From the NCBI GenBank assembly GCA_902622545.1, contig CACNQD010000001.1:1-64000 (forward strand): 64,000 bases of DNA, written 5' to 3'. Shown here in pieces: positions 1 through 64,000 of this stretch (positions are counted from its first letter, which is position 1; each line of letters begins with the position of its first letter). The stretch is from an uncultured Pelagibacteraceae bacterium. GTDB taxonomy: Bacteria; Pseudomonadota; Alphaproteobacteria; Pelagibacterales; Pelagibacteraceae. Position numbers and translations under genes: made by a program. The notes beneath the pieces are model-generated. The model did not search any database. It was not told where the DNA came from and worked only from the letters and a program-made list of their open reading frames with translations.

Positions 1-1
1 A

Positions 2-649
2 ATATATGAGGTTTTTGTGGATGAGAATGGAGTGATTTTTGAAAATGGAAATATAATATATGCTAACCTAATTTTACGTGGTCAATATAACCAATTATAT
101 TACTTTCCAAAAAAAAAATTTAATGGTCACTACGACGAGAACGGCAAAAGTATAAAAAAAGCTTTAATGAAAACTCCAATTAACGGAGCTAGACTTTCCT
201 CGTCGTTTGGAATGAGAAAACATCCTATACTCGGCTATAATAAAATGCATCGAGGTACGGACTTTGCAGCACCAGAGGGTACACCGATTATGGCCTCGGG
301 TGATGGAGTAATAATCAAAGCTGGATGGTGTGGCGGTGGCGGAAATTGTGTCAAAATAAAACACAACAAAACATATCTAACAGTTTACGCGCATATGAAA
401 AATTTCTCTAATCTCGCAATACCAGGTAGTAGAGTAAAACAAGGACAAATAATTGGTTACGTTGGTTCAACTGGATTGTCGACAGGTCCACATTTGCATT
501 ATGAGGTTATAGAAAATGGAAAAAAAATCAATTCACAACTTTTAAAACTACCTCCAGGAAAATCTTTAGAAGGTTCTAATAGAAAACAATTTGAAATAGT
601 CAGAATAAAGACTGATGTTTTAAAGTCTGATCTTGTTGCTAATTTTTAA
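2..649 (+). CDS. M23 family metallopeptidase (LytM type), 5' end outside window
   Basis: Zinc peptidase of the peptidoglycan-hydrolase M23 family, expected to act in the periplasm on murein cross-links or as an amidase activator. The frame is open to the left edge, so the N-terminus (signal or coiled coil) is missing. Counting from the GTG at 17, the metal ligands are visible as HRGTDF (His78, Asp82) and HLHYE (His159, His161), with the supporting YAHM at His126. The C-terminal tail after the catalytic domain is short. It converges on the next gene with a 4-base overlap. Whether it is an active enzyme or an EnvC-like activator cannot be told from the fragment. Confidence 0.9.
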   Translation: MYEVFVDENGVIFENGNIIYANLILRGQYNQLYYFPKKKFNGHYDENGKSIKKALMKTPINGARLSSSFGMRKHPILGYNKMHRGTDFAAPEGTPIMASGDGVIIKAGWCGGGGNCVKIKHNKTYLTVYAHMKNFSNLAIPGSRVKQGQIIGYVGSTGLSTGPHLHYEVIENGKKINSQLLKLPPGKSLEGSNRKQFEIVRIKTDVLKSDLVANF

Positions 650-969
650 TTTGATTCTAATGTAGTTTGCAATTTTTCTTTTTGTTTTTCTTTTTGCTCA
701 ATAGAAATTCTTAAAAAATGGTCAGCATATTGATAATAATTTTCAGAAAGAATTTTATCTCCATTTGAAAGAGCCTCACGCGCTAGTTCATTATATTTTA
801 AAATTAATTTATCAACATTACCATTATTTCTGTTATTTTTTCTTCTAAATACATTTTCTCTATTACCAAAATCTGAATTTAACCTATTAATTTCATTTGA
901 TCTTTTAAAAGATCTGTCTTGGGTGCCTCTATTTCTAATTCTTTTTTGATTGCTTCTAAAGGGTCTCAT
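646..969 (-). CDS. DUF4167 family protein
   Basis: Small basic protein of 107 residues. The first half is rich in Arg and Asn (RSNQKRIRNRG and similar), and the second half holds the helical DUF4167 signature, with the stretch YNELAREALSNGD followed by an ENYYQYADH motif. The family is common in alphaproteobacteria. The basic low-complexity arm suggests nucleic-acid binding, which is inference. It lies 7 bases downstream of prmC, the neighbour that usually accompanies this family, so it is probably the last gene of the lysC-ispG-prfA-prmC transcription unit. It is shorter than many family members, which carry a longer disordered tail. Confidence 0.8.
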   Translation of the reverse strand: MRPFRSNQKRIRNRGTQDRSFKRSNEINRLNSDFGNRENVFRRKNNRNNGNVDKLILKYNELAREALSNGDKILSENYYQYADHFLRISIEQKEKQKEKLQTTLESN

Positions 970-976
970 TAATTTT

Positions 977-1816
977 TTATTTTATTTTTGTGGATACTAG
1001 GCATCTATCATGTTTTGCTAAATCTTTAATTAATTTATTTATAAAAAAACTATTTCTTTTTAATATTTCTATCACCTTGTATTTTTGATTGCTGCCAATT
1101 TCAATAATTAATTTTCCATTAATTTTTAATAATTGTGAAGCTTTGAATACAACCTTCATCAATACTTCAGTTCCGTTAGTTCCTCCGTTTAAAGCTTTTA
1201 ATGGTTCATACTCACTTACGCCCAAATATTTTAGCTGATGTTTGTCAATATAAGGAGGATTACTTATAATTAAATCATATTTACCTGTATTAAAATTGTC
1301 AACATCTGTTTTAAAAATTTTAATTCTATTTATTACATGATGTAATTTTGCATTAATTTTAGCTATTTTTATTGATTTTTTACAACAGTCTATGGCAATA
1401 GCAGAACAATTTTTCCTTTCTTTTAAGATAGATGTTATTAAGCATCCTGAGCCAATTCCAATCTCTAAAATTTTTTTACCTTGGTTTTTATGTATAATAT
1501 TTAATGCTTCCTCAACTAAATGTTCTGTTTCTGGTCTTGGTATAAGAACATTTTTATTTATATAAAACTCATTTCTCCAAAACTCTTTTTTTTTTAATAT
1601 ATACGCAATTGGTTCGTTTAATTTTCTTCTGTGTATTTTTGATAAAAAATCAGCATATTTCTGAAAACTGATCGATTTATTAAGGTTAAGTATCAATTCT
1701 TCTTTAGAGATATTAAGACTCTCTGACAATAATAGTTCACTGTCAATTTTATAGCTATTTATTTTTTTTTCTTTAAGATGTTTATAACCATTTTGAAGAG
1801 CCTGTAACAAATTCAT
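977..1816 (-). CDS. prmC: Release factor glutamine N5-methyltransferase PrmC (HemK)
   Basis: SAM-dependent methyltransferase that modifies the glutamine of the GGQ motif in peptide release factors. At 279 residues it has the family length. The N-terminal helical release-factor-binding domain runs to about residue 75, then PRPETE (93-98), the SAM-binding motif EIGIGSGC (118-125) and the catalytic NPPY (186-189). The start codon overlaps the stop of prfA, which encodes its substrate, by one base, so the two are almost certainly co-translated. Confidence 0.96.
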   Translation of the reverse strand: MNLLQALQNGYKHLKEKKINSYKIDSELLLSESLNISKEELILNLNKSISFQKYADFLSKIHRRKLNEPIAYILKKKEFWRNEFYINKNVLIPRPETEHLVEEALNIIHKNQGKKILEIGIGSGCLITSILKERKNCSAIAIDCCKKSIKIAKINAKLHHVINRIKIFKTDVDNFNTGKYDLIISNPPYIDKHQLKYLGVSEYEPLKALNGGTNGTEVLMKVVFKASQLLKINGKLIIEIGSNQKYKVIEILKRNSFFINKLIKDLAKHDRCLVSTKIK

Positions 1817-2889
1817 TAATCTAAGCTTTTTAATTCTTCCTCTTGCGCATGTAAATTAAGGTTATCTACGATCTCGTCAAATATCTCGCCCTCCATAAAT
1901 TCATCTAATTTATGCAAAGTTAAATTTATTCTGTGATCAGTTACTCTGCCTTGTGGAAAATTATATGTTCTTATTCTTTCTGATCTATCCCCGGTGCCAA
2001 TTTTGCTTTTTCTATCTTTAGATCTTGCGTCTTCTAATTTTTTTCTCTCAAATTCATAAATTCTTGATCTTAAAATCTTGAGCCCTTTTTCTTTATTTCT
2101 AATCTGGGATTTTTCATCTTGCTGACTAACAACTATACCTGATGGTATATGTGTAATTCTTACTGCTGAGTCAGTGGTATTAACACTCTGACCACCTGGC
2201 CCGCTACTTCTGAAAACATCAATTCTTAAATCTTTGTCATCAATCTTAACATCAACTTCCTCTGCTTCTGGCAGAACAGCTACTGTAGCGGCTGATGTAT
2301 GAACCCTCCCCTGAGTTTCGGTTTCAGGTACTCTTTGTACTCTATGAACACCACTCTCAAATTTAAGAGAAGAATAGATATTTAATCCTTTGATGCTTGC
2401 AATAACTTCTTTGAGTCCACCTGCATCACTTTTTGAAATACTCATTAATTCTAAAGTCCATTTTTTTTTATGGCTTACTTTTTCATACATTTTGAATAAA
2501 TCTGCAGCAAATAAACTTGCTTCCAATCCACCTGTCCCTGCTCGAATTTCAATTATTGCATTTTTTTTATCTGCTTCGTCTTTTGGTAATAAAAATAATT
2601 TTAATTTTTTTTCATCAGATAATTTTTTTTTATTGAGATCATCTAACTCAATTTTTGCCAAATCTTTCATTTCTTTGTCAGATCCATTGTCATTTAATAT
2701 TTTTTCTAAATCTTCAGCAGTTTTATCGAAAGATAAGTATTGTTTGGCGTGAATTAGAATTTCATTTAAATCTGAATACTCTTTTGAAATTTTAGCAAAA
2801 TTTTTTTTATCTACTTTGTCTGATGAGAGTTTATTTTCCAAAAATCTATGTCTAGAGATAATTTCTCTTACTTTTTCAGTAGGAATCAT
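1816..2889 (-). CDS. prfA: Peptide chain release factor 1
   Basis: RF1 ends translation at UAA and UAG. The 357-residue protein has the usual length and domains: an N-terminal helical domain, the codon-recognition region with a P-x-T tripeptide in the form PET (188-190, inside RVPETETQG), and the catalytic GGQ (232-234, in [12 protein letters not shown]). The PxT tripeptide marks it as RF1 rather than RF2 (SPF). It lies 3 bases downstream of ispG and overlaps prmC. Confidence 0.97.
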
Positions 2890-2892
2890 TTT

Positions 2893-3993
2893 TTATTTTT
2901 TGTTAAGTATTTCAGCTTCTTTTTTTTCTATAATAGAGACAACTTGAGATATAATTTCATTGTTTTTAATTTTTTTATTTTGGATACCATTAAGATACAA
3001 CATATTACTATCTCTCCCGCCACCAGTCACACCTATTTCTGTCTGAGAAGCTTCACCCGGCCCATTAACAACACATCCAATAATAGACAGCGTTATAGGA
3101 GTTTTTATATGTGCTAGTTTTTCTTCAAGTATTTTTACAGTCTCAATAACATCAAAGCCTTGTCTTGCACAAGAGGGGCAAGAAATTATTTTAACACCCC
3201 TCGATCTTAAATTTAAAGATTTTAAAATTTCATTTCCAATTTTTACTTCTTTGACCGGATTGTCAGAAAGAGAGACTCTAAGAGTATCGCCTATTCCATC
3301 TAGAAGTAAGACACCTAAGCCTATAGATGATTTTACACTTCCAGGGATAAAACTTCCAGACTCAGTGATGCCTAAATGTAATGGATAATGAGTTTTTTTT
3401 GATAATTGTCTATACGCATTAATGGATAGAAAAACGTCTGATGATTTTACACTTACTTTAATTTGGTCAAAGTTATTATCCTCAATTAATTTTATATTTT
3501 TTATAGCACTATCAACCAAAGCCTCTGGGCATGGCTCTTTATATTTTTCTAATAAATCCTGTTCTAAAGATCCAGCGTTAACACCTATTCTTATTGAACA
3601 TTCATTATATTTTGCTGATTTGATAATTTCTTTTAACTTTTCTTTACCTCCAATATTTCCTGGATTAATTCTTAAACATTTTGCACCGTTATCTGCTGCT
3701 TCAATTGCTCTTTTGTAGTGAAAATGAATATCAGCAATGATTGGAACCTTTGAATGTTTGCAAATTTCTTTAAGAGCTTTAGTCGAGTCCTCGTCAGGAC
3801 AAGATATTCTAACAAGGTCAGCTCCCTCATTAACAAGTTCCTCAACTTGTTTAATTGTTGCACTTATATCAGTTGTAAGTGTATTAGTCATTGATTGAAC
3901 TGATATTGGATTTGACCCACCCACTTTCACATTTCCTACATTTATCTCTTTAGATTTTCTTTTTAAAATTTCTCTATATGGTCTTATGCTCAT
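2893..3993 (-). CDS. ispG: 4-hydroxy-3-methylbut-2-enyl diphosphate synthase IspG
   Basis: Iron-sulfur enzyme of the MEP isoprenoid pathway that reductively converts MEcPP to HMBPP. At 366 residues it is the bacterial short form without the plant insert. The TIM-barrel half begins near residue 15, and the [4Fe-4S] ligands are Cys272 and Cys275 (SCPSCARQG) and Cys307 (GCVVNGPGE), with catalytic Glu314. It overlaps lysC by 4 bases (ATGA-type coupling) and is followed by prfA after 3 bases. The catalytic residues are intact. Confidence 0.97.
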
Positions 3994-5210
3994 AAGTTAT
4001 TATTCAATTTAAATTCTTGGTGTAGTATTTCAACAGATTTTTTTAGGTTTTTTTTGTTAATTAAAACAGAAATCTTAATCTCTGAGGTAGATATAACTTC
4101 TATATTTATTCTTTTTTTTGCTAATGCTCTAAACATTCTATAAGTTACACCAGGTGTTGTTACCATGCCAACTCCAATAATAGATACTTTCGAAACATCT
4201 TTATTAATAATTAATTTTTTAAATTTAATTAGTTTATTATTTTCTAAAAGTTTACGCGTTTTTAATAAATCTTCTAATTTAATAGTGAAAGTTAAGTCTG
4301 TCTCTCTGCTATCAGCGGATATATTTTGAACAACCATGTCAACATTAATTGAATTTTCATAAAGTGGTTTAAATATAGATGCTGCTACACCAGGTCTATC
4401 TTTCACACCTATTAATGTTAATTTTGCATCGTTTTTAGTGAAAGAAATTCCTCTAATATTATTTTTACTTAGTATATTTTTTTTTTTGGTAATTGTTGTC
4501 CCTGGTTTTTTTGAGAAAGTAGATCTTACATCAATTTCAATTCTATTAAGCCTTGCTTCCTGTATTGATGTTGGTTGCATTACCTTTGCGCCAAGTGATG
4601 ACATTTCTAACATTTCCTCATAAGATATTTTGTTTATTTTTTTTGCAGATTTTGTCAGATTTGGATCAGTGGTATAAACACCTTCAACATCTGTATAGAT
4701 TATACACTTTTCTGCTTTAAAAAATTTTGCACATAAAATTGCACTTGTGTCTGAGCCTCCTCTTTCTAGTGTAGTTATTCTATAATCAGAGTTTATACCC
4801 TGGAAACCAGTTATTATTGGTATCCCACCCTTTTTAAGATAATTTATAATTTTACTTTTTTGAATTTTTACTATCCTAGATGAACTATAATTACCTTTAG
4901 TAACAATGGGTAATTGCCATCCTAACCATGACCTAGATTTAAAACCGAGCTCAATTAGTTTACCTGCAATAAGAGCACAAGAAATTTGCTCACCTGTAGA
5001 CAAAATTACGTCTTTTTCATCATTAGGAAAATTTTGCGAAATTTTTTTTGTTTTTGATAATAATTCATTTGTCACCCCGCTCATTGCAGAAGATACAACA
5101 ATAACTCTATATTTTTTTTTAACATATGTAGTAATTATTTTTGCTACTTTTGTTATTTTTTTTAAAGTCCCAACTGATGTTCCTCCAAATTTTAAAACAA
5201 TTATTTTCAT
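3990..5210 (-). CDS. lysC: Aspartate kinase
   Basis: Catalyses the first step of the aspartate pathway (Lys, Thr, Met, DAP). The amino-acid kinase domain starts with KFGGTSVG (7-14) and includes RGGSDT in the middle. Two C-terminal ACT domains (from about residue 265) would give feedback control; the segment [12 protein letters not shown] is the typical effector-binding region. The 406-residue length fits the monofunctional alphaproteobacterial type. It is first gene of the minus-strand run lysC-ispG-prfA-prmC and divergent from ubiG, with the promoters in the 63-base gap between them. Confidence 0.96.
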
Positions 5211-5273
5211 TGATATATTTTATTTAATTTTATATTTAGATAGATATTATCATAAATAAAAAACTAACAATCA

Positions 5274-6002
5274 ATGAAAAATATAACAATCAATCAAAAA
5301 GAAATAGATAAATTTTCAAAATTAGCTGAAGAATGGTGGGATCCTAATGGAAAATTTAAACCTCTACATAAATTTAATCCTGTAAGACTAGATTATATTA
5401 AAAAGAGCATTTTAAAAAAGTTTAAAAAAAAAACTAAAGACAAATCGTTAAATAACATTAAAATTTTAGATATAGGTTGTGGTGGTGGTCTACTCTGCGA
5501 ACCATTATCCAAATTAGGTGCCGATGTTATTGGTATTGATGCATCAGAAAAAAATATAAAAATTGCTAAAACACATGCAAGAAAAAATAATTTAAAAATA
5601 AATTATTACTGTGCCTCTCCAGAAAACTTTCTTTATAAACAAAAATTTGATGTAGTTTTAAATATGGAAATTATTGAACATGTAGAGAATGTTAATATAT
5701 TTTTAAAAGAAAGCTCTAAGTTTTTAAAAAAAGACGGGGTTATGTTTATCGCAACTTTAAATAAAACCCTAAAATCCTATATCTTTGCAATATTAGGAGC
5801 AGAATATATTTTAAGATGGTTGCCGATTGGCACACATGATTGGAATATGTTTGTTAAACCAGATAAACTAAAGCAAATTTGCAAAAATAATTCATTAATT
5901 TTAGACGAAGTTCATGGAGTAAAGTATAATATTTTTTCAGGAGATTGGGATCTTTCAACAGATGATGATATAAATTATATGGCAAAATTTAATAAAGTTT
6001 AA
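5274..6002 (+). CDS. ubiG: Ubiquinone biosynthesis O-methyltransferase UbiG
   Basis: SAM-dependent enzyme carrying out both O-methylations of ubiquinone synthesis at the inner membrane. The protein has 242 residues. The N-terminal EEWWDPNGKFKPLH motif is diagnostic of UbiG, followed by the SAM site ILDIGCGGGLLCEPL (about 64-78) and the IGTHDWNMFV segment of the C-terminal half. It is divergent from lysC and convergent with the DUF1178 gene, overlapping it by 4 bases. Placement next to lysC is common in alphaproteobacteria. Confidence 0.96.
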   Translation: MKNITINQKEIDKFSKLAEEWWDPNGKFKPLHKFNPVRLDYIKKSILKKFKKKTKDKSLNNIKILDIGCGGGLLCEPLSKLGADVIGIDASEKNIKIAKTHARKNNLKINYYCASPENFLYKQKFDVVLNMEIIEHVENVNIFLKESSKFLKKDGVMFIATLNKTLKSYIFAILGAEYILRWLPIGTHDWNMFVKPDKLKQICKNNSLILDEVHGVKYNIFSGDWDLSTDDDINYMAKFNKV

Positions 6003-6424
6003 TTATTTTTATCTTCTATCCAAGGGAATATATTAGCTTCAATACCTTCCTCTTGTAACTCTCTAATTTGTTTTTTTGTGGCATTTCCAAAAATTCCTTT
6101 ATAATTTTTATCATTGTCATAATGCAAAGACCTCGCTTTATAGGCAAAATCATTTCCAACATATTCGAAGTTTTTCTTAATAAAATTTTGAAATTCCAAA
6201 ATTTTTTTTTTAATATGATTTTTTTTATTATTAATTTTATTTGCTTTTTTTGATTTAAAACTCAATATATTCGGTGCCATTAAAGTTTTATCAATATTTT
6301 TCGAATTACAAAAGTGACAGTTAAGAAATTTCTTTTTTTTTAACTTTTCAAATTCTGATGAGGATGAAAACCAGCTATCAAACAAATTTTCACAATTTTC
6401 GCATTTTAATTTATATTTGATCAT
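5999..6424 (-). CDS. DUF1178 family zinc-ribbon-like protein
   Basis: A 141-residue protein with the DUF1178 layout: an N-terminal CENC pair, the F-x-x-WF segment (FDSWFSSSSEF) and a CHFC pair, which together look like a zinc ribbon, then a helical C-terminal region ending in the GIEANIFPWIEDK block. The family is widespread in alphaproteobacteria and has no established function. Its start lies directly after the argJ stop, so the two are probably co-transcribed. Confidence 0.85.
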   Translation of the reverse strand: MIKYKLKCENCENLFDSWFSSSSEFEKLKKKKFLNCHFCNSKNIDKTLMAPNILSFKSKKANKINNKKNHIKKKILEFQNFIKKNFEYVGNDFAYKARSLHYDNDKNYKGIFGNATKKQIRELQEEGIEANIFPWIEDKNN

Positions 6425-7726
6425 TTAATTTCTGTAATCAGAATTAATTTCAATATATTTTTTTGTAAAATCCATAGTATAACAGGTGAAATTTTTTTTA
6501 CCTGAATTAATATCTAAAATAATGTCTATTGAGTCGTTTTTCATATATTGTTTGAGTATTTCTTCTGAGTAACCTTTGGCAACTTGTCCCTTTTCAAATA
6601 CTTTATGTTCTCCTATCATCAAACTTATAGAGCCAATGTTAAATTCAACATTGCTTTTTCCAGCGGCCATTATTATTCTTCCCCAGTTTGGGTCCTCTCC
6701 TGCAATTGCAGTTTTTACTAACGGAGAATTGCCAATTGATAGAGCAATTTTTTTTGCATCCTCTTCACTTTTGCATTTAGTAACATCTATTTGAATGAAT
6801 TTTGAAGCGCCTTCACCGTCGCTAACAACTCTTTTTGCTAAGTTAAGCAATACACTATTTACCGCTTTATCAAAATCTTTCAGTTTTGGATCGTTAATAT
6901 TTGATATATATTTATTCTTTGCAATTCCGGTTGAAAAAAATGTAATCATATCATTTGTACTAGTATCGCCATCGCAAGTGATTGCATTAAAAGTATTGTT
7001 AATATTTTTTTTTAACATTTTCTTTAAGATGCTTGATGATAAGTTTGCATCTGTAAAAATATATGCAAGTGTAGTTGCCATATTTGGGAAAATCATTCCT
7101 GAACCTTTGGCAATACCATAGACCTTAACTTTTGTGTTACCAATTTTACATTCTTCCATTGCAAGTTTAGGTTTTAGATCAGTTGTGAGGATGCTCATAG
7201 CTGACTTAATCCACAAATACTTATTTTGAGTATACTTTATTTTATCAACTAAATTTTTTAGAGATAACATAATTCTTTTAAGAGGGTATGGTTCTCCTAT
7301 AGTCCCTGTGCAACCGAATATTATATCTTTAGATGTAATTTTTTTTGGATTATCCTCATCCATTTTTTGTTTGTTAGTCAATAATCTTGCTGTTTCTTCA
7401 GCAATTTCTCTCAAAGAGTTGTAACCTTTTAAACCTGTCAAACAATTTGCATTTCTTGCATTTACTATTAAAGCTTTTATTTTTTTACTTTTTATTGATA
7501 AATTCCATTTTATATTTTCCGATATTACATTTGACTGTGTATAAACAGACGCATATTCAGCACCATGTCTAAAATAAAATAAGACTAAATCGTCCCTATT
7601 GTTATTGTAGAGATTTGCTGAAGTCACAGATATTGATAACCCGTCAAGATGATCTAGGTCCTGAAAGTCACCCATTTTCGACCTATCTTTTTTAGAAATC
7701 AAAAAATTGCTTAAATTTATTGCCAT
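6425..7726 (-). CDS. argJ: Bifunctional ornithine acetyltransferase / N-acetylglutamate synthase ArgJ
   Basis: Transfers acetyl groups from N-acetylornithine to glutamate and may also make N-acetylglutamate from acetyl-CoA, in the cyclic arginine pathway. The 433-residue precursor should self-cleave inside FPNMATTL: Thr218 becomes the N-terminal nucleophile of the beta chain. The GCTGTIGEP oxyanion segment lies near residues 138-146 and EDPNWGRI in the beta chain. It works with argD, argF and argB, all present elsewhere in the window. It is divergent from secA across 67 bases. Confidence 0.96.
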   Translation of the reverse strand: MAINLSNFLISKKDRSKMGDFQDLDHLDGLSISVTSANLYNNNRDDLVLFYFRHGAEYASVYTQSNVISENIKWNLSIKSKKIKALIVNARNANCLTGLKGYNSLREIAEETARLLTNKQKMDEDNPKKITSKDIIFGCTGTIGEPYPLKRIMLSLKNLVDKIKYTQNKYLWIKSAMSILTTDLKPKLAMEECKIGNTKVKVYGIAKGSGMIFPNMATTLAYIFTDANLSSSILKKMLKKNINNTFNAITCDGDTSTNDMITFFSTGIAKNKYISNINDPKLKDFDKAVNSVLLNLAKRVVSDGEGASKFIQIDVTKCKSEEDAKKIALSIGNSPLVKTAIAGEDPNWGRIIMAAGKSNVEFNIGSISLMIGEHKVFEKGQVAKGYSEEILKQYMKNDSIDIILDINSGKKNFTCYTMDFTKKYIEINSDYRN

Positions 7727-7793
7727 ATATTTAAATTTATTAGTTAATAACTATATAATTATTTAATTATTAATGTATATGAAAAATTAACAA

Positions 7794-10367
7794 ATGCTAA
7801 ATCCTTTAAGTTTTATTGGTAAAATTTTCAAAAACAGCAATCAAAAAGAGATTGATAAAATTCAATATCTTTTAAATAAAGTAAATAGTCTTGAGAAAGA
7901 AGTTTCAAAATTAGATGATAAAGACTTTCCAAAAAAAACTGAAGTTTTAAAATCAAAAATAAATAAAGATTTTATAAATGATGAAATAATTTGTGAAGCT
8001 TTTGCACTTGTAAGGGAGGCTTCTAAAAGACAAAGAGGAGAAAGGCATTTTGATGTTCAGATACTTGGTGGCATAGTCTTACATCAAGGAAAAATTGCAG
8101 AAATGAAAACTGGTGAAGGAAAAACTATTACAATTGCACTAGCAGCATATTTGAATTCGCTATCTGGAAAAGGTGTTCATATTGTTACTGTTAATGATTA
8201 TCTTGCAAAAAGAGACTGTGAGAATATGTCAAAGATTTATAATTTTTTAGGAGTAAGTTGTGGGTATATTAATAATAATCAAGATGACGAGGAAAGATTA
8301 AAAAATTATAAGTGTGATATAACTTATGCTACTAATAGTGAGCTTGGTTTTGACTATTTGAAAGACAATATGAAACTTTCATTAAACCAATTAGTACAAA
8401 GAAATCACTTTTACGCTATAGTTGATGAAATCGACTCTTGTTTAATTGACGAAGCTAGAACACCATTAGTCATATCTGGTCAAGCTGAAGATATAAGTAA
8501 ACAATATTCATCCATTGATAGATTTGTCAAAAGTTTAAAATCTTCTGATTACGAAATTGATGAAAAAGATAGAACTGTAATATTAACCAATAATGGAATA
8601 GATAACATCGAAAATACTTTGAATGGATCAGGTGTTTTAAAAAATAATAATTTCTATGATCCAGCCAATCTCCATATAGTGCATCATGTTAATCAAGCTT
8701 TGAAAGCAAACTTTATTTTTAAAAAGGATAAAGATTATGTCTTAGTGGAAAATAAAGTTAAAATTATTGATGAAATATCTGGCAGAATACTAGAAGGAAG
8801 AAGATATGCAGACGGACTTCACCAAGCAATTGAGGCAAAAGAAAATGTAAAAATTGAAATAGAAAATCAAACCCTGGCTTCAATTACATATCAAAATTAT
8901 TTTAAATTATACAAAAAACTTGCAGGTTGTACTGGAACGGCATTAACTGAAAGCCAAGAATTTTTCGAAATTTATAATTTAAAAGTAATTTCTATTCCAA
9001 CAAATAAAAAGATGATTAGAAAAGATTATAATGATAAAATTTTTAGAACTAATCTAGAAAAACAATCAGCAATTATTGATTTAATAATTGATTGTAATAA
9101 AAGAGGCCAACCAGCGCTAGTTTTTACTTCGAGTGTTGATAAGTCAGAAATATATTCTGAACTTTTAAAGAAAAATAAAATTGAGCATACGGTTTTAAAT
9201 GCAAAAAATCATGAAAGAGAAGCTGAGATTATAGCAAATGCTGGTAAATTAAATTCTGTTATAATAACTACAAGTATATCAGGTAGAGGAGTTGATATTC
9301 AGCTTGGTGGTAAAAAAATTCATGAAAATGAGGAAATAAAAAATAAATTAAATGATGAAAAAAATAGAGTTAAATCTTTAGGAGGCTTATACGTTATTGG
9401 CACAGAACGAATGGAGTCTAGGAGAGTGGATAATCAAGCTAGAGGAAGATCTGGAAGACAAGGAGATGAGGGGAACTCAATTTTTTTTGTTAGCTTAGAG
9501 GACGATTTGATGAGGATATTTGGGTCAGAGTCTATCAATAACATGTTAGAAAAACTAGGTCTAAAAGATGGTGAAAGCATTGACCATCCTTGGATTAATA
9601 AAGCGCTTGAGAGAGCTCAACAGAAAGTTGAGGCTAGAAATTTTGATATTAGAAAATCACTTTTAAAGTTTGATAACGTACTCAATGACCAAAGACAAGT
9701 CATCTTTAGTCAAAGAAAAGAGATTTTAACTACCAAAGAAATAGGCCAATTTGTAAATAAGATGTTAGATGATGAAATTGATGCAATAATGCAAATTAAA
9801 AATAAATCTATAAATCTCGAAAAAGATAAAGTTTTAAAAAATAAATTTGAAATTTTGCTTCAAAATAACGATCAAGACTATATTCACAAAATTTTTTCAT
9901 CTACTCAAGATGAAATAAAAAAAACAATTGAACATAAATTTTTCGAAAAAAGAAAACAAAGAATTTCGCTTTTATCTGAAAATGGAAATAATGATCTTGA
10001 AAAAAAAATTTTTTTGCAAATTATTGATTTAAATTGGAAAAATCATATTCAATATCTCGAACAATTAAGACAGGTAATTGGTTTAAGATCTTACGGACAA
10101 AGAGATCCTTTAGTTGAATACAAAAAAGAATCATTTGGGCTATTTGAGAACTTATTAGAAAAAATAAGACAAGATACAATATATTTGTTATTGAATATTA
10201 AAGTCGCTAGTCAAAATGAGATTGAAGATAAAAAAATCAATCATCCTAAAGTCTCAAATAATCCTAAATGCCTTTTAGTGTTAAAAAGAAATCAAAAAAT
10301 TTCAAGAAATGACAGATGTGAGGTTACTGGCAAAAAATATAAAAATTGTTGTGGGTCTTTATCCTAG
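7794..10367 (+). CDS. secA: Preprotein translocase ATPase SecA
   Basis: Motor of the general secretion pathway that pushes unfolded preproteins through SecYEG. The 857-residue protein has Walker A MKTGEGKT (104-111), the DEIDSCLIDEARTPL helicase segment, the preprotein cross-linking domain, and the second motor domain with TSISGRGVDIQLGG and QARGRSGRQGD. The C-terminal SEC-C tail reads NDRCEVTGKKYKNCCG. The usual form is CxCGSGKKYKxCCG, so one zinc-ligand cysteine and one residue are missing. The last codons overlap the convergent accA by 9 bases. Confidence 0.97.
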   Translation: MLNPLSFIGKIFKNSNQKEIDKIQYLLNKVNSLEKEVSKLDDKDFPKKTEVLKSKINKDFINDEIICEAFALVREASKRQRGERHFDVQILGGIVLHQGKIAEMKTGEGKTITIALAAYLNSLSGKGVHIVTVNDYLAKRDCENMSKIYNFLGVSCGYINNNQDDEERLKNYKCDITYATNSELGFDYLKDNMKLSLNQLVQRNHFYAIVDEIDSCLIDEARTPLVISGQAEDISKQYSSIDRFVKSLKSSDYEIDEKDRTVILTNNGIDNIENTLNGSGVLKNNNFYDPANLHIVHHVNQALKANFIFKKDKDYVLVENKVKIIDEISGRILEGRRYADGLHQAIEAKENVKIEIENQTLASITYQNYFKLYKKLAGCTGTALTESQEFFEIYNLKVISIPTNKKMIRKDYNDKIFRTNLEKQSAIIDLIIDCNKRGQPALVFTSSVDKSEIYSELLKKNKIEHTVLNAKNHEREAEIIANAGKLNSVIITTSISGRGVDIQLGGKKIHENEEIKNKLNDEKNRVKSLGGLYVIGTERMESRRVDNQARGRSGRQGDEGNSIFFVSLEDDLMRIFGSESINNMLEKLGLKDGESIDHPWINKALERAQQKVEARNFDIRKSLLKFDNVLNDQRQVIFSQRKEILTTKEIGQFVNKMLDDEIDAIMQIKNKSINLEKDKVLKNKFEILLQNNDQDYIHKIFSSTQDEIKKTIEHKFFEKRKQRISLLSENGNNDLEKKIFLQIIDLNWKNHIQYLEQLRQVIGLRSYGQRDPLVEYKKESFGLFENLLEKIRQDTIYLLLNIKVASQNEIEDKKINHPKVSNNPKCLLVLKRNQKISRNDRCEVTGKKYKNCCGSLS

Positions 10368-11471
10368 GTAAAATAAAGATAAAAATAAAATTATAATAAT
10401 AAATATTACTGGAATAATAAATCTGTTTTTTGTCCAAATCTTATTCTTTGCATAAAAGATCTTACTTACAGAATTAGAAAATAATTTATCAGATGATAAC
10501 GTGTCATTAGAAACTCCAGTTTCTCTCCCTATATTTAAAAATTTATTTTTTCTATGTTCGATAATATCTTGTCTAGACATTGTGGTTAATTCTCCTAAAC
10601 ATCTGCTAATAGATTTTTTTACTTGTAAAAGAACTTTATCTTTATCTCTATGAGCTCCTCCGACTGGTTCTGAAATTATTTCATCTATTATTTTGAGTTC
10701 AAGTAAATCTTTAGATGTTAATTTCATTGCAGTAGCAGCCTCTAAAGTTTTTTTAGGATCTCTCCACAATATTGAAGCACATCCCTCTGGTGAAATTACA
10801 GAATATATTGCATTTTCAAACATTAATATTTTATTAGATGAAGCTAAAGCAATTGCTCCTCCAGATCCACCCTCGCCTATTATTATTGAAATAGTTGGAA
10901 CACCTAATGATAAAGAGCATTCGATTGATTTTGCAATTGCTTCTGCTTGGCCTCTTTCTTCAGCGCCTACCCCTGGATATGCACCAGGCGTATCAATAAA
11001 TATTACAACTGGTAAATTAAATTTATCTGCAATTTTCATTAATCTAATCGATTTCCTGTAACCCTCTGGCCTCATCATTCCAAAATTTCTTTCAATTCTA
11101 GAGTTGAGATCATCCCCTTTTTCTTGTCCAATTACTAAAACCGAATGTCCCTCAAAATTTGCTAGCCCCGCAATGGAAGATTTATCTTCTCCAAATAATC
11201 TATCTCCAGATAAAGGGAAAAAATTCTCAAAAAGATTATCTATAAAAAATTTTGATTTTGGTCTATCCTCATGCCTTGCAACTAAAGTTGTTTGCCAAGG
11301 GTCTAGTTTTGAATAGATATCCTTTAGTTTTTTGTCGAGATCTAATTGTAATTTATCAATTTTATCAGTATCGACAGTAGATATGCCTTCATTATTATAA
11401 GGGTCTTTCAAATTGTCTATTTCTGACTCAATATTTTTAATTTCATTTTCAAAATTTAAATAATTTTTCAT
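10359..11471 (-). CDS. accA: Acetyl-CoA carboxylase carboxyltransferase subunit alpha, with an unusual membrane tail
   Basis: With AccD it transfers the carboxyl group from biotin to acetyl-CoA, making malonyl-CoA. The N-terminal coiled region (FENEIKNIESEIDNLKD) and the crotonase-like core with DTPGAYPGVGAEERGQ and EGGSGGAIAL match AccA well. The ATG at 11471 was preferred to a TTG at 11480. Beyond the usual end (about 317 residues) there is an extra stretch of about 50 residues closing with a strongly hydrophobic segment (RFIIPVIFIIIILFLSLFYL), a probable C-terminal membrane anchor. The tail codons overlap secA on the opposite strand. Confidence 0.94.
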   Translation of the reverse strand: MKNYLNFENEIKNIESEIDNLKDPYNNEGISTVDTDKIDKLQLDLDKKLKDIYSKLDPWQTTLVARHEDRPKSKFFIDNLFENFFPLSGDRLFGEDKSSIAGLANFEGHSVLVIGQEKGDDLNSRIERNFGMMRPEGYRKSIRLMKIADKFNLPVVIFIDTPGAYPGVGAEERGQAEAIAKSIECSLSLGVPTISIIIGEGGSGGAIALASSNKILMFENAIYSVISPEGCASILWRDPKKTLEAATAMKLTSKDLLELKIIDEIISEPVGGAHRDKDKVLLQVKKSISRCLGELTTMSRQDIIEHRKNKFLNIGRETGVSNDTLSSDKLFSNSVSKIFYAKNKIWTKNRFIIPVIFIIIILFLSLFYLG

Positions 11472-11582
11472 ATACAGCAATATTAATTATATTTATATTT
11501 TAAAAAAGGCAATATGATGATTGCGATGATTATATCAGAAATAATCCTTGTAAATATGGAATTAAATAAAATATTATAAATT

Positions 11583-13763
11583 ATGAATAAAATTAAAAGT
11601 AAATATCAACCAGTGGGAAAATTATTTGTAAGCAAAGTTTTATATAACTTTGTAAACAAAGAACTTTTAAAAAACACAAAAATAAAATCAAAACAATTTT
11701 GGTATGGTTTAGATAAATCACTTTATTATTTAAGAGAGAAAAATGAAAGGTTGTTACAGACCAGAAAAGATTTACAAAACTCTATAGATGATTGGCATTT
11801 AAAAAATAAAGGAAAAAAATTTAATATAAAAGATTACAAAAAATTTTTATTAAAAATAGGGTATCTGAAAAAAAAATGCGCCAACTTTAAAATACAGACA
11901 AAAAATGTTGATGATGAAATTGCAAAAGTGCCTGGCCCACAATTGGTGGTCCCTATATCTAATGCTAGATATGCTTTAAACGCAGCAAACGCCAGGTGGG
12001 GAAGTTTATATGATGCGCTTTATGGAACAGACGCTATTGGTTCAGTTAAATTAGATAATAGGTACAACCCAGTAAGAGGAGGAAAAGTAATCAGATATTG
12101 CAGAAATTTTTTAGACGAAGTATTTCCATTAAAAAATGGTTCGTGGAAAAAAGTAAACACTCTAAAAATAAATGGAAATAAACTGATATTAAAAATAAAT
12201 GGTAAAAATGTTAAGCTGAAAGATACAAAACAATATAAAGGATACAGATCTGATAGAAAAAAATTAAAAGGTGTATTATTAATTAATAACAGCCTTCATG
12301 TTGAATTAATAATAAATCCATACGCTTTTAGTGCTAATAATGATCCTATTGGCCTAAGTGATTTAGTAATCGAGTCTGCAGTTTCAACAATAATTGATCA
12401 TGAGGATAGTGTAGCAGCGGTTGACGCTGAAGACAAAATTTTAGGTTACAGAAACTGGCTAGGATTAATGAAAGGAGATTTAAAAGTAAAATTCGAAAAA
12501 TTAGGAAAAAAATATGAGAGATTTTTAAATTCAGACAGAAATTATATTTCCTCTAAAGGTAAAAGTATTAAATTACATGGGAGAGCATTATTGCTTAATA
12601 GAAATGTAGGTCATTTAATGAAAACTCCAGCTATTCTTTTTTCAGATAAGTCTCAAATTCCTGAAGGTATCTTGGATGCATTCATAACTTCTGCAGCATG
12701 TCTTCATGATATGGGTAAAAAAAAAAATTCTAGAACTGGTTCAATTTATATAGTTAAACCAAAAATGCATGGTCCAGATGAGGTGGCTTTTGCTGATGAA
12801 ATTTTTTCAAAAGTAGAAGAGGTTTTAAAATTAAGAAGGAATACTATAAAAATTGGAATAATGGATGAAGAAAGGAGGACAAGCTCGAATCTAAAACAAT
12901 GTATTAATAGAGTAAAAAAAAGAGTTGTTTTTATTAACACAGGATTTCTCGATAGAACTGGTGATGAAATGCACACATCCATGGAAGCAGGTCCCATGAT
13001 GAAAAAAGGTGAAATGAAAAATTCAGATTGGATAAAAGCATACGAAAACAATAATGTTAAGGTTGGGCTAGAATGTGGTTTTTCTGGTAAAGCACAAATT
13101 GGAAAAGGAATGTGGGCTGCGCCAGATAAAATGCAAGATATGTTGGATCAAAAAATTGGTCATCCAAAATCTGGTGCTAATTGTGCCTGGACACCGTCTC
13201 CTACCGCCGCGACTTTACATGCAATGCATTATCATAAAGTAAATGTTTTTGATGTTCATAAAAAAATTGAAAAAAAAATAAAATTTGACATAGATAGACT
13301 GTTGTCCATACCTATAATTTCTAAACCAACTTGGAACATGGACGAAATAAAAAATGAGCTAGAAAATAATTGTCAAGGAATTTTAGGTTATGTTGTTAGA
13401 TGGATCGACAGTGGCATAGGTTGTTCAAAAGTCCCAGATATAAATGACATAGGATTAATGGAAGACAGAGCAACTCTGAGAATATCTTCACAGCACATTG
13501 CAAATTGGCTTCATCACAATATATGTACTGCTTCGCAGGTTTTAGAAACTTTAAAAAAAATGGCAAAAATAGTTGATGACCAAAATAAGAGTGATCCAAA
13601 ATATGAAAAAATGTCAGCAAATTTTGATAAATCTATAGCTTTCAAAACAGCATGTGATTTAATTTTCAAAGGAAAAGATCAACCATCCGGTTATACGGAA
13701 CCATTATTGCATACTAATAGACATTTAAAAAAATTAAATCTGTACCCTGTTTTTAAAAGCTGA
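11583..13763 (+). CDS. glcB: Malate synthase G
   Basis: Condenses glyoxylate with acetyl-CoA to give malate. The 726 residues fit the large isoform G, not the shorter aceB type. Landmarks are AVDAEDKILGYRNWLGLMKGD, NSRTGSIYIVKPKMHGPDE with the catalytic Arg, the metal-binding DEERRTSSNL, GFLDRTGDEMHTS, and MEDRATLRISSQHIANWL with the C-terminal catalytic Asp. The leader of about 100 bases is AT-rich. No isocitrate lyase gene is in the window. The 3' end overlaps the convergent recR by 30 bases. Confidence 0.97.
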   Translation: MNKIKSKYQPVGKLFVSKVLYNFVNKELLKNTKIKSKQFWYGLDKSLYYLREKNERLLQTRKDLQNSIDDWHLKNKGKKFNIKDYKKFLLKIGYLKKKCANFKIQTKNVDDEIAKVPGPQLVVPISNARYALNAANARWGSLYDALYGTDAIGSVKLDNRYNPVRGGKVIRYCRNFLDEVFPLKNGSWKKVNTLKINGNKLILKINGKNVKLKDTKQYKGYRSDRKKLKGVLLINNSLHVELIINPYAFSANNDPIGLSDLVIESAVSTIIDHEDSVAAVDAEDKILGYRNWLGLMKGDLKVKFEKLGKKYERFLNSDRNYISSKGKSIKLHGRALLLNRNVGHLMKTPAILFSDKSQIPEGILDAFITSAACLHDMGKKKNSRTGSIYIVKPKMHGPDEVAFADEIFSKVEEVLKLRRNTIKIGIMDEERRTSSNLKQCINRVKKRVVFINTGFLDRTGDEMHTSMEAGPMMKKGEMKNSDWIKAYENNNVKVGLECGFSGKAQIGKGMWAAPDKMQDMLDQKIGHPKSGANCAWTPSPTAATLHAMHYHKVNVFDVHKKIEKKIKFDIDRLLSIPIISKPTWNMDEIKNELENNCQGILGYVVRWIDSGIGCSKVPDINDIGLMEDRATLRISSQHIANWLHHNICTASQVLETLKKMAKIVDDQNKSDPKYEKMSANFDKSIAFKTACDLIFKGKDQPSGYTEPLLHTNRHLKKLNLYPVFKS

Positions 13764-14339
13764 AAATAATGTTCCATCATCCAAGCTTTCGATTTCACCT
13801 CCGACAGGAAGTCCTTGAGCTAGTTTAGATATTTTTACATTAGTATTTTTCAGAGTTTCTTCAATGTAATAAGCTGTGGTTTGTCCCTCAACAGTAGCGC
13901 TCGTGGCAACAATTACCTCTTCAATATTTTGTTTTTTTACTCTCTCCACTAGTGAATCTACAAGTTGTCTCTGGCTTTTATCTATTGTCCCAGATATGGT
14001 TCCACCCAAAATATGGAAATAACCACTAAAAATGTTTGTGCTTTCTATGCTCCACTGGTCAGCAATATTTTCAACCACACAAATCTTGGAAAATTTTTTT
14101 TGTAAATTGTTGCAATTTTTATATCCATTACACTCTTCTTTTAAAGATTTTAGTGCACCACAATAATTACATCTAGAGATATTTTTATATACATTCGCTA
14201 AAGCATTAATTGTAGGTTTCATTATCTCGTCCTTATTATTTATTAATTTTAAAATTATTCTTTTTGCAGACTTTGGTCCTAACCCTGGAAATTTGGATAC
14301 AGCTTTTATTAATTCATCAATTTCTTTTAATTCCATCAT
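13734..14339 (-). CDS. recR: Recombination mediator RecR
   Basis: Component of RecFOR gap repair. The 201-residue protein has an N-terminal helix-hairpin-helix (FPGLGPKSAKRI), a zinc-finger segment, a Toprim domain beginning ICVVENIADQWSIE, and a C-terminal GLPVGGEIESLDDGTL motif. The zinc finger reads CNYC, nine residues, C, five residues, C. The last pair is normally CxxC, so its geometry is altered. It follows ybaB by 3 bases in the conserved dnaX-ybaB-recR operon. Confidence 0.95.
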   Translation of the reverse strand: MMELKEIDELIKAVSKFPGLGPKSAKRIILKLINNKDEIMKPTINALANVYKNISRCNYCGALKSLKEECNGYKNCNNLQKKFSKICVVENIADQWSIESTNIFSGYFHILGGTISGTIDKSQRQLVDSLVERVKKQNIEEVIVATSATVEGQTTAYYIEETLKNTNVKISKLAQGLPVGGEIESLDDGTLFSAFKNRVQI

Positions 14340-14342
14340 AAT

Positions 14343-14660
14343 TTATAATGGCCATTTAAAACCAGGTATTCCAAAACCTCCGGTGACCTTCGAGAGTTCG
14401 TCTGAAGTTTTAGATTTAAGGTTACTTTTCGCGTTATTGTGGGCTGCAATTATTAAATCTTCTAATAAAGATTTATCTTCTTTTAGAATACTATCTGAAA
14501 CAAATAAGCTTTCTATCTCTCCGTCACCATTCAATACTATTCTTACATCACCTCCACCAGAGGAGCCTTCGGCTTTGATATTTTTTATTTTTTCTTGGCT
14601 TTCCTTAACTTTTGATTCTATCTCTTTCGCTTTTTCCAAAATTTTATTAAAATCATTCAT
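14343..14660 (-). CDS. ybaB: YbaB/EbfC family nucleoid-associated protein
   Basis: Small dimeric DNA-binding protein of 105 residues: a long N-terminal helix (FNKILEKAKEIESKVKE), the central beta segment with GGGDVRIVLNGDGEIESLFVS, and a C-terminal GGFGIPG. It sits between dnaX (8-base overlap) and recR, the classic position of this family, which suggests a role in chromosome or recombination housekeeping. The exact function of the family is unsettled. Confidence 0.93.
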   Translation of the reverse strand: MNDFNKILEKAKEIESKVKESQEKIKNIKAEGSSGGGDVRIVLNGDGEIESLFVSDSILKEDKSLLEDLIIAAHNNAKSNLKSKTSDELSKVTGGFGIPGFKWPL

Positions 14661-16320
14661 TACTTTCCTCCACTAAGTTTTTAATTTTCAAAATCTCTAA
14701 ATCCGGAAATAAATTTATTGTTTCTTTATAAAAATCTGAATTTTTTAAATCTTCTAAATTATCATCATTTTGTTCTTTTTGAATTTGTTTCATCGTTTTA
14801 GATCCAGTTTTTTTAGACAATAATATTATCCATCTCTCTCCGGTCCAGGCTAATAATTTAGATGTTAAATTTTTAATGAAATTTTTATCCAGATTCTCAT
14901 TAAAGGTGATCTCAATATTTTTATTTTTAAAGCTAATTAAATTTACATTATTTTCTAACTCATATTTTAAACCAATTTCTTTTTTTAAGACGCAAATTGA
15001 TAATAATTCATTAAAAGAATTTATTTTAGTTTTATTAGTTAAATTTTTTTCATCCAAAGAAACTTTTTGTTCTTCTTGAGAAGAAAATTTAATTTGATTA
15101 ATTGTTTTATTATTGTTCTCAATATCAATTTTTTTTTTAAATTCACTGTCTAATAATTCATTTTTAGCTTTGACATTTTCATTATTAAAATTTTGTTTGT
15201 CGTCTAAATGTTTCCTTTTCAAATACATTAGTCTTATTAAAAACATCTCTATAGCCAAATGCTGGTTAGTAACTAAGTTAATTTCACTCATTATGTTTAT
15301 CGAGAATTCCCAAAATAATAAAATTGTTCTATTGTCAATCTTATTTGATAAATCTACGATCCTTTTAAAGTCAACGTCTGTAAATTCTAAAGTCGAGCTT
15401 ATATTATTTATATTTTTATGATTTTTTAAATAATAGATCATTTCAATAAAATCATTGATAAATATTTTTGGTTCTATTCCTTGATTGTATATATTTCTGT
15501 ATAATTCTAAAACTTTTTCCTCATTACCTTTAAGTAATTCAGTAATAAGACTAATAAGATAACTTTTGTCAAAGTACCCAAATATTTCTTGAGCGGATTT
15601 TAAATCAAGTTTATCGTTATTATAATTGCTACTTAAAAGTATTCTATCCAATAAAGATAAAGAGTCTCTTACAGATCCTTCAGATATTTTAACAATCAGT
15701 TTCAATACATCATCATTTATTTTTTTTTTTTCTAAAGATATTACCTTTTTTAGGAATTTTAATAGTTCATCATAGCTTATTCTCATTAAATCAAATCTCT
15801 GACATCTGGACAGCACAGTTACAGGTATTTTATTAACCTCGGTCGTTGCAAAAATAAATTTCAAATATTCTGGGGGTTCTTCAAGGGTTTTTAGCAAAGC
15901 ATTAAATGCTTGTTTGCTCAACATATGAACTTCATCAATTATAAATATTTTATATTTGGAAGATGTTGGCCCATATCGTGCAAATTCAATAAGATCTCTT
16001 ACATCGTCTACACCTGTTTTGCTAGCTGCATCCATTTCAAGAACATCTATATGCCGAGACTCTTCTATTGATTTGCAGTTTTCACACTTATTATCTAAAC
16101 AGTTTTTTTTTTCTGGATCAGAACAATTTAGTGATTTAGCTAAAATTCTAGCAATTGTAGTTTTTCCAACTCCCCTGATACCTGTAAATAAAAAAGCATT
16201 AGGAATCTTATTTAATTCAATTGATTTTTTTATTGCATCTACAATTATATTTTGACCAACCAACTCATCAAAAATCTGTGGCCGATATTTTATTGCTAAT
16301 ACTTTTTTATTAGTGCTCAT
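14653..16320 (-). CDS. dnaX: DNA polymerase III subunits gamma/tau
   Basis: Clamp-loader ATPase of 555 residues from the ATG at 16320. A longer frame starting at 16374 would run through the SRP RNA and is rejected; MSTNKKVLAIKYRP is the normal DnaX N-terminus. Visible motifs are Walker A GIRGVGKT, DEVHMLSK, the sensor segment FATTEVNKIPVTVLSRCQRFD and SEGSVRDSLSLLD. The zinc module is C, seven residues, C, four residues, CENC, where CxxCxxC is usual at the end. Only 7 bases separate the start from the SRP RNA, and no Shine-Dalgarno sequence is evident. Confidence 0.96.
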   Translation of the reverse strand: MSTNKKVLAIKYRPQIFDELVGQNIIVDAIKKSIELNKIPNAFLFTGIRGVGKTTIARILAKSLNCSDPEKKNCLDNKCENCKSIEESRHIDVLEMDAASKTGVDDVRDLIEFARYGPTSSKYKIFIIDEVHMLSKQAFNALLKTLEEPPEYLKFIFATTEVNKIPVTVLSRCQRFDLMRISYDELLKFLKKVISLEKKKINDDVLKLIVKISEGSVRDSLSLLDRILLSSNYNNDKLDLKSAQEIFGYFDKSYLISLITELLKGNEEKVLELYRNIYNQGIEPKIFINDFIEMIYYLKNHKNINNISSTLEFTDVDFKRIVDLSNKIDNRTILLFWEFSINIMSEINLVTNQHLAIEMFLIRLMYLKRKHLDDKQNFNNENVKAKNELLDSEFKKKIDIENNNKTINQIKFSSQEEQKVSLDEKNLTNKTKINSFNELLSICVLKKEIGLKYELENNVNLISFKNKNIEITFNENLDKNFIKNLTSKLLAWTGERWIILLSKKTGSKTMKQIQKEQNDDNLEDLKNSDFYKETINLFPDLEILKIKNLVEESNE

Positions 16321-16327
16321 TTTAAAA

Positions 16328-16413
16328 GGGACCAACCAACCTGGAAAATACTCATTACCCTTGCTCTTTTTCAAGCCTGGGGGAGTTTATGGTAATACCA
16401 CCTGATTGGCCCC
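16328..16413 (-). ncRNA. ffs: Signal recognition particle RNA (4.5S type)
   Basis: Small bacterial SRP RNA of about 86 bases read on the minus strand. The 5' end GGGGCCAAUCAG pairs over 12 positions (with G-U pairs) with the 3' end of the RNA. The apical domain contains CCCCCAGG, a CUU-GAAA-AAG hairpin tip and GAGCAAGGGUA, which correspond to the conserved Ffh-binding asymmetric loop and GNRA tetraloop. GAAA replaces the common GGAA loop. The position just upstream of dnaX is the one expected in alphaproteobacteria. A short U-run follows the 3' end. Confidence 0.93.
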
Positions 16414-16418
16414 TTTTT

Positions 16419-16448
16419 ATTATAACAGTTATATTTTCTAGTCTACAA
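16419..16448 (-). promoter_or_regulatory. Sigma-70-type promoter of the SRP RNA
   Basis: On the minus strand a perfect TATAAT (16424-16419) stands 5 bases before the first G of the SRP RNA, and TTGTAG (16448-16443) lies 18 bases further upstream as a -35 element. Spacing and start point agree with a housekeeping promoter that would also drive dnaX-ybaB-recR by read-through. Confidence 0.65.
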
Positions 16449-16461
16449 TAAAAGTTTTAAA

Positions 16462-17295
16462 TTATTTGATATTTCTGTACTCACTTGCTTCGTAAACACC
16501 AAGTATATCTAAATTGACGGTGTGAAAACCTAATTCTTCTAGAGATTTTTGAATTTTTGGATCTTCGATATGACCGTACATATCACAAATAAATAAATAT
16601 TGTTCAAAACTGTTTTGGTCTGAAAAACTCTCTAATTTGCTTAAATTAACATTGTTGGTTGCAAAACCTCCAAGGCATTTGTACAAAGCAGCTGGTTTAT
16701 TTTTCACCTTAAATATACAACTTGTAATATAATTTTTATTTTTAAATTCTGGATGTGATTTCTTTTTTCCCATTATTAAAAATCTCGTAACATTACTATT
16801 ATTGTCCTCGATATTTTCCTTTACAATCTTTAAATCATAAATTTTAGCAGCAAGCTCGGAGGCAATGGCAGCTTCACTTTTTATTTTTTTTTCACTTATA
16901 TACTTAGCGCTTCCAGCAGTATCAGCTGCAATTATAGTTTCAAATTTGTAAGAGTTAATTAATTTTTGACATTGCGAAATAGCTTGAGAATGCGACCTTA
17001 CTGACTTAACATTTTTAAGTTCATTGTCTTTTAAAATTATTAAATTGTGTTTTATTTCCTGAAAATGTTCTGCGTAAATTTGCAGTTTATACTTATTAAT
17101 CAAATATTGAATATCTGCAACTCTTCCTGCTATAGAATTTTCTACTGGTATTATTGTCTTATGTTCTTCATTTTCGTTGCAATGCTTAAAACAATCTTCA
17201 AATGTATTATAAGGTATGAACTCATATTCTGGGTAAATTTTCTTTGCAGCTAAATGAGAATAAGCACCGGGAGATCCTTGATAAACAATTTTCAT
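16462..17295 (-). CDS. pheA: Prephenate dehydratase
   Basis: Converts prephenate to phenylpyruvate in phenylalanine synthesis. It is the 277-residue monofunctional form without chorismate mutase. The catalytic domain starts IVYQGSPGAYSHLAA, includes VPVENSIAGRV and the catalytic NVTRFLIM, and is followed by a C-terminal ACT domain (NKPAALYKCLGGFATNNVNL, then LESF) for feedback inhibition by Phe. It overlaps kdsB by 4 bases, as in other alphaproteobacteria. Confidence 0.96.
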   Translation of the reverse strand: MKIVYQGSPGAYSHLAAKKIYPEYEFIPYNTFEDCFKHCNENEEHKTIIPVENSIAGRVADIQYLINKYKLQIYAEHFQEIKHNLIILKDNELKNVKSVRSHSQAISQCQKLINSYKFETIIAADTAGSAKYISEKKIKSEAAIASELAAKIYDLKIVKENIEDNNSNVTRFLIMGKKKSHPEFKNKNYITSCIFKVKNKPAALYKCLGGFATNNVNLSKLESFSDQNSFEQYLFICDMYGHIEDPKIQKSLEELGFHTVNLDILGVYEASEYRNIK

Positions 17296-18038
17296 AATTT
17301 CTTGATTTTATATTCCATAATTTTTTTTATTTCCACATAATCCTCAACTGTATCAATACCAAAAGACTTATTTTTACTATATACAACATCAATATTAATA
17401 CCATTTTCAATAGCTCTTAACTGTTCAAGTCTATGTTTTATTTCATTCTTGGATTGTCTTAAATTTACAAATTTTCTTAGAATGGATGTCCTAAATTGAT
17501 ATATCCCAATATGACCGTAAGCATTTTTTTTGGGATGTTTACATTTCCTTAAAAATTTTTTTGCTTTAGATATTTTTTTTTTTTCTATATTGTTATAGGT
17601 AATTACTTTAACAATGCTCTTATCTATAAAATCGGCCTTAGTGATTTTATTTCCAATTGTGCCAATATCTGAATTTTTTGAAATTATATTATTATTTAAA
17701 TTTACAATATCTTTAGGATTAATAAAAGGTTCGTCTCCTTGAAGGTTAATGATATATTCACAATTTAATTTTTTACTGATTTTTTTATATGCTTCAAATA
17801 TTCTATCTGTGCCAGTTTTGTGTTTTTTTTTGGTTAAAATAAATTTACCTTTGATTTTTGAAATCTCATTAGCAATTTCCGTATCTCCTGTGGCTACATA
17901 GACCTTGCCAACTTTAGATTCTATTGCTCTTTTATAAACGTGCTGAATTATTGATAAATTACCTATTTTTAACAAAGGTTTATTTGGAAGGCGAGTTGCG
18001 CTCAATCTTGACGGTATTATAATGATAGTTTTAGACAT
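17292..18038 (-). CDS. kdsB: 3-deoxy-manno-octulosonate cytidylyltransferase
   Basis: Activates Kdo with CTP for lipopolysaccharide inner-core synthesis. Start chosen at the ATG at 18038, giving MSKTIIIIPSRLSATRLPNK, the typical N-terminus; the frame continues upstream without conserved sequence. Other marks are INLQGDEPFI and HIGIYQFR, with LEQLRAIENG near the C-terminus. At 248 residues it has normal length. It works with kdsD, present at 24013. It is divergent from the cytochrome c gene. Confidence 0.95.
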   Translation of the reverse strand: MSKTIIIIPSRLSATRLPNKPLLKIGNLSIIQHVYKRAIESKVGKVYVATGDTEIANEISKIKGKFILTKKKHKTGTDRIFEAYKKISKKLNCEYIINLQGDEPFINPKDIVNLNNNIISKNSDIGTIGNKITKADFIDKSIVKVITYNNIEKKKISKAKKFLRKCKHPKKNAYGHIGIYQFRTSILRKFVNLRQSKNEIKHRLEQLRAIENGINIDVVYSKNKSFGIDTVEDYVEIKKIMEYKIKKL

Positions 18039-18132
18039 AAATTGTAAAATTTGTGCGTCTATGAGACGCAAACTTTTTTTTAGATAGCATTTTTTTCAAT
18101 TAACATGTTATACGTAATTTATACATAGAATA

Positions 18133-18678
18133 ATGGACTCTTTTGAGATAAACAAAATCATAGCTTCAATACTTCTCGTAGCACTATTAATAATTGGTAT
18201 TAGTAAAATTTCAAATATCATATTTAAAGTAGATAAATTAGATAGTTCTGCTTATAAAGTAGATCTTCCTGATAATGGCGCTAAACAAATAAGTGAAGAA
18301 AACACCATGAAAGCTGATGAAAAAGTAGATATCTCGGCTCTAATGGCTTTAGGTGATATCGCGCATGGTGAAAAGGTTTTTAAAAAATGTTCAGCTTGTC
18401 ATTCAATCGAAGCAGGTGGAGGTAATAAGATCGGGCCAGCATTATATAATGTGGTAGGTAGAAAAATTGCAGCTGTGGAAGATTATAAATATTCAAAAGC
18501 TTTAGTCGAATACCAAAAAAATTGGTCTTTTGAGGAGCTGAATGGTTTTTTGATAAAACCGCAAAAATGGATTAAAGGTACAAAAATGGCTTACGCAGGA
18601 TTAAGAAAAGAAAAAGATAGAGCCTCAGTTATTTTATATTTAAATAAGTATTCAGATAATCCACTTCCTTTACCTTAA
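18133..18678 (+). CDS. cycM: Membrane-anchored cytochrome c (cytochrome c-552/cM type)
   Basis: Class I c-type cytochrome of 181 residues. An uncleaved N-terminal membrane anchor (about residues 8-30) is followed by a linker and a heme domain with CSACH (Cys86, Cys89, His90), GPALYNVVGR, and KMAYAG supplying the Met ligand. Such proteins carry electrons from the bc1 complex to cytochrome oxidase. The gene is divergent from kdsB-pheA, an arrangement found for cycM in other alphaproteobacteria. The stop overlaps argF by 9 bases, convergent. Confidence 0.9.
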   Translation: MDSFEINKIIASILLVALLIIGISKISNIIFKVDKLDSSAYKVDLPDNGAKQISEENTMKADEKVDISALMALGDIAHGEKVFKKCSACHSIEAGGGNKIGPALYNVVGRKIAAVEDYKYSKALVEYQKNWSFEELNGFLIKPQKWIKGTKMAYAGLRKEKDRASVILYLNKYSDNPLPLP

Positions 18679-19599
18679 TTTTCCAAAACAATACAATAAT
18701 ATACTTTTTTGAACGTGAACTCTATTTGAGGCTTGTTGCCAAACACAAGATCTCTTACCTAAAAAAATTTCATCTGTAACTTCATTACCACGAGGTAAGC
18801 AATGTAAAAAAATACAATCTTTTTTTGCATAGCTAAATAATTTCTTGTCAATTTTAAAGTTTTTAAATTCTTTTAATTTATTTTTTTTATTAACTTTATC
18901 ATTAAGAGATATAACCTTATCAGAAAATATTACATCAGCATTTAATGCTGCTTTTTTAGGGTCTTCATAAATATAAATTTTTTTCTTATTTTTTTTAACC
19001 CAGTTTAAAACATCTAAATTTGGTTTAAACTTTTTCGGACAGCCTATTCGCAACTTAAATGAAAATTTTACGGAGGCTGCAATTAAACTATTTAAAACAT
19101 TATTTGAATCACCGATCCAGCAGATATCTAAATTTGAAATAGATTTTTTTTTAATTTCTTCAACTGTGAATATATCTGACAGCACTTGTGTTGGATGAGA
19201 CGATGGACTTAAACCATTAATTACTGGAATTGATAAATATTTTTTGAAATTTTCTACTTTTTCATCATCATCAGTTCTAAGCATAAATCCATCACCATAG
19301 GTAGACAAAATTTTAGCGGTATCTGCTATACTTTCTCCCCCTTGTCCAAGATGTAGTTCGTTTGATCTCAAAGTAATTGTGCCACCACCCAATTGTTTGA
19401 TCGCTAAATAAAAACTCAGTCGAGTTCTTAAACTTGGTTTTTCAAACATCTGTACTAATATTTTACCTTTGAGAGGGGATCCTTTGTCGACTTCTAACGT
19501 ATTTAATGTCTTTCTTAATTTTTTTCTTTTTTTAGCATCTAAAATAATTTTTCTAAGATCTTTGGTTTTGATATCTTTTAAATTTATAAAATGATTCAT
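18670..19599 (-). CDS. argF: Ornithine carbamoyltransferase
   Basis: Forms citrulline from ornithine and carbamoyl phosphate. The start at 19599 gives MNHFINLKDI, the usual N-terminus, just after the argD stop; an ATG 15 bases upstream would overlap argD. The carbamoyl-phosphate loop reads FEKPSLRTRLSF, with Leu where most family members have Thr (STRTR). The catalytic HCLPRGNEVTDEIF is intact, and SHPTQVLSD is present. The SLRTR form also occurs in acetylornithine carbamoyltransferases, but the argD/argJ context favours the ordinary OTC role. Confidence 0.92.
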   Translation of the reverse strand: MNHFINLKDIKTKDLRKIILDAKKRKKLRKTLNTLEVDKGSPLKGKILVQMFEKPSLRTRLSFYLAIKQLGGGTITLRSNELHLGQGGESIADTAKILSTYGDGFMLRTDDDEKVENFKKYLSIPVINGLSPSSHPTQVLSDIFTVEEIKKKSISNLDICWIGDSNNVLNSLIAASVKFSFKLRIGCPKKFKPNLDVLNWVKKNKKKIYIYEDPKKAALNADVIFSDKVISLNDKVNKKNKLKEFKNFKIDKKLFSYAKKDCIFLHCLPRGNEVTDEIFLGKRSCVWQQASNRVHVQKSILLYCFGKLR

Positions 19600-19600
19600 C

Positions 19601-20767
19601 TTACTTAAGATCATTACAAACTTTAGAGATAATTTTTACTGCAATGTCTATTTCTTTTTTTTTAACATTTAAAGGGGGCAATATTCTAATAACATTCTCA
19701 GCAGCACGAATAGTTAATAATCTATAGTCCATTAGTTTTTTTATAAATAAAGTTGGATTATTATGAAGTTGAATACCAATCAATAATCCTCTTCCTCTTA
19801 TTTCTTTTATAATATCTGGGTGTTCAGATTTAATACTATTCAATTTTTCTAAAAAATATTTAGACAATTTTTTTATGTTATTTAAAAAACTTCTTTTTGA
19901 AACTATATCCATAACTGTATTGCCAACAGTCATAGCTAAAGGATTTCCTCCGAAGGTTGAGCCATGAGAGCCCGCAGTCATACCTGATGCAACTTTTTTG
20001 TTCATTAAAACTGCTCCTATGGGAAATCCTCCACCAATTCCTTTAGCAATTGGAACAATGTCTGGTTTTACCTTGGATTTTTCAAAAGCAAAAAAATCAC
20101 CAGATCTTGCTACTCCACATTGTACTTCATCAAGAATTAATAAAATTTTTTTTTTATTGCACAATTGTCTTAATTCTCTCAAACACCAATCGGGTATTAC
20201 TTTAATCCCTCCCTCTCCCATAACAGTTTCCACCATTATTGCGGCAGTATTCTTATTTATTTTTTTTTTTAAAGAATCATGATTTCCAAATTTAAAATGG
20301 TCAAAACCTGGTATTTTCGGACCAAATCCCTCTGTCATTTTTTTTGATCCACTAGCAAAAATTGCAGCCAATGTTCTTCCATGAAATGAATTCTTTACAC
20401 ATAATATTCTATTTTTTTTTGGTTTTCCTATTGAATAAAAATATCTTCTCGCAACTTTAACAGCAGCCTCAGTTGCCTCCGCGCCACTATTTTGAAACAT
20501 TACAAAATCTGCAAAAGTTTTTTTACATAACTTTTCGGCAAGTTTTTCACCCTCTGGAATTTGAAAAGCATTTGAAACATGCCAAAGCTTCTTTGATTGG
20601 ATTTTTATTGTCTCTATGAGTTTAGGGTGTGAATGACCCAGAGAATTTACAGCTATACCTTGAACAAAGTCTAGATACCTTTTATTGTCAGACGAAAATA
20701 AATAACTTCCCTTTCCAAATTTAAAAGAGATTTTTTTTCTATTATAGTTTTTTGCTAAATAGCTCAT
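19601..20767 (-). CDS. argD: Acetylornithine aminotransferase
   Basis: PLP-dependent class III aminotransferase of 388 residues that makes N-acetylornithine; it may also serve the DAP pathway. Motifs are FQNSGAEATEAAVKVARRY, the cofactor-contacting ILDEVQCGVARSGDFFAFE, and the PLP lysine in IAKGIGGGFPIGA. It overlaps the upstream ABC-2 permease by 4 bases and is followed by argF, forming argD-argF. Confidence 0.96.
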   Translation of the reverse strand: MSYLAKNYNRKKISFKFGKGSYLFSSDNKRYLDFVQGIAVNSLGHSHPKLIETIKIQSKKLWHVSNAFQIPEGEKLAEKLCKKTFADFVMFQNSGAEATEAAVKVARRYFYSIGKPKKNRILCVKNSFHGRTLAAIFASGSKKMTEGFGPKIPGFDHFKFGNHDSLKKKINKNTAAIMVETVMGEGGIKVIPDWCLRELRQLCNKKKILLILDEVQCGVARSGDFFAFEKSKVKPDIVPIAKGIGGGFPIGAVLMNKKVASGMTAGSHGSTFGGNPLAMTVGNTVMDIVSKRSFLNNIKKLSKYFLEKLNSIKSEHPDIIKEIRGRGLLIGIQLHNNPTLFIKKLMDYRLLTIRAAENVIRILPPLNVKKKEIDIAVKIISKVCNDLK

Positions 20768-21576
20768 GTCTTTATTTTATATCCTATTTTATACAAATAA
20801 TAAGCGGTCCACCACAAAAGTAAATTTAGAACTAACAAGTAAATTAACCCAAATGTTGTGGATCCGTCGCTTATACCAATCATCGAAAACCTCAAACCAT
20901 CTATCATATGAAAAAAAGGATTATAAAAACTCATTTCTTTCAGTAAATCTGGAAGTCTCTCAATTGAATAAAATGTTCCCGACAAAAAAGATAAAGGTAC
21001 TATTACAAAATTAGTAACGGTGGCCATATTATCGTATCTCTCGGCCCATAAGCCAGCTATAAAACCTAAAGATCCCATAAAAAATGAGGAAAATAATAAG
21101 TAAATTATGAAATAGTAATAATTTAAAACTGTTATATTTACAAACAGATTAAAACAAATAATTGACACAAAGCATATTATAAAAGCTCTTGTAACTGAAG
21201 CGAAAATGATTGCTAAGGTAACTTCTCCTGCAGACAATGGGCTTCCAATTAAATCAATGATATTTCCCATCATTTTACCTCCTAATATCGAGGATGATGA
21301 GTGGGAAAAAGATTGTTGAATTACTTGCATAGAGATTAGACCAGGAGCTAAAAACTCAATGAAAGGTAAGCCTAAAACTTCGCCTCTAACTTCTCCTAAA
21401 GCAATAGATATTACAATCAAAAATAGAATTCCTGTTAACATTGGGCCTAATATCGTTTGCCCTGATACAATTAAAAATCGTAAAGTTTCTTTTTTATATA
21501 AAGAATAAAAACCTATCCAATTTATTAATCCAAATCTTCTTTTTCCAATTTTGTATTTATTATTTAATTCAACCAT
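20764..21576 (-). CDS. ABC-2 type transporter permease
   Basis: Integral membrane protein of 270 residues with about six hydrophobic segments and the ABC-2 signature in the second half (FVIVPLSFLSGTFYSIERLP, then FYNPFFHMIDGLRF). Such permeases export polysaccharides, lipids or drugs together with an ATPase. No ATPase gene is adjacent, so its partner must be encoded elsewhere. It overlaps argD by 4 bases. The substrate cannot be assigned. Confidence 0.88.
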   Translation of the reverse strand: MVELNNKYKIGKRRFGLINWIGFYSLYKKETLRFLIVSGQTILGPMLTGILFLIVISIALGEVRGEVLGLPFIEFLAPGLISMQVIQQSFSHSSSSILGGKMMGNIIDLIGSPLSAGEVTLAIIFASVTRAFIICFVSIICFNLFVNITVLNYYYFIIYLLFSSFFMGSLGFIAGLWAERYDNMATVTNFVIVPLSFLSGTFYSIERLPDLLKEMSFYNPFFHMIDGLRFSMIGISDGSTTFGLIYLLVLNLLLWWTAYYLYKIGYKIKT

Positions 21577-21698
21577 AAATATAATTCTTAATAATTTAAA
21601 AAAACTGTTAGGAAATAAAATAATATGCTTGTTAAAAAATTAAATATATTTAAGCTATATATTGTATTTAATAAAAATTAAATAACAAAATATAGTTA

Positions 21699-22187
21699 AT
21701 GAGTTGGACAGATGAAAAAGTTGCTAAATTAAAAGAGCTTTGGGGCAAAGGCAGTACTGCAAGCCAAATAGCTGAAATATTAGGTGGCGTCAGTAGAAAT
21801 GCAGTAATTGGAAAGGCTCATAGACTAAATTTATCTGGTAAAATTATTGCAAAAAAAGGGTCTCACAACCAAAAAATAGATAAATCAAAAAATTTAAACG
21901 TTAGAAAAGTAAGAAGAGGAAAGTTTAAATCTTTAGTAATTGAAAAAGATTTTGAACCGGAAAATCCAAAACAGCTTGAGGAACTTGATGATAATACATG
22001 TAAATGGCCTATTGGACATCCAAATGAGGAAGGTTTTTATTTTTGTGGTAGAACTTCCCTAAAAGATTTTTCATACTGCCGTCTCCATTTGCTCTACGCG
22101 TTTCAGCCGAAAAATAAAAAGGAAGAAGTTGTTGATAAGGATAGTGAAGTTCCAAAATTTATACAAAAGAAAATTAAGTCAGCTTAA
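21699..22187 (+). CDS. gcrA: GcrA cell cycle regulator
   Basis: Alphaproteobacterial sigma-70 cofactor that senses methylated GANTC promoters in Caulobacter. The N-terminal helix-turn-helix is MSWTDEKVAKLKELWGKG followed by SRNAVIGKAHRL. A basic linker leads to the C-terminal sigma-interacting domain with CKWPIGHP, FYFCGR and YCRLH, all retained. Length is 162 residues. Whether the cognate CcrM methylase exists is not visible here. The end overlaps the convergent small membrane protein by 9 bases. Confidence 0.94.
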   Translation: MSWTDEKVAKLKELWGKGSTASQIAEILGGVSRNAVIGKAHRLNLSGKIIAKKGSHNQKIDKSKNLNVRKVRRGKFKSLVIEKDFEPENPKQLEELDDNTCKWPIGHPNEEGFYFCGRTSLKDFSYCRLHLLYAFQPKNKKEEVVDKDSEVPKFIQKKIKSA

Positions 22188-22421
22188 CAATTTTTTTTTT
22201 GCAATATTAAATTCTTTTTTATCAATTGTTCCATCGTCATAAAGTTTTTTTAATCTTATTAATTCACCGGTTATATTCTTAGGAGAATTTGACTTTTTTT
22301 TGGAATTATTTGATTTATTTGCATTTTTTGCTTTAACTCCTCTATCAATTCCCAGTATAGCTAAATACAGAACAAAAAATAATATAGCAGCAACGATAAT
22401 GTAAATAATCCAAGTAATCAT
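22179..22421 (-). CDS. Small membrane protein with SHOCT-like tail
   Basis: Protein of 80 residues: one N-terminal transmembrane segment (about 3-24), a Lys/Asn/Ser-rich linker, and a C-terminal piece LKKLYDDGTIDKKEFNIAKKKLL that matches the SHOCT pattern, a short oligomerisation-like motif. Function unknown. It starts 9 bases after the stop of the NDUFA9-like gene on the same strand, so co-transcription is likely. Confidence 0.75.
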   Translation of the reverse strand: MITWIIYIIVAAILFFVLYLAILGIDRGVKAKNANKSNNSKKKSNSPKNITGELIRLKKLYDDGTIDKKEFNIAKKKLLS

Positions 22422-22430
22422 GGTTTCAAA

Positions 22431-23381
22431 TTAATGTTTTTTTTTTGAATATTCTCCAGTTTCCTTCCACATATAACAATATTTTTCAACTTCATTTTCA
22501 AATTTTAATACAAAATCTTTTCCAATATCAAAATTTGTTTTATATTTTCCAGAGGGTATATTATCATAAAACAACAGTTTTATTTGATCTCTAGTGATTA
22601 GCGGTTTAGGTAAAATTTGAAAAAATGTTGCCATTATATTTGCTATAAATATGGGAATTGGCACAAATAATCTTTTTTTTTCCATTAATTTAAGTAATTT
22701 TTCAATAATCTCTTTAAATGTTAACTCCTCTGGTCCAATACATTCTATTATTTTATAATTAGTTTCATTTTCAATTAGATTTAATATCAAATTACATATA
22801 TCAATACAGTGTAAAGGCATAAATTTAGTTTTTCCTCCATAGTATAAAGGAAAAATTGGTGCAAGATTTAACAATCCCATTAACATAGTTGTAAAATTAT
22901 CATCTACTGAGTAAACAATAGATGGTTTTAAAATAATTGCATCTTTGAATTTATTTCTAATTGCGATTTCACCATTCAATTTGCTCATTGCATACTTTGA
23001 GTCTTTTGCATTCTCAATACCCAGTGCCGAAAGATGAATAAATTTACTTACATTATGTTTTTGACAGATTTCGGATATAGCAGCTGGGAACCTTACATGT
23101 ATATTTTTAAAATTATTAGGTCCTTTTTCAAATAAAATTCCTACTAAATTTATGCATACATCAGCTTTTTTAATTAAATCTTCAATTTTGGTTAAATCAA
23201 ATATGTTTGCTTCTACAATATCTAAATATCCTGGGTTTGCTTGAGTTTTCAATATATAACCCTTCTGATGTAAGTTTCTGGTAACAGCTGTTACCTTTAA
23301 ATTTTTCCTAGTTAGGCCTCTAATAAGATTTCGACCAATTTGACCGCTAGCGCCAAAAATTAGACAATTTTTTGGTTTCAT
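22431..23381 (-). CDS. NDUFA9-like NAD(P)-binding protein (atypical SDR)
   Basis: A 316-residue Rossmann-fold protein of the atypical short-chain dehydrogenase group: IFGASGQIGRNLIRGL at the N-terminus binds the dinucleotide, and INLVGILFE and FIHLSALGIE are typical of the complex I accessory subunit NDUFA9 and its alphaproteobacterial homologues. The active-site Tyr of classical SDRs is weakly represented (SKYAMSK). A role in complex I assembly or stability, or in quinone biology, is inferred from the family only. Confidence 0.85.
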   Translation of the reverse strand: MKPKNCLIFGASGQIGRNLIRGLTRKNLKVTAVTRNLHQKGYILKTQANPGYLDIVEANIFDLTKIEDLIKKADVCINLVGILFEKGPNNFKNIHVRFPAAISEICQKHNVSKFIHLSALGIENAKDSKYAMSKLNGEIAIRNKFKDAIILKPSIVYSVDDNFTTMLMGLLNLAPIFPLYYGGKTKFMPLHCIDICNLILNLIENETNYKIIECIGPEELTFKEIIEKLLKLMEKKRLFVPIPIFIANIMATFFQILPKPLITRDQIKLLFYDNIPSGKYKTNFDIGKDFVLKFENEVEKYCYMWKETGEYSKKKH

Positions 23382-23407
23382 ATATACATTAAATATTAAA
23401 AAATTTT

Positions 23408-24013
23408 ATGGATATCAAACTTCACAAAAATGATTTACCAAAAGATTTAGAATTTGGCAACAAGATTGCTGTAGATTGTGAATTCATGGGATTAAATTTT
23501 TTAAGGGATAAATTGTGCCTTGTTCAAATTTCATCTGGTAAATCTGATGCACATATTGTTCAATTAGATAGGTCTAATTATGATGCTCCTAATCTTAAAA
23601 AAATTTTATCAGATAAATTCATTATAAAAATATTCCATTACGCTAGATCAGATTTAGTTTTTATAAAAAAATATTTAAAAGTTAACGTTGATAATGTTGA
23701 AGATACAAAATTACAATCAAAACTAATCAGAAAATATACCGATAAACATGGTTTAAAGGATTTGGTTAAAGAGTTTATTGGGGTGGATATTAGCAAGCAA
23801 TATCAAACTTCGGATTTTGGCGGAGAATTATCAAATGCCCAAATTAAGTATTGCGCAAATGATGTTATTTATTTACATAAAATTAATGACGTATTAAATA
23901 AAATGTTAACAAGAGAAAATCGGATAAAACTTTATAAAGACTGTTTGAAATATTTAAATACTAGAGTGAATTTAGATTTAGAATGTTTTCCAGATGATAT
24001 TTGGTCACACTAA
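23408..24013 (+). CDS. RNase D-like 3'-5' exonuclease (DnaQ fold)
   Basis: A 201-residue protein consisting essentially of the DEDD exonuclease domain: VDCEFMGL (motif I), FHYARSDLVFI (motif II) and the YCANDVIYLH segment (motif III, DEDDy type with Tyr). The C-terminal HRDC domains of full RNase D are absent, as usual for the short alphaproteobacterial form. It probably trims tRNA or other RNA 3' ends. The stop overlaps the kdsD start by one base. Confidence 0.9.
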   Translation: MDIKLHKNDLPKDLEFGNKIAVDCEFMGLNFLRDKLCLVQISSGKSDAHIVQLDRSNYDAPNLKKILSDKFIIKIFHYARSDLVFIKKYLKVNVDNVEDTKLQSKLIRKYTDKHGLKDLVKEFIGVDISKQYQTSDFGGELSNAQIKYCANDVIYLHKINDVLNKMLTRENRIKLYKDCLKYLNTRVNLDLECFPDDIWSH

Positions 24014-24993
24014 TGTCTAAGAATAATTTTAAAAAAATTGCTCAAGAAGTTATTTCTTCTGAAATAAAATCACTACAAAAATTAAAAAGATCTATAGATA
24101 AAAATTTTAATAAAGTTATTGATGCTATAACCAACTGTAAAAAAGGTAAAATCATTTTATCTGGTGTAGGAAAATCTGGCATAATAGCAAAAAAAATATC
24201 CTCTACTCTCTCTTCGGTTGGTACTCCATCTTTTTTTGTTGATGCAAGCTCATGTTCTCATGGAGATTTGGGGCAAATAAGTTCAAATGATATTCTTATC
24301 TTAATTAGTAATAGTGGTGAATCCGCTGAGCTAAAAAATATAATACAACACGCTAATAGAAACCGAAATATCATTTTAATAGGCATTGTTTCAAAAAAAA
24401 ACTCGTTACTTTATAAGAATTCAGATATAAAAATTTTATTACCAGAGGTTAAAGAAGCGGGACCTGGTAGTATTGTGCCAACATCTTCAACTACAATGCA
24501 GCTTGCTATTGGGGATGCAATAGCCATATCAACCATGAAACATAAAAAATTTGGTGAAAAAGAATTTAAAAAATTTCATCCGTCTGGTAGCATAGGTGCT
24601 AAACTAAAAACAGTTGAGGATTTAATGCTAAAAGGTAAAAAAATTCCGTTTATAAATGAAAATATTAAAATGCGGACTGCTTTGAAAATTATTACAAAAA
24701 AAAAACTCGGAGTTTTAATTGTACAAAACAACTCAAAAAAAACCAATGGTATTATAACTGATGGTCAAATCAGAAGAATAAATGAAAAAAAGGGTAATTT
24801 AGATAATCTTAAAGTTAAAAACGTGATGACAAAAAACCCTATATCTATTGATAAAGAAGTTTTAGCGGCTAAAGCACTGTCATTAATGAACTTAAAAAGA
24901 ATAACATCTCTATGCGTACATAAAAATAAAATTAAGAATAAAACTATAGGGATTATTCATATTCATAATATCTTAGAAAACAATATTCAATAA
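24013..24993 (+). CDS. kdsD: Arabinose-5-phosphate isomerase (KdsD/KpsF family)
   Basis: Makes arabinose 5-phosphate for Kdo synthesis. The start at 24013 (MSKNNFKK) is preferred to an alternative codon at 24001 that overlaps the nuclease gene. The SIS sugar-isomerase domain (GVGKSGIIAKKI, SNSGESAEL, FHPSGSIGAKL) is followed by two CBS domains (VEDLMLKGKKIPF and NVMTKNPISI). Length 326 residues. It is followed without a gap by lptC and lptB, so it belongs to a lipopolysaccharide supply and export operon. Confidence 0.94.
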   Translation: MSKNNFKKIAQEVISSEIKSLQKLKRSIDKNFNKVIDAITNCKKGKIILSGVGKSGIIAKKISSTLSSVGTPSFFVDASSCSHGDLGQISSNDILILISNSGESAELKNIIQHANRNRNIILIGIVSKKNSLLYKNSDIKILLPEVKEAGPGSIVPTSSTTMQLAIGDAIAISTMKHKKFGEKEFKKFHPSGSIGAKLKTVEDLMLKGKKIPFINENIKMRTALKIITKKKLGVLIVQNNSKKTNGIITDGQIRRINEKKGNLDNLKVKNVMTKNPISIDKEVLAAKALSLMNLKRITSLCVHKNKIKNKTIGIIHIHNILENNIQ

Positions 24994-25593
24994 ATGGATA
25001 AAAAAACTTATATTCAAATTGTTATTATCTTAATTATATTTTCTATTCTAACATTTGTTTATATATATTATTTTAGTAAATCTAGTAATACACTTTCAAA
25101 ACTTGAAAGGGAAAAAACAGATATTAATATTGTCAAAGGATCTGAGGATTTAATAAGCGAAATGTCTTATTTTTCCGAAGATAACAAAGGTAACAGATAC
25201 GAGATTAAATCTGAATACGGCGTTATTAATCCTGACAAATCAAATTTAATTTTAATGGATAAAGTGACTGCAATTATATATTTATTAGATGGAGAAAAAA
25301 TTTTTATTAGCTCTAAAAAAGCAGAATACAATGATGATAATAATGATACAACTTTTAGTGGTTCGGTAAAAATGGTATATATAGATCATAAAATTAAATC
25401 TGAATATATGGATCTATCTTTTAAAAATCAAACTGCTTCTCTTTATGATAATGTATCTTATAATAGTAAATTATCAAATTTAATTGCAGATAGAATATTC
25501 GTAGATTTTTTAAATAAAAAAACAAAAATACAAATGAATAATGAGAATAACAGTATCTTAGTTCGGAGCATAATAAATAATGGGAATAATTAA
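24994..25593 (+). CDS. lptC: LPS export protein LptC-like
   Basis: A 199-residue protein with one N-terminal transmembrane segment (about 7-28) and a periplasmic OstA/LptC-type beta-jellyroll, seen as alternating short strands such as YEIKSEYGVINPD and IFISSKKAEYND. LptC bridges the LptB2FG transporter to LptA. The gene starts on the base after kdsD and overlaps lptB by 14 bases. A separate lptA is not present between them, although that is its usual position. The family is weakly conserved, so the call rests on topology and context. Confidence 0.8.
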   Translation: MDKKTYIQIVIILIIFSILTFVYIYYFSKSSNTLSKLEREKTDINIVKGSEDLISEMSYFSEDNKGNRYEIKSEYGVINPDKSNLILMDKVTAIIYLLDGEKIFISSKKAEYNDDNNDTTFSGSVKMVYIDHKIKSEYMDLSFKNQTASLYDNVSYNSKLSNLIADRIFVDFLNKKTKIQMNNENNSILVRSIINNGNN

Positions 25594-26356
25594 GAAGTTT
25601 CGTATAAAAAGTTTTAAGCAAAAAAAAACCATATTAAAACTTAAAAACATAAGTTTATCTTTTCAAAAAAGACAGATATTAGAGAATATTAGTTTTGAGA
25701 TAAATCAAGGCGAAATTTTTGGAATGTTAGGACCAAATGGAGTAGGAAAATCAACAATTTTTAATTTGGTAACTGGTTTAATAAAACCAGATAAAGGAGA
25801 GATAATTATAAAAGATGAAAAAGTAAATGATTATCCAATTTTTATGAGAACTGCAAAATTCAAAATTGGATATGTGCCACAATATGGTGGCTATTTTTAT
25901 GATTTAACATTGTTTGAGAATTTGAAAGCGGTTGCAGAAATTTTGGTTAATGATCAGAGAAAAAGAGCTGAAAAAATTAATTTTCTAATATCAAAATTTG
26001 ATCTAAGCCAAATTAGAGATATAAAAGCAAAATTTTTGTCTGGAGGCCAAAAAAAAAAATTGGTTATTGCTATGGCTTTATTAGGGGACCCAGAATTGCT
26101 CCTTTTAGATGAGTGCTTTGCAGCACTTGACGTTATGACAATTAAAATGTTGCAGCAAATTATTGTAAATCTGCAATATGAAAATCAAATAACGATATGT
26201 ATATGTGACCACCAGGCGAGAGATCTATTAACATGTGTCGATATTGCTATGGTGCTATCTGAAGGTAAAGTAATTGCAAAAGGGACGCCAACTGAACTTA
26301 TACAAAATCAAAGTGCTAAGACAGCTTATTTTGGAGATTCTTTTAAATTTAATTAA
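25580..26356 (+). CDS. lptB: LPS export ABC transporter ATP-binding protein LptB
   Basis: ATPase of the LptBFG complex that extracts lipopolysaccharide from the inner membrane. It has Walker A GPNGVGKST, Q-loop YVPQYGGYF, signature LSGGQKKKL, Walker B LLLLDECFAALD and the H-loop ICDHQ. The 258-residue protein has an N-terminal basic extension of about 15 residues. Walker B is followed by Cys (DECFA) where many LptB have DEPFA. It overlaps lptC by 14 bases, and aroA starts 5 bases downstream. Confidence 0.93.
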   Translation: MGIIKKFRIKSFKQKKTILKLKNISLSFQKRQILENISFEINQGEIFGMLGPNGVGKSTIFNLVTGLIKPDKGEIIIKDEKVNDYPIFMRTAKFKIGYVPQYGGYFYDLTLFENLKAVAEILVNDQRKRAEKINFLISKFDLSQIRDIKAKFLSGGQKKKLVIAMALLGDPELLLLDECFAALDVMTIKMLQQIIVNLQYENQITICICDHQARDLLTCVDIAMVLSEGKVIAKGTPTELIQNQSAKTAYFGDSFKFN

Positions 26357-26361
26357 ATTTA

Positions 26362-27684
26362 ATGGTAAAAATAATCATTAAAAAAAAAATCAAAAATTTT
26401 AATAAAACCATTACTGTTAATGGGGATAAAAGTTTATCTATAAGATCCCTATTAATAGGCTCACAATCATATGGGGTATGTAAAATTAAAAACTTATCTA
26501 AATCAGAAGATATTTTAAGTACCATAAGAGGACTTAAAAAATTAGGTATTAAAATTTTTTTTAAAAATGGAATATGTTATCTTTATGGTAACGGTTTAAA
26601 TGGTTTTAACTATAAAAAAAATATAACAATAGATGCTGGCAATTCTGGAACTTTCGCAAGACTTTTGCTTGGGCTTTTAGTAAAATCTCCTGTTGCAGTA
26701 AAAATTACAGGGGATAATAGTCTCTCAAGAAGAGACTTTAAAAGAATTACAAATCCATTAAGTCAATTTGGTGCAAGATTTATTACATCTAAAAGAAAAA
26801 ATCTTCCTCTAAAAATTCTAGGCACAGACTACGTAAAACCCATTAATTATTTTGAAAAAAAAGGCTCTGCACAATGCAAGAGTTCAGTGATTTTAGCTGC
26901 TCTAAATACACCGGGTAAGACAAAAATTAATGCAAAAAAATCTAGGAATCATACTGAGCTATTTATGAAATACCTGAATATACCTATAAATATTGTAAAT
27001 AAAAGGAACTACGATGTAATTGAAATGTCTGGTGAAAACCAATTTAAATCCTTTAACTATATAATTCCAGGTGACATGAGTTCATGTGCTTTTTTCATAG
27101 TACTAACATTACTTTCTGAAAATTCTAAGCTTAAAATAAAAAACGTAAATATAAATCCTACAAGAACAGGATTTATAAAAATAATAAACAAAATGGGGGC
27201 TAAGGTAAAATTTTTAAATAAAAAAAAAATTTGTGGAGAATTTTTAGGAGATATTTTTGTTAAGAGCCAAAAAAATTTTAAAGCCATTAATTGTCCGGTA
27301 AGATTGAATAGTAACGCTATAGATGAATTTTTAATTATATTTTTATTAGCTTCAAAAGCTTCTGGCACATCTCGTTTCAGAAAACTTGAGGAACTAAATA
27401 AAAAAGAGAGCCCAAGGTTAAAAATAGCTTCTATAATATTGAGAAAAATGGGAGTAAAGGTAAAATTAACTACAAATTCAATACAAATATATGGAAATCC
27501 TAACTTAACTTTAAAAAAAGAAATATTAGTAAATGATTATAATAAAGATCATAGAGTTTTTATGACCTCTGTAATAGCGGCGTTATGTTTAGGTGGAAAA
27601 TGGGTAATAGAAGACAGAGACTCATACAAGAGTTCTTTCCCTTCTTTTCTTAATATTTTAGAAAAAATTGGTTATAAATTTTAA
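26362..27684 (+). CDS. aroA: 3-phosphoshikimate 1-carboxyvinyltransferase (EPSP synthase)
   Basis: Sixth step of the shikimate pathway. The 440-residue two-domain fold shows GDKSLSIRSLLIG near the N-terminus, GNSGTFARLLLGLL in the PEP site, GSAQCKSSVILAAL, and NDYNKDHRVFMTSVIAAL near the C-terminus. The segment usually reading RPM after the GD-S-L motif is here SRRDFKR, a departure from the consensus. cmk often follows aroA but is absent here; a long inverted repeat follows instead. Confidence 0.93.
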   Translation: MVKIIIKKKIKNFNKTITVNGDKSLSIRSLLIGSQSYGVCKIKNLSKSEDILSTIRGLKKLGIKIFFKNGICYLYGNGLNGFNYKKNITIDAGNSGTFARLLLGLLVKSPVAVKITGDNSLSRRDFKRITNPLSQFGARFITSKRKNLPLKILGTDYVKPINYFEKKGSAQCKSSVILAALNTPGKTKINAKKSRNHTELFMKYLNIPINIVNKRNYDVIEMSGENQFKSFNYIIPGDMSSCAFFIVLTLLSENSKLKIKNVNINPTRTGFIKIINKMGAKVKFLNKKKICGEFLGDIFVKSQKNFKAINCPVRLNSNAIDEFLIIFLLASKASGTSRFRKLEELNKKESPRLKIASIILRKMGVKVKLTTNSIQIYGNPNLTLKKEILVNDYNKDHRVFMTSVIAALCLGGKWVIEDRDSYKSSFPSFLNILEKIGYKF

Positions 27685-27690
27685 ATATTG

Positions 27691-27749
27691 AAAAAAATAC
27701 TAAAATATTTACCCAGAATTGTTGTATTTTAAGGTTTTAGTATTTTTTT
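27691..27749 (+). terminator. Perfect 15-base inverted repeat between aroA and rpsA
   Basis: Arms 27691-27705 and 27735-27749 are exact reverse complements (AAAAAAATACTAAAA and its partner), separated by 29 bases, with the T-rich arm running into further T residues. On the plus strand this forms an A/U stem ending in a U-run, so it could terminate aroA transcription. The stem is very AT-rich and the loop long, so a role as leader structure of rpsA is also possible. Confidence 0.55.
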
Positions 27750-27802
27750 TGTTTCTTGATTAATTTAATAATTTTCTCTAAAAACTCGTTTTTAAATAAT
27801 TA

Positions 27803-29530
27803 ATGGAAATATATAAAGAATCAAATACCGCGGCTTCTAAAGAGTTTGAAAAGCTTCTTGATAATCAAATATCAAAAACCAAAAACGTAATAGAGGGTAA
27901 AATTATAGATGGTGTGGTAACAAAAGTTGGTGAAAAATATGTTTTTTTATTTATAGAAGGTCTTAAATCAGAACCTTTAGTAGACATAAATGAGTTAAAA
28001 ACCTTAGGTCAAGAAAGTAAATTAAAAATTGGAGAAAAAATACAGGTACTACTAGAGAGGATTGAGGATAAAAATGGTGAAGTTGTAGTATCAGCAAGCA
28101 AAGCACAAAAAATTAAAGGATGGGACACTCTTGTAAAAGCATTTGAGAACAACGAACCTATAATGGGTAAAATCACAAGTAAGTGTAAAGGTGGTGTAAT
28201 TGTTGAACACATAGACACGGGATCTCTAATGTTTTGTCCTGGTTCACAAATATCAGATATTCCAATTAAGGATATTTCGCACTTAATAAACGAACCACAA
28301 AAGTTTGCATTAATTAAAATGGATAAAGTTAGAGGTAATGCTTGCGTATCTAGAAGACAAATTATTTCATCAGGTAAAAAAGAAGATAAAGCAAAAATTA
28401 TTGAAAAATACAAAGTAGGAGACATAATTCAAAATGCAGTTGTTAAGGGATACAGTTCATTTGGTTGTTTTTTTAATGTAAATAATGAATTGGATTGTTT
28501 GGTCCACTTGCAAGAAATTAGTTATTCTAGAGTTAATCATCCTGAAGAAGTTTTTAACATAGGTGACAAACATGATCTGTTGGTGATCTCAGTTGATAAA
28601 GAAAAATTACAAATAGGTTGTAGTATAAAACAACTTTCTCCTGACCCTTTTGAAAAAATTTCAAATTATGAACTAAATAAAGAATACGAAGTCAAAGTAA
28701 TCAAGATAATGGACTTTGGAGTATTTGCAGAGTTAGAATCTGGATTAACTACTTTATTACATTCAAGTGAAATAAGTTGGTCTAAAAAAAATGTATCGCC
28801 AAAAAAATTTTTTAAAGTTGGCGACAAAATTAATTGTATAATAACTGAAATCGATAAGGACAAAAGAAGGATCGCAGTTTCTTACCGACTAACTAAAGAG
28901 AATCCTTTCGATCAAATCCAGAAGAATAATCCTGTTGGTACTGAAGTTACTGGAACTATAAGCAGCATGAATGAATATGCAATTTATTTAAAATTGGATG
29001 ATTATGAAATTGATGCTTTTCTTCATTTTAATGATCTAAGCTATTCAGGTGTTCCGGAAGAAGTAGCTAAAAATTATAAATTAAAAGATAAAATGAAAGT
29101 TCAAGTTCTCGAAATAAAAAAAGACTCGCAAAAAGTTCGAGTAGGTTTGAAACAAACAGAAAAAGACCCTTTTGATTATTTCAAAAATAAAAAAATTAAT
29201 GACACAGTGACTGTTAAAGTTTTATCTTCAGATAACAAAGGATTATTGGTTCAACCTGAAGGGTGTGATATGAATTTACTTATTAAAAAATCGCAAATTG
29301 CTGTATCATCATCTGACGCAAGACCATCAAGATTTGTGGGTGGTGAAAGAATAGATGCTGCAATTTCAGAGCTAAATATTGAAAAAAGAAAAGTTGCACT
29401 AAGTATTAAACTTTTAGAAGAGCTACAAAATAAAGAGGCTGTGTCTAAATTTAGCTCCCCTTTATCGGGAAAAAACTTACCTTTTTCATCTTTGTCTGAT
29501 AAGCTCACAAACAAAAAAGTAAAAAAATAA
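27803..29530 (+). CDS. rpsA: 30S ribosomal protein S1
   Basis: RNA-binding ribosomal protein of 575 residues that brings mRNAs, especially those with weak Shine-Dalgarno sequences, to the 30S subunit. It consists of repeated S1 (OB-fold) domains; clear repeats include VVKGYSSFGCFFNVNNELDCLVH and VIKIMDFGVFAELESGLTTLLH, spaced roughly 80-90 residues apart. The gene is followed by ihfB after 14 bases, the arrangement usual in Proteobacteria, but the cmk gene that normally precedes it is missing. Confidence 0.96.
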   Translation: MEIYKESNTAASKEFEKLLDNQISKTKNVIEGKIIDGVVTKVGEKYVFLFIEGLKSEPLVDINELKTLGQESKLKIGEKIQVLLERIEDKNGEVVVSASKAQKIKGWDTLVKAFENNEPIMGKITSKCKGGVIVEHIDTGSLMFCPGSQISDIPIKDISHLINEPQKFALIKMDKVRGNACVSRRQIISSGKKEDKAKIIEKYKVGDIIQNAVVKGYSSFGCFFNVNNELDCLVHLQEISYSRVNHPEEVFNIGDKHDLLVISVDKEKLQIGCSIKQLSPDPFEKISNYELNKEYEVKVIKIMDFGVFAELESGLTTLLHSSEISWSKKNVSPKKFFKVGDKINCIITEIDKDKRRIAVSYRLTKENPFDQIQKNNPVGTEVTGTISSMNEYAIYLKLDDYEIDAFLHFNDLSYSGVPEEVAKNYKLKDKMKVQVLEIKKDSQKVRVGLKQTEKDPFDYFKNKKINDTVTVKVLSSDNKGLLVQPEGCDMNLLIKKSQIAVSSSDARPSRFVGGERIDAAISELNIEKRKVALSIKLLEELQNKEAVSKFSSPLSGKNLPFSSLSDKLTNKKVKK

Positions 29531-29544
29531 TATTTGCAACTATA

Positions 29545-29832
29545 TTGCCGGTATCAAAATCAGATTTAATAAAACAATTACAACTAATTTATCCAAATTT
29601 ATTAAAAAAAGATTTGATAAAAATTTTTGATATATTTCTAAACGAAGTAAAAACATCTTTAAAGAATGAAGAAAGAGTTGAATTAAGAGGATGGGGTGTA
29701 TTTTATCAAAAAAAACAAAATAGTAGAAATTCAAGAAATCCAAAAACTGGAGAAACAGTCTTTACACCAGAAAAAAAAAATATAAATTTTAAAATGAGTA
29801 AGGAATTATTTAAGACAATCAATGATAAATAA
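29545..29832 (+). CDS. ihfB: Integration host factor beta-like DNA-binding protein (HU/IHF family)
   Basis: A 95-residue HU/IHF-fold protein: N-terminal helices (SKSDLIKQLQ, FDIFLNEVKTSL) and the DNA-bending arm with RGWGVFYQKKQNSRNSRNPKTG followed by VFTPEKK. The position after rpsA points to IHF beta. No ATG is available in frame near the start, so a TTG at 29545 (MPVSKSDLI) is used; its N-terminus aligns with the family. It overlaps pyrF by 11 bases. No second IHF subunit gene is in the window. Confidence 0.9.
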   Translation: MPVSKSDLIKQLQLIYPNLLKKDLIKIFDIFLNEVKTSLKNEERVELRGWGVFYQKKQNSRNSRNPKTGETVFTPEKKNINFKMSKELFKTINDK

Positions 29833-30490
29833 AATTTTTATTGCAATTGATACAAATAGTAAGAGAAAAGCTAGATCAATTATTTCTCAAAGCAAAACAA
29901 AGAATTTTAAAATAGGTTATAAATTTGGTTTAGAATTTTTAAACTCAAAAAATGGAAGAAATTTTATATCAAAATTAAAAAGTAAGATTATATTTGTTGA
30001 TCTTAAATTAAATGACATTCCAAATACGATGTCATCAGCTATGATAGCTTTAAAAGATTTAAATATAAATTACCTCACAGTGCATATTTCCTCTGGATTG
30101 AAAGCATTAAAACAGGTCAAAAAAGTCTCTGGCAAAACTAAAATTGTTGGAGTTACAATTTTAACTTCTTTAGACAATGAAGACTTAAAAAGTATTGGTC
30201 ATAAAAGGTCTTTAAAAGAAATAGTAATGATTCAAGCAAAGTTAGCTAGCAAAGCTAAACTTGACGCCATAGTTTGTAGCCCACGTGAAGTAAAATTTGT
30301 AAAAAAATTTTTTAAAAAAGAAATCATAACTCCTGGAATAAGAATTTCCTCTAAATTAAACGATCAAAAAAGAGTTATGACTCCAAAGTCAGCATTTAAA
30401 CAAGGAAGTGACTGGTTAGTCATAGGCAGGGATTTAACAAAAGGAAATATTAAAAGTAACTTTAAAAAATTAAGTGATCATTTAAGTTAA
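29822..30490 (+). CDS. pyrF: Orotidine 5'-phosphate decarboxylase
   Basis: Last step of UMP synthesis. A 222-residue TIM barrel with the catalytic segment FVDLKLNDIPNT (DxKxxDIP), FKIGYKFGLEF at the first strands and ITPGIRI followed by the phosphate-binding DWLVIGRDLT. It overlaps ihfB by 11 bases, and its final base overlaps the trpF start. Association of pyrF with trpF is known in alphaproteobacteria. Confidence 0.95.
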   Translation: MINKIFIAIDTNSKRKARSIISQSKTKNFKIGYKFGLEFLNSKNGRNFISKLKSKIIFVDLKLNDIPNTMSSAMIALKDLNINYLTVHISSGLKALKQVKKVSGKTKIVGVTILTSLDNEDLKSIGHKRSLKEIVMIQAKLASKAKLDAIVCSPREVKFVKKFFKKEIITPGIRISSKLNDQKRVMTPKSAFKQGSDWLVIGRDLTKGNIKSNFKKLSDHLS

Positions 30491-31113
30491 TGAAACTTGA
30501 ATGTAAAATCTGCGGCATATCTGATAGCAAAACATTAAATTTTTTAATAAACTATAAATATCCTCCTGAATTAATTGGTTTTATATGTAATTATCCAAAA
30601 TCCAAAAGATTTGTTGATATGAATTCTCTTCAGAAACTTCTCAAAGTTAACAATAAAAAATCTCAATTTGTATCTGTACTAGTTAAACCCGATGAATTTA
30701 TTTTAAATGAAATGAAAAATTTAAATTTTGATTATTATCAAATTTATGATTGTACACCTGATGAAATAAAATCAATAAAAAAGAAATATAACAAAAAGAT
30801 AATTTCTGCGATAACCGTCGAGACTAAAGAAGACATTATCAAATATAAGAAATACGAGGATTGTTCTGATATAATATTATTTGACAGTAAGGGGTATGAA
30901 AAATCATTAGAATTTGACCATACTTTAATGGAAAATGTGCCAGCCAATGTCAATAGGATGATAGCTGGAAACATAAAACACAACGATAATCTTGATAAGT
31001 TTAAGAAAATTTGTAATTATATTGATATATCTGGGGGCGTAGAGACATCTGGATTAAAAGATATTTCTAAAGTAAAAATTTTCTTAGACAACGTTAAAAA
31101 ATTAAATGATTAA
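30490..31113 (+). CDS. trpF: Phosphoribosylanthranilate isomerase (divergent)
   Basis: Third step from chorismate towards tryptophan. The 207 residues show KICGI with the catalytic Cys, IGFICNYPKSKR, the catalytic Asp in ILFDSKG, and IDISGGVETSGLKD. Several hallmarks are changed: the usual QLHG is QIYDC, and the GGTG phosphate loop is missing from the segment after ILFDSKG. Position directly before trpB and trpA supports the assignment. It overlaps pyrF by one base and trpB by 8 bases. Confidence 0.87.
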   Translation: MKLECKICGISDSKTLNFLINYKYPPELIGFICNYPKSKRFVDMNSLQKLLKVNNKKSQFVSVLVKPDEFILNEMKNLNFDYYQIYDCTPDEIKSIKKKYNKKIISAITVETKEDIIKYKKYEDCSDIILFDSKGYEKSLEFDHTLMENVPANVNRMIAGNIKHNDNLDKFKKICNYIDISGGVETSGLKDISKVKIFLDNVKKLND

Positions 31114-32320
31114 ATTAAGGAAAAAGACCCCTCTTATTGACCAGCACGATAAGTTTGGATTTTATGGAAATAAATTTGGTGGAAACTATTGTGCAGAAAC
31201 AATGCGAAAACCAATTGAGGATTTATCTAAGCTTTTTGAAAAATTAAGAAAAGATAGAAAATTTCTTAAAAAAAGGGATCATTATTTTAAACATTATCTT
31301 GGAGGTGAAACACCCTTTTTTAAATTAAAAAATTTAACTAGATATTTAGGTGGAGCTCAAATTTGGTGTAAAGACGTGTCTGCTATAAATGGTGATGCGC
31401 ATAAGGCGTATCATGCAACTGTCAATGCATTAATTTGTAAAGAAAGTGGTAAACGTTACATAGCAGGTGACACTGGTGCCGGAATGTTTGGAAAAAATCT
31501 TGCAATGGCGGCAAAAAAAATGAATTTAAAGTGCAAAATTTTTATGGGAACAAAAGATATTTCTAGACAAGCACCCAACGTTAAATTTATGCGCGACGCA
31601 GGTGCTGAAGTTGTGCCTGTCGACTCAGGTTCAAAGACTTTGGTAGATGCTGTTTCTGAGTGTATGCGCCACTATGTTTCAAACTGTGATAATACACATC
31701 TCGCAGTAGGTTCAGCAATTGGCTGCAATATTTTTTTAAAAATATGTGCATGGTCAACCTCTCAAATTTCAAGAGAATTAAAAAAACAATTAATAAAGGA
31801 GTTTGGTGAAATACCTAAACTTAAATTAATCAATGTCATAGGTGGGGGAAGTAGCGCCCTAGGATTTTGGAATGAGTTCATTGACTACGATAAAAAACAT
31901 GTTGAACTAATTGGTGTTGAGGCAAAGTATGCTGCGCCTTTATCTACAAACGCAAAAGTAGCTATTTTACATGGAGCTGCACAATATTGTTTGACTAACA
32001 AAGAAGGTCAAATCGCAGATACACATTCCATAAGTGCGGGTTTGGACTATCCTGGCTCAAGTCCACTGCATGGATTACTTAAAGACACTGGGAGAGCACG
32101 ATACACTAATGCTTCAGATAAAGAAGCATTGGCTGCTTTCAAGTTAATTACTAAATTAGAAGATATAAGACCAAGCTTAGAACCAGCACATGCATGGAGT
32201 GAATGTATTCGTTTAGCTCCAAAATTGAAAAAAGGGGATGTGCTTGTGGTCAACAATTGTGGAAAAGGTTACAAAGATAAAAAAATCTATATTGATCAAT
32301 TAGGATATTATCCCAAATGA
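31106..32320 (+). CDS. trpB: Tryptophan synthase beta subunit (divergent)
   Basis: PLP enzyme joining indole and serine. The 404 residues keep the PLP lysine (GDAHKAYHA), GGGSSALGFWN for the cofactor phosphate, and HSISAGLDYPG. Departures from consensus include GDTGAG for ETGAG (catalytic Glu to Asp), NCGKGYKD for SGRGDKD, and KDVSAINGDAHK for EDLNHTGAHK. The alpha subunit follows immediately with a 4-base overlap. Tryptophan synthase is the best call, although activity with the altered site should not be taken for granted. Confidence 0.88.
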   Translation: MIKLRKKTPLIDQHDKFGFYGNKFGGNYCAETMRKPIEDLSKLFEKLRKDRKFLKKRDHYFKHYLGGETPFFKLKNLTRYLGGAQIWCKDVSAINGDAHKAYHATVNALICKESGKRYIAGDTGAGMFGKNLAMAAKKMNLKCKIFMGTKDISRQAPNVKFMRDAGAEVVPVDSGSKTLVDAVSECMRHYVSNCDNTHLAVGSAIGCNIFLKICAWSTSQISRELKKQLIKEFGEIPKLKLINVIGGGSSALGFWNEFIDYDKKHVELIGVEAKYAAPLSTNAKVAILHGAAQYCLTNKEGQIADTHSISAGLDYPGSSPLHGLLKDTGRARYTNASDKEALAAFKLITKLEDIRPSLEPAHAWSECIRLAPKLKKGDVLVVNNCGKGYKDKKIYIDQLGYYPK

Positions 32321-33117
32321 AAAATTCTATTAACAATGCATTTAGGATTGCAAAAAAAGAAAATAGACCTGCATTAATATCCTATACAGTTTGTGGTGAT
32401 AATACTAAGGAAAGATCCCTACAAATACTAAATTCAATATCAAAAGATTTAGATATCGCAGAATGGGGAATACCTCACAATTGCCCAACAGCTGATGGTA
32501 AAGATATTCAAAATAGCTCTTACAGAGCCTTGCAAAATGGTATTCGATTAAATGATATTTTTAAACTTGTAAAAAGATTTAAGAAATTAAAACCATCTAA
32601 ACCAATGATATTGATGGGTTACTACCAAATGATATTTAATTATGGAGATAAGAAATTTATTCAAAAATGTAAAGAGTCTGGTGTCGATGGGTTAATTGTT
32701 GTTGATTTATCGTTTCCTGATAATAAAAATTTTGCCAAGTTGTGTAAGAAAAATTCTATTTGTTTCGTTCAATTGATAGCTCCTACTACAACTTTAAAAA
32801 GAATGAAAGAGATAATAAAGAGTTCACATGAAATGATTTATATGATTTCAACTATATCAACTACAGGGTCGGCATTAAAATATAGTATAAAAAGAATTAT
32901 TAAAAATTATAATGTTATAAAAAAAATCAAACCATCAAAAAATGTTGTTATAGGTTTTGGTATAACTGAAAAAACTATTTCGAATCTTAGATCTGCTGAC
33001 GGTCTAGTCGTCGGTAGCGCAATTTGTCGAGAAATAACAAGGAGTTTAGAAGATGGACAAAATCCTGTCACAAATGTAGGTAGATTAGTAAGAAAATTAA
33101 AGAATAAAATTTTATGA
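32317..33117 (+). CDS. trpA: Tryptophan synthase alpha subunit (divergent)
   Basis: Releases indole from indole-glycerol phosphate. In the 266-residue TIM barrel the two catalytic acids are kept (Glu in AEWGIP, Asp in TADGKDIQ), as are LMGYYQMI, LIAPTTT and VIGFGI. The phosphate loop usually reading SGVTG is STTG in YMISTISTTGSA, and FSDP is HNCP. The alterations parallel those in trpF and trpB. It overlaps trpB and accD by 4 bases each. Confidence 0.9.
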   Translation: MKNSINNAFRIAKKENRPALISYTVCGDNTKERSLQILNSISKDLDIAEWGIPHNCPTADGKDIQNSSYRALQNGIRLNDIFKLVKRFKKLKPSKPMILMGYYQMIFNYGDKKFIQKCKESGVDGLIVVDLSFPDNKNFAKLCKKNSICFVQLIAPTTTLKRMKEIIKSSHEMIYMISTISTTGSALKYSIKRIIKNYNVIKKIKPSKNVVIGFGITEKTISNLRSADGLVVGSAICREITRSLEDGQNPVTNVGRLVRKLKNKIL

Positions 33118-34046
33118 ATTGGTTAAAAAAAACACTAGATTTTGGACAAAAAATTAAAAGGCTTCTTAAAAAAAGACCATCTCTTAAAGATATGGAAGAA
33201 AGTGATTGGACATCTTGTTGCAAAGGTCCAATTTTAAAAAAAGATTTAGAAGAAAATTTATGGGTATGCCCAGGTCCGTGTCACAAACATTTTAGGATTA
33301 ATCCTAAACAAAGATTTGATTTATTGTTTGGTAGTGAGGGTTATGAAATTTTAAAAACACCTATGCCACCAGATGATCCCTTAAATTTTGCTGACACAAA
33401 GTCATATAAAGACAGATTAAAAAGTGCTAGAAAAAAAACTGGTTTAAATTGCAGTATGGTAGTAGCGGATGGAACAATAAATAAAATAAGATTAACAGCA
33501 ATCGCATCCGACTTTAATTATATGGGAGCTAGTATCGGTGCTGCTGAAGGTGAGGCTTTTTTATTTGCCGCTCAGCACTCAATAGAAAATAATCAACCAT
33601 TGTTGGTAGTTGCAACAGGGGGTGGAATGAAAATGCAAGAGTCCATTATTTCATTAAACCAAATGACCAGAACAACTCTTGCTATAAATGAGCTTAAAAG
33701 TAATAAAATTCCATATATTGTTTTATTCGCAGATCCAGTTGCAGGAGGTATTACTGCTTCATATGCAATGCTTGGTGACATTCAAATTGCTGAGCCAGGC
33801 GCTTTAATAGCTTTTGCTGGAAGACGTGTAATCGAGGGAACTGTTAAAGAGGAATTACCAGAAAATTTTCAAAAATCAGAGCACGTTCAAGCCTGTGGTT
33901 TTGTTGATACAATAGTCCAAAGGAAAGATCTACCAGAAAAAATTGGTTTATTGTTATCTATCTTGCTAAAGAAGCAATCTGAGGTAAAAATAGAAGATGG
34001 TGACAAAACTTCAGAAGATAATATCGAAAATAGAGAAGCGTCATAA
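33114..34046 (+). CDS. accD: Acetyl-CoA carboxylase carboxyltransferase subunit beta
   Basis: Partner of AccA in the carboxyltransferase half-reaction. The 310 residues have the crotonase fold (AAEGEAFLFAAQHS, VVATGGGMKMQE, FADPVAGGITASYAMLGD, FAGRRVIEGT). The N-terminal zinc ribbon is altered: a family CxxC, 15 residues, CxxC pattern appears here as adjacent CC (DWTSCCKGP), 15 residues, then CPGPC. Four cysteines remain but with different spacing. The 3' end overlaps folC by 50 bases. Confidence 0.95.
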   Translation: MNWLKKTLDFGQKIKRLLKKRPSLKDMEESDWTSCCKGPILKKDLEENLWVCPGPCHKHFRINPKQRFDLLFGSEGYEILKTPMPPDDPLNFADTKSYKDRLKSARKKTGLNCSMVVADGTINKIRLTAIASDFNYMGASIGAAEGEAFLFAAQHSIENNQPLLVVATGGGMKMQESIISLNQMTRTTLAINELKSNKIPYIVLFADPVAGGITASYAMLGDIQIAEPGALIAFAGRRVIEGTVKEELPENFQKSEHVQACGFVDTIVQRKDLPEKIGLLLSILLKKQSEVKIEDGDKTSEDNIENREAS

Positions 34047-35262
34047 TAAAAAGATTGATCTCTCGCTAGACAGAACCTTTAATTTATTAAATAAATTAGG
34101 TAACCCACAAAACAAAATAAAAAATGTTGTAACTGTAGTTGGAACAAATTCTAAAGCTTCTATGGCCACAGCCTTAAGCGCTATTTTGAAAGAGTCTGGT
34201 TACAAATACAATTTATATACCTCGCCTCACTTACAATCGTACACAGAAAGATTTGTTTTTAATAATGAAGAAATAGATGAAAATAATCTTGCCACTTTGT
34301 TGGGAGATGTTGATAGAATATTAGGAAATGATAATGCAACAGTTTTTGAAATATTAACATGCGCTTTTATAAAGTATGCTGAAAATTTTAAGGATAATGT
34401 AAATATTATAGAGGCTGGTCTATTTCATAGATTTGACAGCACAAATGTTTTTAAACGAAATTTGCTCACCCTTTTAGGAGTAATTCACTTAGATCATTTA
34501 AATTGGTTAGATAATAAAACAATAGAAGGTGTAATTTATGAAAAAACTAGTTCATTACCGATATCCAATATATTCATCAACAATCAAATGAATTCAGAGA
34601 TAAAAACAAAAATTAAAAATTCTTTAATAAAAAATAAATCTAAAAAATATTTTTTTGGTGATGACTTTAACGTAGTAAAATCTGAAAACAGTTTTGTACA
34701 TTATCAAGATCAATTGGGAGAGATAATGCTGCCTCAGCCAAATTTAATGGGTGATCACCAAATATATAATATCAGCACTTCAATTGCGGCTGCTAGAAAA
34801 ATATTTAATATATCTGATGCTAATATCAAAAATAGTATGAAAAAAATGAGATTAAAAGGACGTTTAGAAGAAATAAAATCAGGTAAATTAAAAAATTTAA
34901 TAGGTAAAAATAGGCTAATAATAGACGGGGGGCATAATATTAATTCAGCAATTTCAATTTCAAATTGGGTTAAACAACAAAACGAAAAAGTACATCTTAT
35001 TTGCGGTATGATGAATGACAAACCTCATAAAGAGTTTGTTAACCAATTTGAGAATTCTGTAAATTCAATAACTCTTATAGATATTCCTAATCAAGAGGGT
35101 TCCATCTCTAAAGAAGAATTTAAAAAGAAACTTGGTAATAAGAATATTCATACTGCAGAAAGCATTGAAGAGTCTTTAATGCTGAACAATGAAGATAAAA
35201 ATTGTATTTTTTTATGTGCCGGAAGTCTTTATTTAGCTGGTGAAGTTTTAAATCTTAATTAA
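33997..35262 (+). CDS. folC: Folylpolyglutamate / dihydrofolate synthase FolC
   Basis: Adds glutamate to folates and makes dihydrofolate. The 421-residue Mur-ligase-like protein has VVGTNSKASM as P-loop (the family consensus is GTNGKGST), YTSPHLQSYTERF, HLDHLNWL and IDGGHNINSAISI. The lysine of the P-loop is kept, but both flanking Gly are replaced. The start at 33997 gives LQKIISKIEKRH, typical of the family, at the cost of a 50-base overlap with accD. It is convergent with trxA (4-base overlap). Confidence 0.92.
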   Translation: MVTKLQKIISKIEKRHNKKIDLSLDRTFNLLNKLGNPQNKIKNVVTVVGTNSKASMATALSAILKESGYKYNLYTSPHLQSYTERFVFNNEEIDENNLATLLGDVDRILGNDNATVFEILTCAFIKYAENFKDNVNIIEAGLFHRFDSTNVFKRNLLTLLGVIHLDHLNWLDNKTIEGVIYEKTSSLPISNIFINNQMNSEIKTKIKNSLIKNKSKKYFFGDDFNVVKSENSFVHYQDQLGEIMLPQPNLMGDHQIYNISTSIAAARKIFNISDANIKNSMKKMRLKGRLEEIKSGKLKNLIGKNRLIIDGGHNINSAISISNWVKQQNEKVHLICGMMNDKPHKEFVNQFENSVNSITLIDIPNQEGSISKEEFKKKLGNKNIHTAESIEESLMLNNEDKNCIFLCAGSLYLAGEVLNLN

Positions 35263-35576
35263 ATATTTTCTTTAATCCAAGATACGATGTTAGATTTTGT
35301 AGTTGCACCAACTTTAGTTGCTTTAAGCTCGCCACCTGAAAATAGTAACATGGTAGGAATTCCTCTTACTCCATACTTAGTAGGGGTATTAGGTTCATTA
35401 TCAATATTGTGCTTAGCAATTACTACTTCGGACATTTCGTCGGAAATTTCTTCTAGTATAGGTCCGATCTGTTTACATGGTCCACACCACTCAGCCCAAA
35501 AATCAACAACTACTGGTTTTCCGGCCTTAATAACTTCTGACTCAAAATTTTCATCTGTAACATTTACTGTTGCCAT
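35259..35576 (-). CDS. trxA: Thioredoxin
   Basis: Cytosolic disulfide reductase of 105 residues with the active site WCGPC (30-34) inside VVDFWAEWCGPCKQIGP and the cis-proline loop GIPTMLLF. It has normal length and no signal peptide. It sits at the end of the accD-folC run on the opposite strand, a common alphaproteobacterial neighbourhood. Confidence 0.97.
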   Translation of the reverse strand: MATVNVTDENFESEVIKAGKPVVVDFWAEWCGPCKQIGPILEEISDEMSEVVIAKHNIDNEPNTPTKYGVRGIPTMLLFSGGELKATKVGATTKSNIVSWIKENI

Positions 35577-35642
35577 ATATTTCTTATATAAAATTTCTTT
35601 TTATATTCAAGTTCTTAAATAATTTAAATAGTTTTATCCACA

Positions 35643-37073
35643 TCAAATATTTTTATATTTTTTTTCAATTGACATTACGTAATTATTTAATTGATCGAGA
35701 AACTTTAAATTTAGCTCATTGCCTTCATTAGTAAATTTATCTCTAAGATTGTCACATTCATGATAAAATTCTTTACAAGTCCACCATTTTTCCTTTTTTT
35801 CACTTAAAATTCTTTTAGCAATTTCCATCTTGATTTTCTTTAACATAGACTCTGGTAAGACATGAGGAGCTTCTTGAAATATTATTTTTTTTCCAAATCC
35901 CACCATTCTTTGATCCTCAAATTTATCTAACAATCTCAATTTATCATTCCAGGGTGCTTCATGCCATTTTTGAAATAAATTAGTATCTTTGTTAGGCGTA
36001 AATTTTACATAAATACTTTCCTCTGGCTCTATATCTTCTTGAGATTTTGATTGCTCTTTTTCTTCGGCAATTTCTCTTAATGCAATTAAGATATTCTCAG
36101 AAAATTTTTCATTTGTGTTTACAAGTTCTGCTCTTTTATCAATTAAAGAGATGTCCATAGCACTATAAGGTTCAACCTTCATGCCATACTCTTTATCTAT
36201 TATTATTGGTGCTTTATTTGACCTAATAGTTCTTAAAAATTTTGGTGTTTTTTTCATCTCAGATTTTAGTTCATTGATAGACATTTTTAGGAGAGGTTCG
36301 ACATCAACTCTTAAATCAACAGCCTGCCCCCATTGATATATTGGATGAATACAAAATTTTGGATGAAGAGGCGCACAAAGATAAAGTCTTGATTTTCCGT
36401 AAAAGTACTCATTAAGAGTAATAATCTTTTCTTTTTTTATTATTGTTTCAGTATCAAGCTTATTTGAAGTCTTTAAAAAATTGTCCCATGTGTCTTGTTG
36501 TTTATTCTTAATTAGTCCTAAAACTTTATGGGTTAGTTCTGCATCAAATAAGGCGCTATGAGCTCCTTTAGTCTCAAAACCGTTCATCCTAGCTAAAGAC
36601 TCTAGCTTCATTACAGCATTACCTTTTTCGTTAGTCTCAGTTTTTAATATCTTATTATCTAAAGCAAAAGCACCACGAGCAATGTTTAGCCCATCATGTC
36701 TTTTGTTAGGAGATGAATTTGTGATGTATGGATATCTTAATCCTTTAAAAAACTCTTTTCTTATCATTTCATCATCAAAACCTATATTAGACCACCCTAA
36801 GAATATAGCTGGGCTCCATTTTTTAAAAATCATCTCAACTTGAGATAACATTTGATAATGACTTAGATTTGCTTTCGTTAGCATGTTAACATCAGTTTTG
36901 TTAACAAGAAGGGCCATACATTGAGGAATTTCTCCTTCTTGAAGTCTACATCTTAAATTAAATCTTTCTTTTTCTACTAAGTTTTGATCTACTAAAATTC
37001 CACCAATTTCAATAATACTTCCAAAGTCTGTACTGGAGCTTGAAGATTCTATATCCCAAATTACTATGTTCAT
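35643..37073 (-). CDS. sbcB: Exodeoxyribonuclease I
   Basis: Single-strand-specific 3'-5' exonuclease. The 476-residue protein has an N-terminal DnaQ-like domain (WDIESSSSSTDFG with the DxE pair, WSNIGFDDEMIRKEFF, GAHSALFDAELTHKVL with the final His/Asp), followed by the SH3-like and helical C-terminal region of exonuclease I (KFCIHPIYQWGQ is typical). It heads a trio of nuclease-like genes on the minus strand with the PD-(D/E)XK gene and rmuC. Confidence 0.9.
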   Translation of the reverse strand: MNIVIWDIESSSSSTDFGSIIEIGGILVDQNLVEKERFNLRCRLQEGEIPQCMALLVNKTDVNMLTKANLSHYQMLSQVEMIFKKWSPAIFLGWSNIGFDDEMIRKEFFKGLRYPYITNSSPNKRHDGLNIARGAFALDNKILKTETNEKGNAVMKLESLARMNGFETKGAHSALFDAELTHKVLGLIKNKQQDTWDNFLKTSNKLDTETIIKKEKIITLNEYFYGKSRLYLCAPLHPKFCIHPIYQWGQAVDLRVDVEPLLKMSINELKSEMKKTPKFLRTIRSNKAPIIIDKEYGMKVEPYSAMDISLIDKRAELVNTNEKFSENILIALREIAEEKEQSKSQEDIEPEESIYVKFTPNKDTNLFQKWHEAPWNDKLRLLDKFEDQRMVGFGKKIIFQEAPHVLPESMLKKIKMEIAKRILSEKKEKWWTCKEFYHECDNLRDKFTNEGNELNLKFLDQLNNYVMSIEKKYKNI

Positions 37074-37171
37074 AAATTATTAATTAATGCTAATTGAAAA
37101 GTATGAAGGCTCGCATCTAAACAAGTAGCAAGTAAGTTCGTAGTATATTAATTTCGAATAAAGTCAAATAT

Positions 37172-37855
37172 TTATTTATTTATTAAGTGATAAAATTTTT
37201 CAACTCTCTCAAGAAATTTATTCTGAAAATTTATTAGTTCATTACCCTCAATTTTAAAATCCTGAAACAATCTATCTATAGTACAAATTAAAATTACGCC
37301 TTGGGTAATATTAGAATTATAAACAGTATTATGAGCTAAAGAATAAGCCCCAATTTGTAAAAAGTAATCTTCTATATATTCCACTTTTTTTGGTTTATTA
37401 CTTTGTTTAAAATCTAAAATTGATTCTTTGCCTTCATAAACTCCTATACAATCTGCAGTACCTGCATATTTTCCGGGATAATATATTGTAGCTTCAGACC
37501 CCCATATCTCTGACAATTTATTTTTCAAACCATTATCAATAATTTCTTCTGCCATTTTTTTTGACTTATTGTTGTCTTCTAATAGTTCTTGATTTAGTTT
37601 CCCATATAAAAAATGTTCTATATAAGAATGCATAGAACTTCCTCTTGATGAAGCTTCTTTCTTAATTCTTTCTGCTTCAACACTCCCTACTCTTTGTTTC
37701 CAAGCAAGAATTGCAGCTTTGTCTTCTTCACTTTTAGTAGCTGACAAAATTGTTGTCACGGAGGGTAAACTTGATCCATCTAAAGAATAATGTCTTGAAC
37801 CATTTACCAAAGATCTTGTTGATTTTGGATAAGCAAATTTAGTGTTCCACTTCAT
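37172..37855 (-). CDS. PD-(D/E)XK nuclease family protein (RecB/Cas4/MGME1-like)
   Basis: A 227-residue single-domain nuclease from the ATG at 37855. The motifs of the RecB-like branch are in order: RGSSMHSYIEHF (GxxxHxxxE), YAGTADCIG (metal-binding Asp), ILDFKQSNK (DxK) and DYFLQIGAYSLAHN (QxxxY). No Cas4-type cysteines are seen and there is no CRISPR nearby. It resembles stand-alone exonucleases such as mitochondrial MGME1. A repair role is inferred from the fold and from the neighbours sbcB and rmuC. Confidence 0.85.
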   Translation of the reverse strand: MKWNTKFAYPKSTRSLVNGSRHYSLDGSSLPSVTTILSATKSEEDKAAILAWKQRVGSVEAERIKKEASSRGSSMHSYIEHFLYGKLNQELLEDNNKSKKMAEEIIDNGLKNKLSEIWGSEATIYYPGKYAGTADCIGVYEGKESILDFKQSNKPKKVEYIEDYFLQIGAYSLAHNTVYNSNITQGVILICTIDRLFQDFKIEGNELINFQNKFLERVEKFYHLINK

Positions 37856-37890
37856 CAAATCATTTATAGAGCTATTTAAAATAATTTAAA

Positions 37891-38955
37891 TTAGTTTTTA
37901 GCTTGTTTTGAGTTTGGTATATTTAATTTTTCAACATTCTCATTTTTTGACGCTATTTCAACTTTTTCGGGATCTTTAATGTTTCCAAGAGTATTCATTA
38001 TAGATCTTGCATCTCTGCCAAAACTATCAGTGGCTTGCATAGCTTGTTCTAATTTTTTTCTAAGTTCTTTTATTCCATCAAAATGTTTTTCAAACCTTGA
38101 GCTTATATTTCTTAAATCATTATAAATTTGTGTAGCATGTTGCTGAACTTTGAGTGTTTGAAATCCTAAATGATAGGATTGTAATAAAGCAGACAAAGTA
38201 TTAGGGCCAGAAATTGTAACCTTATATTTGGTTCTTAATTCCTGTAAAAGCAGCTCTTTAGTTTTAGGGTCTCTATAGCTAGAGAGTTCTGAAAATAATC
38301 CTTCAGTTGGAACATAAACAATTGCAAAATCTGTACTTTTCGGCGGTGCTATATATTTTGCGTTAACAGTTTTAGCTTTCAATCTAAACGCTGACGCTAA
38401 ATCTTTCCTGGCCTCTGCTTGTGCATCTTTGTCATTAGCATTATATGCATCATCAATTGCTTTATATTTTTCAACAGGCCAGTGACTATCAATTGGCAAC
38501 ATCACATCTTGAAGTTTAATAGCGAACTCTACTGTTTCTGATGTGTCCTCTTTCATTTTAGCATTTGCGATATATTGAGATGATGGTAACAAATCTTTTA
38601 GGAGTGCACCTAATCCAAATTCCGCAAGAGTTCCATATGATTTTACACCACTCAAAATTCTACTAAAATTATCTTGGCTTTTGTTTAACTCGCTTACTTG
38701 TTGATTAAAAACTGATACTTTTTCATCAACTTTTGTAAGGGCACCTGTCATATCTTTTGCTATTTCTTTGCTCATCGACCCAAAAGATTGGCTAAATGTA
38801 TTTTTTAATGAACTTAATTCGTCTTTAAAAATTTGTTCATTATTAACTGGCTCAGGTTGTTTACGCTTAATTAGAAATAAAATTGCTAAAAAATTTGCAA
38901 GAAGCAAAATAATAATTAAAATTGTAAGTAACGATTCCATTCCCACACTATACAT
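37891..38955 (-). CDS. rmuC: DNA recombination protein RmuC
   Basis: A 354-residue protein with an N-terminal transmembrane helix (after MESLLTILIIILL), a coiled-coil region, and the RmuC nuclease-like core (YGTLAEFGLGALL, LPIDSHWPVEKY, FAIVYVPTEGLF, GPNTLSALLQSYHLGF). RmuC limits DNA rearrangements in E. coli. The ATG at 38955 overlaps hisG by 8 bases; an ATG at 38940 is an equally possible start. The gene follows hisG on the same strand. Confidence 0.9.
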   Translation of the reverse strand: MYSVGMESLLTILIIILLLANFLAILFLIKRKQPEPVNNEQIFKDELSSLKNTFSQSFGSMSKEIAKDMTGALTKVDEKVSVFNQQVSELNKSQDNFSRILSGVKSYGTLAEFGLGALLKDLLPSSQYIANAKMKEDTSETVEFAIKLQDVMLPIDSHWPVEKYKAIDDAYNANDKDAQAEARKDLASAFRLKAKTVNAKYIAPPKSTDFAIVYVPTEGLFSELSSYRDPKTKELLLQELRTKYKVTISGPNTLSALLQSYHLGFQTLKVQQHATQIYNDLRNISSRFEKHFDGIKELRKKLEQAMQATDSFGRDARSIMNTLGNIKDPEKVEIASKNENVEKLNIPNSKQAKN

Positions 38956-39631
38956 TTTTATTAAGTTTATTTATAATATTAAAAATACCTCTCTTTTTTT
39001 GGCTTTTTTGAGAAATCATTAAACACGCTTGAGATTTAAGTATTACTCCGTCTTTTAATACTCTTAAATTATTAGCTCTTAAAGTTTCCCCTGTTGAAGT
39101 GATATCTGTTATAATTTCTGACGAACCTGTAAATGGATATATTTCTGTTGCACCAAGACTTTTTACAATTTTAAATTGTGTAACACCTCTTTCAAACATA
39201 AAATTTGTTGTTAAGTTTGGATACTTTGTTGCTACTCTTAATCTAGTTTTTTTTTTCTCTTTAAAATCAAATGCAATTTCCTCCAAATCAGCTATTGTTT
39301 GAACATCAATCCAATCATCAGGAATTGCGATTACTAAATTAGCTTTACCGAAAGTATATTTTTTTTTCACTATTATTTTTTTTTGCACATTAATTACACT
39401 TTCTTTTAATAAATCAAAACCTGAAAAACCAATATCCAAAGTTCCGTCTCCTAATCTTTCAACGATTTCTCTAGCGTGTAAATAAGTAATATTTAAATTT
39501 TTATATCCTTTAACAGACCCTAATAGATCTCTCTCTCCTCTTTCAGATATAAGTTTTAAATTGTTTTTAGAAAAAATTTTTAATATATCTTTTCTTAATC
39601 TGCCTTTGCTGGGAATTCCAATATTAATCAT
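38948..39631 (-). CDS. hisG: ATP phosphoribosyltransferase, short form HisG
   Basis: First step of histidine synthesis. The 227 residues lack the C-terminal regulatory ACT-like domain, marking the short HisG(S) form that needs HisZ. Motifs are NIGIPSKGRLRKD, the DIGFSGFDLL segment, and EIYPFTGSSEIITDITSTGETL for PRPP binding. It overlaps hisZ by 8 bases, consistent with a stoichiometric complex. Confidence 0.95.
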   Translation of the reverse strand: MINIGIPSKGRLRKDILKIFSKNNLKLISERGERDLLGSVKGYKNLNITYLHAREIVERLGDGTLDIGFSGFDLLKESVINVQKKIIVKKKYTFGKANLVIAIPDDWIDVQTIADLEEIAFDFKEKKKTRLRVATKYPNLTTNFMFERGVTQFKIVKSLGATEIYPFTGSSEIITDITSTGETLRANNLRVLKDGVILKSQACLMISQKSQKKRGIFNIINKLNKNV

Positions 39632-40676
39632 TTAAATTTATAGCTGCTCCAACTGCTGGTATTTTTTTATTTGATCCAAGATCGCCAATAAGATTATCGT
39701 ATCTTCCACCATTAATAATGTTAATTTTATTCGATTTAATTTTAACATCAATTTTGAAGACTAGGCCTGTGTAATATTCTAATTGCCTTCCAAAAGATGC
39801 TGAATATTTTATATTTAATCTTGAAAATTTATTTTTAGAGATCGGAAAATAATTTTTTTCTACTCTTAAATTAATTTTATGTTTTTTAAAAAAAAAGTTT
39901 AATTTGTTAAATGCTTCGCTGATTGGACAATCAATTTTAAGAAATTCTTTTATTATTTTTGCAACATTTTTTCCTTTTTGAGGTCTTCTAGGATCATTTA
40001 TCTTATTATTAAATCTGTTTAGAATCTCATCAAGTGATCTACCAGCAATAATTTTTGATTGTTTTTGTTTAAGCATTGCTTCATATTTTTTTTTATCTAT
40101 TTCAACAATTGTTGGATCTACGTCAGAATTAGTTTCTAGTCTTTTTAACAAATCATTAAAATATTTTTCTCTCCAAAAATGTCTTTGAAGTCTCAATTTC
40201 CATCTTTTAGGGATATCCAATTTAGTCAATAGAAGTTTAAATATTTCGATATTTCCGATAGTCAAAATACCCGATGAAAATTTTACTTTTGATAATGATT
40301 TAACTGCTGTGTTAATAATTTTTTTATCATCATCTTTTTCCTTGTTAGAGCCAATAATTTCAAAACCAATTTGATTTCTTATTATACTATCTGATATCTT
40401 TTGAGTTTTTCTAAAAGCTTGTCCACTGTAAAATACTTTTTTAGATGTTTTATTTTTCTCATTTAAATACTTTAGACATGATGCAATTGTTAAGTCTGGT
40501 CTAAGACAAATTTCATTACCCTTCTGATCATTAAAAGAAAAAATAAAACGTCTAAATGACTCACCAGATCTTTCAACAATATGTTTCGTTTCTATTACAG
40601 TATCTAAATTAATATACTTAAAATCCTCTGACTTTATTAATTTTAATATATTTTCAGATAATTTTTTTGATTTCAT
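39624..40676 (-). CDS. hisZ: ATP phosphoribosyltransferase regulatory subunit HisZ
   Basis: Histidyl-tRNA-synthetase paralogue that activates short HisG and mediates feedback by histidine. It keeps the class II synthetase frame (ERSGESFRRFIFSF, CLRPDLTIASCLKYL, GGRYDNLIGDLG) but not the full catalytic set. The start at 40676 (MKSKKLSENILKL) is used; another ATG at 40691 is in frame and overlaps hisS further. Length 350 residues. It is encoded between the synthetase hisS and hisG. Confidence 0.9.
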   Translation of the reverse strand: MKSKKLSENILKLIKSEDFKYINLDTVIETKHIVERSGESFRRFIFSFNDQKGNEICLRPDLTIASCLKYLNEKNKTSKKVFYSGQAFRKTQKISDSIIRNQIGFEIIGSNKEKDDDKKIINTAVKSLSKVKFSSGILTIGNIEIFKLLLTKLDIPKRWKLRLQRHFWREKYFNDLLKRLETNSDVDPTIVEIDKKKYEAMLKQKQSKIIAGRSLDEILNRFNNKINDPRRPQKGKNVAKIIKEFLKIDCPISEAFNKLNFFFKKHKINLRVEKNYFPISKNKFSRLNIKYSASFGRQLEYYTGLVFKIDVKIKSNKINIINGGRYDNLIGDLGSNKKIPAVGAAINLND

Positions 40677-41988
40677 TAACAATGTTCTCATCTTTAATAT
40701 TAGTTTCCTTCCCAGTTCTAAGATCTTTTATTTTGACCTCTGAGTTTTTAATTTCTTCTTCACCAGCAAAAATTACACAAGGACAGCCAATTTTATTAGC
40801 ATACTCCATTTGTTTTTTTATTTTTCCCTCACCAGGGTAAATCTCTGAACTAATATTTTCCGATCTAAGTTTCTTTAGTAATTCTATATATTTTTTCATA
40901 TTGTTTTGATCAAAGACACTAATCATTACAGGGCGCGTAACTTTTAAATCAAATTCTTTTTTTTGCATTAGTGCAAACACAAGTCTATCTATACCTACTG
41001 ATATGCCAGTTGCTGGATAATCAAGATTACCAAAATTGCTCACTAAATTGTCGTATCTACCTCCACCTCCTATTGATCCAAATTGAATAACTTGTCCTTT
41101 TAAATTTTTTACATTGAAATTTAGATTAACTTCAAATATTGGGCCTGTGTAGTACTCTAAACCTCTTATTACCGAAGGATCGAACTTATAGTTGTCAAAT
41201 TTATAATCTTTAAAGATTTTTATTATTTGTTTTAAATCCTCACTCTGAGGTGAATTAACATTCAATGAGCTTTCTATAGCTTTTATTTGTTCAACGTCTA
41301 ATTCTGCCCCTTTTGTGTAATCTCCTGATTTATCTTTTCTACCTTCACCTAGTAATTTTTTAACTTCTGTCCACCCTAACCTATCTATTTTATCTAAAGC
41401 TCGAAGAATTATAGAAATTTTTTCCTGCGACTGAATTTCTAGTTTTTTGAATAATTCATCCGTAATTTTCCTAGATGATATTTTGACTGTGTAGTCATCT
41501 TTAGTTAAGCCACAATTTTCTAAAATTTCTGATATCATTACACATAGTTCTGCATCTGCCTGCAAATTTTTTGTACCTACGTAATCAGCATCGAACTGAA
41601 GAAACTCTCTATATCTTCCTGGTCCAGGTTTTTCATTCCTCCACACTGTACCTAATTGATAGCGTTTAAAAGGTTTCGGTATTTCATTAAAATTTTTTGC
41701 AACATATCTCGCCAAGGGTGCTGTTAAATCATAACGTAAAGACAACCACCTATTTTCGTCTTTAAAAGAAAATACACCTTCTCCAGGTCTTTCTTTATCA
41801 GGTAAAAATTTACCTATACTTTCAGTATATTCAAAACTTGGGGTTTCAAGATATTGAAAGCCATATTTAACCATTACCTCTTTAATCTTTGAAATTATGA
41901 AGTCTCTGATTAAAAGTTCTTTTTCTTTTCTATCTTCAAAACCTGAAGGTAATTCCTTTAGAGGTTTTATTTTTTTTTGTTTTTCCAT
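40654..41988 (-). CDS. hisS: Histidyl-tRNA synthetase
   Basis: Class II synthetase, 444 residues from the ATG at 41988 (MEKQKKIKPLKELPSGF). An upstream extension to 42054 would read through tRNA-His and is rejected. Landmarks are SLRYDLTAPLARYVA (motif 2 region), FDADYVG, the histidine-specific GLEYYTGPIFEV, and GGGGRYDNLV, plus the C-terminal anticodon domain. It starts 4 bases after the 3' CCA of tRNA-His, its own substrate, and precedes hisZ and hisG. Confidence 0.96.
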   Translation of the reverse strand: MEKQKKIKPLKELPSGFEDRKEKELLIRDFIISKIKEVMVKYGFQYLETPSFEYTESIGKFLPDKERPGEGVFSFKDENRWLSLRYDLTAPLARYVAKNFNEIPKPFKRYQLGTVWRNEKPGPGRYREFLQFDADYVGTKNLQADAELCVMISEILENCGLTKDDYTVKISSRKITDELFKKLEIQSQEKISIILRALDKIDRLGWTEVKKLLGEGRKDKSGDYTKGAELDVEQIKAIESSLNVNSPQSEDLKQIIKIFKDYKFDNYKFDPSVIRGLEYYTGPIFEVNLNFNVKNLKGQVIQFGSIGGGGRYDNLVSNFGNLDYPATGISVGIDRLVFALMQKKEFDLKVTRPVMISVFDQNNMKKYIELLKKLRSENISSEIYPGEGKIKKQMEYANKIGCPCVIFAGEEEIKNSEVKIKDLRTGKETNIKDENIVNEIKKII

Positions 41989-41992
41989 TTTT

Positions 41993-42069
41993 TGGTACAC
42001 GGGGACAGATTCGAACTGTCGACCTTCGGTTCCACAAACCGCTGCTCTAACCAACTGAGCTACCCGTGC
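41993..42069 (-). tRNA. tRNA-His (GTG)
   Basis: Cloverleaf on the minus strand: acceptor GCACGGG pairs with CCCGUGU, the D-loop keeps G18G19 (AGUUGGUUA), the anticodon loop is UUGUGGA with GUG, and the T-loop is UUCGAAU. CCA is encoded. The discriminator is A73 and the base before position 1 is A, so the G-1:C73 pair that marks most bacterial tRNA-His is absent; the first pair is G1-U72. This resembles the derived tRNA-His known in parts of the Alphaproteobacteria. Confidence 0.95.
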
Positions 42070-42236
42070 TCCTATCTTTGTTTTATACTAATTGTGGATA
42101 TTTTTAAATTTATATAATGATTAAATAGCTAGCGTGCAGCCAGCATGAAAATGGTGTCTGTGAGATAATTTTAAACTTTTAATAATCTTAATCATCGGGA
42201 TTTAATTAACAGTTTAATCAAAAAAATCAACAGCTG

Positions 42237-42285
42237 ATTGTATAGGAATAAAATCAGCTTTTAAGCTTGCCTATTCCTATACAAT
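42237..42285 (-). terminator. Structured 3' region of cspA: 14-base inverted repeat with a competing hairpin
   Basis: Arms 42237-42250 (ATTGTATAGGAATA) and 42272-42285 are perfect reverse complements. Read with cspA, the second arm is followed about 12 bases later by a run of seven U, so a terminator is plausible. A short AGCUU/AAGCU hairpin sits inside the loop. A second helix (42232-42239 with 42253-42260, AGCTGATT and its complement) would use part of the same arm and is mutually exclusive with the first. Confidence 0.6.
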
Positions 42286-42303
42286 TATTTTGATGAATTA
42301 GAA

Positions 42304-42513
42304 TTAAGAGGTTTTTTGCAGTTTTACTGCGGCAGGACCTTTTTCTCCGTCTTCAACTTCAAATGTAAGCTCGTCACCTTCGTTTAAGAATCTTAAACCT
42401 GCTTCTCTTACAGCTGAAGCATGTACGAATACATCTTTTTCTTTGTCTTCACGCTCAATGAAACCATAACCTTTTTTTCCATTGAACCACTTTACTTTAC
42501 CTTTTAGACTCAT
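42304..42513 (-). CDS. cspA: Cold shock protein (CspA family)
   Basis: A 69-residue OB-fold protein with the RNA-binding motifs KGYGFIER (RNP1-like) and DVFVHASAV (RNP2-like), starting [11 protein letters not shown]. Acts as RNA chaperone. It has a leader containing a palindromic element and a structured 3' region, and lies downstream of tRNA-Phe on the same strand. It may be constitutive or cold-inducible; the sequence does not decide. Confidence 0.95.
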
Positions 42514-42531
42514 TTTACTCTTTCGTTAGTT

Positions 42532-42556
42532 ATTATACTTAAGCTTATTAAGCTTA
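42532..42556 (-). promoter_or_regulatory. Putative cspA promoter with palindromic element
   Basis: On the minus strand TATAAT (42537-42532) lies 18 bases before the cspA start codon. Directly upstream is a perfect 7-base inverted repeat with a 3-base spacer, TAAGCTT-AAT-AAGCTTA (42556-42540), where a regulator could bind between -35 and -10. If transcription starts further upstream it would instead form a hairpin in the leader. Confidence 0.4.
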
Positions 42557-42620
42557 GTGGGTTGTTATTAGATTTCTAAATTTAATGCAAGTAATTTAAA
42601 TTGACTTAATGTCACTTTGG

Positions 42621-42695
42621 TGGTGGCCTTGGTAAGAATCGCACTTACGACACATACCTTTTCAGGGTACTGCTCTACTACTGAGCTACAAGGCC
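42621..42695 (-). tRNA. tRNA-Phe (GAA) with altered D-loop/T-loop contact
   Basis: Minus-strand cloverleaf: acceptor GGCCUUG with CAAGGCC, D-stem GCUC/GAGC, anticodon stem GUACC/GGUAU with loop CUGAAAA (anticodon GAA), T-stem GUAAG/CUUAC, CCA encoded. The D-loop is AGUAGUA, so position 18 is A instead of G, and the T-loop is UGCGAUU, so position 55 is G instead of U. All stems are well paired, which argues against a decayed gene. The gene ends one base from the infA stop codon and is probably co-transcribed with it. Confidence 0.9.
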
Positions 42696-42696
42696 A

Positions 42697-42912
42697 TTAA
42701 AATCTAAATATGATACGCCCTTTTGTTAAATCGTAGGGAGTAACCTCTACTGTAACATTATCTCCTTGCAAAACCCTAATTCTGTTTTTTCTTAGCTTTC
42801 CTGCAGTGTGTGCAGTTACAATATGATTGTTTTCCAGCTTTACTCTAAACATTGCATTGGGTAAAAGATCTATAACTTTTCCTTTAAATTCTAAAGAGTC
42901 TTGCTTTGACAA
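42697..42912 (-). CDS. infA: Translation initiation factor IF-1
   Basis: A 71-residue S1-type OB-fold protein that binds the ribosomal A site during initiation. Its sequence is highly conserved: [39 protein letters not shown] and [13 protein letters not shown]. It is placed 3 bases after hisD, and its stop is one base from tRNA-Phe, so tRNA processing would define its mRNA 3' end. Confidence 0.97.
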
Positions 42913-42915
42913 ATC

Positions 42916-44196
42916 TTATTCTCCTATTCTTAATTTAACTGATTTAGCGTGTCCATCTAAACCTTCATAAGTTGCAAGATTTATAACTTTTTCACCAATA
43001 GTTTCAATACCCTTTTTTGATAAATTTATGTAAGAAATTCTTTTAAAAAAATCAAAAACAGACAGTCCACTGAAAAATTTTGCAGAAGAGTGAGTTGGTA
43101 AAGTGTGATTACTACCCGCACAATAATCGGTTACAGCCATTGCTGAATATTTTCCCGTGCATATTGATCCAGCGTTTTTTACATTTTTTAAAATAGATTT
43201 ATATTTATCTATACTAAGCTCTAAATGTTCCGGTGCTATAATGTTTATAATATTAGAAATTTTTTTATCTGAATTTGCAAAAATTAATAAACCATTTTTT
43301 TTTAAGCTACCTAATGCAATTTTTCTACGTGGTAAACTTTTTAACTGAATTTCTAATTCTTTTTGAACTTTATCAATTAATTGTTTATTTTTTGAGATAA
43401 GAATGCACTGAGCATTAATATCGTGTTCTGCTTGACCAATTAAGTCGGCCGCAACCCATCTTACATTTGAACTTTTGTCGGCAACTACTGTTATCTCCGA
43501 TGGGCCAGCAATCATATCAATACCAACTTCACCAAAAACTATTTTTTTTGCTGCTGCAACGTAAATATTTCCCGGTCCAACTATTTTGTCTACTCGTTTG
43601 ATTGTTTTTGTTCCATAAGCAAGAGCAGCTATAGCTTGTGCTCCACCTACCCTATAAATTTCTTTTACACCGCACTTTTTAGCAGCATATAAAACAGCGG
43701 CACTTTGATCTTTACCTCTTACAGGATTAGCAATAACAATTCTCTTGACACCTGCCAGCATAGCAGGAATTGCATTCATTAAAACTGTAGATGGAAAACT
43801 TGCATTGCCACCAGGTATATAAATCCCAACTGAATTCAGCGGTTTATACTTGTAATCAATTTTGTTATTTAATTTATCTGAAAATTTAATATCTTTTGAC
43901 TTTTGATTTTTATGAAATGATAGAATTCTTTGGAATGCAAAGTCTATAGATTTTTTTACTTTTGGATTTAATTTTTTAATATTTTTAATTATATTGTCAT
44001 AGTTTGTTTTAAGCTTATAATTTTTATTAAATTTTTTTTCATATTTAAGCACCGCTTTATCCCCATTTTTTTTTACATCTAAAACAATTTTTTTTGCAAC
44101 ATTATAATCCTTGTCAGAAAAAACTGATCTTTTATTTATTTTTTTTATTAGATCTTTTTGAAAATTTTTACTATTTGCATTTAATCTATTAGTCAT
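42916..44196 (-). CDS. hisD: Histidinol dehydrogenase
   Basis: Catalyses the last two steps of histidine synthesis, a zinc-dependent double oxidation by NAD. The 426 residues include the IYIPGGNASFPSTVLMNAIPA segment, KIVGPGNIYVAAAK, GPSEITVVAD, QAEHDINAQCILIS with zinc and catalytic residues, and the GSNHTLPTHSSAKFFSGLSV motif. It overlaps the DUF2948 gene by 8 bases in the alphaproteobacterial murA-DUF2948-hisD order. Confidence 0.96.
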   Translation of the reverse strand: MTNRLNANSKNFQKDLIKKINKRSVFSDKDYNVAKKIVLDVKKNGDKAVLKYEKKFNKNYKLKTNYDNIIKNIKKLNPKVKKSIDFAFQRILSFHKNQKSKDIKFSDKLNNKIDYKYKPLNSVGIYIPGGNASFPSTVLMNAIPAMLAGVKRIVIANPVRGKDQSAAVLYAAKKCGVKEIYRVGGAQAIAALAYGTKTIKRVDKIVGPGNIYVAAAKKIVFGEVGIDMIAGPSEITVVADKSSNVRWVAADLIGQAEHDINAQCILISKNKQLIDKVQKELEIQLKSLPRRKIALGSLKKNGLLIFANSDKKISNIINIIAPEHLELSIDKYKSILKNVKNAGSICTGKYSAMAVTDYCAGSNHTLPTHSSAKFFSGLSVFDFFKRISYINLSKKGIETIGEKVINLATYEGLDGHAKSVKLRIGE

Positions 44197-44587
44197 TTTT
44201 AATTTCCTTTAAGTCTTCAAGTGTAACTTCTATAATTTCTGAGCATAACGTTATAAAGCCATTATTAGAAAATAACAAATTAAATTCGAAGCCCTTTTTG
44301 GTTTTAATAGTATCGATAGCAAGAAGTGACAAATTTTTTTTTGGTGAATATTGATTTATATTTTTTGACCTAGCTTGATCAATAAATTCGAACTTACATA
44401 TGCTCAATACTTTGTTTTTATTTTTGGCTTTGATTGAGTTTCTCTGTAAAGATAATAGAAAAATCTTATTTTTTTTTAGAAATTTTATGTCTGATACTTT
44501 TAAAATCGATTTGTGACAATATAAAGAAATTAGGTTTAAACCATTCAAATCCCTTGCTAAAATTTTAGCTAAATATTTTTTGGACAT
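44189..44587 (-). CDS. DUF2948 family protein
   Basis: A 132-residue protein without recognised catalytic motif. The start (LAKILARDLNGLNLISLYCHKSIL) and position between murA and hisD match the alphaproteobacterial DUF2948 family, in which the pattern of RDL-GL-IS and VSDI is usual. It overlaps murA by one base and hisD by 8 bases. Function unknown. Confidence 0.75.
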   Translation of the reverse strand: MSKKYLAKILARDLNGLNLISLYCHKSILKVSDIKFLKKNKIFLLSLQRNSIKAKNKNKVLSICKFEFIDQARSKNINQYSPKKNLSLLAIDTIKTKKGFEFNLLFSNNGFITLCSEIIEVTLEDLKEIKND

Positions 44588-45855
44588 TATTTTTTTAATT
44601 TAATTTTAATACCTAATTTTTTGAGCTTAATTTGTAAGTTTTCATAACCTCTTAAACCATGATAAATTCTGGATATTGTAGAAGATCCCTCGGACGATAT
44701 TGCTCCCAAGATTATTGAAAATGTAGTTCTTAAATCTGATGAAATACAATCTGCAGCATTTAATTTTTTTTGTCCAATAATAAATGCCTTATTTTTCTTT
44801 ATTGATATTTTTGCGCCCATTCTTTTTAACTCTGGGACTGCCATAAATCTATTTGAGAATATTGTTTCTTCAATTACACTTTTTCCAGAAACCTTTGTTA
44901 AAACTGCAAGAATAATTGGCATGTTGTCGGTGGCAAATTGTGGCCAAGGACCAGTTTTAATTGATACAGGTTTTGTTTTTTTACCTGGTGAAATCATGAT
45001 TGAATTGTCATTATTTTCTATTTTGTATCCAATTTTTTTTAATATTCTTAATTCTGTATTTAAGTGTCTGGGATCAATTTTTTTTACTTTGACTCTTCCA
45101 TTCGTTATCGCTGCAACGCACAAGTAACTAAAAGCTTCAATTCTATCACCAATAATAGTATGATCGCCATTTACAAGTTCATTAACCCCTTGAATTTTTA
45201 TAGATCTTTTTCCTATAAACTTTATTTGTGCCCCAGAATTATTTAAAAATTTAATCAAATCTTTAACTTCAGGTTCTATTGAAATATTTTTGATTATGTG
45301 TTCTCCTTTTATAAGCACTGATGCCATAATCAAATTTGAACTTCCTGTAACAGTAACTTTTGGAAATTTAAAAATATTTCCTTTTAAACCGTTTTTTGAG
45401 TAAATGTTCACATAACCTCTATTAAGAGTATTATCTGCACCAAGACTTTTAAATCCTGAAAGATGCCAAGAGGTGTCTCTAATACCCAAAGCACAACCTC
45501 CACCTAAAGCAACTCTAATTTTACTTTTTGGATATCTAGCTAATAAAGGTCCCATTGTTAAAACGCCTGCTCTCATAGTAGAAACTAAATTGTATGGAAC
45601 AGTTAATTTATGTTTTTTATTATTTGTTATTTTAATAATTTTTTTTTCTTTTATGAGTTCAACTTTTGAGCCTAAAGATATAAGCAAATCTTTCATGGTC
45701 AAAACATCCTTTACAATAGGTGCATTTCTCAAAATAACCTTTTTCTTAAACAAAATTGAAGCTGCCATTAAAGGCAAACAAGAATTTTTAGCACCACTTA
45801 TATTTATTTCACCCTTAACACCTTTATTAGGGCCATTTATTAAAAATCTTTTCAT
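44587..45855 (-). CDS. murA: UDP-N-acetylglucosamine 1-carboxyvinyltransferase MurA
   Basis: First committed step of peptidoglycan synthesis. Paralogue of EPSP synthase, 422 residues. NISGAKNSCLPLMAASIL starts the fold, the fosfomycin-target cysteine is in GGGCALGIRD, the catalytic Asp in FATDNMPIILAVL, and the C-terminus has DLRTTFSIILGAI and IYHGLRGYENL. The gene begins immediately after the dcd stop. Confidence 0.96.
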   Translation of the reverse strand: MKRFLINGPNKGVKGEINISGAKNSCLPLMAASILFKKKVILRNAPIVKDVLTMKDLLISLGSKVELIKEKKIIKITNNKKHKLTVPYNLVSTMRAGVLTMGPLLARYPKSKIRVALGGGCALGIRDTSWHLSGFKSLGADNTLNRGYVNIYSKNGLKGNIFKFPKVTVTGSSNLIMASVLIKGEHIIKNISIEPEVKDLIKFLNNSGAQIKFIGKRSIKIQGVNELVNGDHTIIGDRIEAFSYLCVAAITNGRVKVKKIDPRHLNTELRILKKIGYKIENNDNSIMISPGKKTKPVSIKTGPWPQFATDNMPIILAVLTKVSGKSVIEETIFSNRFMAVPELKRMGAKISIKKNKAFIIGQKKLNAADCISSDLRTTFSIILGAISSEGSSTISRIYHGLRGYENLQIKLKKLGIKIKLKK

Positions 45856-46407
45856 TTATTTTGATTTTGCTAGAGTAATTCCAACTTGGCCTTGATATTT
45901 ACCTTTTCTATCTGAGTAAGAGACCTCTGGTTGATCTCCTTTAAAAAATAATATCTGTGCAGCACCACTATTGGCATAAAGTTTTATAGAATTACTTGTG
46001 TGATTAGAAAACTCTAAAACTAAATTTCCATGCCATCCTGCTTCTAAAACTGTTGGAGGAGTACCTAATCCGCATCTTGCATAAGTAGATTTAGCTGTAA
46101 CAAGACCTGTAACATTTCTTGGCATCTTAAAATATTCTAAACTACTTGCTAGTGCAAATGAATTTGGAGGTATTAATATGAACTCTTCACCTTTAACTGT
46201 AACAAAATTATCCTCACTGAAATTTTTCGGGTCAGCTGTAGCACCTTTTATATTTGTAAATATCTTAAATTCTGAGCCACATCTTAAATCGTAACCAAAA
46301 GAGTTAAGCCCGTGACTTATGCCTTTTGATATACTTTCTGATATGAAAGGTGTTATCATTTCTACCTCTTCTGATAACTTTTTTATTTGTTTATCATTTA
46401 GTATCAT
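45856..46407 (-). CDS. dcd: dCTP deaminase
   Basis: Deaminates dCTP to dUTP for thymidylate synthesis. A 183-residue trimeric dUTPase-like fold: NSFGYDLRCGSEFKIF, GLVTAKSTYARCGLG, the catalytic Glu in PTVLEAGWHGNLVLEFSNHT, and KYQGQVGITLAK at the C-terminus. Murein enzyme murA follows directly on the same strand. Confidence 0.95.
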   Translation of the reverse strand: MILNDKQIKKLSEEVEMITPFISESISKGISHGLNSFGYDLRCGSEFKIFTNIKGATADPKNFSEDNFVTVKGEEFILIPPNSFALASSLEYFKMPRNVTGLVTAKSTYARCGLGTPPTVLEAGWHGNLVLEFSNHTSNSIKLYANSGAAQILFFKGDQPEVSYSDRKGKYQGQVGITLAKSK

Positions 46408-46504
46408 TTTTTTTTTTTGGTTTTTTAAAAATTTTTCTTTTTCTTAAGTTTTGACGTAAAGCCCTTTCAAGATCAAGCTTTGAGGGCTTTCTTTTATTAT
46501 TCAT
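46394..46504 (-). CDS. Small basic protein of 36 residues
   Basis: A short frame from ATG 46504 to TGA 46396-46394, beginning MNNKRKPSKLDLERALRQN and continuing with a run of Arg/Lys. It overlaps the dcd start by 14 bases and lies 5 bases downstream of the 64-residue gene on the same strand. The predicted product is a basic helix. The tight packing and lack of alternative use for the space support it being real, but no family could be named. Confidence 0.5.
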   Translation of the reverse strand: MNNKRKPSKLDLERALRQNLRKRKIFKKPKKKNDTK

Positions 46505-46509
46505 TCTTG

Positions 46510-46704
46510 TTATTTTTTTTCAGGATTTGTTAAGTGTTCTAATGTGACTACTTGATCAATAGGGATTGTTTCTTCCTCTTTTTTATTTGAGCCAGACTTA
46601 AGTTGTTTTTTTGCTCTTTTCTCAGCAAGCTTTTTTTCTCTTTTAGCCTGCTTCTCCATAGCCTTGGCACCTCTTGTAGATTTATAATCGTAGTGAATTC
46701 CCAT
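46510..46704 (-). CDS. Small charged protein, function unknown
   Basis: A 64-residue protein: an N-terminal MGIHYDYKSTRGAKAMEK segment, a strongly basic helix rich in Lys/Ala/Arg, then an acidic C-terminal part (IDQVVTLEHLTNPEKK). It contains no cysteine and no membrane segment. It heads the small-protein/dcd/murA minus-strand run. The composition suggests a nucleic-acid or ribosome contact, which is only inference. Confidence 0.65.
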   Translation of the reverse strand: MGIHYDYKSTRGAKAMEKQAKREKKLAEKRAKKQLKSGSNKKEEETIPIDQVVTLEHLTNPEKK

Positions 46705-46802
46705 AAATATTTTTAACGAAATTATACTTATATTAAAAAAAAAAAATAAGGCAATAATTTGAAAAAATTAATTTTATACAGTAAATTTATCATTTCTTAG
46801 AA

Positions 46803-46878
46803 GCCCCTTTAACTCAGGTAGTAGAGTATTTCCATGGTAAGGAAAAAGTCGTCCGTGCAAGTCGGGCAAGGGGCACCA
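46803..46878 (+). tRNA. tRNA-Thr (GGT) with altered D-loop/T-loop contact
   Basis: Plus-strand cloverleaf: acceptor GCCCCUU with AAGGGGC, D-stem ACUC/GAGU, anticodon stem UUUCC/GGAAA with loop AUGGUAA (anticodon GGU), T-stem GUCCG/CGGGC, CCA encoded. The D-loop is AGGUAGUA, giving A18 next to G19, and the T-loop is UGCAAGU, giving G55. These are the same two replacements as in tRNA-Phe of this window, in a tRNA of otherwise normal shape. Confidence 0.9.
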
Positions 46879-46884
46879 ATTATT

Positions 46885-47601
46885 TTATTTATACAATTTT
46901 TTTTTTAAAAAAACGCTGATTATTACTATGAAGAAGAAAGCTATAAGAGGTAAATATATATCTTTAGAAAAAATTATTTCAAAAAATGAGGGTGGTGAAG
47001 TATTAGCATCAATAATTTTTTCAAGACCACTACCAATCGAAACAATGATAAACAATTGAGGTATCATCCCAATTAAAGTTCCAAAAAAATAATTTTTTAT
47101 TTTGATATTAAATATTACGGGGAGTGTATTAGCTATAAAAAAGGGTATTCCTCCAATAAATCTATAAACTAAAAAATATAAAAATTCATTTTTGTTAAAT
47201 AACTCTTTTAAGAAAACCATTCGACTGCCAAGTTTTTGGTGAACTAAATCTTTAAAAAAGAAAATAGTAATTAAATACAGTAATAAAGAACCAACAGATA
47301 AAGATATCGCAATTAGGATTGTGCCAATCCATTTTCCAAATATGAAACCTGATGCTAAAGCGACTGGTGAACCAAATCCCAGCAGCAAAACCCAAATAAC
47401 TACAAAGAGAAAAAAAGTTATGATTAATGCAAAATAATTTTTATTTTTTAGATTAGAAAAGTATTCAACATTGTTTTTTATAAACTCATAACTTGATACT
47501 TCTTGTAAAGAAAATTTACTAAATAAATAATATAAGAATGTGGATATCAAAATTATATAAGAAATACCTAAATAAATTTTTAATTTTTTTGTATTTTCCA
47601 T
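46885..47601 (-). CDS. TVP38/TMEM64 (VTT domain) membrane protein
   Basis: Integral membrane protein of 238 residues with about six hydrophobic segments and the VTT/DedA-like signature (FGSPVALASGFIFGKWIGT, then FLVYRFIGGIPFFIANTLPVIF). Members are thought to scramble or transport lipids. The gene has no obvious partner here; it lies between tRNA-Thr and rpmH, both on the other strand. Confidence 0.88.
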   Translation of the reverse strand: MENTKKLKIYLGISYIILISTFLYYLFSKFSLQEVSSYEFIKNNVEYFSNLKNKNYFALIITFFLFVVIWVLLLGFGSPVALASGFIFGKWIGTILIAISLSVGSLLLYLITIFFFKDLVHQKLGSRMVFLKELFNKNEFLYFLVYRFIGGIPFFIANTLPVIFNIKIKNYFFGTLIGMIPQLFIIVSIGSGLEKIIDANTSPPSFFEIIFSKDIYLPLIAFFFIVIISVFLKKKLYK

Positions 47602-47686
47602 ATGCTGAAGTATTATAAAAATTTTCTGTACTTATACATATATATTTTCTATAACTACCCAAAAATTTTAATATTTAATATTACCT

Positions 47687-47821
47687 ATGAAAAGAACATA
47701 TCAACCAAGCAGACTTGTTAGAAAAAGGCGTCATGGCTTCAGATCTAAAATGAAAACAAAAGGCGGTAGAAAACTACTATCAAGGAGAAGGAAAAAAGGT
47801 AGAAAAAAACTAACCGTATAA
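47687..47821 (+). CDS. rpmH: 50S ribosomal protein L34
   Basis: A 44-residue basic ribosomal protein beginning [18 protein letters not shown] and ending with a KKGRKKLTV tail. It is too short for routine gene calling, but the sequence is unmistakable and the position before rnpA is universal. The stop codon shares its last base with the rnpA start. Confidence 0.97.
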
Positions 47822-48162
47822 TGGGTATTAAAATTTTAAGTCTTTCTAAAAACGAAGATTTCAAAAAAGTTTTATCTGGTAAGAAATTAAATAATTATTA
47901 TTCTACAATTTTTTTTAAAAAATTGACAAATAAAAACAATAATAGATTGAATTTAAGTATTATTACTAAAAAAAAACTTGGAAGAGCAGTTCAAAGAAAC
48001 AAAATTAAAAGAAGATTAAAAAATATAATTAATTATATTCTAAAATCTATAAAAATAAATTTAAAATATTCATACTTAATTATTGCTAAAAAAAATGTTT
48101 TAGATAGTAAGTACAGTAATATTAAAGAAACAATGCTTGTAGATTTTAAAAAAATTTTATGA
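47821..48162 (+). CDS. rnpA: Ribonuclease P protein component
   Basis: Protein subunit of RNase P, which matures tRNA 5' ends. At 113 residues, the RNR-type motif is [17 protein letters not shown]. The N-terminal [10 protein letters not shown] segment is lysine-rich in this genome. Coupled to rpmH by a one-base overlap and to yidD by 4 bases. Confidence 0.94.
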
Positions 48163-48401
48163 TTAAATTTATTAATATAATACTAATAAAAATTATTAAA
48201 TTATATCAATACCTAATTTCCCCGTTGCTAGGAAATAACTGTAGATATTTTCCATCTTGTTCAGATTACTTTATTGATTGTTTAAAAACTTATGGACCTT
48301 TGAAAGGATCTATTAAAGGGCTTCTTAGATTGATAACTTGCCACCCAATTAAATTTTTAGGTGGAGGAGAAGGTTACAGACCTTTAAAAAATAAAAAATA
48401 A
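48159..48401 (+). CDS. yidD: Membrane protein insertion efficiency factor YidD
   Basis: An 80-residue protein of the YidD family: [22 protein letters not shown] with its conserved cysteines, then [10 protein letters not shown] and a GGGEGYRPL-type end. It helps YidC insert inner-membrane proteins. Placement between rnpA and yidC is canonical. Confidence 0.95.
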
Positions 48402-48403
48402 TT

Positions 48404-50080
48404 ATGGATACAAAAAATATAATAGCTGCTATATCGCTTAGTTTAGCTATCATAGTAATGTGGAGCTTATTTTTTCAACCATCACCGGAAGAAATAAAAA
48501 AAAGAAAAGAAAAAGAAAAAATTGTTAACAGTAGTGATGCTCCAAATATAGACACTACTGAAAAAATTACTAATCTCTCTAGAGAAGAAGCATTAAAATT
48601 AGATGACAGATTTTATTTCGAAAATGAGAGTATTAAGGGCTCAATTTCATTAAAGGGTGCAACAATAGATGATTTAATTTTCAAAAAATATAAAACTCAA
48701 CTTGAATCTGATCAATTCGTAACTTTATTAAATCCCAAATCAACTTCAAATGGTTATTATATTGAATCTGGTTGGGCATCTAACAATAAAAATATAGATA
48801 TTCCTAATAATAAAACAATTTGGAAAATTGAAGGTAATTCAAAACTTACACCAAATGATGATGTGAATCTTATTTGGAAAAATAATCAGGGATTAACTTT
48901 TGAGAAGATTATAAAAATTGACAATCAATATTTATTCACCATAGAACAAAAAATTAAAAATAGTTCAGATAAGATTTATAGTTTTTACCCATACGCACAA
49001 ATTATTAGAACTAAAATTCCAGAGATTATAGACTTTTTTATTTTACATGAGGGACCTCTTGGAGTTTTAGATGATCAACTAATCGAAAAAGATTACAAAG
49101 ATATCTTAGACAAAAAATATTCAAAAAATGCTAATAATGGATTTTTAGGAATAACTGATAAATATTGGTTAACAAGTATAATTCCACAAAAAAATAAAAA
49201 ATTTAGAGCTGACTTTGAATATAATGAAAAATTTAAAGTAAACTACATAGAAACAAACTCCTATGACTCAAAACCAAATGCCCAAATTAGTAATATTGTT
49301 AATGTTGTTGTTGCAGCAAAAGAAGTAAACGTTATTGATGGTTACAATGAAAGTTTAGGTCTTAAAAAGTTTGATCTTGTAATTGATTGGGGTTGGTTTT
49401 ATTGGATAGTAAAGCCTCTATTTTTTTTAAATGATTATTTCTTTAAACTCGCAGGTAATTATGGAATCGCGATAATACTAATAACTGTCTGTCTAAGATT
49501 AGCATTTTTTCCATTAAATAATTATGCCTTTAAATCAATGAGCCGTATGAAGTTAGTTCAACCTGAGATGGCTCGTCTAAAAGAAATTCATAAAGACGAT
49601 AAAATGAAATTACAACAAGCAATGATGCAACTATATAAGAAAGAAGGTATTAACCCAGTATCAGGCTGTTTGCCAATTTTGATTTCTATACCCTTCTTCT
49701 TTGCAATTTACAAAATGTTATTTGTAACAATTGAAATGAGACATCAGCCATTTTTTGGATGGATAAAAGATTTATCTGAAAAGGACCCAACTTCAATTTT
49801 TAATTTATTTGGTTTAATTCCATGGGATCCACCATCTTTCATGATTATTGGGGCTTTACCCGTAATGATGGGTTTTACAATGTGGCTGCAACAGAAACTA
49901 AATCCAGCTCCTCAGGATGAAATACAAAAAAAAATTTTTATGTTCTTTCCATTATTTTTAACAATAATTTTAGCTCCTTTTCCGTCAGGACTTGTGCTGT
50001 ATTGGACCGCAAACAATATTCTTACTATGGCCCAACAGTATGTAATTATGAAAAGAACTACTGTTAAAACCGCCTCTTAA
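48404..50080 (+). CDS. yidC: Membrane protein insertase YidC
   Basis: A 558-residue Gram-negative-type YidC: an N-terminal transmembrane helix (about 5-25), a large periplasmic beta domain, then the conserved five-helix core with FPLNNYAFKSMSRMKLVQPEM, NPVSGCLPILISIPFFFAIYKML and GLVLYWTANNILTMAQQYVIM. The argB gene starts on the base after its stop; engB, often found in between, is absent. Confidence 0.97.
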   Translation: MDTKNIIAAISLSLAIIVMWSLFFQPSPEEIKKRKEKEKIVNSSDAPNIDTTEKITNLSREEALKLDDRFYFENESIKGSISLKGATIDDLIFKKYKTQLESDQFVTLLNPKSTSNGYYIESGWASNNKNIDIPNNKTIWKIEGNSKLTPNDDVNLIWKNNQGLTFEKIIKIDNQYLFTIEQKIKNSSDKIYSFYPYAQIIRTKIPEIIDFFILHEGPLGVLDDQLIEKDYKDILDKKYSKNANNGFLGITDKYWLTSIIPQKNKKFRADFEYNEKFKVNYIETNSYDSKPNAQISNIVNVVVAAKEVNVIDGYNESLGLKKFDLVIDWGWFYWIVKPLFFLNDYFFKLAGNYGIAIILITVCLRLAFFPLNNYAFKSMSRMKLVQPEMARLKEIHKDDKMKLQQAMMQLYKKEGINPVSGCLPILISIPFFFAIYKMLFVTIEMRHQPFFGWIKDLSEKDPTSIFNLFGLIPWDPPSFMIIGALPVMMGFTMWLQQKLNPAPQDEIQKKIFMFFPLFLTIILAPFPSGLVLYWTANNILTMAQQYVIMKRTTVKTAS

Positions 50081-50929
50081 ATGGAACTAGAAAAAATTTT
50101 ACCTAAAGATGGTCCTCCTATTGAGGAAGTTCAGAAATACGTCCAGAAATATAAAAATGAATTAATAGTAATTAAATATGGCGGCAACGTATTTATTGAC
50201 AGAGAAATTTTTAATAATTTTATATCTGATTTAAAAATTTTAAACGAGTTGGGGCTTTCTGTTATTGTAGTGCATGGTGGAGGTCCTAGAATAAAAAGAG
50301 AATTAGATAAATCAAACATCAAATCAAAGTTTATTAGAGGCTTAAGGGTAACCGACAAAAAAATCATAAACATTGTAGAAAATGTTCTTATAGATTTTAA
50401 CAATGATATTGTTAAATCATTAAAAGAAAAAGGGACAAAAGGAGTTTCAATTAATACAAAAAATAAAAATGTTATTCATGTTGACCCAGAGTCAAGTGAA
50501 TTGGGCTTTGTAGGTGTGCCTAAAAAAATTGAATATAATGTTATTAATAAAATATTAAATGAAAATTTTATTCCTGTAATTTCTCCTTTAGGATTAGGAA
50601 AAGATCTACAAACTTATAATATAAACGGTGACACTGCTGCAGGGGCAATAGCCAAATCGCTCAAATCAAGAAGATTGCTTTTAATGACAAATGTAGAGGG
50701 AGTTTTAGACAAAAATAAAAAGCTAATACAAGAAATTTCCTCTTCCAAAATTTTAGAGATGATCAAAGATGAGACAATAACTGAGGGAATGATACCAAAG
50801 ATAAATACATGTTTAGACGCTATTAATAATGGAGTAACTGCTGTCGCAATAATTGATGGTAGAAAAAAACATTCAATATTATTTGAAATTTTTTCAGATA
50901 AAGGATCAGGAACTTTAATAAGAAAATGA
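50081..50929 (+). CDS. argB: Acetylglutamate kinase
   Basis: Phosphorylates N-acetylglutamate in arginine synthesis. A 282-residue amino-acid kinase fold: IKYGGNVF, VVHGGGPRIKRELD, NINGDTAAGAIAK and EGMIPKINTCLDAINNGVTAVAIIDGRKKH near the C-terminus. The N-terminal extension before the kinase core is typical of the arginine-sensitive hexameric form. It overlaps the HAD gene by 4 bases. Confidence 0.96.
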   Translation: MELEKILPKDGPPIEEVQKYVQKYKNELIVIKYGGNVFIDREIFNNFISDLKILNELGLSVIVVHGGGPRIKRELDKSNIKSKFIRGLRVTDKKIINIVENVLIDFNNDIVKSLKEKGTKGVSINTKNKNVIHVDPESSELGFVGVPKKIEYNVINKILNENFIPVISPLGLGKDLQTYNINGDTAAGAIAKSLKSRRLLLMTNVEGVLDKNKKLIQEISSSKILEMIKDETITEGMIPKINTCLDAINNGVTAVAIIDGRKKHSILFEIFSDKGSGTLIRK

Positions 50930-51618
50930 AAGATTTAAAAAAAATGAAATATCTATTATTAGACCTTGATGGAGTATGTTATGGGAAACATAATAATTAT
51001 TCATTAGAAAAAGTATTCGGCCAAGTATCCAATCGTATGACACAATTTATTTCTGAAAGACTTAAAATAAATCGAGATGAAGCTAAAAAATTGCAAACTG
51101 ATTATTTTTATAAGTATAACACAAGTTTAAACGGGCTGATGATACATCATGACATACCACCTCAAGAATTTTTGAAATATGTACACACAATAGATCTCTC
51201 CTTTATGAAAAAAGATAAAATTATGAGAGATGAATTGATTAATTTAGATATGGAGAAGTTTATTTTCACTAATGGGAGTGCTGAACACGCTGAAAATATA
51301 TTATCACACCTTGGAGTATATGATCTTTTTGGAAGAGATAAAGTGTTCGATATTCAAGATGCTGGTTATGTCCCAAAACCAGAGGCAAAGACTTTTGATC
51401 TAATGCTCAATAAATTTAAGATAAATCCAAAAGAAACAATCTATATTGAAGATATTGCAAAAAATTTAGGTATTGGTCATGAAAGAGGATGCTACACGGT
51501 TTGGCTGATTAATGATGAGTATTTTGGCAAGATAGACTCTAATAAAGATTATATTTCTCATAAAATAGAAAATCTGTCTTTATTTCTTAAAGAAATAAGG
51601 CTATTAAAAAACAAGTAA
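50926..51618 (+). CDS. HAD family hydrolase, pyrimidine 5'-nucleotidase type
   Basis: A 230-residue HAD phosphatase with LDLDGVCYG (motif I nucleophile region), FTNGSAEHAENIL (motif II), VPKPEAKTFDLML (motif III lysine) and IYIEDIAKNLGIGHERG (motif IV). The arrangement matches the SDT1-type pyrimidine 5'-nucleotidases, commonly found next to argB and dapD in alphaproteobacteria. The true substrate is unknown. Confidence 0.87.
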   Translation: MKDLKKMKYLLLDLDGVCYGKHNNYSLEKVFGQVSNRMTQFISERLKINRDEAKKLQTDYFYKYNTSLNGLMIHHDIPPQEFLKYVHTIDLSFMKKDKIMRDELINLDMEKFIFTNGSAEHAENILSHLGVYDLFGRDKVFDIQDAGYVPKPEAKTFDLMLNKFKINPKETIYIEDIAKNLGIGHERGCYTVWLINDEYFGKIDSNKDYISHKIENLSLFLKEIRLLKNK

Positions 51619-51621
51619 ATT

Positions 51622-52449
51622 ATGTCTTTAGAAAAAATTATTAACGATGCCTGGGAAATTAAGGACCAAATTAGCCCTAGCTCAGATCAAAAGCTAAAGG
51701 ATGCAATTAATCAAATAATTGCAGACTTGGATAGCGGAAAAGTTAGAGCCGCGGAAAAAATAGATGGTAAATGGATTGCTCACCAACACATTAAAAAAGC
51801 AATAATGCTTAGTTTTAGAATATATCCTATGGAAAATTTAAATGGCCCTTATAGTAGTTGGTATGATAAAGCTCATTTGTTAAAAGGTAAAACTGCTGGC
51901 TGGTCTAAAGAAGATCATGAAAAAGCTGGCTTTAGAATGGTTCCTAATTCACCAGTTAGAAAAGGATCTTTCGTCGGGAAAAATGCTGTATTAATGCCTT
52001 GCTATGTAAACATAGGTGCATACATTGATGAAGGCACGATGATTGACACCTTCGCAAGAGCTGGTAGTTGTTGTCAAATTGGAAAAAATTGTCATATATC
52101 TGCAGGGTCAGGTGTTGGAGGTGTTTTGGAACCGGCTCAAGCATTGCCTACAATTATTGAAGATAACGTTTTTTTAGGTGCAATGTCCGAAGTAGTTGAA
52201 GGAGTGATAGTTGGTGAAGGATCGGTTTTGAGCATGGGGATGTACATTGGTCAATCAACTAAAATTGTAGACCGGAAGTCAGGAAAAATATCTTATGGTA
52301 AAATACCTCCTTACTCAGTTGTTGTACCAGGGACCTTACCAGATAAAAATAATTCATCAGCCGCATCACTATATTGCGCAGTAATAATCAAACAAGTTGA
52401 TGAAAAAACAAGATCTAAAACTTCGGTAAACGATCTTTTAAGAGAATAG
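51622..52449 (+). CDS. dapD: Tetrahydrodipicolinate N-succinyltransferase
   Basis: Fourth enzyme of the succinylated lysine/DAP branch. The 275 residues consist of an N-terminal helical domain and a left-handed beta helix of hexapeptide repeats (VRKGSFVGKNAVLMPCYVNI, GTMIDTFARAGSC, GVGGVLEPAQALPTIIEDN). It is followed by dapE after 2 bases, giving two consecutive steps. Confidence 0.97.
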   Translation: MSLEKIINDAWEIKDQISPSSDQKLKDAINQIIADLDSGKVRAAEKIDGKWIAHQHIKKAIMLSFRIYPMENLNGPYSSWYDKAHLLKGKTAGWSKEDHEKAGFRMVPNSPVRKGSFVGKNAVLMPCYVNIGAYIDEGTMIDTFARAGSCCQIGKNCHISAGSGVGGVLEPAQALPTIIEDNVFLGAMSEVVEGVIVGEGSVLSMGMYIGQSTKIVDRKSGKISYGKIPPYSVVVPGTLPDKNNSSAASLYCAVIIKQVDEKTRSKTSVNDLLRE

Positions 52450-52451
52450 AA

Positions 52452-53609
52452 ATGCAAAAAATAAATGAGCTTGAGTTAGCTAAAGAGCTAATTAGATTTC
52501 CATCTATTACACCTATAGACGCTGGGGTGATGAGTTTTCTTGAAAAAAAATTAACAAATTTAGGTTTTAAAACTAAGATAATTATCTTTAAAGATAAAAC
52601 ACATAAACCCGTAAAAAACTTGTATGCAAGATTAGGAAATAAAGGTCCAAATTTTTGTTATGCTGGACATTTGGATGTTGTACCTCCAGGAAATTTAAAT
52701 GACTGGACTGTGAACCCATTTAAACCAAAAGTTAAAAATGGTCATTTAATTGGTAGGGGCGCTAATGATATGAAAAGTTCCATTGCAGCTTTTGTATCTG
52801 CTACAAGTATTTTTTTGACAAAAAATAAAAATTTAAAAGGTTCAATAAGCTTTTTGATTACAGGTGATGAAGAAGGCGATGCGGTTAATGGGACAAAAAA
52901 ACTAGTAGATTATTTGAAAAAGAAAAAAGAAAAAATAAATTTTTGTTTAGTTGGTGAACCAACCAATCCTAATAAATTGGGTGAGATGATTAAAATTGGT
53001 AGAAGGGGTAGTTTAACTGGAAAGTTAGTTATTAGTGGTGTTCAAGGGCATGTTGCATACCCACACCGAGCCAATAATCCGTCTACTACTATAATAGAAA
53101 TTTTAAAAAAATTAAAAGACATACAATTTGATAGTGGTACAAAGAATTTTCAACCAACTAATCTGGAAGTTACAAGTATAAATATAAATAACAATATAGA
53201 TAATATTATTCCAGGTTCTGCGAGAGCTACTTTTAATATACGATTTAACAATAAACACACATCAAAATCTTTAAAGAAAAAACTGAATACTATTTTTTCA
53301 AAGATATGTGGAAAGAAAAAATCTAGATATGAAATTGAATATAAAGTATCTGGAGAGGCATTTTTATGTGAACCGAGTAGTTTTGTTTATAAAATTCAGA
53401 ATATTATTAAAAAGAATACAAAAATTAAACCTAAACTATCAACATCGGGTGGTACATCTGATGCAAGATTTATAAGAAAGATATCACCTTGCCTTGAGTT
53501 TGGTTTAGTTGGCAAAACTATGCATAAAATAGATGAGGCAGTATCCTTAAAAGATTTAAAAAATTTAACTAAAATTTATGCAGAAATATTAGAAGAATAC
53601 TTTAAGTGA
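52452..53609 (+). CDS. dapE: Succinyl-diaminopimelate desuccinylase
   Basis: M20-family di-zinc hydrolase of 385 residues. CYAGHLDVVPPG (first zinc ligands), GRGANDMKSSIAAFV, TGDEEGDAVNGTKK (catalytic Glu pair), and FGLVGKTMHKIDEAV near the C-terminus. The metal ligands are intact, and a dimerisation domain lies in the middle. It overlaps the next gene by 4 bases. Confidence 0.96.
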   Translation: MQKINELELAKELIRFPSITPIDAGVMSFLEKKLTNLGFKTKIIIFKDKTHKPVKNLYARLGNKGPNFCYAGHLDVVPPGNLNDWTVNPFKPKVKNGHLIGRGANDMKSSIAAFVSATSIFLTKNKNLKGSISFLITGDEEGDAVNGTKKLVDYLKKKKEKINFCLVGEPTNPNKLGEMIKIGRRGSLTGKLVISGVQGHVAYPHRANNPSTTIIEILKKLKDIQFDSGTKNFQPTNLEVTSININNNIDNIIPGSARATFNIRFNNKHTSKSLKKKLNTIFSKICGKKKSRYEIEYKVSGEAFLCEPSSFVYKIQNIIKKNTKIKPKLSTSGGTSDARFIRKISPCLEFGLVGKTMHKIDEAVSLKDLKNLTKIYAEILEEYFK

Positions 53610-54529
53610 GTACTGCAATAGTAACATCAGATACATCAGAGGATCACATTACTGGTGATGGTCATCCAGAACAACCAAAAAGAGTTTCGGCAGTTGTTAA
53701 GAGATTAAAAAAGAGGAAAAATCTATTATGGGTTAAGTCAGAAAAGTTTGACCGAAAAATATTAAAAAAAGTTCATGGGTCTGATTATATTGATAACATA
53801 GAAAATTCTTTTCCATCTAGTGGTATAAAATTTTTAGATGGAGACACTATTATATCGCCTGGGAGTAAGAGCGCAACATACGATGCTGTAGGTTCTATAA
53901 TTAAAGCAATAGATGGTGTGGAGAGCAAAAAATTTAATAATGTATTTTGCGCTGTAAGGCCTCCTGGGCATCATTGTGAAAAAAATAAAGCTATGGGTTT
54001 TTGTATTTTTAATAATGCAGCAATAGGAGCTCAATATTTAATTGAAAAATACAATTACAATAAAGTATGTATCATAGATTTTGATGTTCATCATGGTAAT
54101 GGCACTCAAGATATTTTTTACGATAATAAAAAAGTTTTATATATATCAACTCATCAGTATCCTTTTTATCCTGGAACCGGATCTGAGAATGAGAAAGGCA
54201 AGTTTAATAACATATTTAATATACCTTTGCCAGCCGGCACATCTTCTGAAAATTATTTTGATGCATATAATCATGTATTAAAAAAGTTAGATGAATTTAA
54301 GCCTGAGTTTTTAATTTTTTCCGCAGGTTTCGATGCACATCAGGATGACCCTCTTGCACAATTTAAACTAAAATCGAAAGATTTTTACGAAATTACGAGA
54401 AGAACACTTCTTGCAGCAAATAAATATAATAATAGAAAAGTAGTTTCGATCTTAGAAGGTGGTTATGATTTAAATGCTCTAGCAGAAAGTGCTGACGAGC
54501 ATGTTAAAGCATTACAGGAAAATAAATAA
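53606..54529 (+). CDS. Histone-deacetylase-family amidohydrolase
   Basis: A 307-residue protein of the class II-like HDAC/acetylpolyamine amidohydrolase family. CAVRPPGHHCEKNKAMGFCIFNN contains the catalytic His pair, IDFDVHHGNGTQDIFY the Asp/His zinc ligands, and FSAGFDAHQDDPLAQ the third ligand; LEGGYDL closes the pocket. It starts with GTG, overlapping the dapE stop. Bacterial members deacetylate polyamines or small metabolites; a protein substrate is also possible. Confidence 0.92.
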   Translation: MSTAIVTSDTSEDHITGDGHPEQPKRVSAVVKRLKKRKNLLWVKSEKFDRKILKKVHGSDYIDNIENSFPSSGIKFLDGDTIISPGSKSATYDAVGSIIKAIDGVESKKFNNVFCAVRPPGHHCEKNKAMGFCIFNNAAIGAQYLIEKYNYNKVCIIDFDVHHGNGTQDIFYDNKKVLYISTHQYPFYPGTGSENEKGKFNNIFNIPLPAGTSSENYFDAYNHVLKKLDEFKPEFLIFSAGFDAHQDDPLAQFKLKSKDFYEITRRTLLAANKYNNRKVVSILEGGYDLNALAESADEHVKALQENK

Positions 54530-54540
54530 AAAATTACATA

Positions 54541-54570
54541 TTGAATATTTAAAAATAGTTACCATATAAT
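54541..54570 (+). promoter_or_regulatory. Promoter of hsp20 (heat-shock or housekeeping type)
   Basis: TTGAAT (54541-54546) and CCATATAAT (54562-54570) form a promoter. Read as TTG, 18 bases, CCATAT it fits the alphaproteobacterial RpoH pattern; read as TTGAAT, 18 bases, TATAAT it also fits the housekeeping sigma factor. The expected transcription start lies near 54576, where the leader hairpins begin. Confidence 0.55.
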
Positions 54571-54575
54571 TTTAA

Positions 54576-54623
54576 GTGTTGCCTAATGGGACACTAAGTA
54601 ACCTTGCTAACAAAGGAGGAAAA
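54576..54623 (+). promoter_or_regulatory. ROSE-like RNA thermometer in the hsp20 leader
   Basis: Two hairpins: the first pairs GUGU (54576-54579) with ACAC (54591-54594) around a CC/GG core. The second pairs CCUUGCU (54602-54608) with AGGAGG (54614-54619) across an AACAA loop: C602-G619, C603-G618, U604-A617, U605-G616, bulged G606, C607-G615, U608-A614. This covers the whole Shine-Dalgarno sequence, and the UUGCU opposite AGGA with a bulged G is the hallmark of ROSE elements, which melt on heating. Confidence 0.75.
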
Positions 54624-55070
54624 ATGACAAGTAAGGATCTATCAATCTTTAATTCATTAAGACCATTTTCTGTTGGTTTTGATGATATGTTTGAGCAATT
54701 TGAAAACATGTTAGGAAATGGAAGTTTGACAACTCAGTCAAATTATCCACCATATAACATTAGGAAAACTGGTAAAGACAGATACTCAATTGAGGTGGCT
54801 CTTGCAGGATTTAACAAAAAAGATGTTGAAGTAGAATATGAGGACAATCTTTTAACTGTAAGAACTAAGCAAGTTGAAAAATCTGATAACACTATCGAAA
54901 ATGGAGAGATTATACACAAAGGAATATCTCAAAGACAATTTACCAGATCATTTAAAATTGCTGAAGACGTAAAAGTTGGTGAAGCTAATTTGAAAGATGG
55001 GCTTTTAACTATTGAATGCGAAAGAATAGTTCCAGATTTTAAGAAAAAAAAATTAATTCAAATTAAATAA
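54624..55070 (+). CDS. hsp20: Small heat-shock protein Hsp20 (IbpA-like)
   Basis: An ATP-independent holdase of 148 residues: a short N-terminal arm, an alpha-crystallin domain (YPPYNIRKTGKDRYSIEVALAGF to ANLKDGLLTIECER) and the C-terminal tail. The ATG at 54624 was chosen because it has an AGGAGG sequence 4 bases upstream; a longer in-frame start at 54576 would run through the leader hairpins. It is preceded by a promoter and thermometer-like leader and followed by a strong hairpin. Confidence 0.95.
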   Translation: MTSKDLSIFNSLRPFSVGFDDMFEQFENMLGNGSLTTQSNYPPYNIRKTGKDRYSIEVALAGFNKKDVEVEYEDNLLTVRTKQVEKSDNTIENGEIIHKGISQRQFTRSFKIAEDVKVGEANLKDGLLTIECERIVPDFKKKKLIQIK

Positions 55071-55081
55071 GCCAAACCTTG

Positions 55082-55104
55082 CTTGTGGGGCAAAGCCCCA
55101 CAAG
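55082..55104. terminator. GC-rich hairpin between convergent genes hsp20 and lipoprotein
   Basis: A perfect 10-base stem (CTTGTGGGGC and its complement) with an AAA loop, the most GC-rich short stretch in the area. It abuts the stop of the lipoprotein gene on the opposite strand and lies 11 bases after the hsp20 stop. No good U-run follows on either strand, so it may act as a bidirectional terminator or as an mRNA 3' stabiliser. Confidence 0.65.
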
Positions 55105-55416
55105 TTAAAAACATCCTTTTGAGGAATAACCTACAACAAAATCACTTTCGTTAATTTCAAAACTTCTTTGACATTTAATCCCGTATTTCTTTGAAATATA
55201 TATAATTTTTCCCGAACCAGGTGGTTCTCCATCATTTGGCATTGTTAAATCTGGGTATCCAAATTCTGCAATTAACAAATCTTTTTTTTTATTGAGAAAT
55301 TTCATTAGATACTTATCTTCTTTTTGAATAACTTCATCAGCTTTATTCTGCACCGTTTCACAGGACGATAAAAGAACAAATAACAAAATCAAAAATATAT
55401 TAATTGTTTTTTTCAT
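55105..55416 (-). CDS. Small lipoprotein
   Basis: A 103-residue protein from ATG 55416 with a type II signal peptide: MKKTINIFLILLFVLLSSC, in which LLSSC is the lipobox. The mature part includes EFGYPDLTMPNDGEPPG, IIYISKKYGIKCQRSFEI and a C-terminal Cys (SSKGCF). This layout resembles small outer-membrane-associated SmpA/OmlA-like proteins, but the resemblance is weak. Function unknown. Confidence 0.75.
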   Translation of the reverse strand: MKKTINIFLILLFVLLSSCETVQNKADEVIQKEDKYLMKFLNKKKDLLIAEFGYPDLTMPNDGEPPGSGKIIYISKKYGIKCQRSFEINESDFVVGYSSKGCF

Positions 55417-55529
55417 TAGATTGAATATTAGCACAGGAGAAATTATTAAAAATAAACTTATAGTTGAATATTGTGAATAAAGAATATTTTATTAAGGAAT
55501 TATTTTATTAATCTGATAATTTTTAAATC

Positions 55530-55535
55530 GGGAGG
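55530..55535 (+). promoter_or_regulatory. Strong Shine-Dalgarno sequence of the purine permease
   Basis: GGGAGG stands 4 bases before the ATG at 55540. Most genes here have only weak Shine-Dalgarno sequences, so this one fixes the start. No purine riboswitch signature is seen in the leader. Confidence 0.7.
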
Positions 55536-55539
55536 AATT

Positions 55540-56850
55540 ATGCTAGACAAATATTTCGAATATAAAAAACATAAAACAGATTTTAGAACTGAGGTTATTG
55601 CGGGTGTAACTACATTTTTAACAATGGCCTATATAATGTTTCTAAACCCTTTTATTTTATCGGGAGAATTCGCTGGACCTGAAAAAGGTTTTTTTGATTT
55701 TGGTGCAGTATTTACAGCCACAATTTTAGCAACCGCTCTTGCTTGTTTCATAATGGCTTTTTATGGAAAAACTTGGCCAATAGGACTTGCTCCAGGTATG
55801 GGAATAAATGCTTTTGTAGCTTTTGGTGTAGTTGCAGGCATGGGTTACACTCCACAAGCTGCTTTAGGTGCAGTTTTAGTAGCTGGAATATTATTTTTAA
55901 TTATTTCTCTTACACCTTTAAGAGCATGGTTAATAAATTCAATTCCAAAAAGTTTAAAATTAGGAATTGGAGCAGGTATAGGATTATTCCTAGCCATAAT
56001 AGGATTGGAAATTATGGGAGTTGTTGGAGATCATCCGGTTACTTTAGTAACTCTCGGTGATTTAAAAAATCCTTTAGTGCTATTAGGGTGCTTGGCTTTT
56101 GTTGCTATGGTTGTTCTTGAAAAACTTAAAGTTAAAGGAAATATTATAATTGGAATAATTGCTTTTAGTATAGTTGCATGGGTAACGGGCTTAGCAAAAT
56201 TTAACGGGGTAGTAAGCTCACCTCCGCCAATGACATATTTATTCGATTTCGATTTAAAAGCGGCTTTATCAGCAAGTATGTCTACTGTGGTCTTTACATT
56301 GTTATTTATTGATTTTTTTGATACTGCAGGAACATTAACATCTGTAGCTAATGTTGCTGGAAAAGTAGATAGTAAAGGTAGAGTTACAGATATAAATAAA
56401 GCCATGATGTCTGACAGTGTTGCTACTGTTGCTGGCGCTATGATGGGCACAACGACTGTAACAAGCTATGTAGAGTCCGGTGCTGGTGTTAAAGCAGGTG
56501 GAAGAACAGGGATGACCTCTTTGGTAATTGGAATCCTGTTTTTATCATGCTTATTCTTTTCTCCTCTTGCAACAAGTTTGCCTAAGGAAATTGACGGAGC
56601 TGCACTTCTATATGTTGCTGTTCTTTTTGTAAGAAACATTACGGATATTGAGTGGAATGATATAGCAGAATCTGCTCCCTCAATTGTAGCAATGATAACA
56701 ATGCCACTTACTTATAGTATTAGTAATGGAATTGCTTTAGCTTTTATATCTTATGCTTTGATTAAAATATTTACAGGAAAAATATCTAATACTTCTCCAG
56801 CTATTTGGTTAATAGCAGTTTTGAGCGTAATAAGTTTTCTTGTAGCTTAG
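55540..56850 (+). CDS. NCS2 family purine permease (AzgA-like)
   Basis: A 436-residue secondary transporter with about a dozen membrane segments. Landmarks of the AzgA/GhxP subgroup are TEVIAGVTTFLTMAYIMFLNP near the N-terminus, GLAPGMGINAF, FIDFFDTAGTLTSVANVAG and GTTTVTSYVESGAGVKAGGRTG. The expected substrates are hypoxanthine, guanine or adenine, taken up with protons. It faces a phosphoribosyltransferase gene, which would trap the imported base. Confidence 0.92.
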   Translation: MLDKYFEYKKHKTDFRTEVIAGVTTFLTMAYIMFLNPFILSGEFAGPEKGFFDFGAVFTATILATALACFIMAFYGKTWPIGLAPGMGINAFVAFGVVAGMGYTPQAALGAVLVAGILFLIISLTPLRAWLINSIPKSLKLGIGAGIGLFLAIIGLEIMGVVGDHPVTLVTLGDLKNPLVLLGCLAFVAMVVLEKLKVKGNIIIGIIAFSIVAWVTGLAKFNGVVSSPPPMTYLFDFDLKAALSASMSTVVFTLLFIDFFDTAGTLTSVANVAGKVDSKGRVTDINKAMMSDSVATVAGAMMGTTTVTSYVESGAGVKAGGRTGMTSLVIGILFLSCLFFSPLATSLPKEIDGAALLYVAVLFVRNITDIEWNDIAESAPSIVAMITMPLTYSISNGIALAFISYALIKIFTGKISNTSPAIWLIAVLSVISFLVA

Positions 56851-56857
56851 AATTTAG

Positions 56858-56885
56858 GAGGGGCTGGCCAATAAACTAGCCCCTT
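56858..56885. terminator. Hairpin between purine permease and phosphoribosyltransferase
   Basis: GGGGCT (56860-56865) pairs with AGCCCC (56878-56883), extended by A-T and G-T pairs, followed on the plus strand by TTTACTTT. It lies between the two convergent stops and can serve as terminator for the permease and possibly for the opposite gene. Confidence 0.6.
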
Positions 56886-57415
56886 TACTTTAATTCTTTT
56901 TTTAAATCTTCTATAGAAATTAATTCTCTTAATTCGTAAGGAAACACAATCCAAGGATTATCCTGTAAATTGTGAACTATATAGTCTGATTTAAAGTTAG
57001 ATTTTTCTTTTTTATAAAGCACAGCTGATTTAAAGTTAATTTTTTTATCTTTAAAGTCTTTATAATTTTCTAGCCATTTTAAAGTTTTTTCTAGAGTTAC
57101 ACCTGTATCAATTAGGTCGTCAGTTACTAATATATTTTCTCCATAACTCTTTGAGGTAGTTGATAAATCTCTTGCAAAAGTCAATTCATTTTGTTTATCA
57201 GCAATTTGATTATTTTTTTCTGCTGAATAACTCTCAACGCCTAAATATCCGCATTTTACATTGAAGATTCTACTTAAAATATCACCTACTCTAAGACCAC
57301 CTCTTGCAATACATATTATAAAGCTAGGCTTGAAGCCACTGTCGCTAATTTGGACAGCCAGATTATCTATGGACTTATTGTATGTATCCCAATCAATAAT
57401 AAGTTTTTTTGACAT
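56885..57415 (-). CDS. Purine phosphoribosyltransferase (xanthine/guanine type)
   Basis: A 176-residue type I PRTase: FIICIARGGLRVGDILSRIF near the N-terminus and the PRPP-binding ILVTDDLIDTGVTLEKTL. WIVFPYEL near the C-terminus is typical of the Gpt group (hood region with Trp). It is convergent with the NCS2 permease, which supports purine salvage. Exact base specificity (xanthine, guanine or hypoxanthine) is not settled by the sequence. Confidence 0.85.
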   Translation of the reverse strand: MSKKLIIDWDTYNKSIDNLAVQISDSGFKPSFIICIARGGLRVGDILSRIFNVKCGYLGVESYSAEKNNQIADKQNELTFARDLSTTSKSYGENILVTDDLIDTGVTLEKTLKWLENYKDFKDKKINFKSAVLYKKEKSNFKSDYIVHNLQDNPWIVFPYELRELISIEDLKKELK

Positions 57416-57464
57416 TTAAAAATTTTATTACATGAAAAAATGCAGAAAAAGTAAAGATATTTTT

Positions 57465-58091
57465 CTAATATTGTATTGGTTCATCATCTATTGATCTCCA
57501 TAAATACCAGGTAGCTACAGTACAATAAGGAGTAAATCTTTTATTAAGCTTATTTACGAAATTTTTTGGAGGGTGATATTTTTTTTTATAGTTATTTGAA
57601 ATAGCTCTTAAAAGGCCAATGTCTTGTATTGGCCAAATGTTTGATCTATTTAAATTAAAAATTAGTATCATTTCTGCAGACCATCTCCCAATTTGACGTA
57701 AATCAGAGAGATATTCAATTGCTTCTTCATCACTCATATATTTAATTTTTTTTGTATCGAAGGTTTTATTCTTAATTTTTTTTGCAAGTTCTTGAATACC
57801 TTTTATTTTTTGTCTACTTAAACCACACTTTTTAAGTTTTAATTTATTTAACACTACAATATTACCAGGCTTTATTTTACCTTTACATGCTTTTGAAAAT
57901 TTTTTAAAAACCGAGTTAGCGGCTGCGACACTTATTTGTTGACCAATAATGCTTTTACATAAAGAATAAAATAAATCTTTACGGGTTGTTAAGGTCTTAT
58001 CAGGATATTTTAGTATTAACTCTTTCATTATTTTATCTTTTTTAGATAAAACATTTATCGCTTTATTCCAATAATGCGGTTTTTTAGTCAT
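57465..58091 (-). CDS. DNA-3-methyladenine glycosylase II (AlkA-like)
   Basis: A 208-residue HhH-GPD base-excision repair glycosylase: CKSIIGQQISVAAANSVFKKF, the hairpin LRQIGRWSAEMIL, and the catalytic Asp in WPIQDIGLLRAI. The E. coli AlkA N-terminal domain is absent, as in most short alphaproteobacterial members. It removes alkylated purines. Overlaps the DMT gene by 8 bases. Confidence 0.9.
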   Translation of the reverse strand: MTKKPHYWNKAINVLSKKDKIMKELILKYPDKTLTTRKDLFYSLCKSIIGQQISVAAANSVFKKFSKACKGKIKPGNIVVLNKLKLKKCGLSRQKIKGIQELAKKIKNKTFDTKKIKYMSDEEAIEYLSDLRQIGRWSAEMILIFNLNRSNIWPIQDIGLLRAISNNYKKKYHPPKNFVNKLNKRFTPYCTVATWYLWRSIDDEPIQY

Positions 58092-58965
58092 GTCTTTGTA
58101 TTGTGGGTACTTTTTTAATTATTATTTCACGTCTAAAAATTATAATTGAAGATAAGATTACTAATAATCCGCCAATTAATGATTTCAAAGATGGAACTTC
58201 ACCCCATATTAAATAACCAAAAAAAATAGCAAATACTAATCCTAAATATTTTAATGGAGTAACTAAAGATACCTCAGAAAATTTATAAGATTGGCTTAGC
58301 CAGAGGTTTGCAACACCACCAAACAAACCAACAAGAGATAAAACAAAAAAATCAAAAAAGGAAGGTATTTTCCAACCATAAGGTAAAGTACATAATCCAG
58401 CAATTGTGATTGCTATTGAAAAATTTAATGAAATTAACCAAACTGGTTCAGTTGAAGAAAGTTGTCTTATTGCAATTGCAACATATGAAAGACCAATACA
58501 AAAAATTATTGGGAAGATATAATAAATATTTAAACTTTCAAAACCTGGCTCTGTAATAATTAGAATTCCTACAAATCCAATTACTACAGCAAGCCATCTA
58601 TAAATACCAACTCTCTCACTTAAAAAAAATATTGAAAAAATAGTTGTAAATATAGGTGCAGCAAATGATATGCTAACTACAGTAGCTAAAGGTAAGTTTC
58701 TTAGTGCAATAAATATTGCTACCATTGCTATAAGACCTACGAAACACCTTAAAAAATGTAAAAATGCTCTTTTTGTTTGATAAAAATTATTTATTCTATT
58801 TTTAGGTATTACAAAAAAATAAAATACTATCCCAAAAAAACCTCTAAAAAAAACAACTTGACCAAGTGGGTAATCTGCAGTCCATTTTATTATTAAATCC
58901 ATTAGTGAAAAAGCGCACACTGATAGAAACATGTACAAAAAACCTAATTGATTTTTACTGAGCAT
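58084..58965 (-). CDS. DMT superfamily transporter (EamA domains)
   Basis: A 293-residue membrane protein with ten predicted helices in two EamA repeats: FSLMDLIIKWTADYPLGQVVFFRGFFG in the first and LVTPLKYLGLVFAIFFGYLIWGEVPS in the second. Such permeases export amino acids or metabolites; SAM and nucleotide-sugar transport are other options. No substrate hint from neighbours. Probably co-transcribed with the glycosylase gene, which overlaps it by 8 bases. Confidence 0.88.
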   Translation of the reverse strand: MLSKNQLGFLYMFLSVCAFSLMDLIIKWTADYPLGQVVFFRGFFGIVFYFFVIPKNRINNFYQTKRAFLHFLRCFVGLIAMVAIFIALRNLPLATVVSISFAAPIFTTIFSIFFLSERVGIYRWLAVVIGFVGILIITEPGFESLNIYYIFPIIFCIGLSYVAIAIRQLSSTEPVWLISLNFSIAITIAGLCTLPYGWKIPSFFDFFVLSLVGLFGGVANLWLSQSYKFSEVSLVTPLKYLGLVFAIFFGYLIWGEVPSLKSLIGGLLVILSSIIIFRREIIIKKVPTIQRHD

Positions 58966-59009
58966 ATGATTAACTCAATATACTATTAGATACTTTAATT
59001 TAATAATCA

Positions 59010-59456
59010 ATGGAAATAGCAATCTTAGGTTTAGGATGTTTTTGGGGACCAGAAAGAAAATTTGGTGAAATAGACGGTGTAACTAATACTGAAGTAGGAT
59101 ACTGCGGCGGAAAAAATAAAGATACAAATTATCAAGAAGTTTGCACTGGTAACACCGGACATGCTGAAGTAGTAAAAATTGAGTTTGATGAAAATATCAT
59201 TTCATATGAAAAAATAATAAATCTATTTTTTGATTTTCATGATCCAACTACTCTTGACCGACAAGGTCCAGATATAGGAACTCAGTATAGAAGTGAAATT
59301 TTCTATTTAAATGAAATCCAAAAAAAAGTAGCTGGAAAAGTTTTAGATAAGAGAAATTTAGATTTTAAAGGCAGGATTGTTACAAAAATAACTGAGGTTT
59401 TAAATTATTGTAAGGCAGAGGAATATCATCAAAAATATCTTATGAAAAATCTATGA
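59010..59456 (+). CDS. msrA: Peptide methionine sulfoxide reductase MsrA
   Basis: Repairs Met-S-sulfoxide. At 148 residues this is a compact form. The catalytic GLGCFWGPE (Cys10), GYCGGKNKDTNYQEVCTGNTGHAE and FFDFHDPTTLDRQGPDIGTQYRS are intact. C-terminal CKAEEYHQKYL carries a possible resolving Cys. The stop overlaps the sulfurtransferase start by 4 bases. Confidence 0.95.
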   Translation: MEIAILGLGCFWGPERKFGEIDGVTNTEVGYCGGKNKDTNYQEVCTGNTGHAEVVKIEFDENIISYEKIINLFFDFHDPTTLDRQGPDIGTQYRSEIFYLNEIQKKVAGKVLDKRNLDFKGRIVTKITEVLNYCKAEEYHQKYLMKNL

Positions 59457-60277
59457 GTCTAGTTTCAACAAACTTTGCAGAAAAAAATTTAAAAGAATTT
59501 AAAGTTATTGATGCTTCATGGCATTTACCAACTGAAAATAGGGATCCTTATTTAGAATATAAGGAGAGTCATATTCCTAACTCTGTTTTTTTCGACCTAG
59601 ACAATACATCTGAAAAAAATACTGATCTCCCTCACATGTTACCTTCTGAGGATCAATGGAGCAAAAGTATTTCTAAGTTGGGCATTTCTAATAATGACAA
59701 AATTCTTATATACGATAACTCAAGATTATATTCTGCTTGCAGATGTTGGTTTTCTTTTTTGTATTTTGGGCATGACATTGAAAAATTATATATTTTAAAC
59801 GGAGGATTAAAAAAATGGAAACAAGAGAATAAAGATTTAACTAATGAGAAAACCAATATCGTAACTTCAAATTACAAAGCAATTAAAAAAGAAAATTATG
59901 TTTTTAATATGAGCCAAATAAATGAAAACATTGATTCAAATAATTTTGCAGTTGTTGATGCAAGAAGTCATAAAAGATTTAATGGAGAAATAGATGAACC
60001 TAGAAAAGGATTAAGAAAAGGAAGTATAAAAAATTCTTTATGTTTGCCTTACGGAGAATGTATAAATCAAATTACAAACGAATTAAAAACCAAGGACGAA
60101 CTTAAGTTAATTTTTGAAAAAATAATAAAAACAAAGAACAATAATAAATTTGTTTTTACTTGTGGATCGGGAGTCACCGCTTCTGTGTTAGCATATGCTT
60201 ATAAGATAGTAAATAATGACTACCAGCCAATTATTTATGATGGATCTTGGAGTGAATATGGTAAGTATTCACCATGA
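59453..60277 (+). CDS. sseA: Sulfurtransferase (3-mercaptopyruvate/thiosulfate type)
   Basis: A 274-residue protein with two rhodanese domains: an inactive first domain (DASWHLPTENRDP, ILIYDNSRLYSACRCWF) and a second with catalytic Cys in FTCGSGVTASVLA. The CGSGVTA loop is typical of 3-mercaptopyruvate sulfurtransferase. Coupled to msrA and to the adaptor gene by 4-base overlaps, so it could take part in redox or sulfur detoxification. Confidence 0.92.
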   Translation: MSLVSTNFAEKNLKEFKVIDASWHLPTENRDPYLEYKESHIPNSVFFDLDNTSEKNTDLPHMLPSEDQWSKSISKLGISNNDKILIYDNSRLYSACRCWFSFLYFGHDIEKLYILNGGLKKWKQENKDLTNEKTNIVTSNYKAIKKENYVFNMSQINENIDSNNFAVVDARSHKRFNGEIDEPRKGLRKGSIKNSLCLPYGECINQITNELKTKDELKLIFEKIIKTKNNNKFVFTCGSGVTASVLAYAYKIVNNDYQPIIYDGSWSEYGKYSP

Positions 60278-61137
60278 TAAAATCGAAAAAAATTCAATTT
60301 TTTTTAGTAGTTTTATTAATTATTATTATTTCAGTAATAGTAGGCAGGCATTTTGTTACTAAACACTTTGTAAAAAAATTTTCTAAGATGCCGCCACCAG
60401 GTGTAATAGTTAACTCTGTAAGTAAGTCTACATTTTATGAAAGTATAGAAACTTTTGGAACTGCATTATCTCTTAAAAATAAAAATTATAGAATTAAAAA
60501 AAGTGAAATATTAAACGAAAATATAATTATAGGTAAGATTGTTGAGAAAGGGGAAGTTATTTTTGAAACTTCAGATGAAAAAATTGTTGCACCTTTTAAG
60601 GGTGTTTTGGGAAAAAGAGAGATAGCACAAGGAGTTTTGGGAACTGAGTCTTTTATATTAACCTTGGATGATACAACATCAATATTGCTAAATATAAAAG
60701 TTCCTGAAATATATTTAAACATATTAAAACCTGGGCTTTCAGCTGAAGTTAAATCAGATTCGTTTGAAAAAAAATTTTACGGTACTATAGAGTCTGTGAG
60801 TTCAAGGGTAGACCCCAGTACAAGATCTGTGCTTGCAAGTATAATTGTTGAAAATAAAGACTTAAAGTTAATTCCAGGTATGCTTTTAGATATAAAAATA
60901 ATTTACGATAAGGAGGAACAATTAGGAATTCCTGAAAATTCACTTTTAATTCAAGGTGAAACTGCTTTTGTCTACAAAGTTCTGGAAGATAATACAGTCA
61001 ATAAGATCAAAGTGAAAATAGGAAAGAGAAACTTTGGTAAAGTTTCTATAATTGATGGATTGTCTTTAGGAGACAAAATAGTTACCGAGGGAATATCAAA
61101 GGTAAGAGACAAAATTAAAATAAAAATTTTAAATTAA
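60274..61137 (+). CDS. RND efflux periplasmic adaptor (HlyD/AcrA-like)
   Basis: A 287-residue membrane-fusion protein: one N-terminal helix (about 6-27), then a short lipoyl/barrel domain. Typical pieces are VNSVSKSTFYESIETFGTA, GKIVEKGEVIFETSD, VAPFKGVLGKREIAQG, VSSRVDPSTRSVLASIIVENK and GIPENSLLIQGETAFVYKV. The long coiled-coil hairpin of AcrA is missing, as in MexH/VexC-like short adaptors. The RND pump gene starts one base after its stop codon. Confidence 0.9.
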   Translation: MIKSKKIQFFLVVLLIIIISVIVGRHFVTKHFVKKFSKMPPPGVIVNSVSKSTFYESIETFGTALSLKNKNYRIKKSEILNENIIIGKIVEKGEVIFETSDEKIVAPFKGVLGKREIAQGVLGTESFILTLDDTTSILLNIKVPEIYLNILKPGLSAEVKSDSFEKKFYGTIESVSSRVDPSTRSVLASIIVENKDLKLIPGMLLDIKIIYDKEEQLGIPENSLLIQGETAFVYKVLEDNTVNKIKVKIGKRNFGKVSIIDGLSLGDKIVTEGISKVRDKIKIKILN

Positions 61138-61138
61138 A

Positions 61139-64000
61139 ATGTTTCTAACTGATTTATCTATTAAAAGACCTGTTATTGCTACAGTGATGAGTTTGGTATT
61201 AGTAATATTTGGTAGTTTAGTTTTTTTCGAAATCCCTACAAATGAAATTCCAGATATTGATAGGCCAGTAGTATCAATTCAAACAGATTATAAAGGAGCG
61301 TCTGCAAATGTTGTTGATAAACAAATTACTCAAAAAATTGAGGACTTTGTTGGAGGTACTGCCGGGTTAGTTTCTATAGAGTCAATGAGTGAAGATGAAA
61401 GGTCAAGAATTGATCTAACATTTAAAGATAATCTTGATATTGATGATGTGGCAAATGACGTGAGAAGTTCGATTGCAAGAGTATTAGATAATTTACCTAC
61501 TGAGTCAGATGCACCTGAAATATTCAAACAATCAGCTGGTTTTAGAACTACAATGTGGTTAAGTTTTAGTTCTGACTTCATGTCTGATCTTGAATTAACA
61601 GATTATGCGGATAGGTATTTAACCGACTATTTTTCAACAGTTGAAGGGGTTGGAAGAGTGAGGTTGGGTGGAGAGAGGGAACTATCTCTTCGGGTCTGGT
61701 TAGATCCATTGTCATTAGCAGCTAGAGATCTTACAACTCAAGATATAGAAAATGTCCTTAGGCAGGAAAATGTAGAATTTCCTGCTGGAAAAATAGAATC
61801 TAAAGATATTGATTTAACAATTAAACTCGAAAATGCCTATGAATCACTTGAATCTTTTAAGAAATTACCATTAAAAAAATCGATAGACGGGTCTATTACC
61901 AAGCTTGAGGACGTGGCAAGAATTGAATTTGGGCCTGTATCAACAAGAACATTATTTAAAGGAAATGGTAGACAAGTAGTCGGTATAGGTATTTATCAAA
62001 ACTCAGATGCAAACACTATTGCTGTTGCAAACAGAATTAAGAAAAAAATAGAACAAATTAAACCCAGTTTGCCAGATGGAACAAAATTAGAAGTTTCTTT
62101 TGATAGGAGTAATTACATTTCAAGTGCAATTAAAGAGGTTTATAAAACACTTTTTGTAGCCTTAATACTTGTATCATTTATAATTTATTCTTTTTTAGGT
62201 AATTTTAGGTCATTAATAGTACCTCTTGTTGCTTTGCCCGTTTCACTAATTTCTACGTTTCTAGCAATATATTTTTTCGATTTCTCAATAAATCTTTTCA
62301 CACTAATGGCGCTAGTACTTGCAATTGGAATTGTAGTAGATGACGCCATAGTAATGTTAGAGAATATTGTAAGAAGAATTGAGCTTGGAGAGTCACCATT
62401 AGTTGCGGCTTACAAGGGCTCTAAACAAGTTTCATTTGCAATTATTGCAACAACATTAGTTCTTGTAGCTGTTTTTATTCCTCTAATTTTTGTTAAGGGA
62501 TTATCAAGTGTTCTTTATATGGAAACTGCCGTTACCTTAAGCTTTGCAGTGATAATTTCTAGTTTTGTAGCTTTATCCCTAAGCCCTATGCTAGCAAGTA
62601 AGGTCCTAGGGCAAAATGATAAAAAAAATAAATTAACTCATAGTTTCGAAAAAAAACTGAAAGACTTTAAAATATTTTATAAGAACTCGCTTTCATACTG
62701 GATCGATAAGAAAAAGACTGTAATATTTTTTTTGTTTTCTGTATTAATATTAACAATAGCAGCATTTCTTTATGCTCCAAAACAACTAATTCCAAAAGAA
62801 GATAGAGGGGCTTTTTTTGTAATTGTAAAAGCACCACAAAGTTCTGGCTTTGATTTTACATCAAATAAAGCTCAAGAAATTGAGGGATTTCTCCTCCCTA
62901 AAATTGGCAAAGGTGAGTACAGAAGAGTGATATTAAGAGTACCTGGGTTTGGAAAAAGTAGTAAACAAGTAAACTCTGCATTCATAATCGCTTTACTAGA
63001 GAGTTGGGAAAAAAGAGATAGAAGTGGTCAAAAAATTATGATGGAGTCTTTTAAAGAAATTTCTAAAGTGCCTGGTGTTTTAGCTTTTCCAATAATGCCA
63101 CAAGGAATTAGAACTGGTGGTGTAGAAAAACCAATTCAATTTGTAATACAAGGAAATACTTATGAAGAATTAATAAAATGGAAAGAAATAATAAAATTGG
63201 AGGCAAGAAAAAATAAAAATCTTACTAATATTGAGGATGATTTTGAACTAAATAAACCAATTTTAAATGTAAAGATTGATCAAAAAAAAACCTCTGACTT
63301 AGGTATCTCAACTGTAGAGATAGGAAAAACTATTGAAACAATTTTTGGTTCAAAAAATGTTACTAACTTTACTAAAGACGGAAAAGAATATTCTATAATA
63401 TTGCAGGGTGATATATCCAATAGAAATGAGCCATCAAGTTTAAATAAAGTTTATGTAAGATCAAAAAATACTAATAAGCTTATTTCTCTTTCTAATTTAG
63501 TTACAATTGACGAGGAAGGCGCTGCTCCATTTTTATCGAGATATAATAGACAAAAAGCTGTGACAATATCTGCGAATATTATTGGTGATTACACATTAGT
63601 ATCAGCACTTAATTTTTTGGAAGATGTTGTAAAGAAGAATACCCCAGAGGCCAGAGTTGAATTCAAGGGTGAAAGTGAGCAAATAAAAGAAGTTAGTTAT
63701 CAAATATATTTAATATTTGTTTTAGCATTAATAACTGCTTATTTAGTAATGGCTGCCCAATTTGAAAGTTTCAAACATCCGTTAACCATCATGTTAACAG
63801 TTCCACTAGCTATCTTAGGTGGTTTGGTCGGTTTGTTATTAGTAGGAAGTTCAATAAATGTTTATAGTCAAATAGCATTAATTATTCTTATAGGTTTAGC
63901 CACAAAAAATGGGATATTGATTGTTGAATTTGCAAATCAATTAAGAGCCGAAGGAAAGAATATTAAAACAGCTGTTATGGAGTCAGCAAGCATAAGATTA
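61139..64000 (+). CDS. RND efflux transporter permease, 3' end outside window
   Basis: Start ATG at 61139, one base after the adaptor stop; the frame stays open for 954 codons to the edge. MFLTDLSIKRPVIATVMSLV is the standard N-terminus (inner-membrane helix), followed by a periplasmic pore domain, the helices around LALVLAIGIVVDDAIVMLENIVRR with the proton-relay Asp pair, and in the second half the LVMAAQFESFKHPLTIMLTVP segment. It belongs to the HAE1/AcrB-like group. An outer-membrane TolC partner is not seen here. Confidence 0.94.
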   Translation, partial: MFLTDLSIKRPVIATVMSLVLVIFGSLVFFEIPTNEIPDIDRPVVSIQTDYKGASANVVDKQITQKIEDFVGGTAGLVSIESMSEDERSRIDLTFKDNLDIDDVANDVRSSIARVLDNLPTESDAPEIFKQSAGFRTTMWLSFSSDFMSDLELTDYADRYLTDYFSTVEGVGRVRLGGERELSLRVWLDPLSLAARDLTTQDIENVLRQENVEFPAGKIESKDIDLTIKLENAYESLESFKKLPLKKSIDGSITKLEDVARIEFGPVSTRTLFKGNGRQVVGIGIYQNSDANTIAVANRIKKKIEQIKPSLPDGTKLEVSFDRSNYISSAIKEVYKTLFVALILVSFIIYSFLGNFRSLIVPLVALPVSLISTFLAIYFFDFSINLFTLMALVLAIGIVVDDAIVMLENIVRRIELGESPLVAAYKGSKQVSFAIIATTLVLVAVFIPLIFVKGLSSVLYMETAVTLSFAVIISSFVALSLSPMLASKVLGQNDKKNKLTHSFEKKLKDFKIFYKNSLSYWIDKKKTVIFFLFSVLILTIAAFLYAPKQLIPKEDRGAFFVIVKAPQSSGFDFTSNKAQEIEGFLLPKIGKGEYRRVILRVPGFGKSSKQVNSAFIIALLESWEKRDRSGQKIMMESFKEISKVPGVLAFPIMPQGIRTGGVEKPIQFVIQGNTYEELIKWKEIIKLEARKNKNLTNIEDDFELNKPILNVKIDQKKTSDLGISTVEIGKTIETIFGSKNVTNFTKDGKEYSIILQGDISNRNEPSSLNKVYVRSKNTNKLISLSNLVTIDEEGAAPFLSRYNRQKAVTISANIIGDYTLVSALNFLEDVVKKNTPEARVEFKGESEQIKEVSYQIYLIFVLALITAYLVMAAQFESFKHPLTIMLTVPLAILGGLVGLLLVGSSINVYSQIALIILIGLATKNGILIVEFANQLRAEGKNIKTAVMESASIRL

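Follow-up and report, generated by a model that had tools for sequence, protein, structure and literature searches.

A probable A18-G55 elbow pair in natural tRNAs of Pelagibacteraceae, with the same pair of letters in some viral tRNAs

The G18-psi55 contact of tRNA is regarded as near-universal. As described in PMC4810234 and PMC7912444, residue 18 of the canonical elbow stacks in the T-loop and pairs with residue 55, and the outer face consists of G19-C56; the 18-55 pair is reportedly needed for translocation on the ribosome (Pan et al. 2006, cited in PMC4810234). The tRNAs described here share with the canonical G18-psi55/G19-C56/T54-A58 elbow the 7-base T-loop, G19, C56, R57, a purine at position 18 and, usually, U54/A58, but they carry A18 together with G55, and some relatives also replace U54-A58 and G19-C56. 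The closest precedent reportedly comes from laboratory selection of suppressor tRNAs, in which Doyon, Zagryadskaya, Chen and Steinberg (J Mol Biol 2004) are said to have recognized a "specific purine trap": in clones with U54-A58, purine 18 was G when residue 55 was U, and A when residue 55 was G. The A18-G55 pair is the same in both cases; however, the trap was a product of laboratory selection, whereas the SAR11 occurrences are natural, recurrent and chromosomal. Suppressor tRNAs with G54-G58 and G54-A58 have reportedly been obtained as well (Zagryadskaya et al., Nucleic Acids Res 2003), whereas G54/G58 occurs naturally in SAR11 tRNA-Thr(GGT) and is combined with A18/G55 in one tRNA-His (L212).

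Our literature search found nothing on a natural A18-G55 pair by title or abstract, which is weak evidence of absence, since subscription papers lay mostly outside it. The accessible portions of a study of SAR11 tRNA signatures (PMC3937112) contain nothing on A18, G18, the elbow, the T-loop or the D-loop; those of a review of T-loop modification (PMC7912444) contain nothing on A18 or G55, those of a review of non-canonical tRNAs (PMC7609411) nothing on A18, G55 or U55, and those of PMC9142559 offer no help on natural A18/G55. A eukaryotic study did describe natural joint variation of tertiary pairs, at 15/48 and 54/58; its abstract calls this unseen in bacteria and does not name 18/55.

The stretch of DNA analysed here (the window) comprises 64,000 nucleotides from an uncultured bacterium of the Pelagibacteraceae (SAR11). 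The tRNA-Thr(GGT) gene at 46803-46878 (forward strand) was called by ARAGORN and scored 53 bits with Rfam RF00005, whose family cut-off is 29 bits, although it was absent from one Rfam listing. It has an encoded CCA and a class I cloverleaf with intact stems and a 7-base T-loop, and its RF00005 alignment marks no non-standard pair. Its D-loop, AGGTAGTA (46816-46823, forward strand), places A18 at 46820 and G19 at 46821, and its T-loop, TGCAAGT (46856-46862, forward strand), places T54 at 46856, G55 at 46857, C56 at 46858 and A58 at 46860. The tRNA-Phe(GAA) gene at 42621-42695 (reverse strand; ARAGORN, and 68 bits with Rfam) has the D-loop AGTAGTA (A18 at 42679) and the T-loop TGCGATT (G55 at 42642). 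The double replacement that the initial annotation had pointed out in these two tRNAs is thus real, as read from both the sequence and the predicted cloverleaf, and its remark that tRNA-His keeps G18 and U55 was also borne out: tRNA-His(GTG), found by ARAGORN and Rfam at 41993-42069 (reverse strand), provides a canonical control within the window.

A third case lies outside the window. The tRNA-Val(GAC) gene (contig C4, 192300-192374, reverse strand; coordinates derived through an offset) has the D-loop AATAGTA and the T-loop AGCGTAA, with the same two changes plus A54/U58. All three tRNAs therefore depart from the class I combination of G18 with U55; Thr and Phe retain both G19/C56 and U54/A58, whereas Val retains G19/C56 only. 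The ARAGORN census of this genome (1.15 Mb in 9 contigs, 97.7% complete) gave 32 distinct genes: 29 with G18/U55, three with A18/G55 (Phe, Thr and Val) and none with a single change. With three of 32 genes affected, the pairing is not the genome-wide feature that had been envisaged. A single gene was found for each of the anticodons Phe(GAA), Thr(GGT) and Val(GAC), the first being the sole tRNA-Phe, and they are thus unlikely to be dispensable copies. Rfam gave 34 matches over the cut-off, namely the 32 distinct genes and two apparently partial ones, a tRNA-Met (L033, G000 C2:4782-4856) and a tRNA-Asn (L034, G000 C3:253725-253775), which are perhaps integration-site remnants.

Across all SAR11 loci then collected, ARAGORN made 532 calls, corresponding to 239 distinct tRNAs. 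These included 212 with G18/U55, 23 with A18/G55 (Phe 10, His 6, Val 3, Thr 3, Tyr 1) and four ambiguous ones; A18/U55 and G18/G55 were both absent. The four ambiguous sequences are tRNA-Thr with the T-loop TTAGATT, which the parser reads as T18/G19, although the natural reading is G18 followed by U19. Position 18 was placed blind to the T-loop, by a rule that favours G and then A. The association between the two positions is very strong (Fisher p ~1.5e-32 for the 239 tRNAs, with the four ambiguous rows taken as G18/U55 and shared ancestry ignored), bearing in mind that SAR11 sequences are related and such values overstate their independence. Some genomes were counted twice (L068/L223, L074/L258, L078/L238, L084/L240 and L087/L257 look alike, and eight genomes are present in both L172-L201 and L254-L261), so our conclusions rest on distinct sequences rather than on gene counts. 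In four other tRNA sets, A18/G55 was found in 3/32 (G078), 1/32 (G043), 1/32 (G009) and 2/30 genes (G040), again with no single-changed tRNA; the cases in the complete relatives are a tRNA-His in G009 and a tRNA-Tyr and a tRNA-Val in G040. We also kept 80 loci for a neighbouring Dcd gene, 22 of them from Pelagibacteraceae (including the best matches, with identity of at most 96%); the non-SAR11 loci of this set contained only four tRNAs, all canonical, and are thus a poor control.

ARAGORN proved inadequate for this purpose. In 17 genomes (L204-L213, L215-L217, L228, L237, L241 and L243) it failed to call the tRNA-His gene next to hisS, and we therefore rescanned one locus, His-Phe-Thr, with a covariance model. 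The model was built without the pairs 18-55, 19-56 and 54-58, from 27 training sequences that included seven with A18/G55 and two other elbow variants. It recovered 17/17 of the missed genes, all of which have A18/G55 and either A or G at position 54, and Rfam likewise recovered all seven that were submitted to it. Over 112 stretches the rescan produced 265 matches and 100 distinct tRNAs, comprising 26 with A18/G55, four of the ambiguous Thr type and no single-changed form; one weak fragment (L194:165-220, 24 bits) was disregarded and omitted from the Fisher test of that set. Neither of the outcomes that would have spoken against a recurring pair was seen: positions 18 and 55 do not vary independently among the 239 distinct SAR11 tRNAs, and the change, far from being limited to one assembly, recurs in many relatives.

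Viral contigs were scanned by the D-arm alone, and position 55 was read afterwards, in samples drawn from the matches listed. The A18 sample consisted of 240 stretches, 92 of which had the pattern inside a called tRNA (93 distinct tRNAs); the G18 sample consisted of 120 stretches, 108 with the pattern in a called tRNA (119 distinct), and in this sample 119/119 had U55. The rule reported for the purine trap, by which residue 55 sets residue 18, describes both data sets well: SAR11 has no single-changed form among 239, with four ambiguous, and the 93 viral A18 tRNAs, among the matches listed, divide into 84 with G55, 8 with U55 and one mis-parse. The 8/93 with A18/U55 indicate that G55 is not an absolute requirement for A18. 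Among other tRNAs on the viral control stretches, A18/G55 was found in 4/455, so the pair is uncommon there, whereas contigs chosen for A18 can be rich in it (13/17 called tRNAs in L477, 10/18 in L480). When the first 200 stretches chosen for A18 were parsed for their 874 other tRNAs, 8 were assigned A18/U55, 2 G18/G55 and 9 G18/C55, although some of these have long or unusual D-loops that make the placement uncertain.

Two further observations concern viral contigs. The arrays in L477, L480, L491 and L545 contain many tRNAs of differing identity with A18/G55, and contig L393 contains four tRNAs of differing identity with the T-loop TCCGA, that is, G18 with C55, another possible elbow pair. 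A phage source for the Thr and Phe genes of the window was considered and rejected: among 50,697 phage records, 4 and 8 gave matches, at only 73-79%.

With the joint change seen in five isoacceptors and many relatives, and viral A18 accompanied by G55 in 84/93, the idea of a recurring alternative 18-55 pair held up. Judging from the sequences, the joint change at 18 and 55 is compensatory covariation for such a pair, and our main reading, to which we assign a probability of roughly 0.8, is that a putative A18-G55 elbow pair replaces G18-U55 in working tRNAs. The purine at 18 would keep its slot in the T-loop, flanked by residue 57 and the 54-58 pair, with A18 pairing with G55 rather than with U55. 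G19-C56 and U54-A58, which are usually retained, would preserve the L-shape and the exposed G19-C56 face. We infer that the pair originated by compensatory double substitution within isoacceptors, that in some cases tRNA alleles were probably replaced later, and that a SAR11 elbow with few or no modifications may make the swap tolerable.

The neighbouring contacts vary as well. At 54/58, the 100 distinct rescan tRNAs had U/A in 81, G/G in 12, A/U in 6 and U/U in one; at 19/56 all had G/C apart from the four tRNA-Thr that carry A56 and are read as U19-A56, a single tRNA-His and the disregarded fragment. That tRNA-His (L243:6864-6934, forward strand) combines A18/G55, U19/A56 and A54/U58, so that three contacts are swapped together. 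Genes for tRNA-His with a common D-arm and T-stem have either A/U (L204 type) or G/G (L212) at 54/58. By sequence, a reverse-Hoogsteen 54-58 pair could form with U54/A58 in the Thr and Phe tRNAs, and with matched letters at these positions elsewhere. The tertiary contacts 18-55, 19-56 and 54-58 thus each vary in matched ways. A broader interpretation, which we regard as less likely than not, is that three coupled contacts of the elbow can be re-coded, namely 18-55 (G-U or A-G), 19-56 (G-C or U-A) and 54-58 (U-A, A-U or G-G), that SAR11 would move among these states, as far as the fully swapped tRNA-His of L243, and that some viruses may carry whole tRNA sets in the second code, possibly escaping readers of the canonical elbow. 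Its context in SAR11 is that no known position-54 enzyme was found and that TruB is missing in part of the order.

The initial annotation had linked the pair to changes in modification enzymes such as TruB or TrmH. Part of this stood. A TruB_N domain was found in 30/138 genomes of the order: in 22/25 of the sister family, in 8/8 of genera g5, g9 and g12, and in 0/105 of genera g1 (that of this genome), g2 and g4, the genera of the 105 being taken from a separate genome list, considered the same set from its equal size and handles; of the 108 genomes lacking a match, 20 are listed. In the class sample, 231/241 genomes had the domain. The gene order infB-rbfA-rpsO-pnp lacks truB in this genome (the gap between rbfA and rpsO lies at about 251000 of G000 contig C1, L738) and in four others of g1, g2 and g4, whereas in G009 truB sits between rbfA and rpsO. 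This genome has three SpoU-family genes, whose closest families are RlmB, TrmL and TrmJ; of these matches, RlmB alone scores above its curated cut-off. Two of the three were scored by the TrmH model far below its cut-off, and TrmH was not found there. TrmFO exceeded its cut-off in 0/12 SAR11 genomes tried versus 7/14 controls, the weak SAR11 matches lying in frames of 622-824 residues, most of which were taken as MnmG, and the TrmA family matched in 0/12 SAR11 genomes versus 12/14 controls. By these profile searches, this genome seems to lack the known enzymes that act on positions 18, 54 and 55.

It could be argued from this that loss of TruB, and with it of pseudouridine at 55, drove the swap by weakening G18-U55 until A18-G55 was equal or better. 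Both the distribution of TruB_N across genera and the truB gap in the five genomes examined agree with this proposal, as do the counts in the 82 genomes with locus stretches: tRNA-Phe with A18/G55 was found in 36/57 TruB-minus versus 0/10 TruB-plus genomes, and tRNA-His with A18/G55 (including the 17 from the covariance model) in 20/70 versus 2/12. The difference in Phe, however, may reflect one event, whole tRNA sets do not differ clearly (7/96 genes in three TruB-minus genomes, 3/62 in two TruB-plus genomes), and A18/G55 is found in viral tRNAs too. Moreover, genomes that keep TruB carry the pair (tRNA-His in G009 and G022, tRNA-Tyr and tRNA-Val in G040). These relatives rule out a strict TruB cause and tell us that TruB loss is not required; a driving role for the loss is improbable, and support for the proposed enzyme tie is mixed.

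A selective explanation, to which we give equally long odds, is that altered elbows or tRNA bodies evade a factor that recognizes them, such as a tRNA-cleaving toxin, a defence nuclease or a host modification enzyme. The way in which Thr(GGT) and His bodies turn over while their locus stays fixed would fit such an escape, as would the association of divergent HisRS types with different tRNA-His bodies and the richness of certain viral contigs in A18/G55, L477 among them; however, the rich contigs had been selected by their A18 D-arm, and the control contigs, as given above, had the pair in 4/455 of their other tRNAs.

The turnover itself can be described at two places. The tRNA-Thr(GGT) beside dcd (L066-L087, L202-L258) differs strongly in its body between close relatives at the same locus, which amounts to allele replacement or exchange. 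The HisRS of this genome (encoded within window region 40654-42069) is 96-97% identical to that of three genus members and 73-79% to those of genera g2/g4 and of two genus members, but 37-52% to those of the remaining members of its own genus that matched. All 19 genomes with stretches from the 96-97% and 73-79% groups have the canonical tRNA-His body; the 41 genomes of the 37-47% group comprise 21 with other tRNA-His bodies, 3 of the GCTC/GCTT type and 17 in which ARAGORN called none. This suggests that the hisS/tRNA-His pair has been replaced in place.

A single origin followed by remoulding would explain the recurrence differently: A18/G55 would have appeared in one tRNA, such as tRNA-Phe, and duplicated genes that changed anticodon would have carried it into Thr, Val, His and Tyr. 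The tRNA-Thr of this genome and the tRNA-Phe of L066 do have identical D- and T-loops, and the Val of L335 and the His of L243 are slightly closer to an A18/G55 tRNA from another isoacceptor. However, when these two classes only were compared, 28/30 A18/G55 sequences were nearer to a G18/U55 tRNA of their own isoacceptor than to an A18/G55 tRNA of another, and the tRNA-Thr of the window is 79% identical to the Thr(GGT) of another genus, whereas no Phe compared with it exceeded 67%. Similarity thus largely refutes remoulding from a single A18/G55 tRNA, which we consider very unlikely. Near-minimal cases are the tRNA-Tyr of G040, 90% identical to a G18/U55 tRNA-Tyr and differing from it at both loop positions, and two tRNA-His, from G009 and L218, which share 86% and 85% identity, respectively, with G18/U55 tRNA-His.

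A tree built from HisD, MurA and Dcd at 77 loci requires at least 4 changes of state for His, 7 for Phe and 7 for Thr, counts that use the ARAGORN calls (with 17 tRNA-His missed) and, for Thr, include the ambiguous state. At many of these changes the entire tRNA body was replaced as well, at an unchanged locus, and hence not all are double substitutions in place. Pseudogenes or assembly error, for which nothing speaks beyond the unusual letters, have next to no probability as a source of A18/G55 and are refuted by its recurrence in Pelagibacteraceae assemblies, including single-contig genomes, by the cloverleaf stems and encoded CCA of these tRNAs, and by the fact that each is the sole gene of its anticodon in this genome.

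The A18/G55 combination in natural tRNAs represents a real, natural, recurrent and compensated change of a near-universal contact, which falls outside the usual description but is of a kind reportedly anticipated by laboratory selection. It also carries a warning that tRNA finders overlook such genes, as ARAGORN did for 17 tRNA-His. The natural tRNAs of SAR11 would repeat the outcome of the functional selection reported for suppressor tRNAs, and a free-living lineage that lacks truB, builds essential tRNAs on another 18-55 pair and shows matched swaps at both 19-56 and 54-58 would offer a ready test of what the elbow requires.
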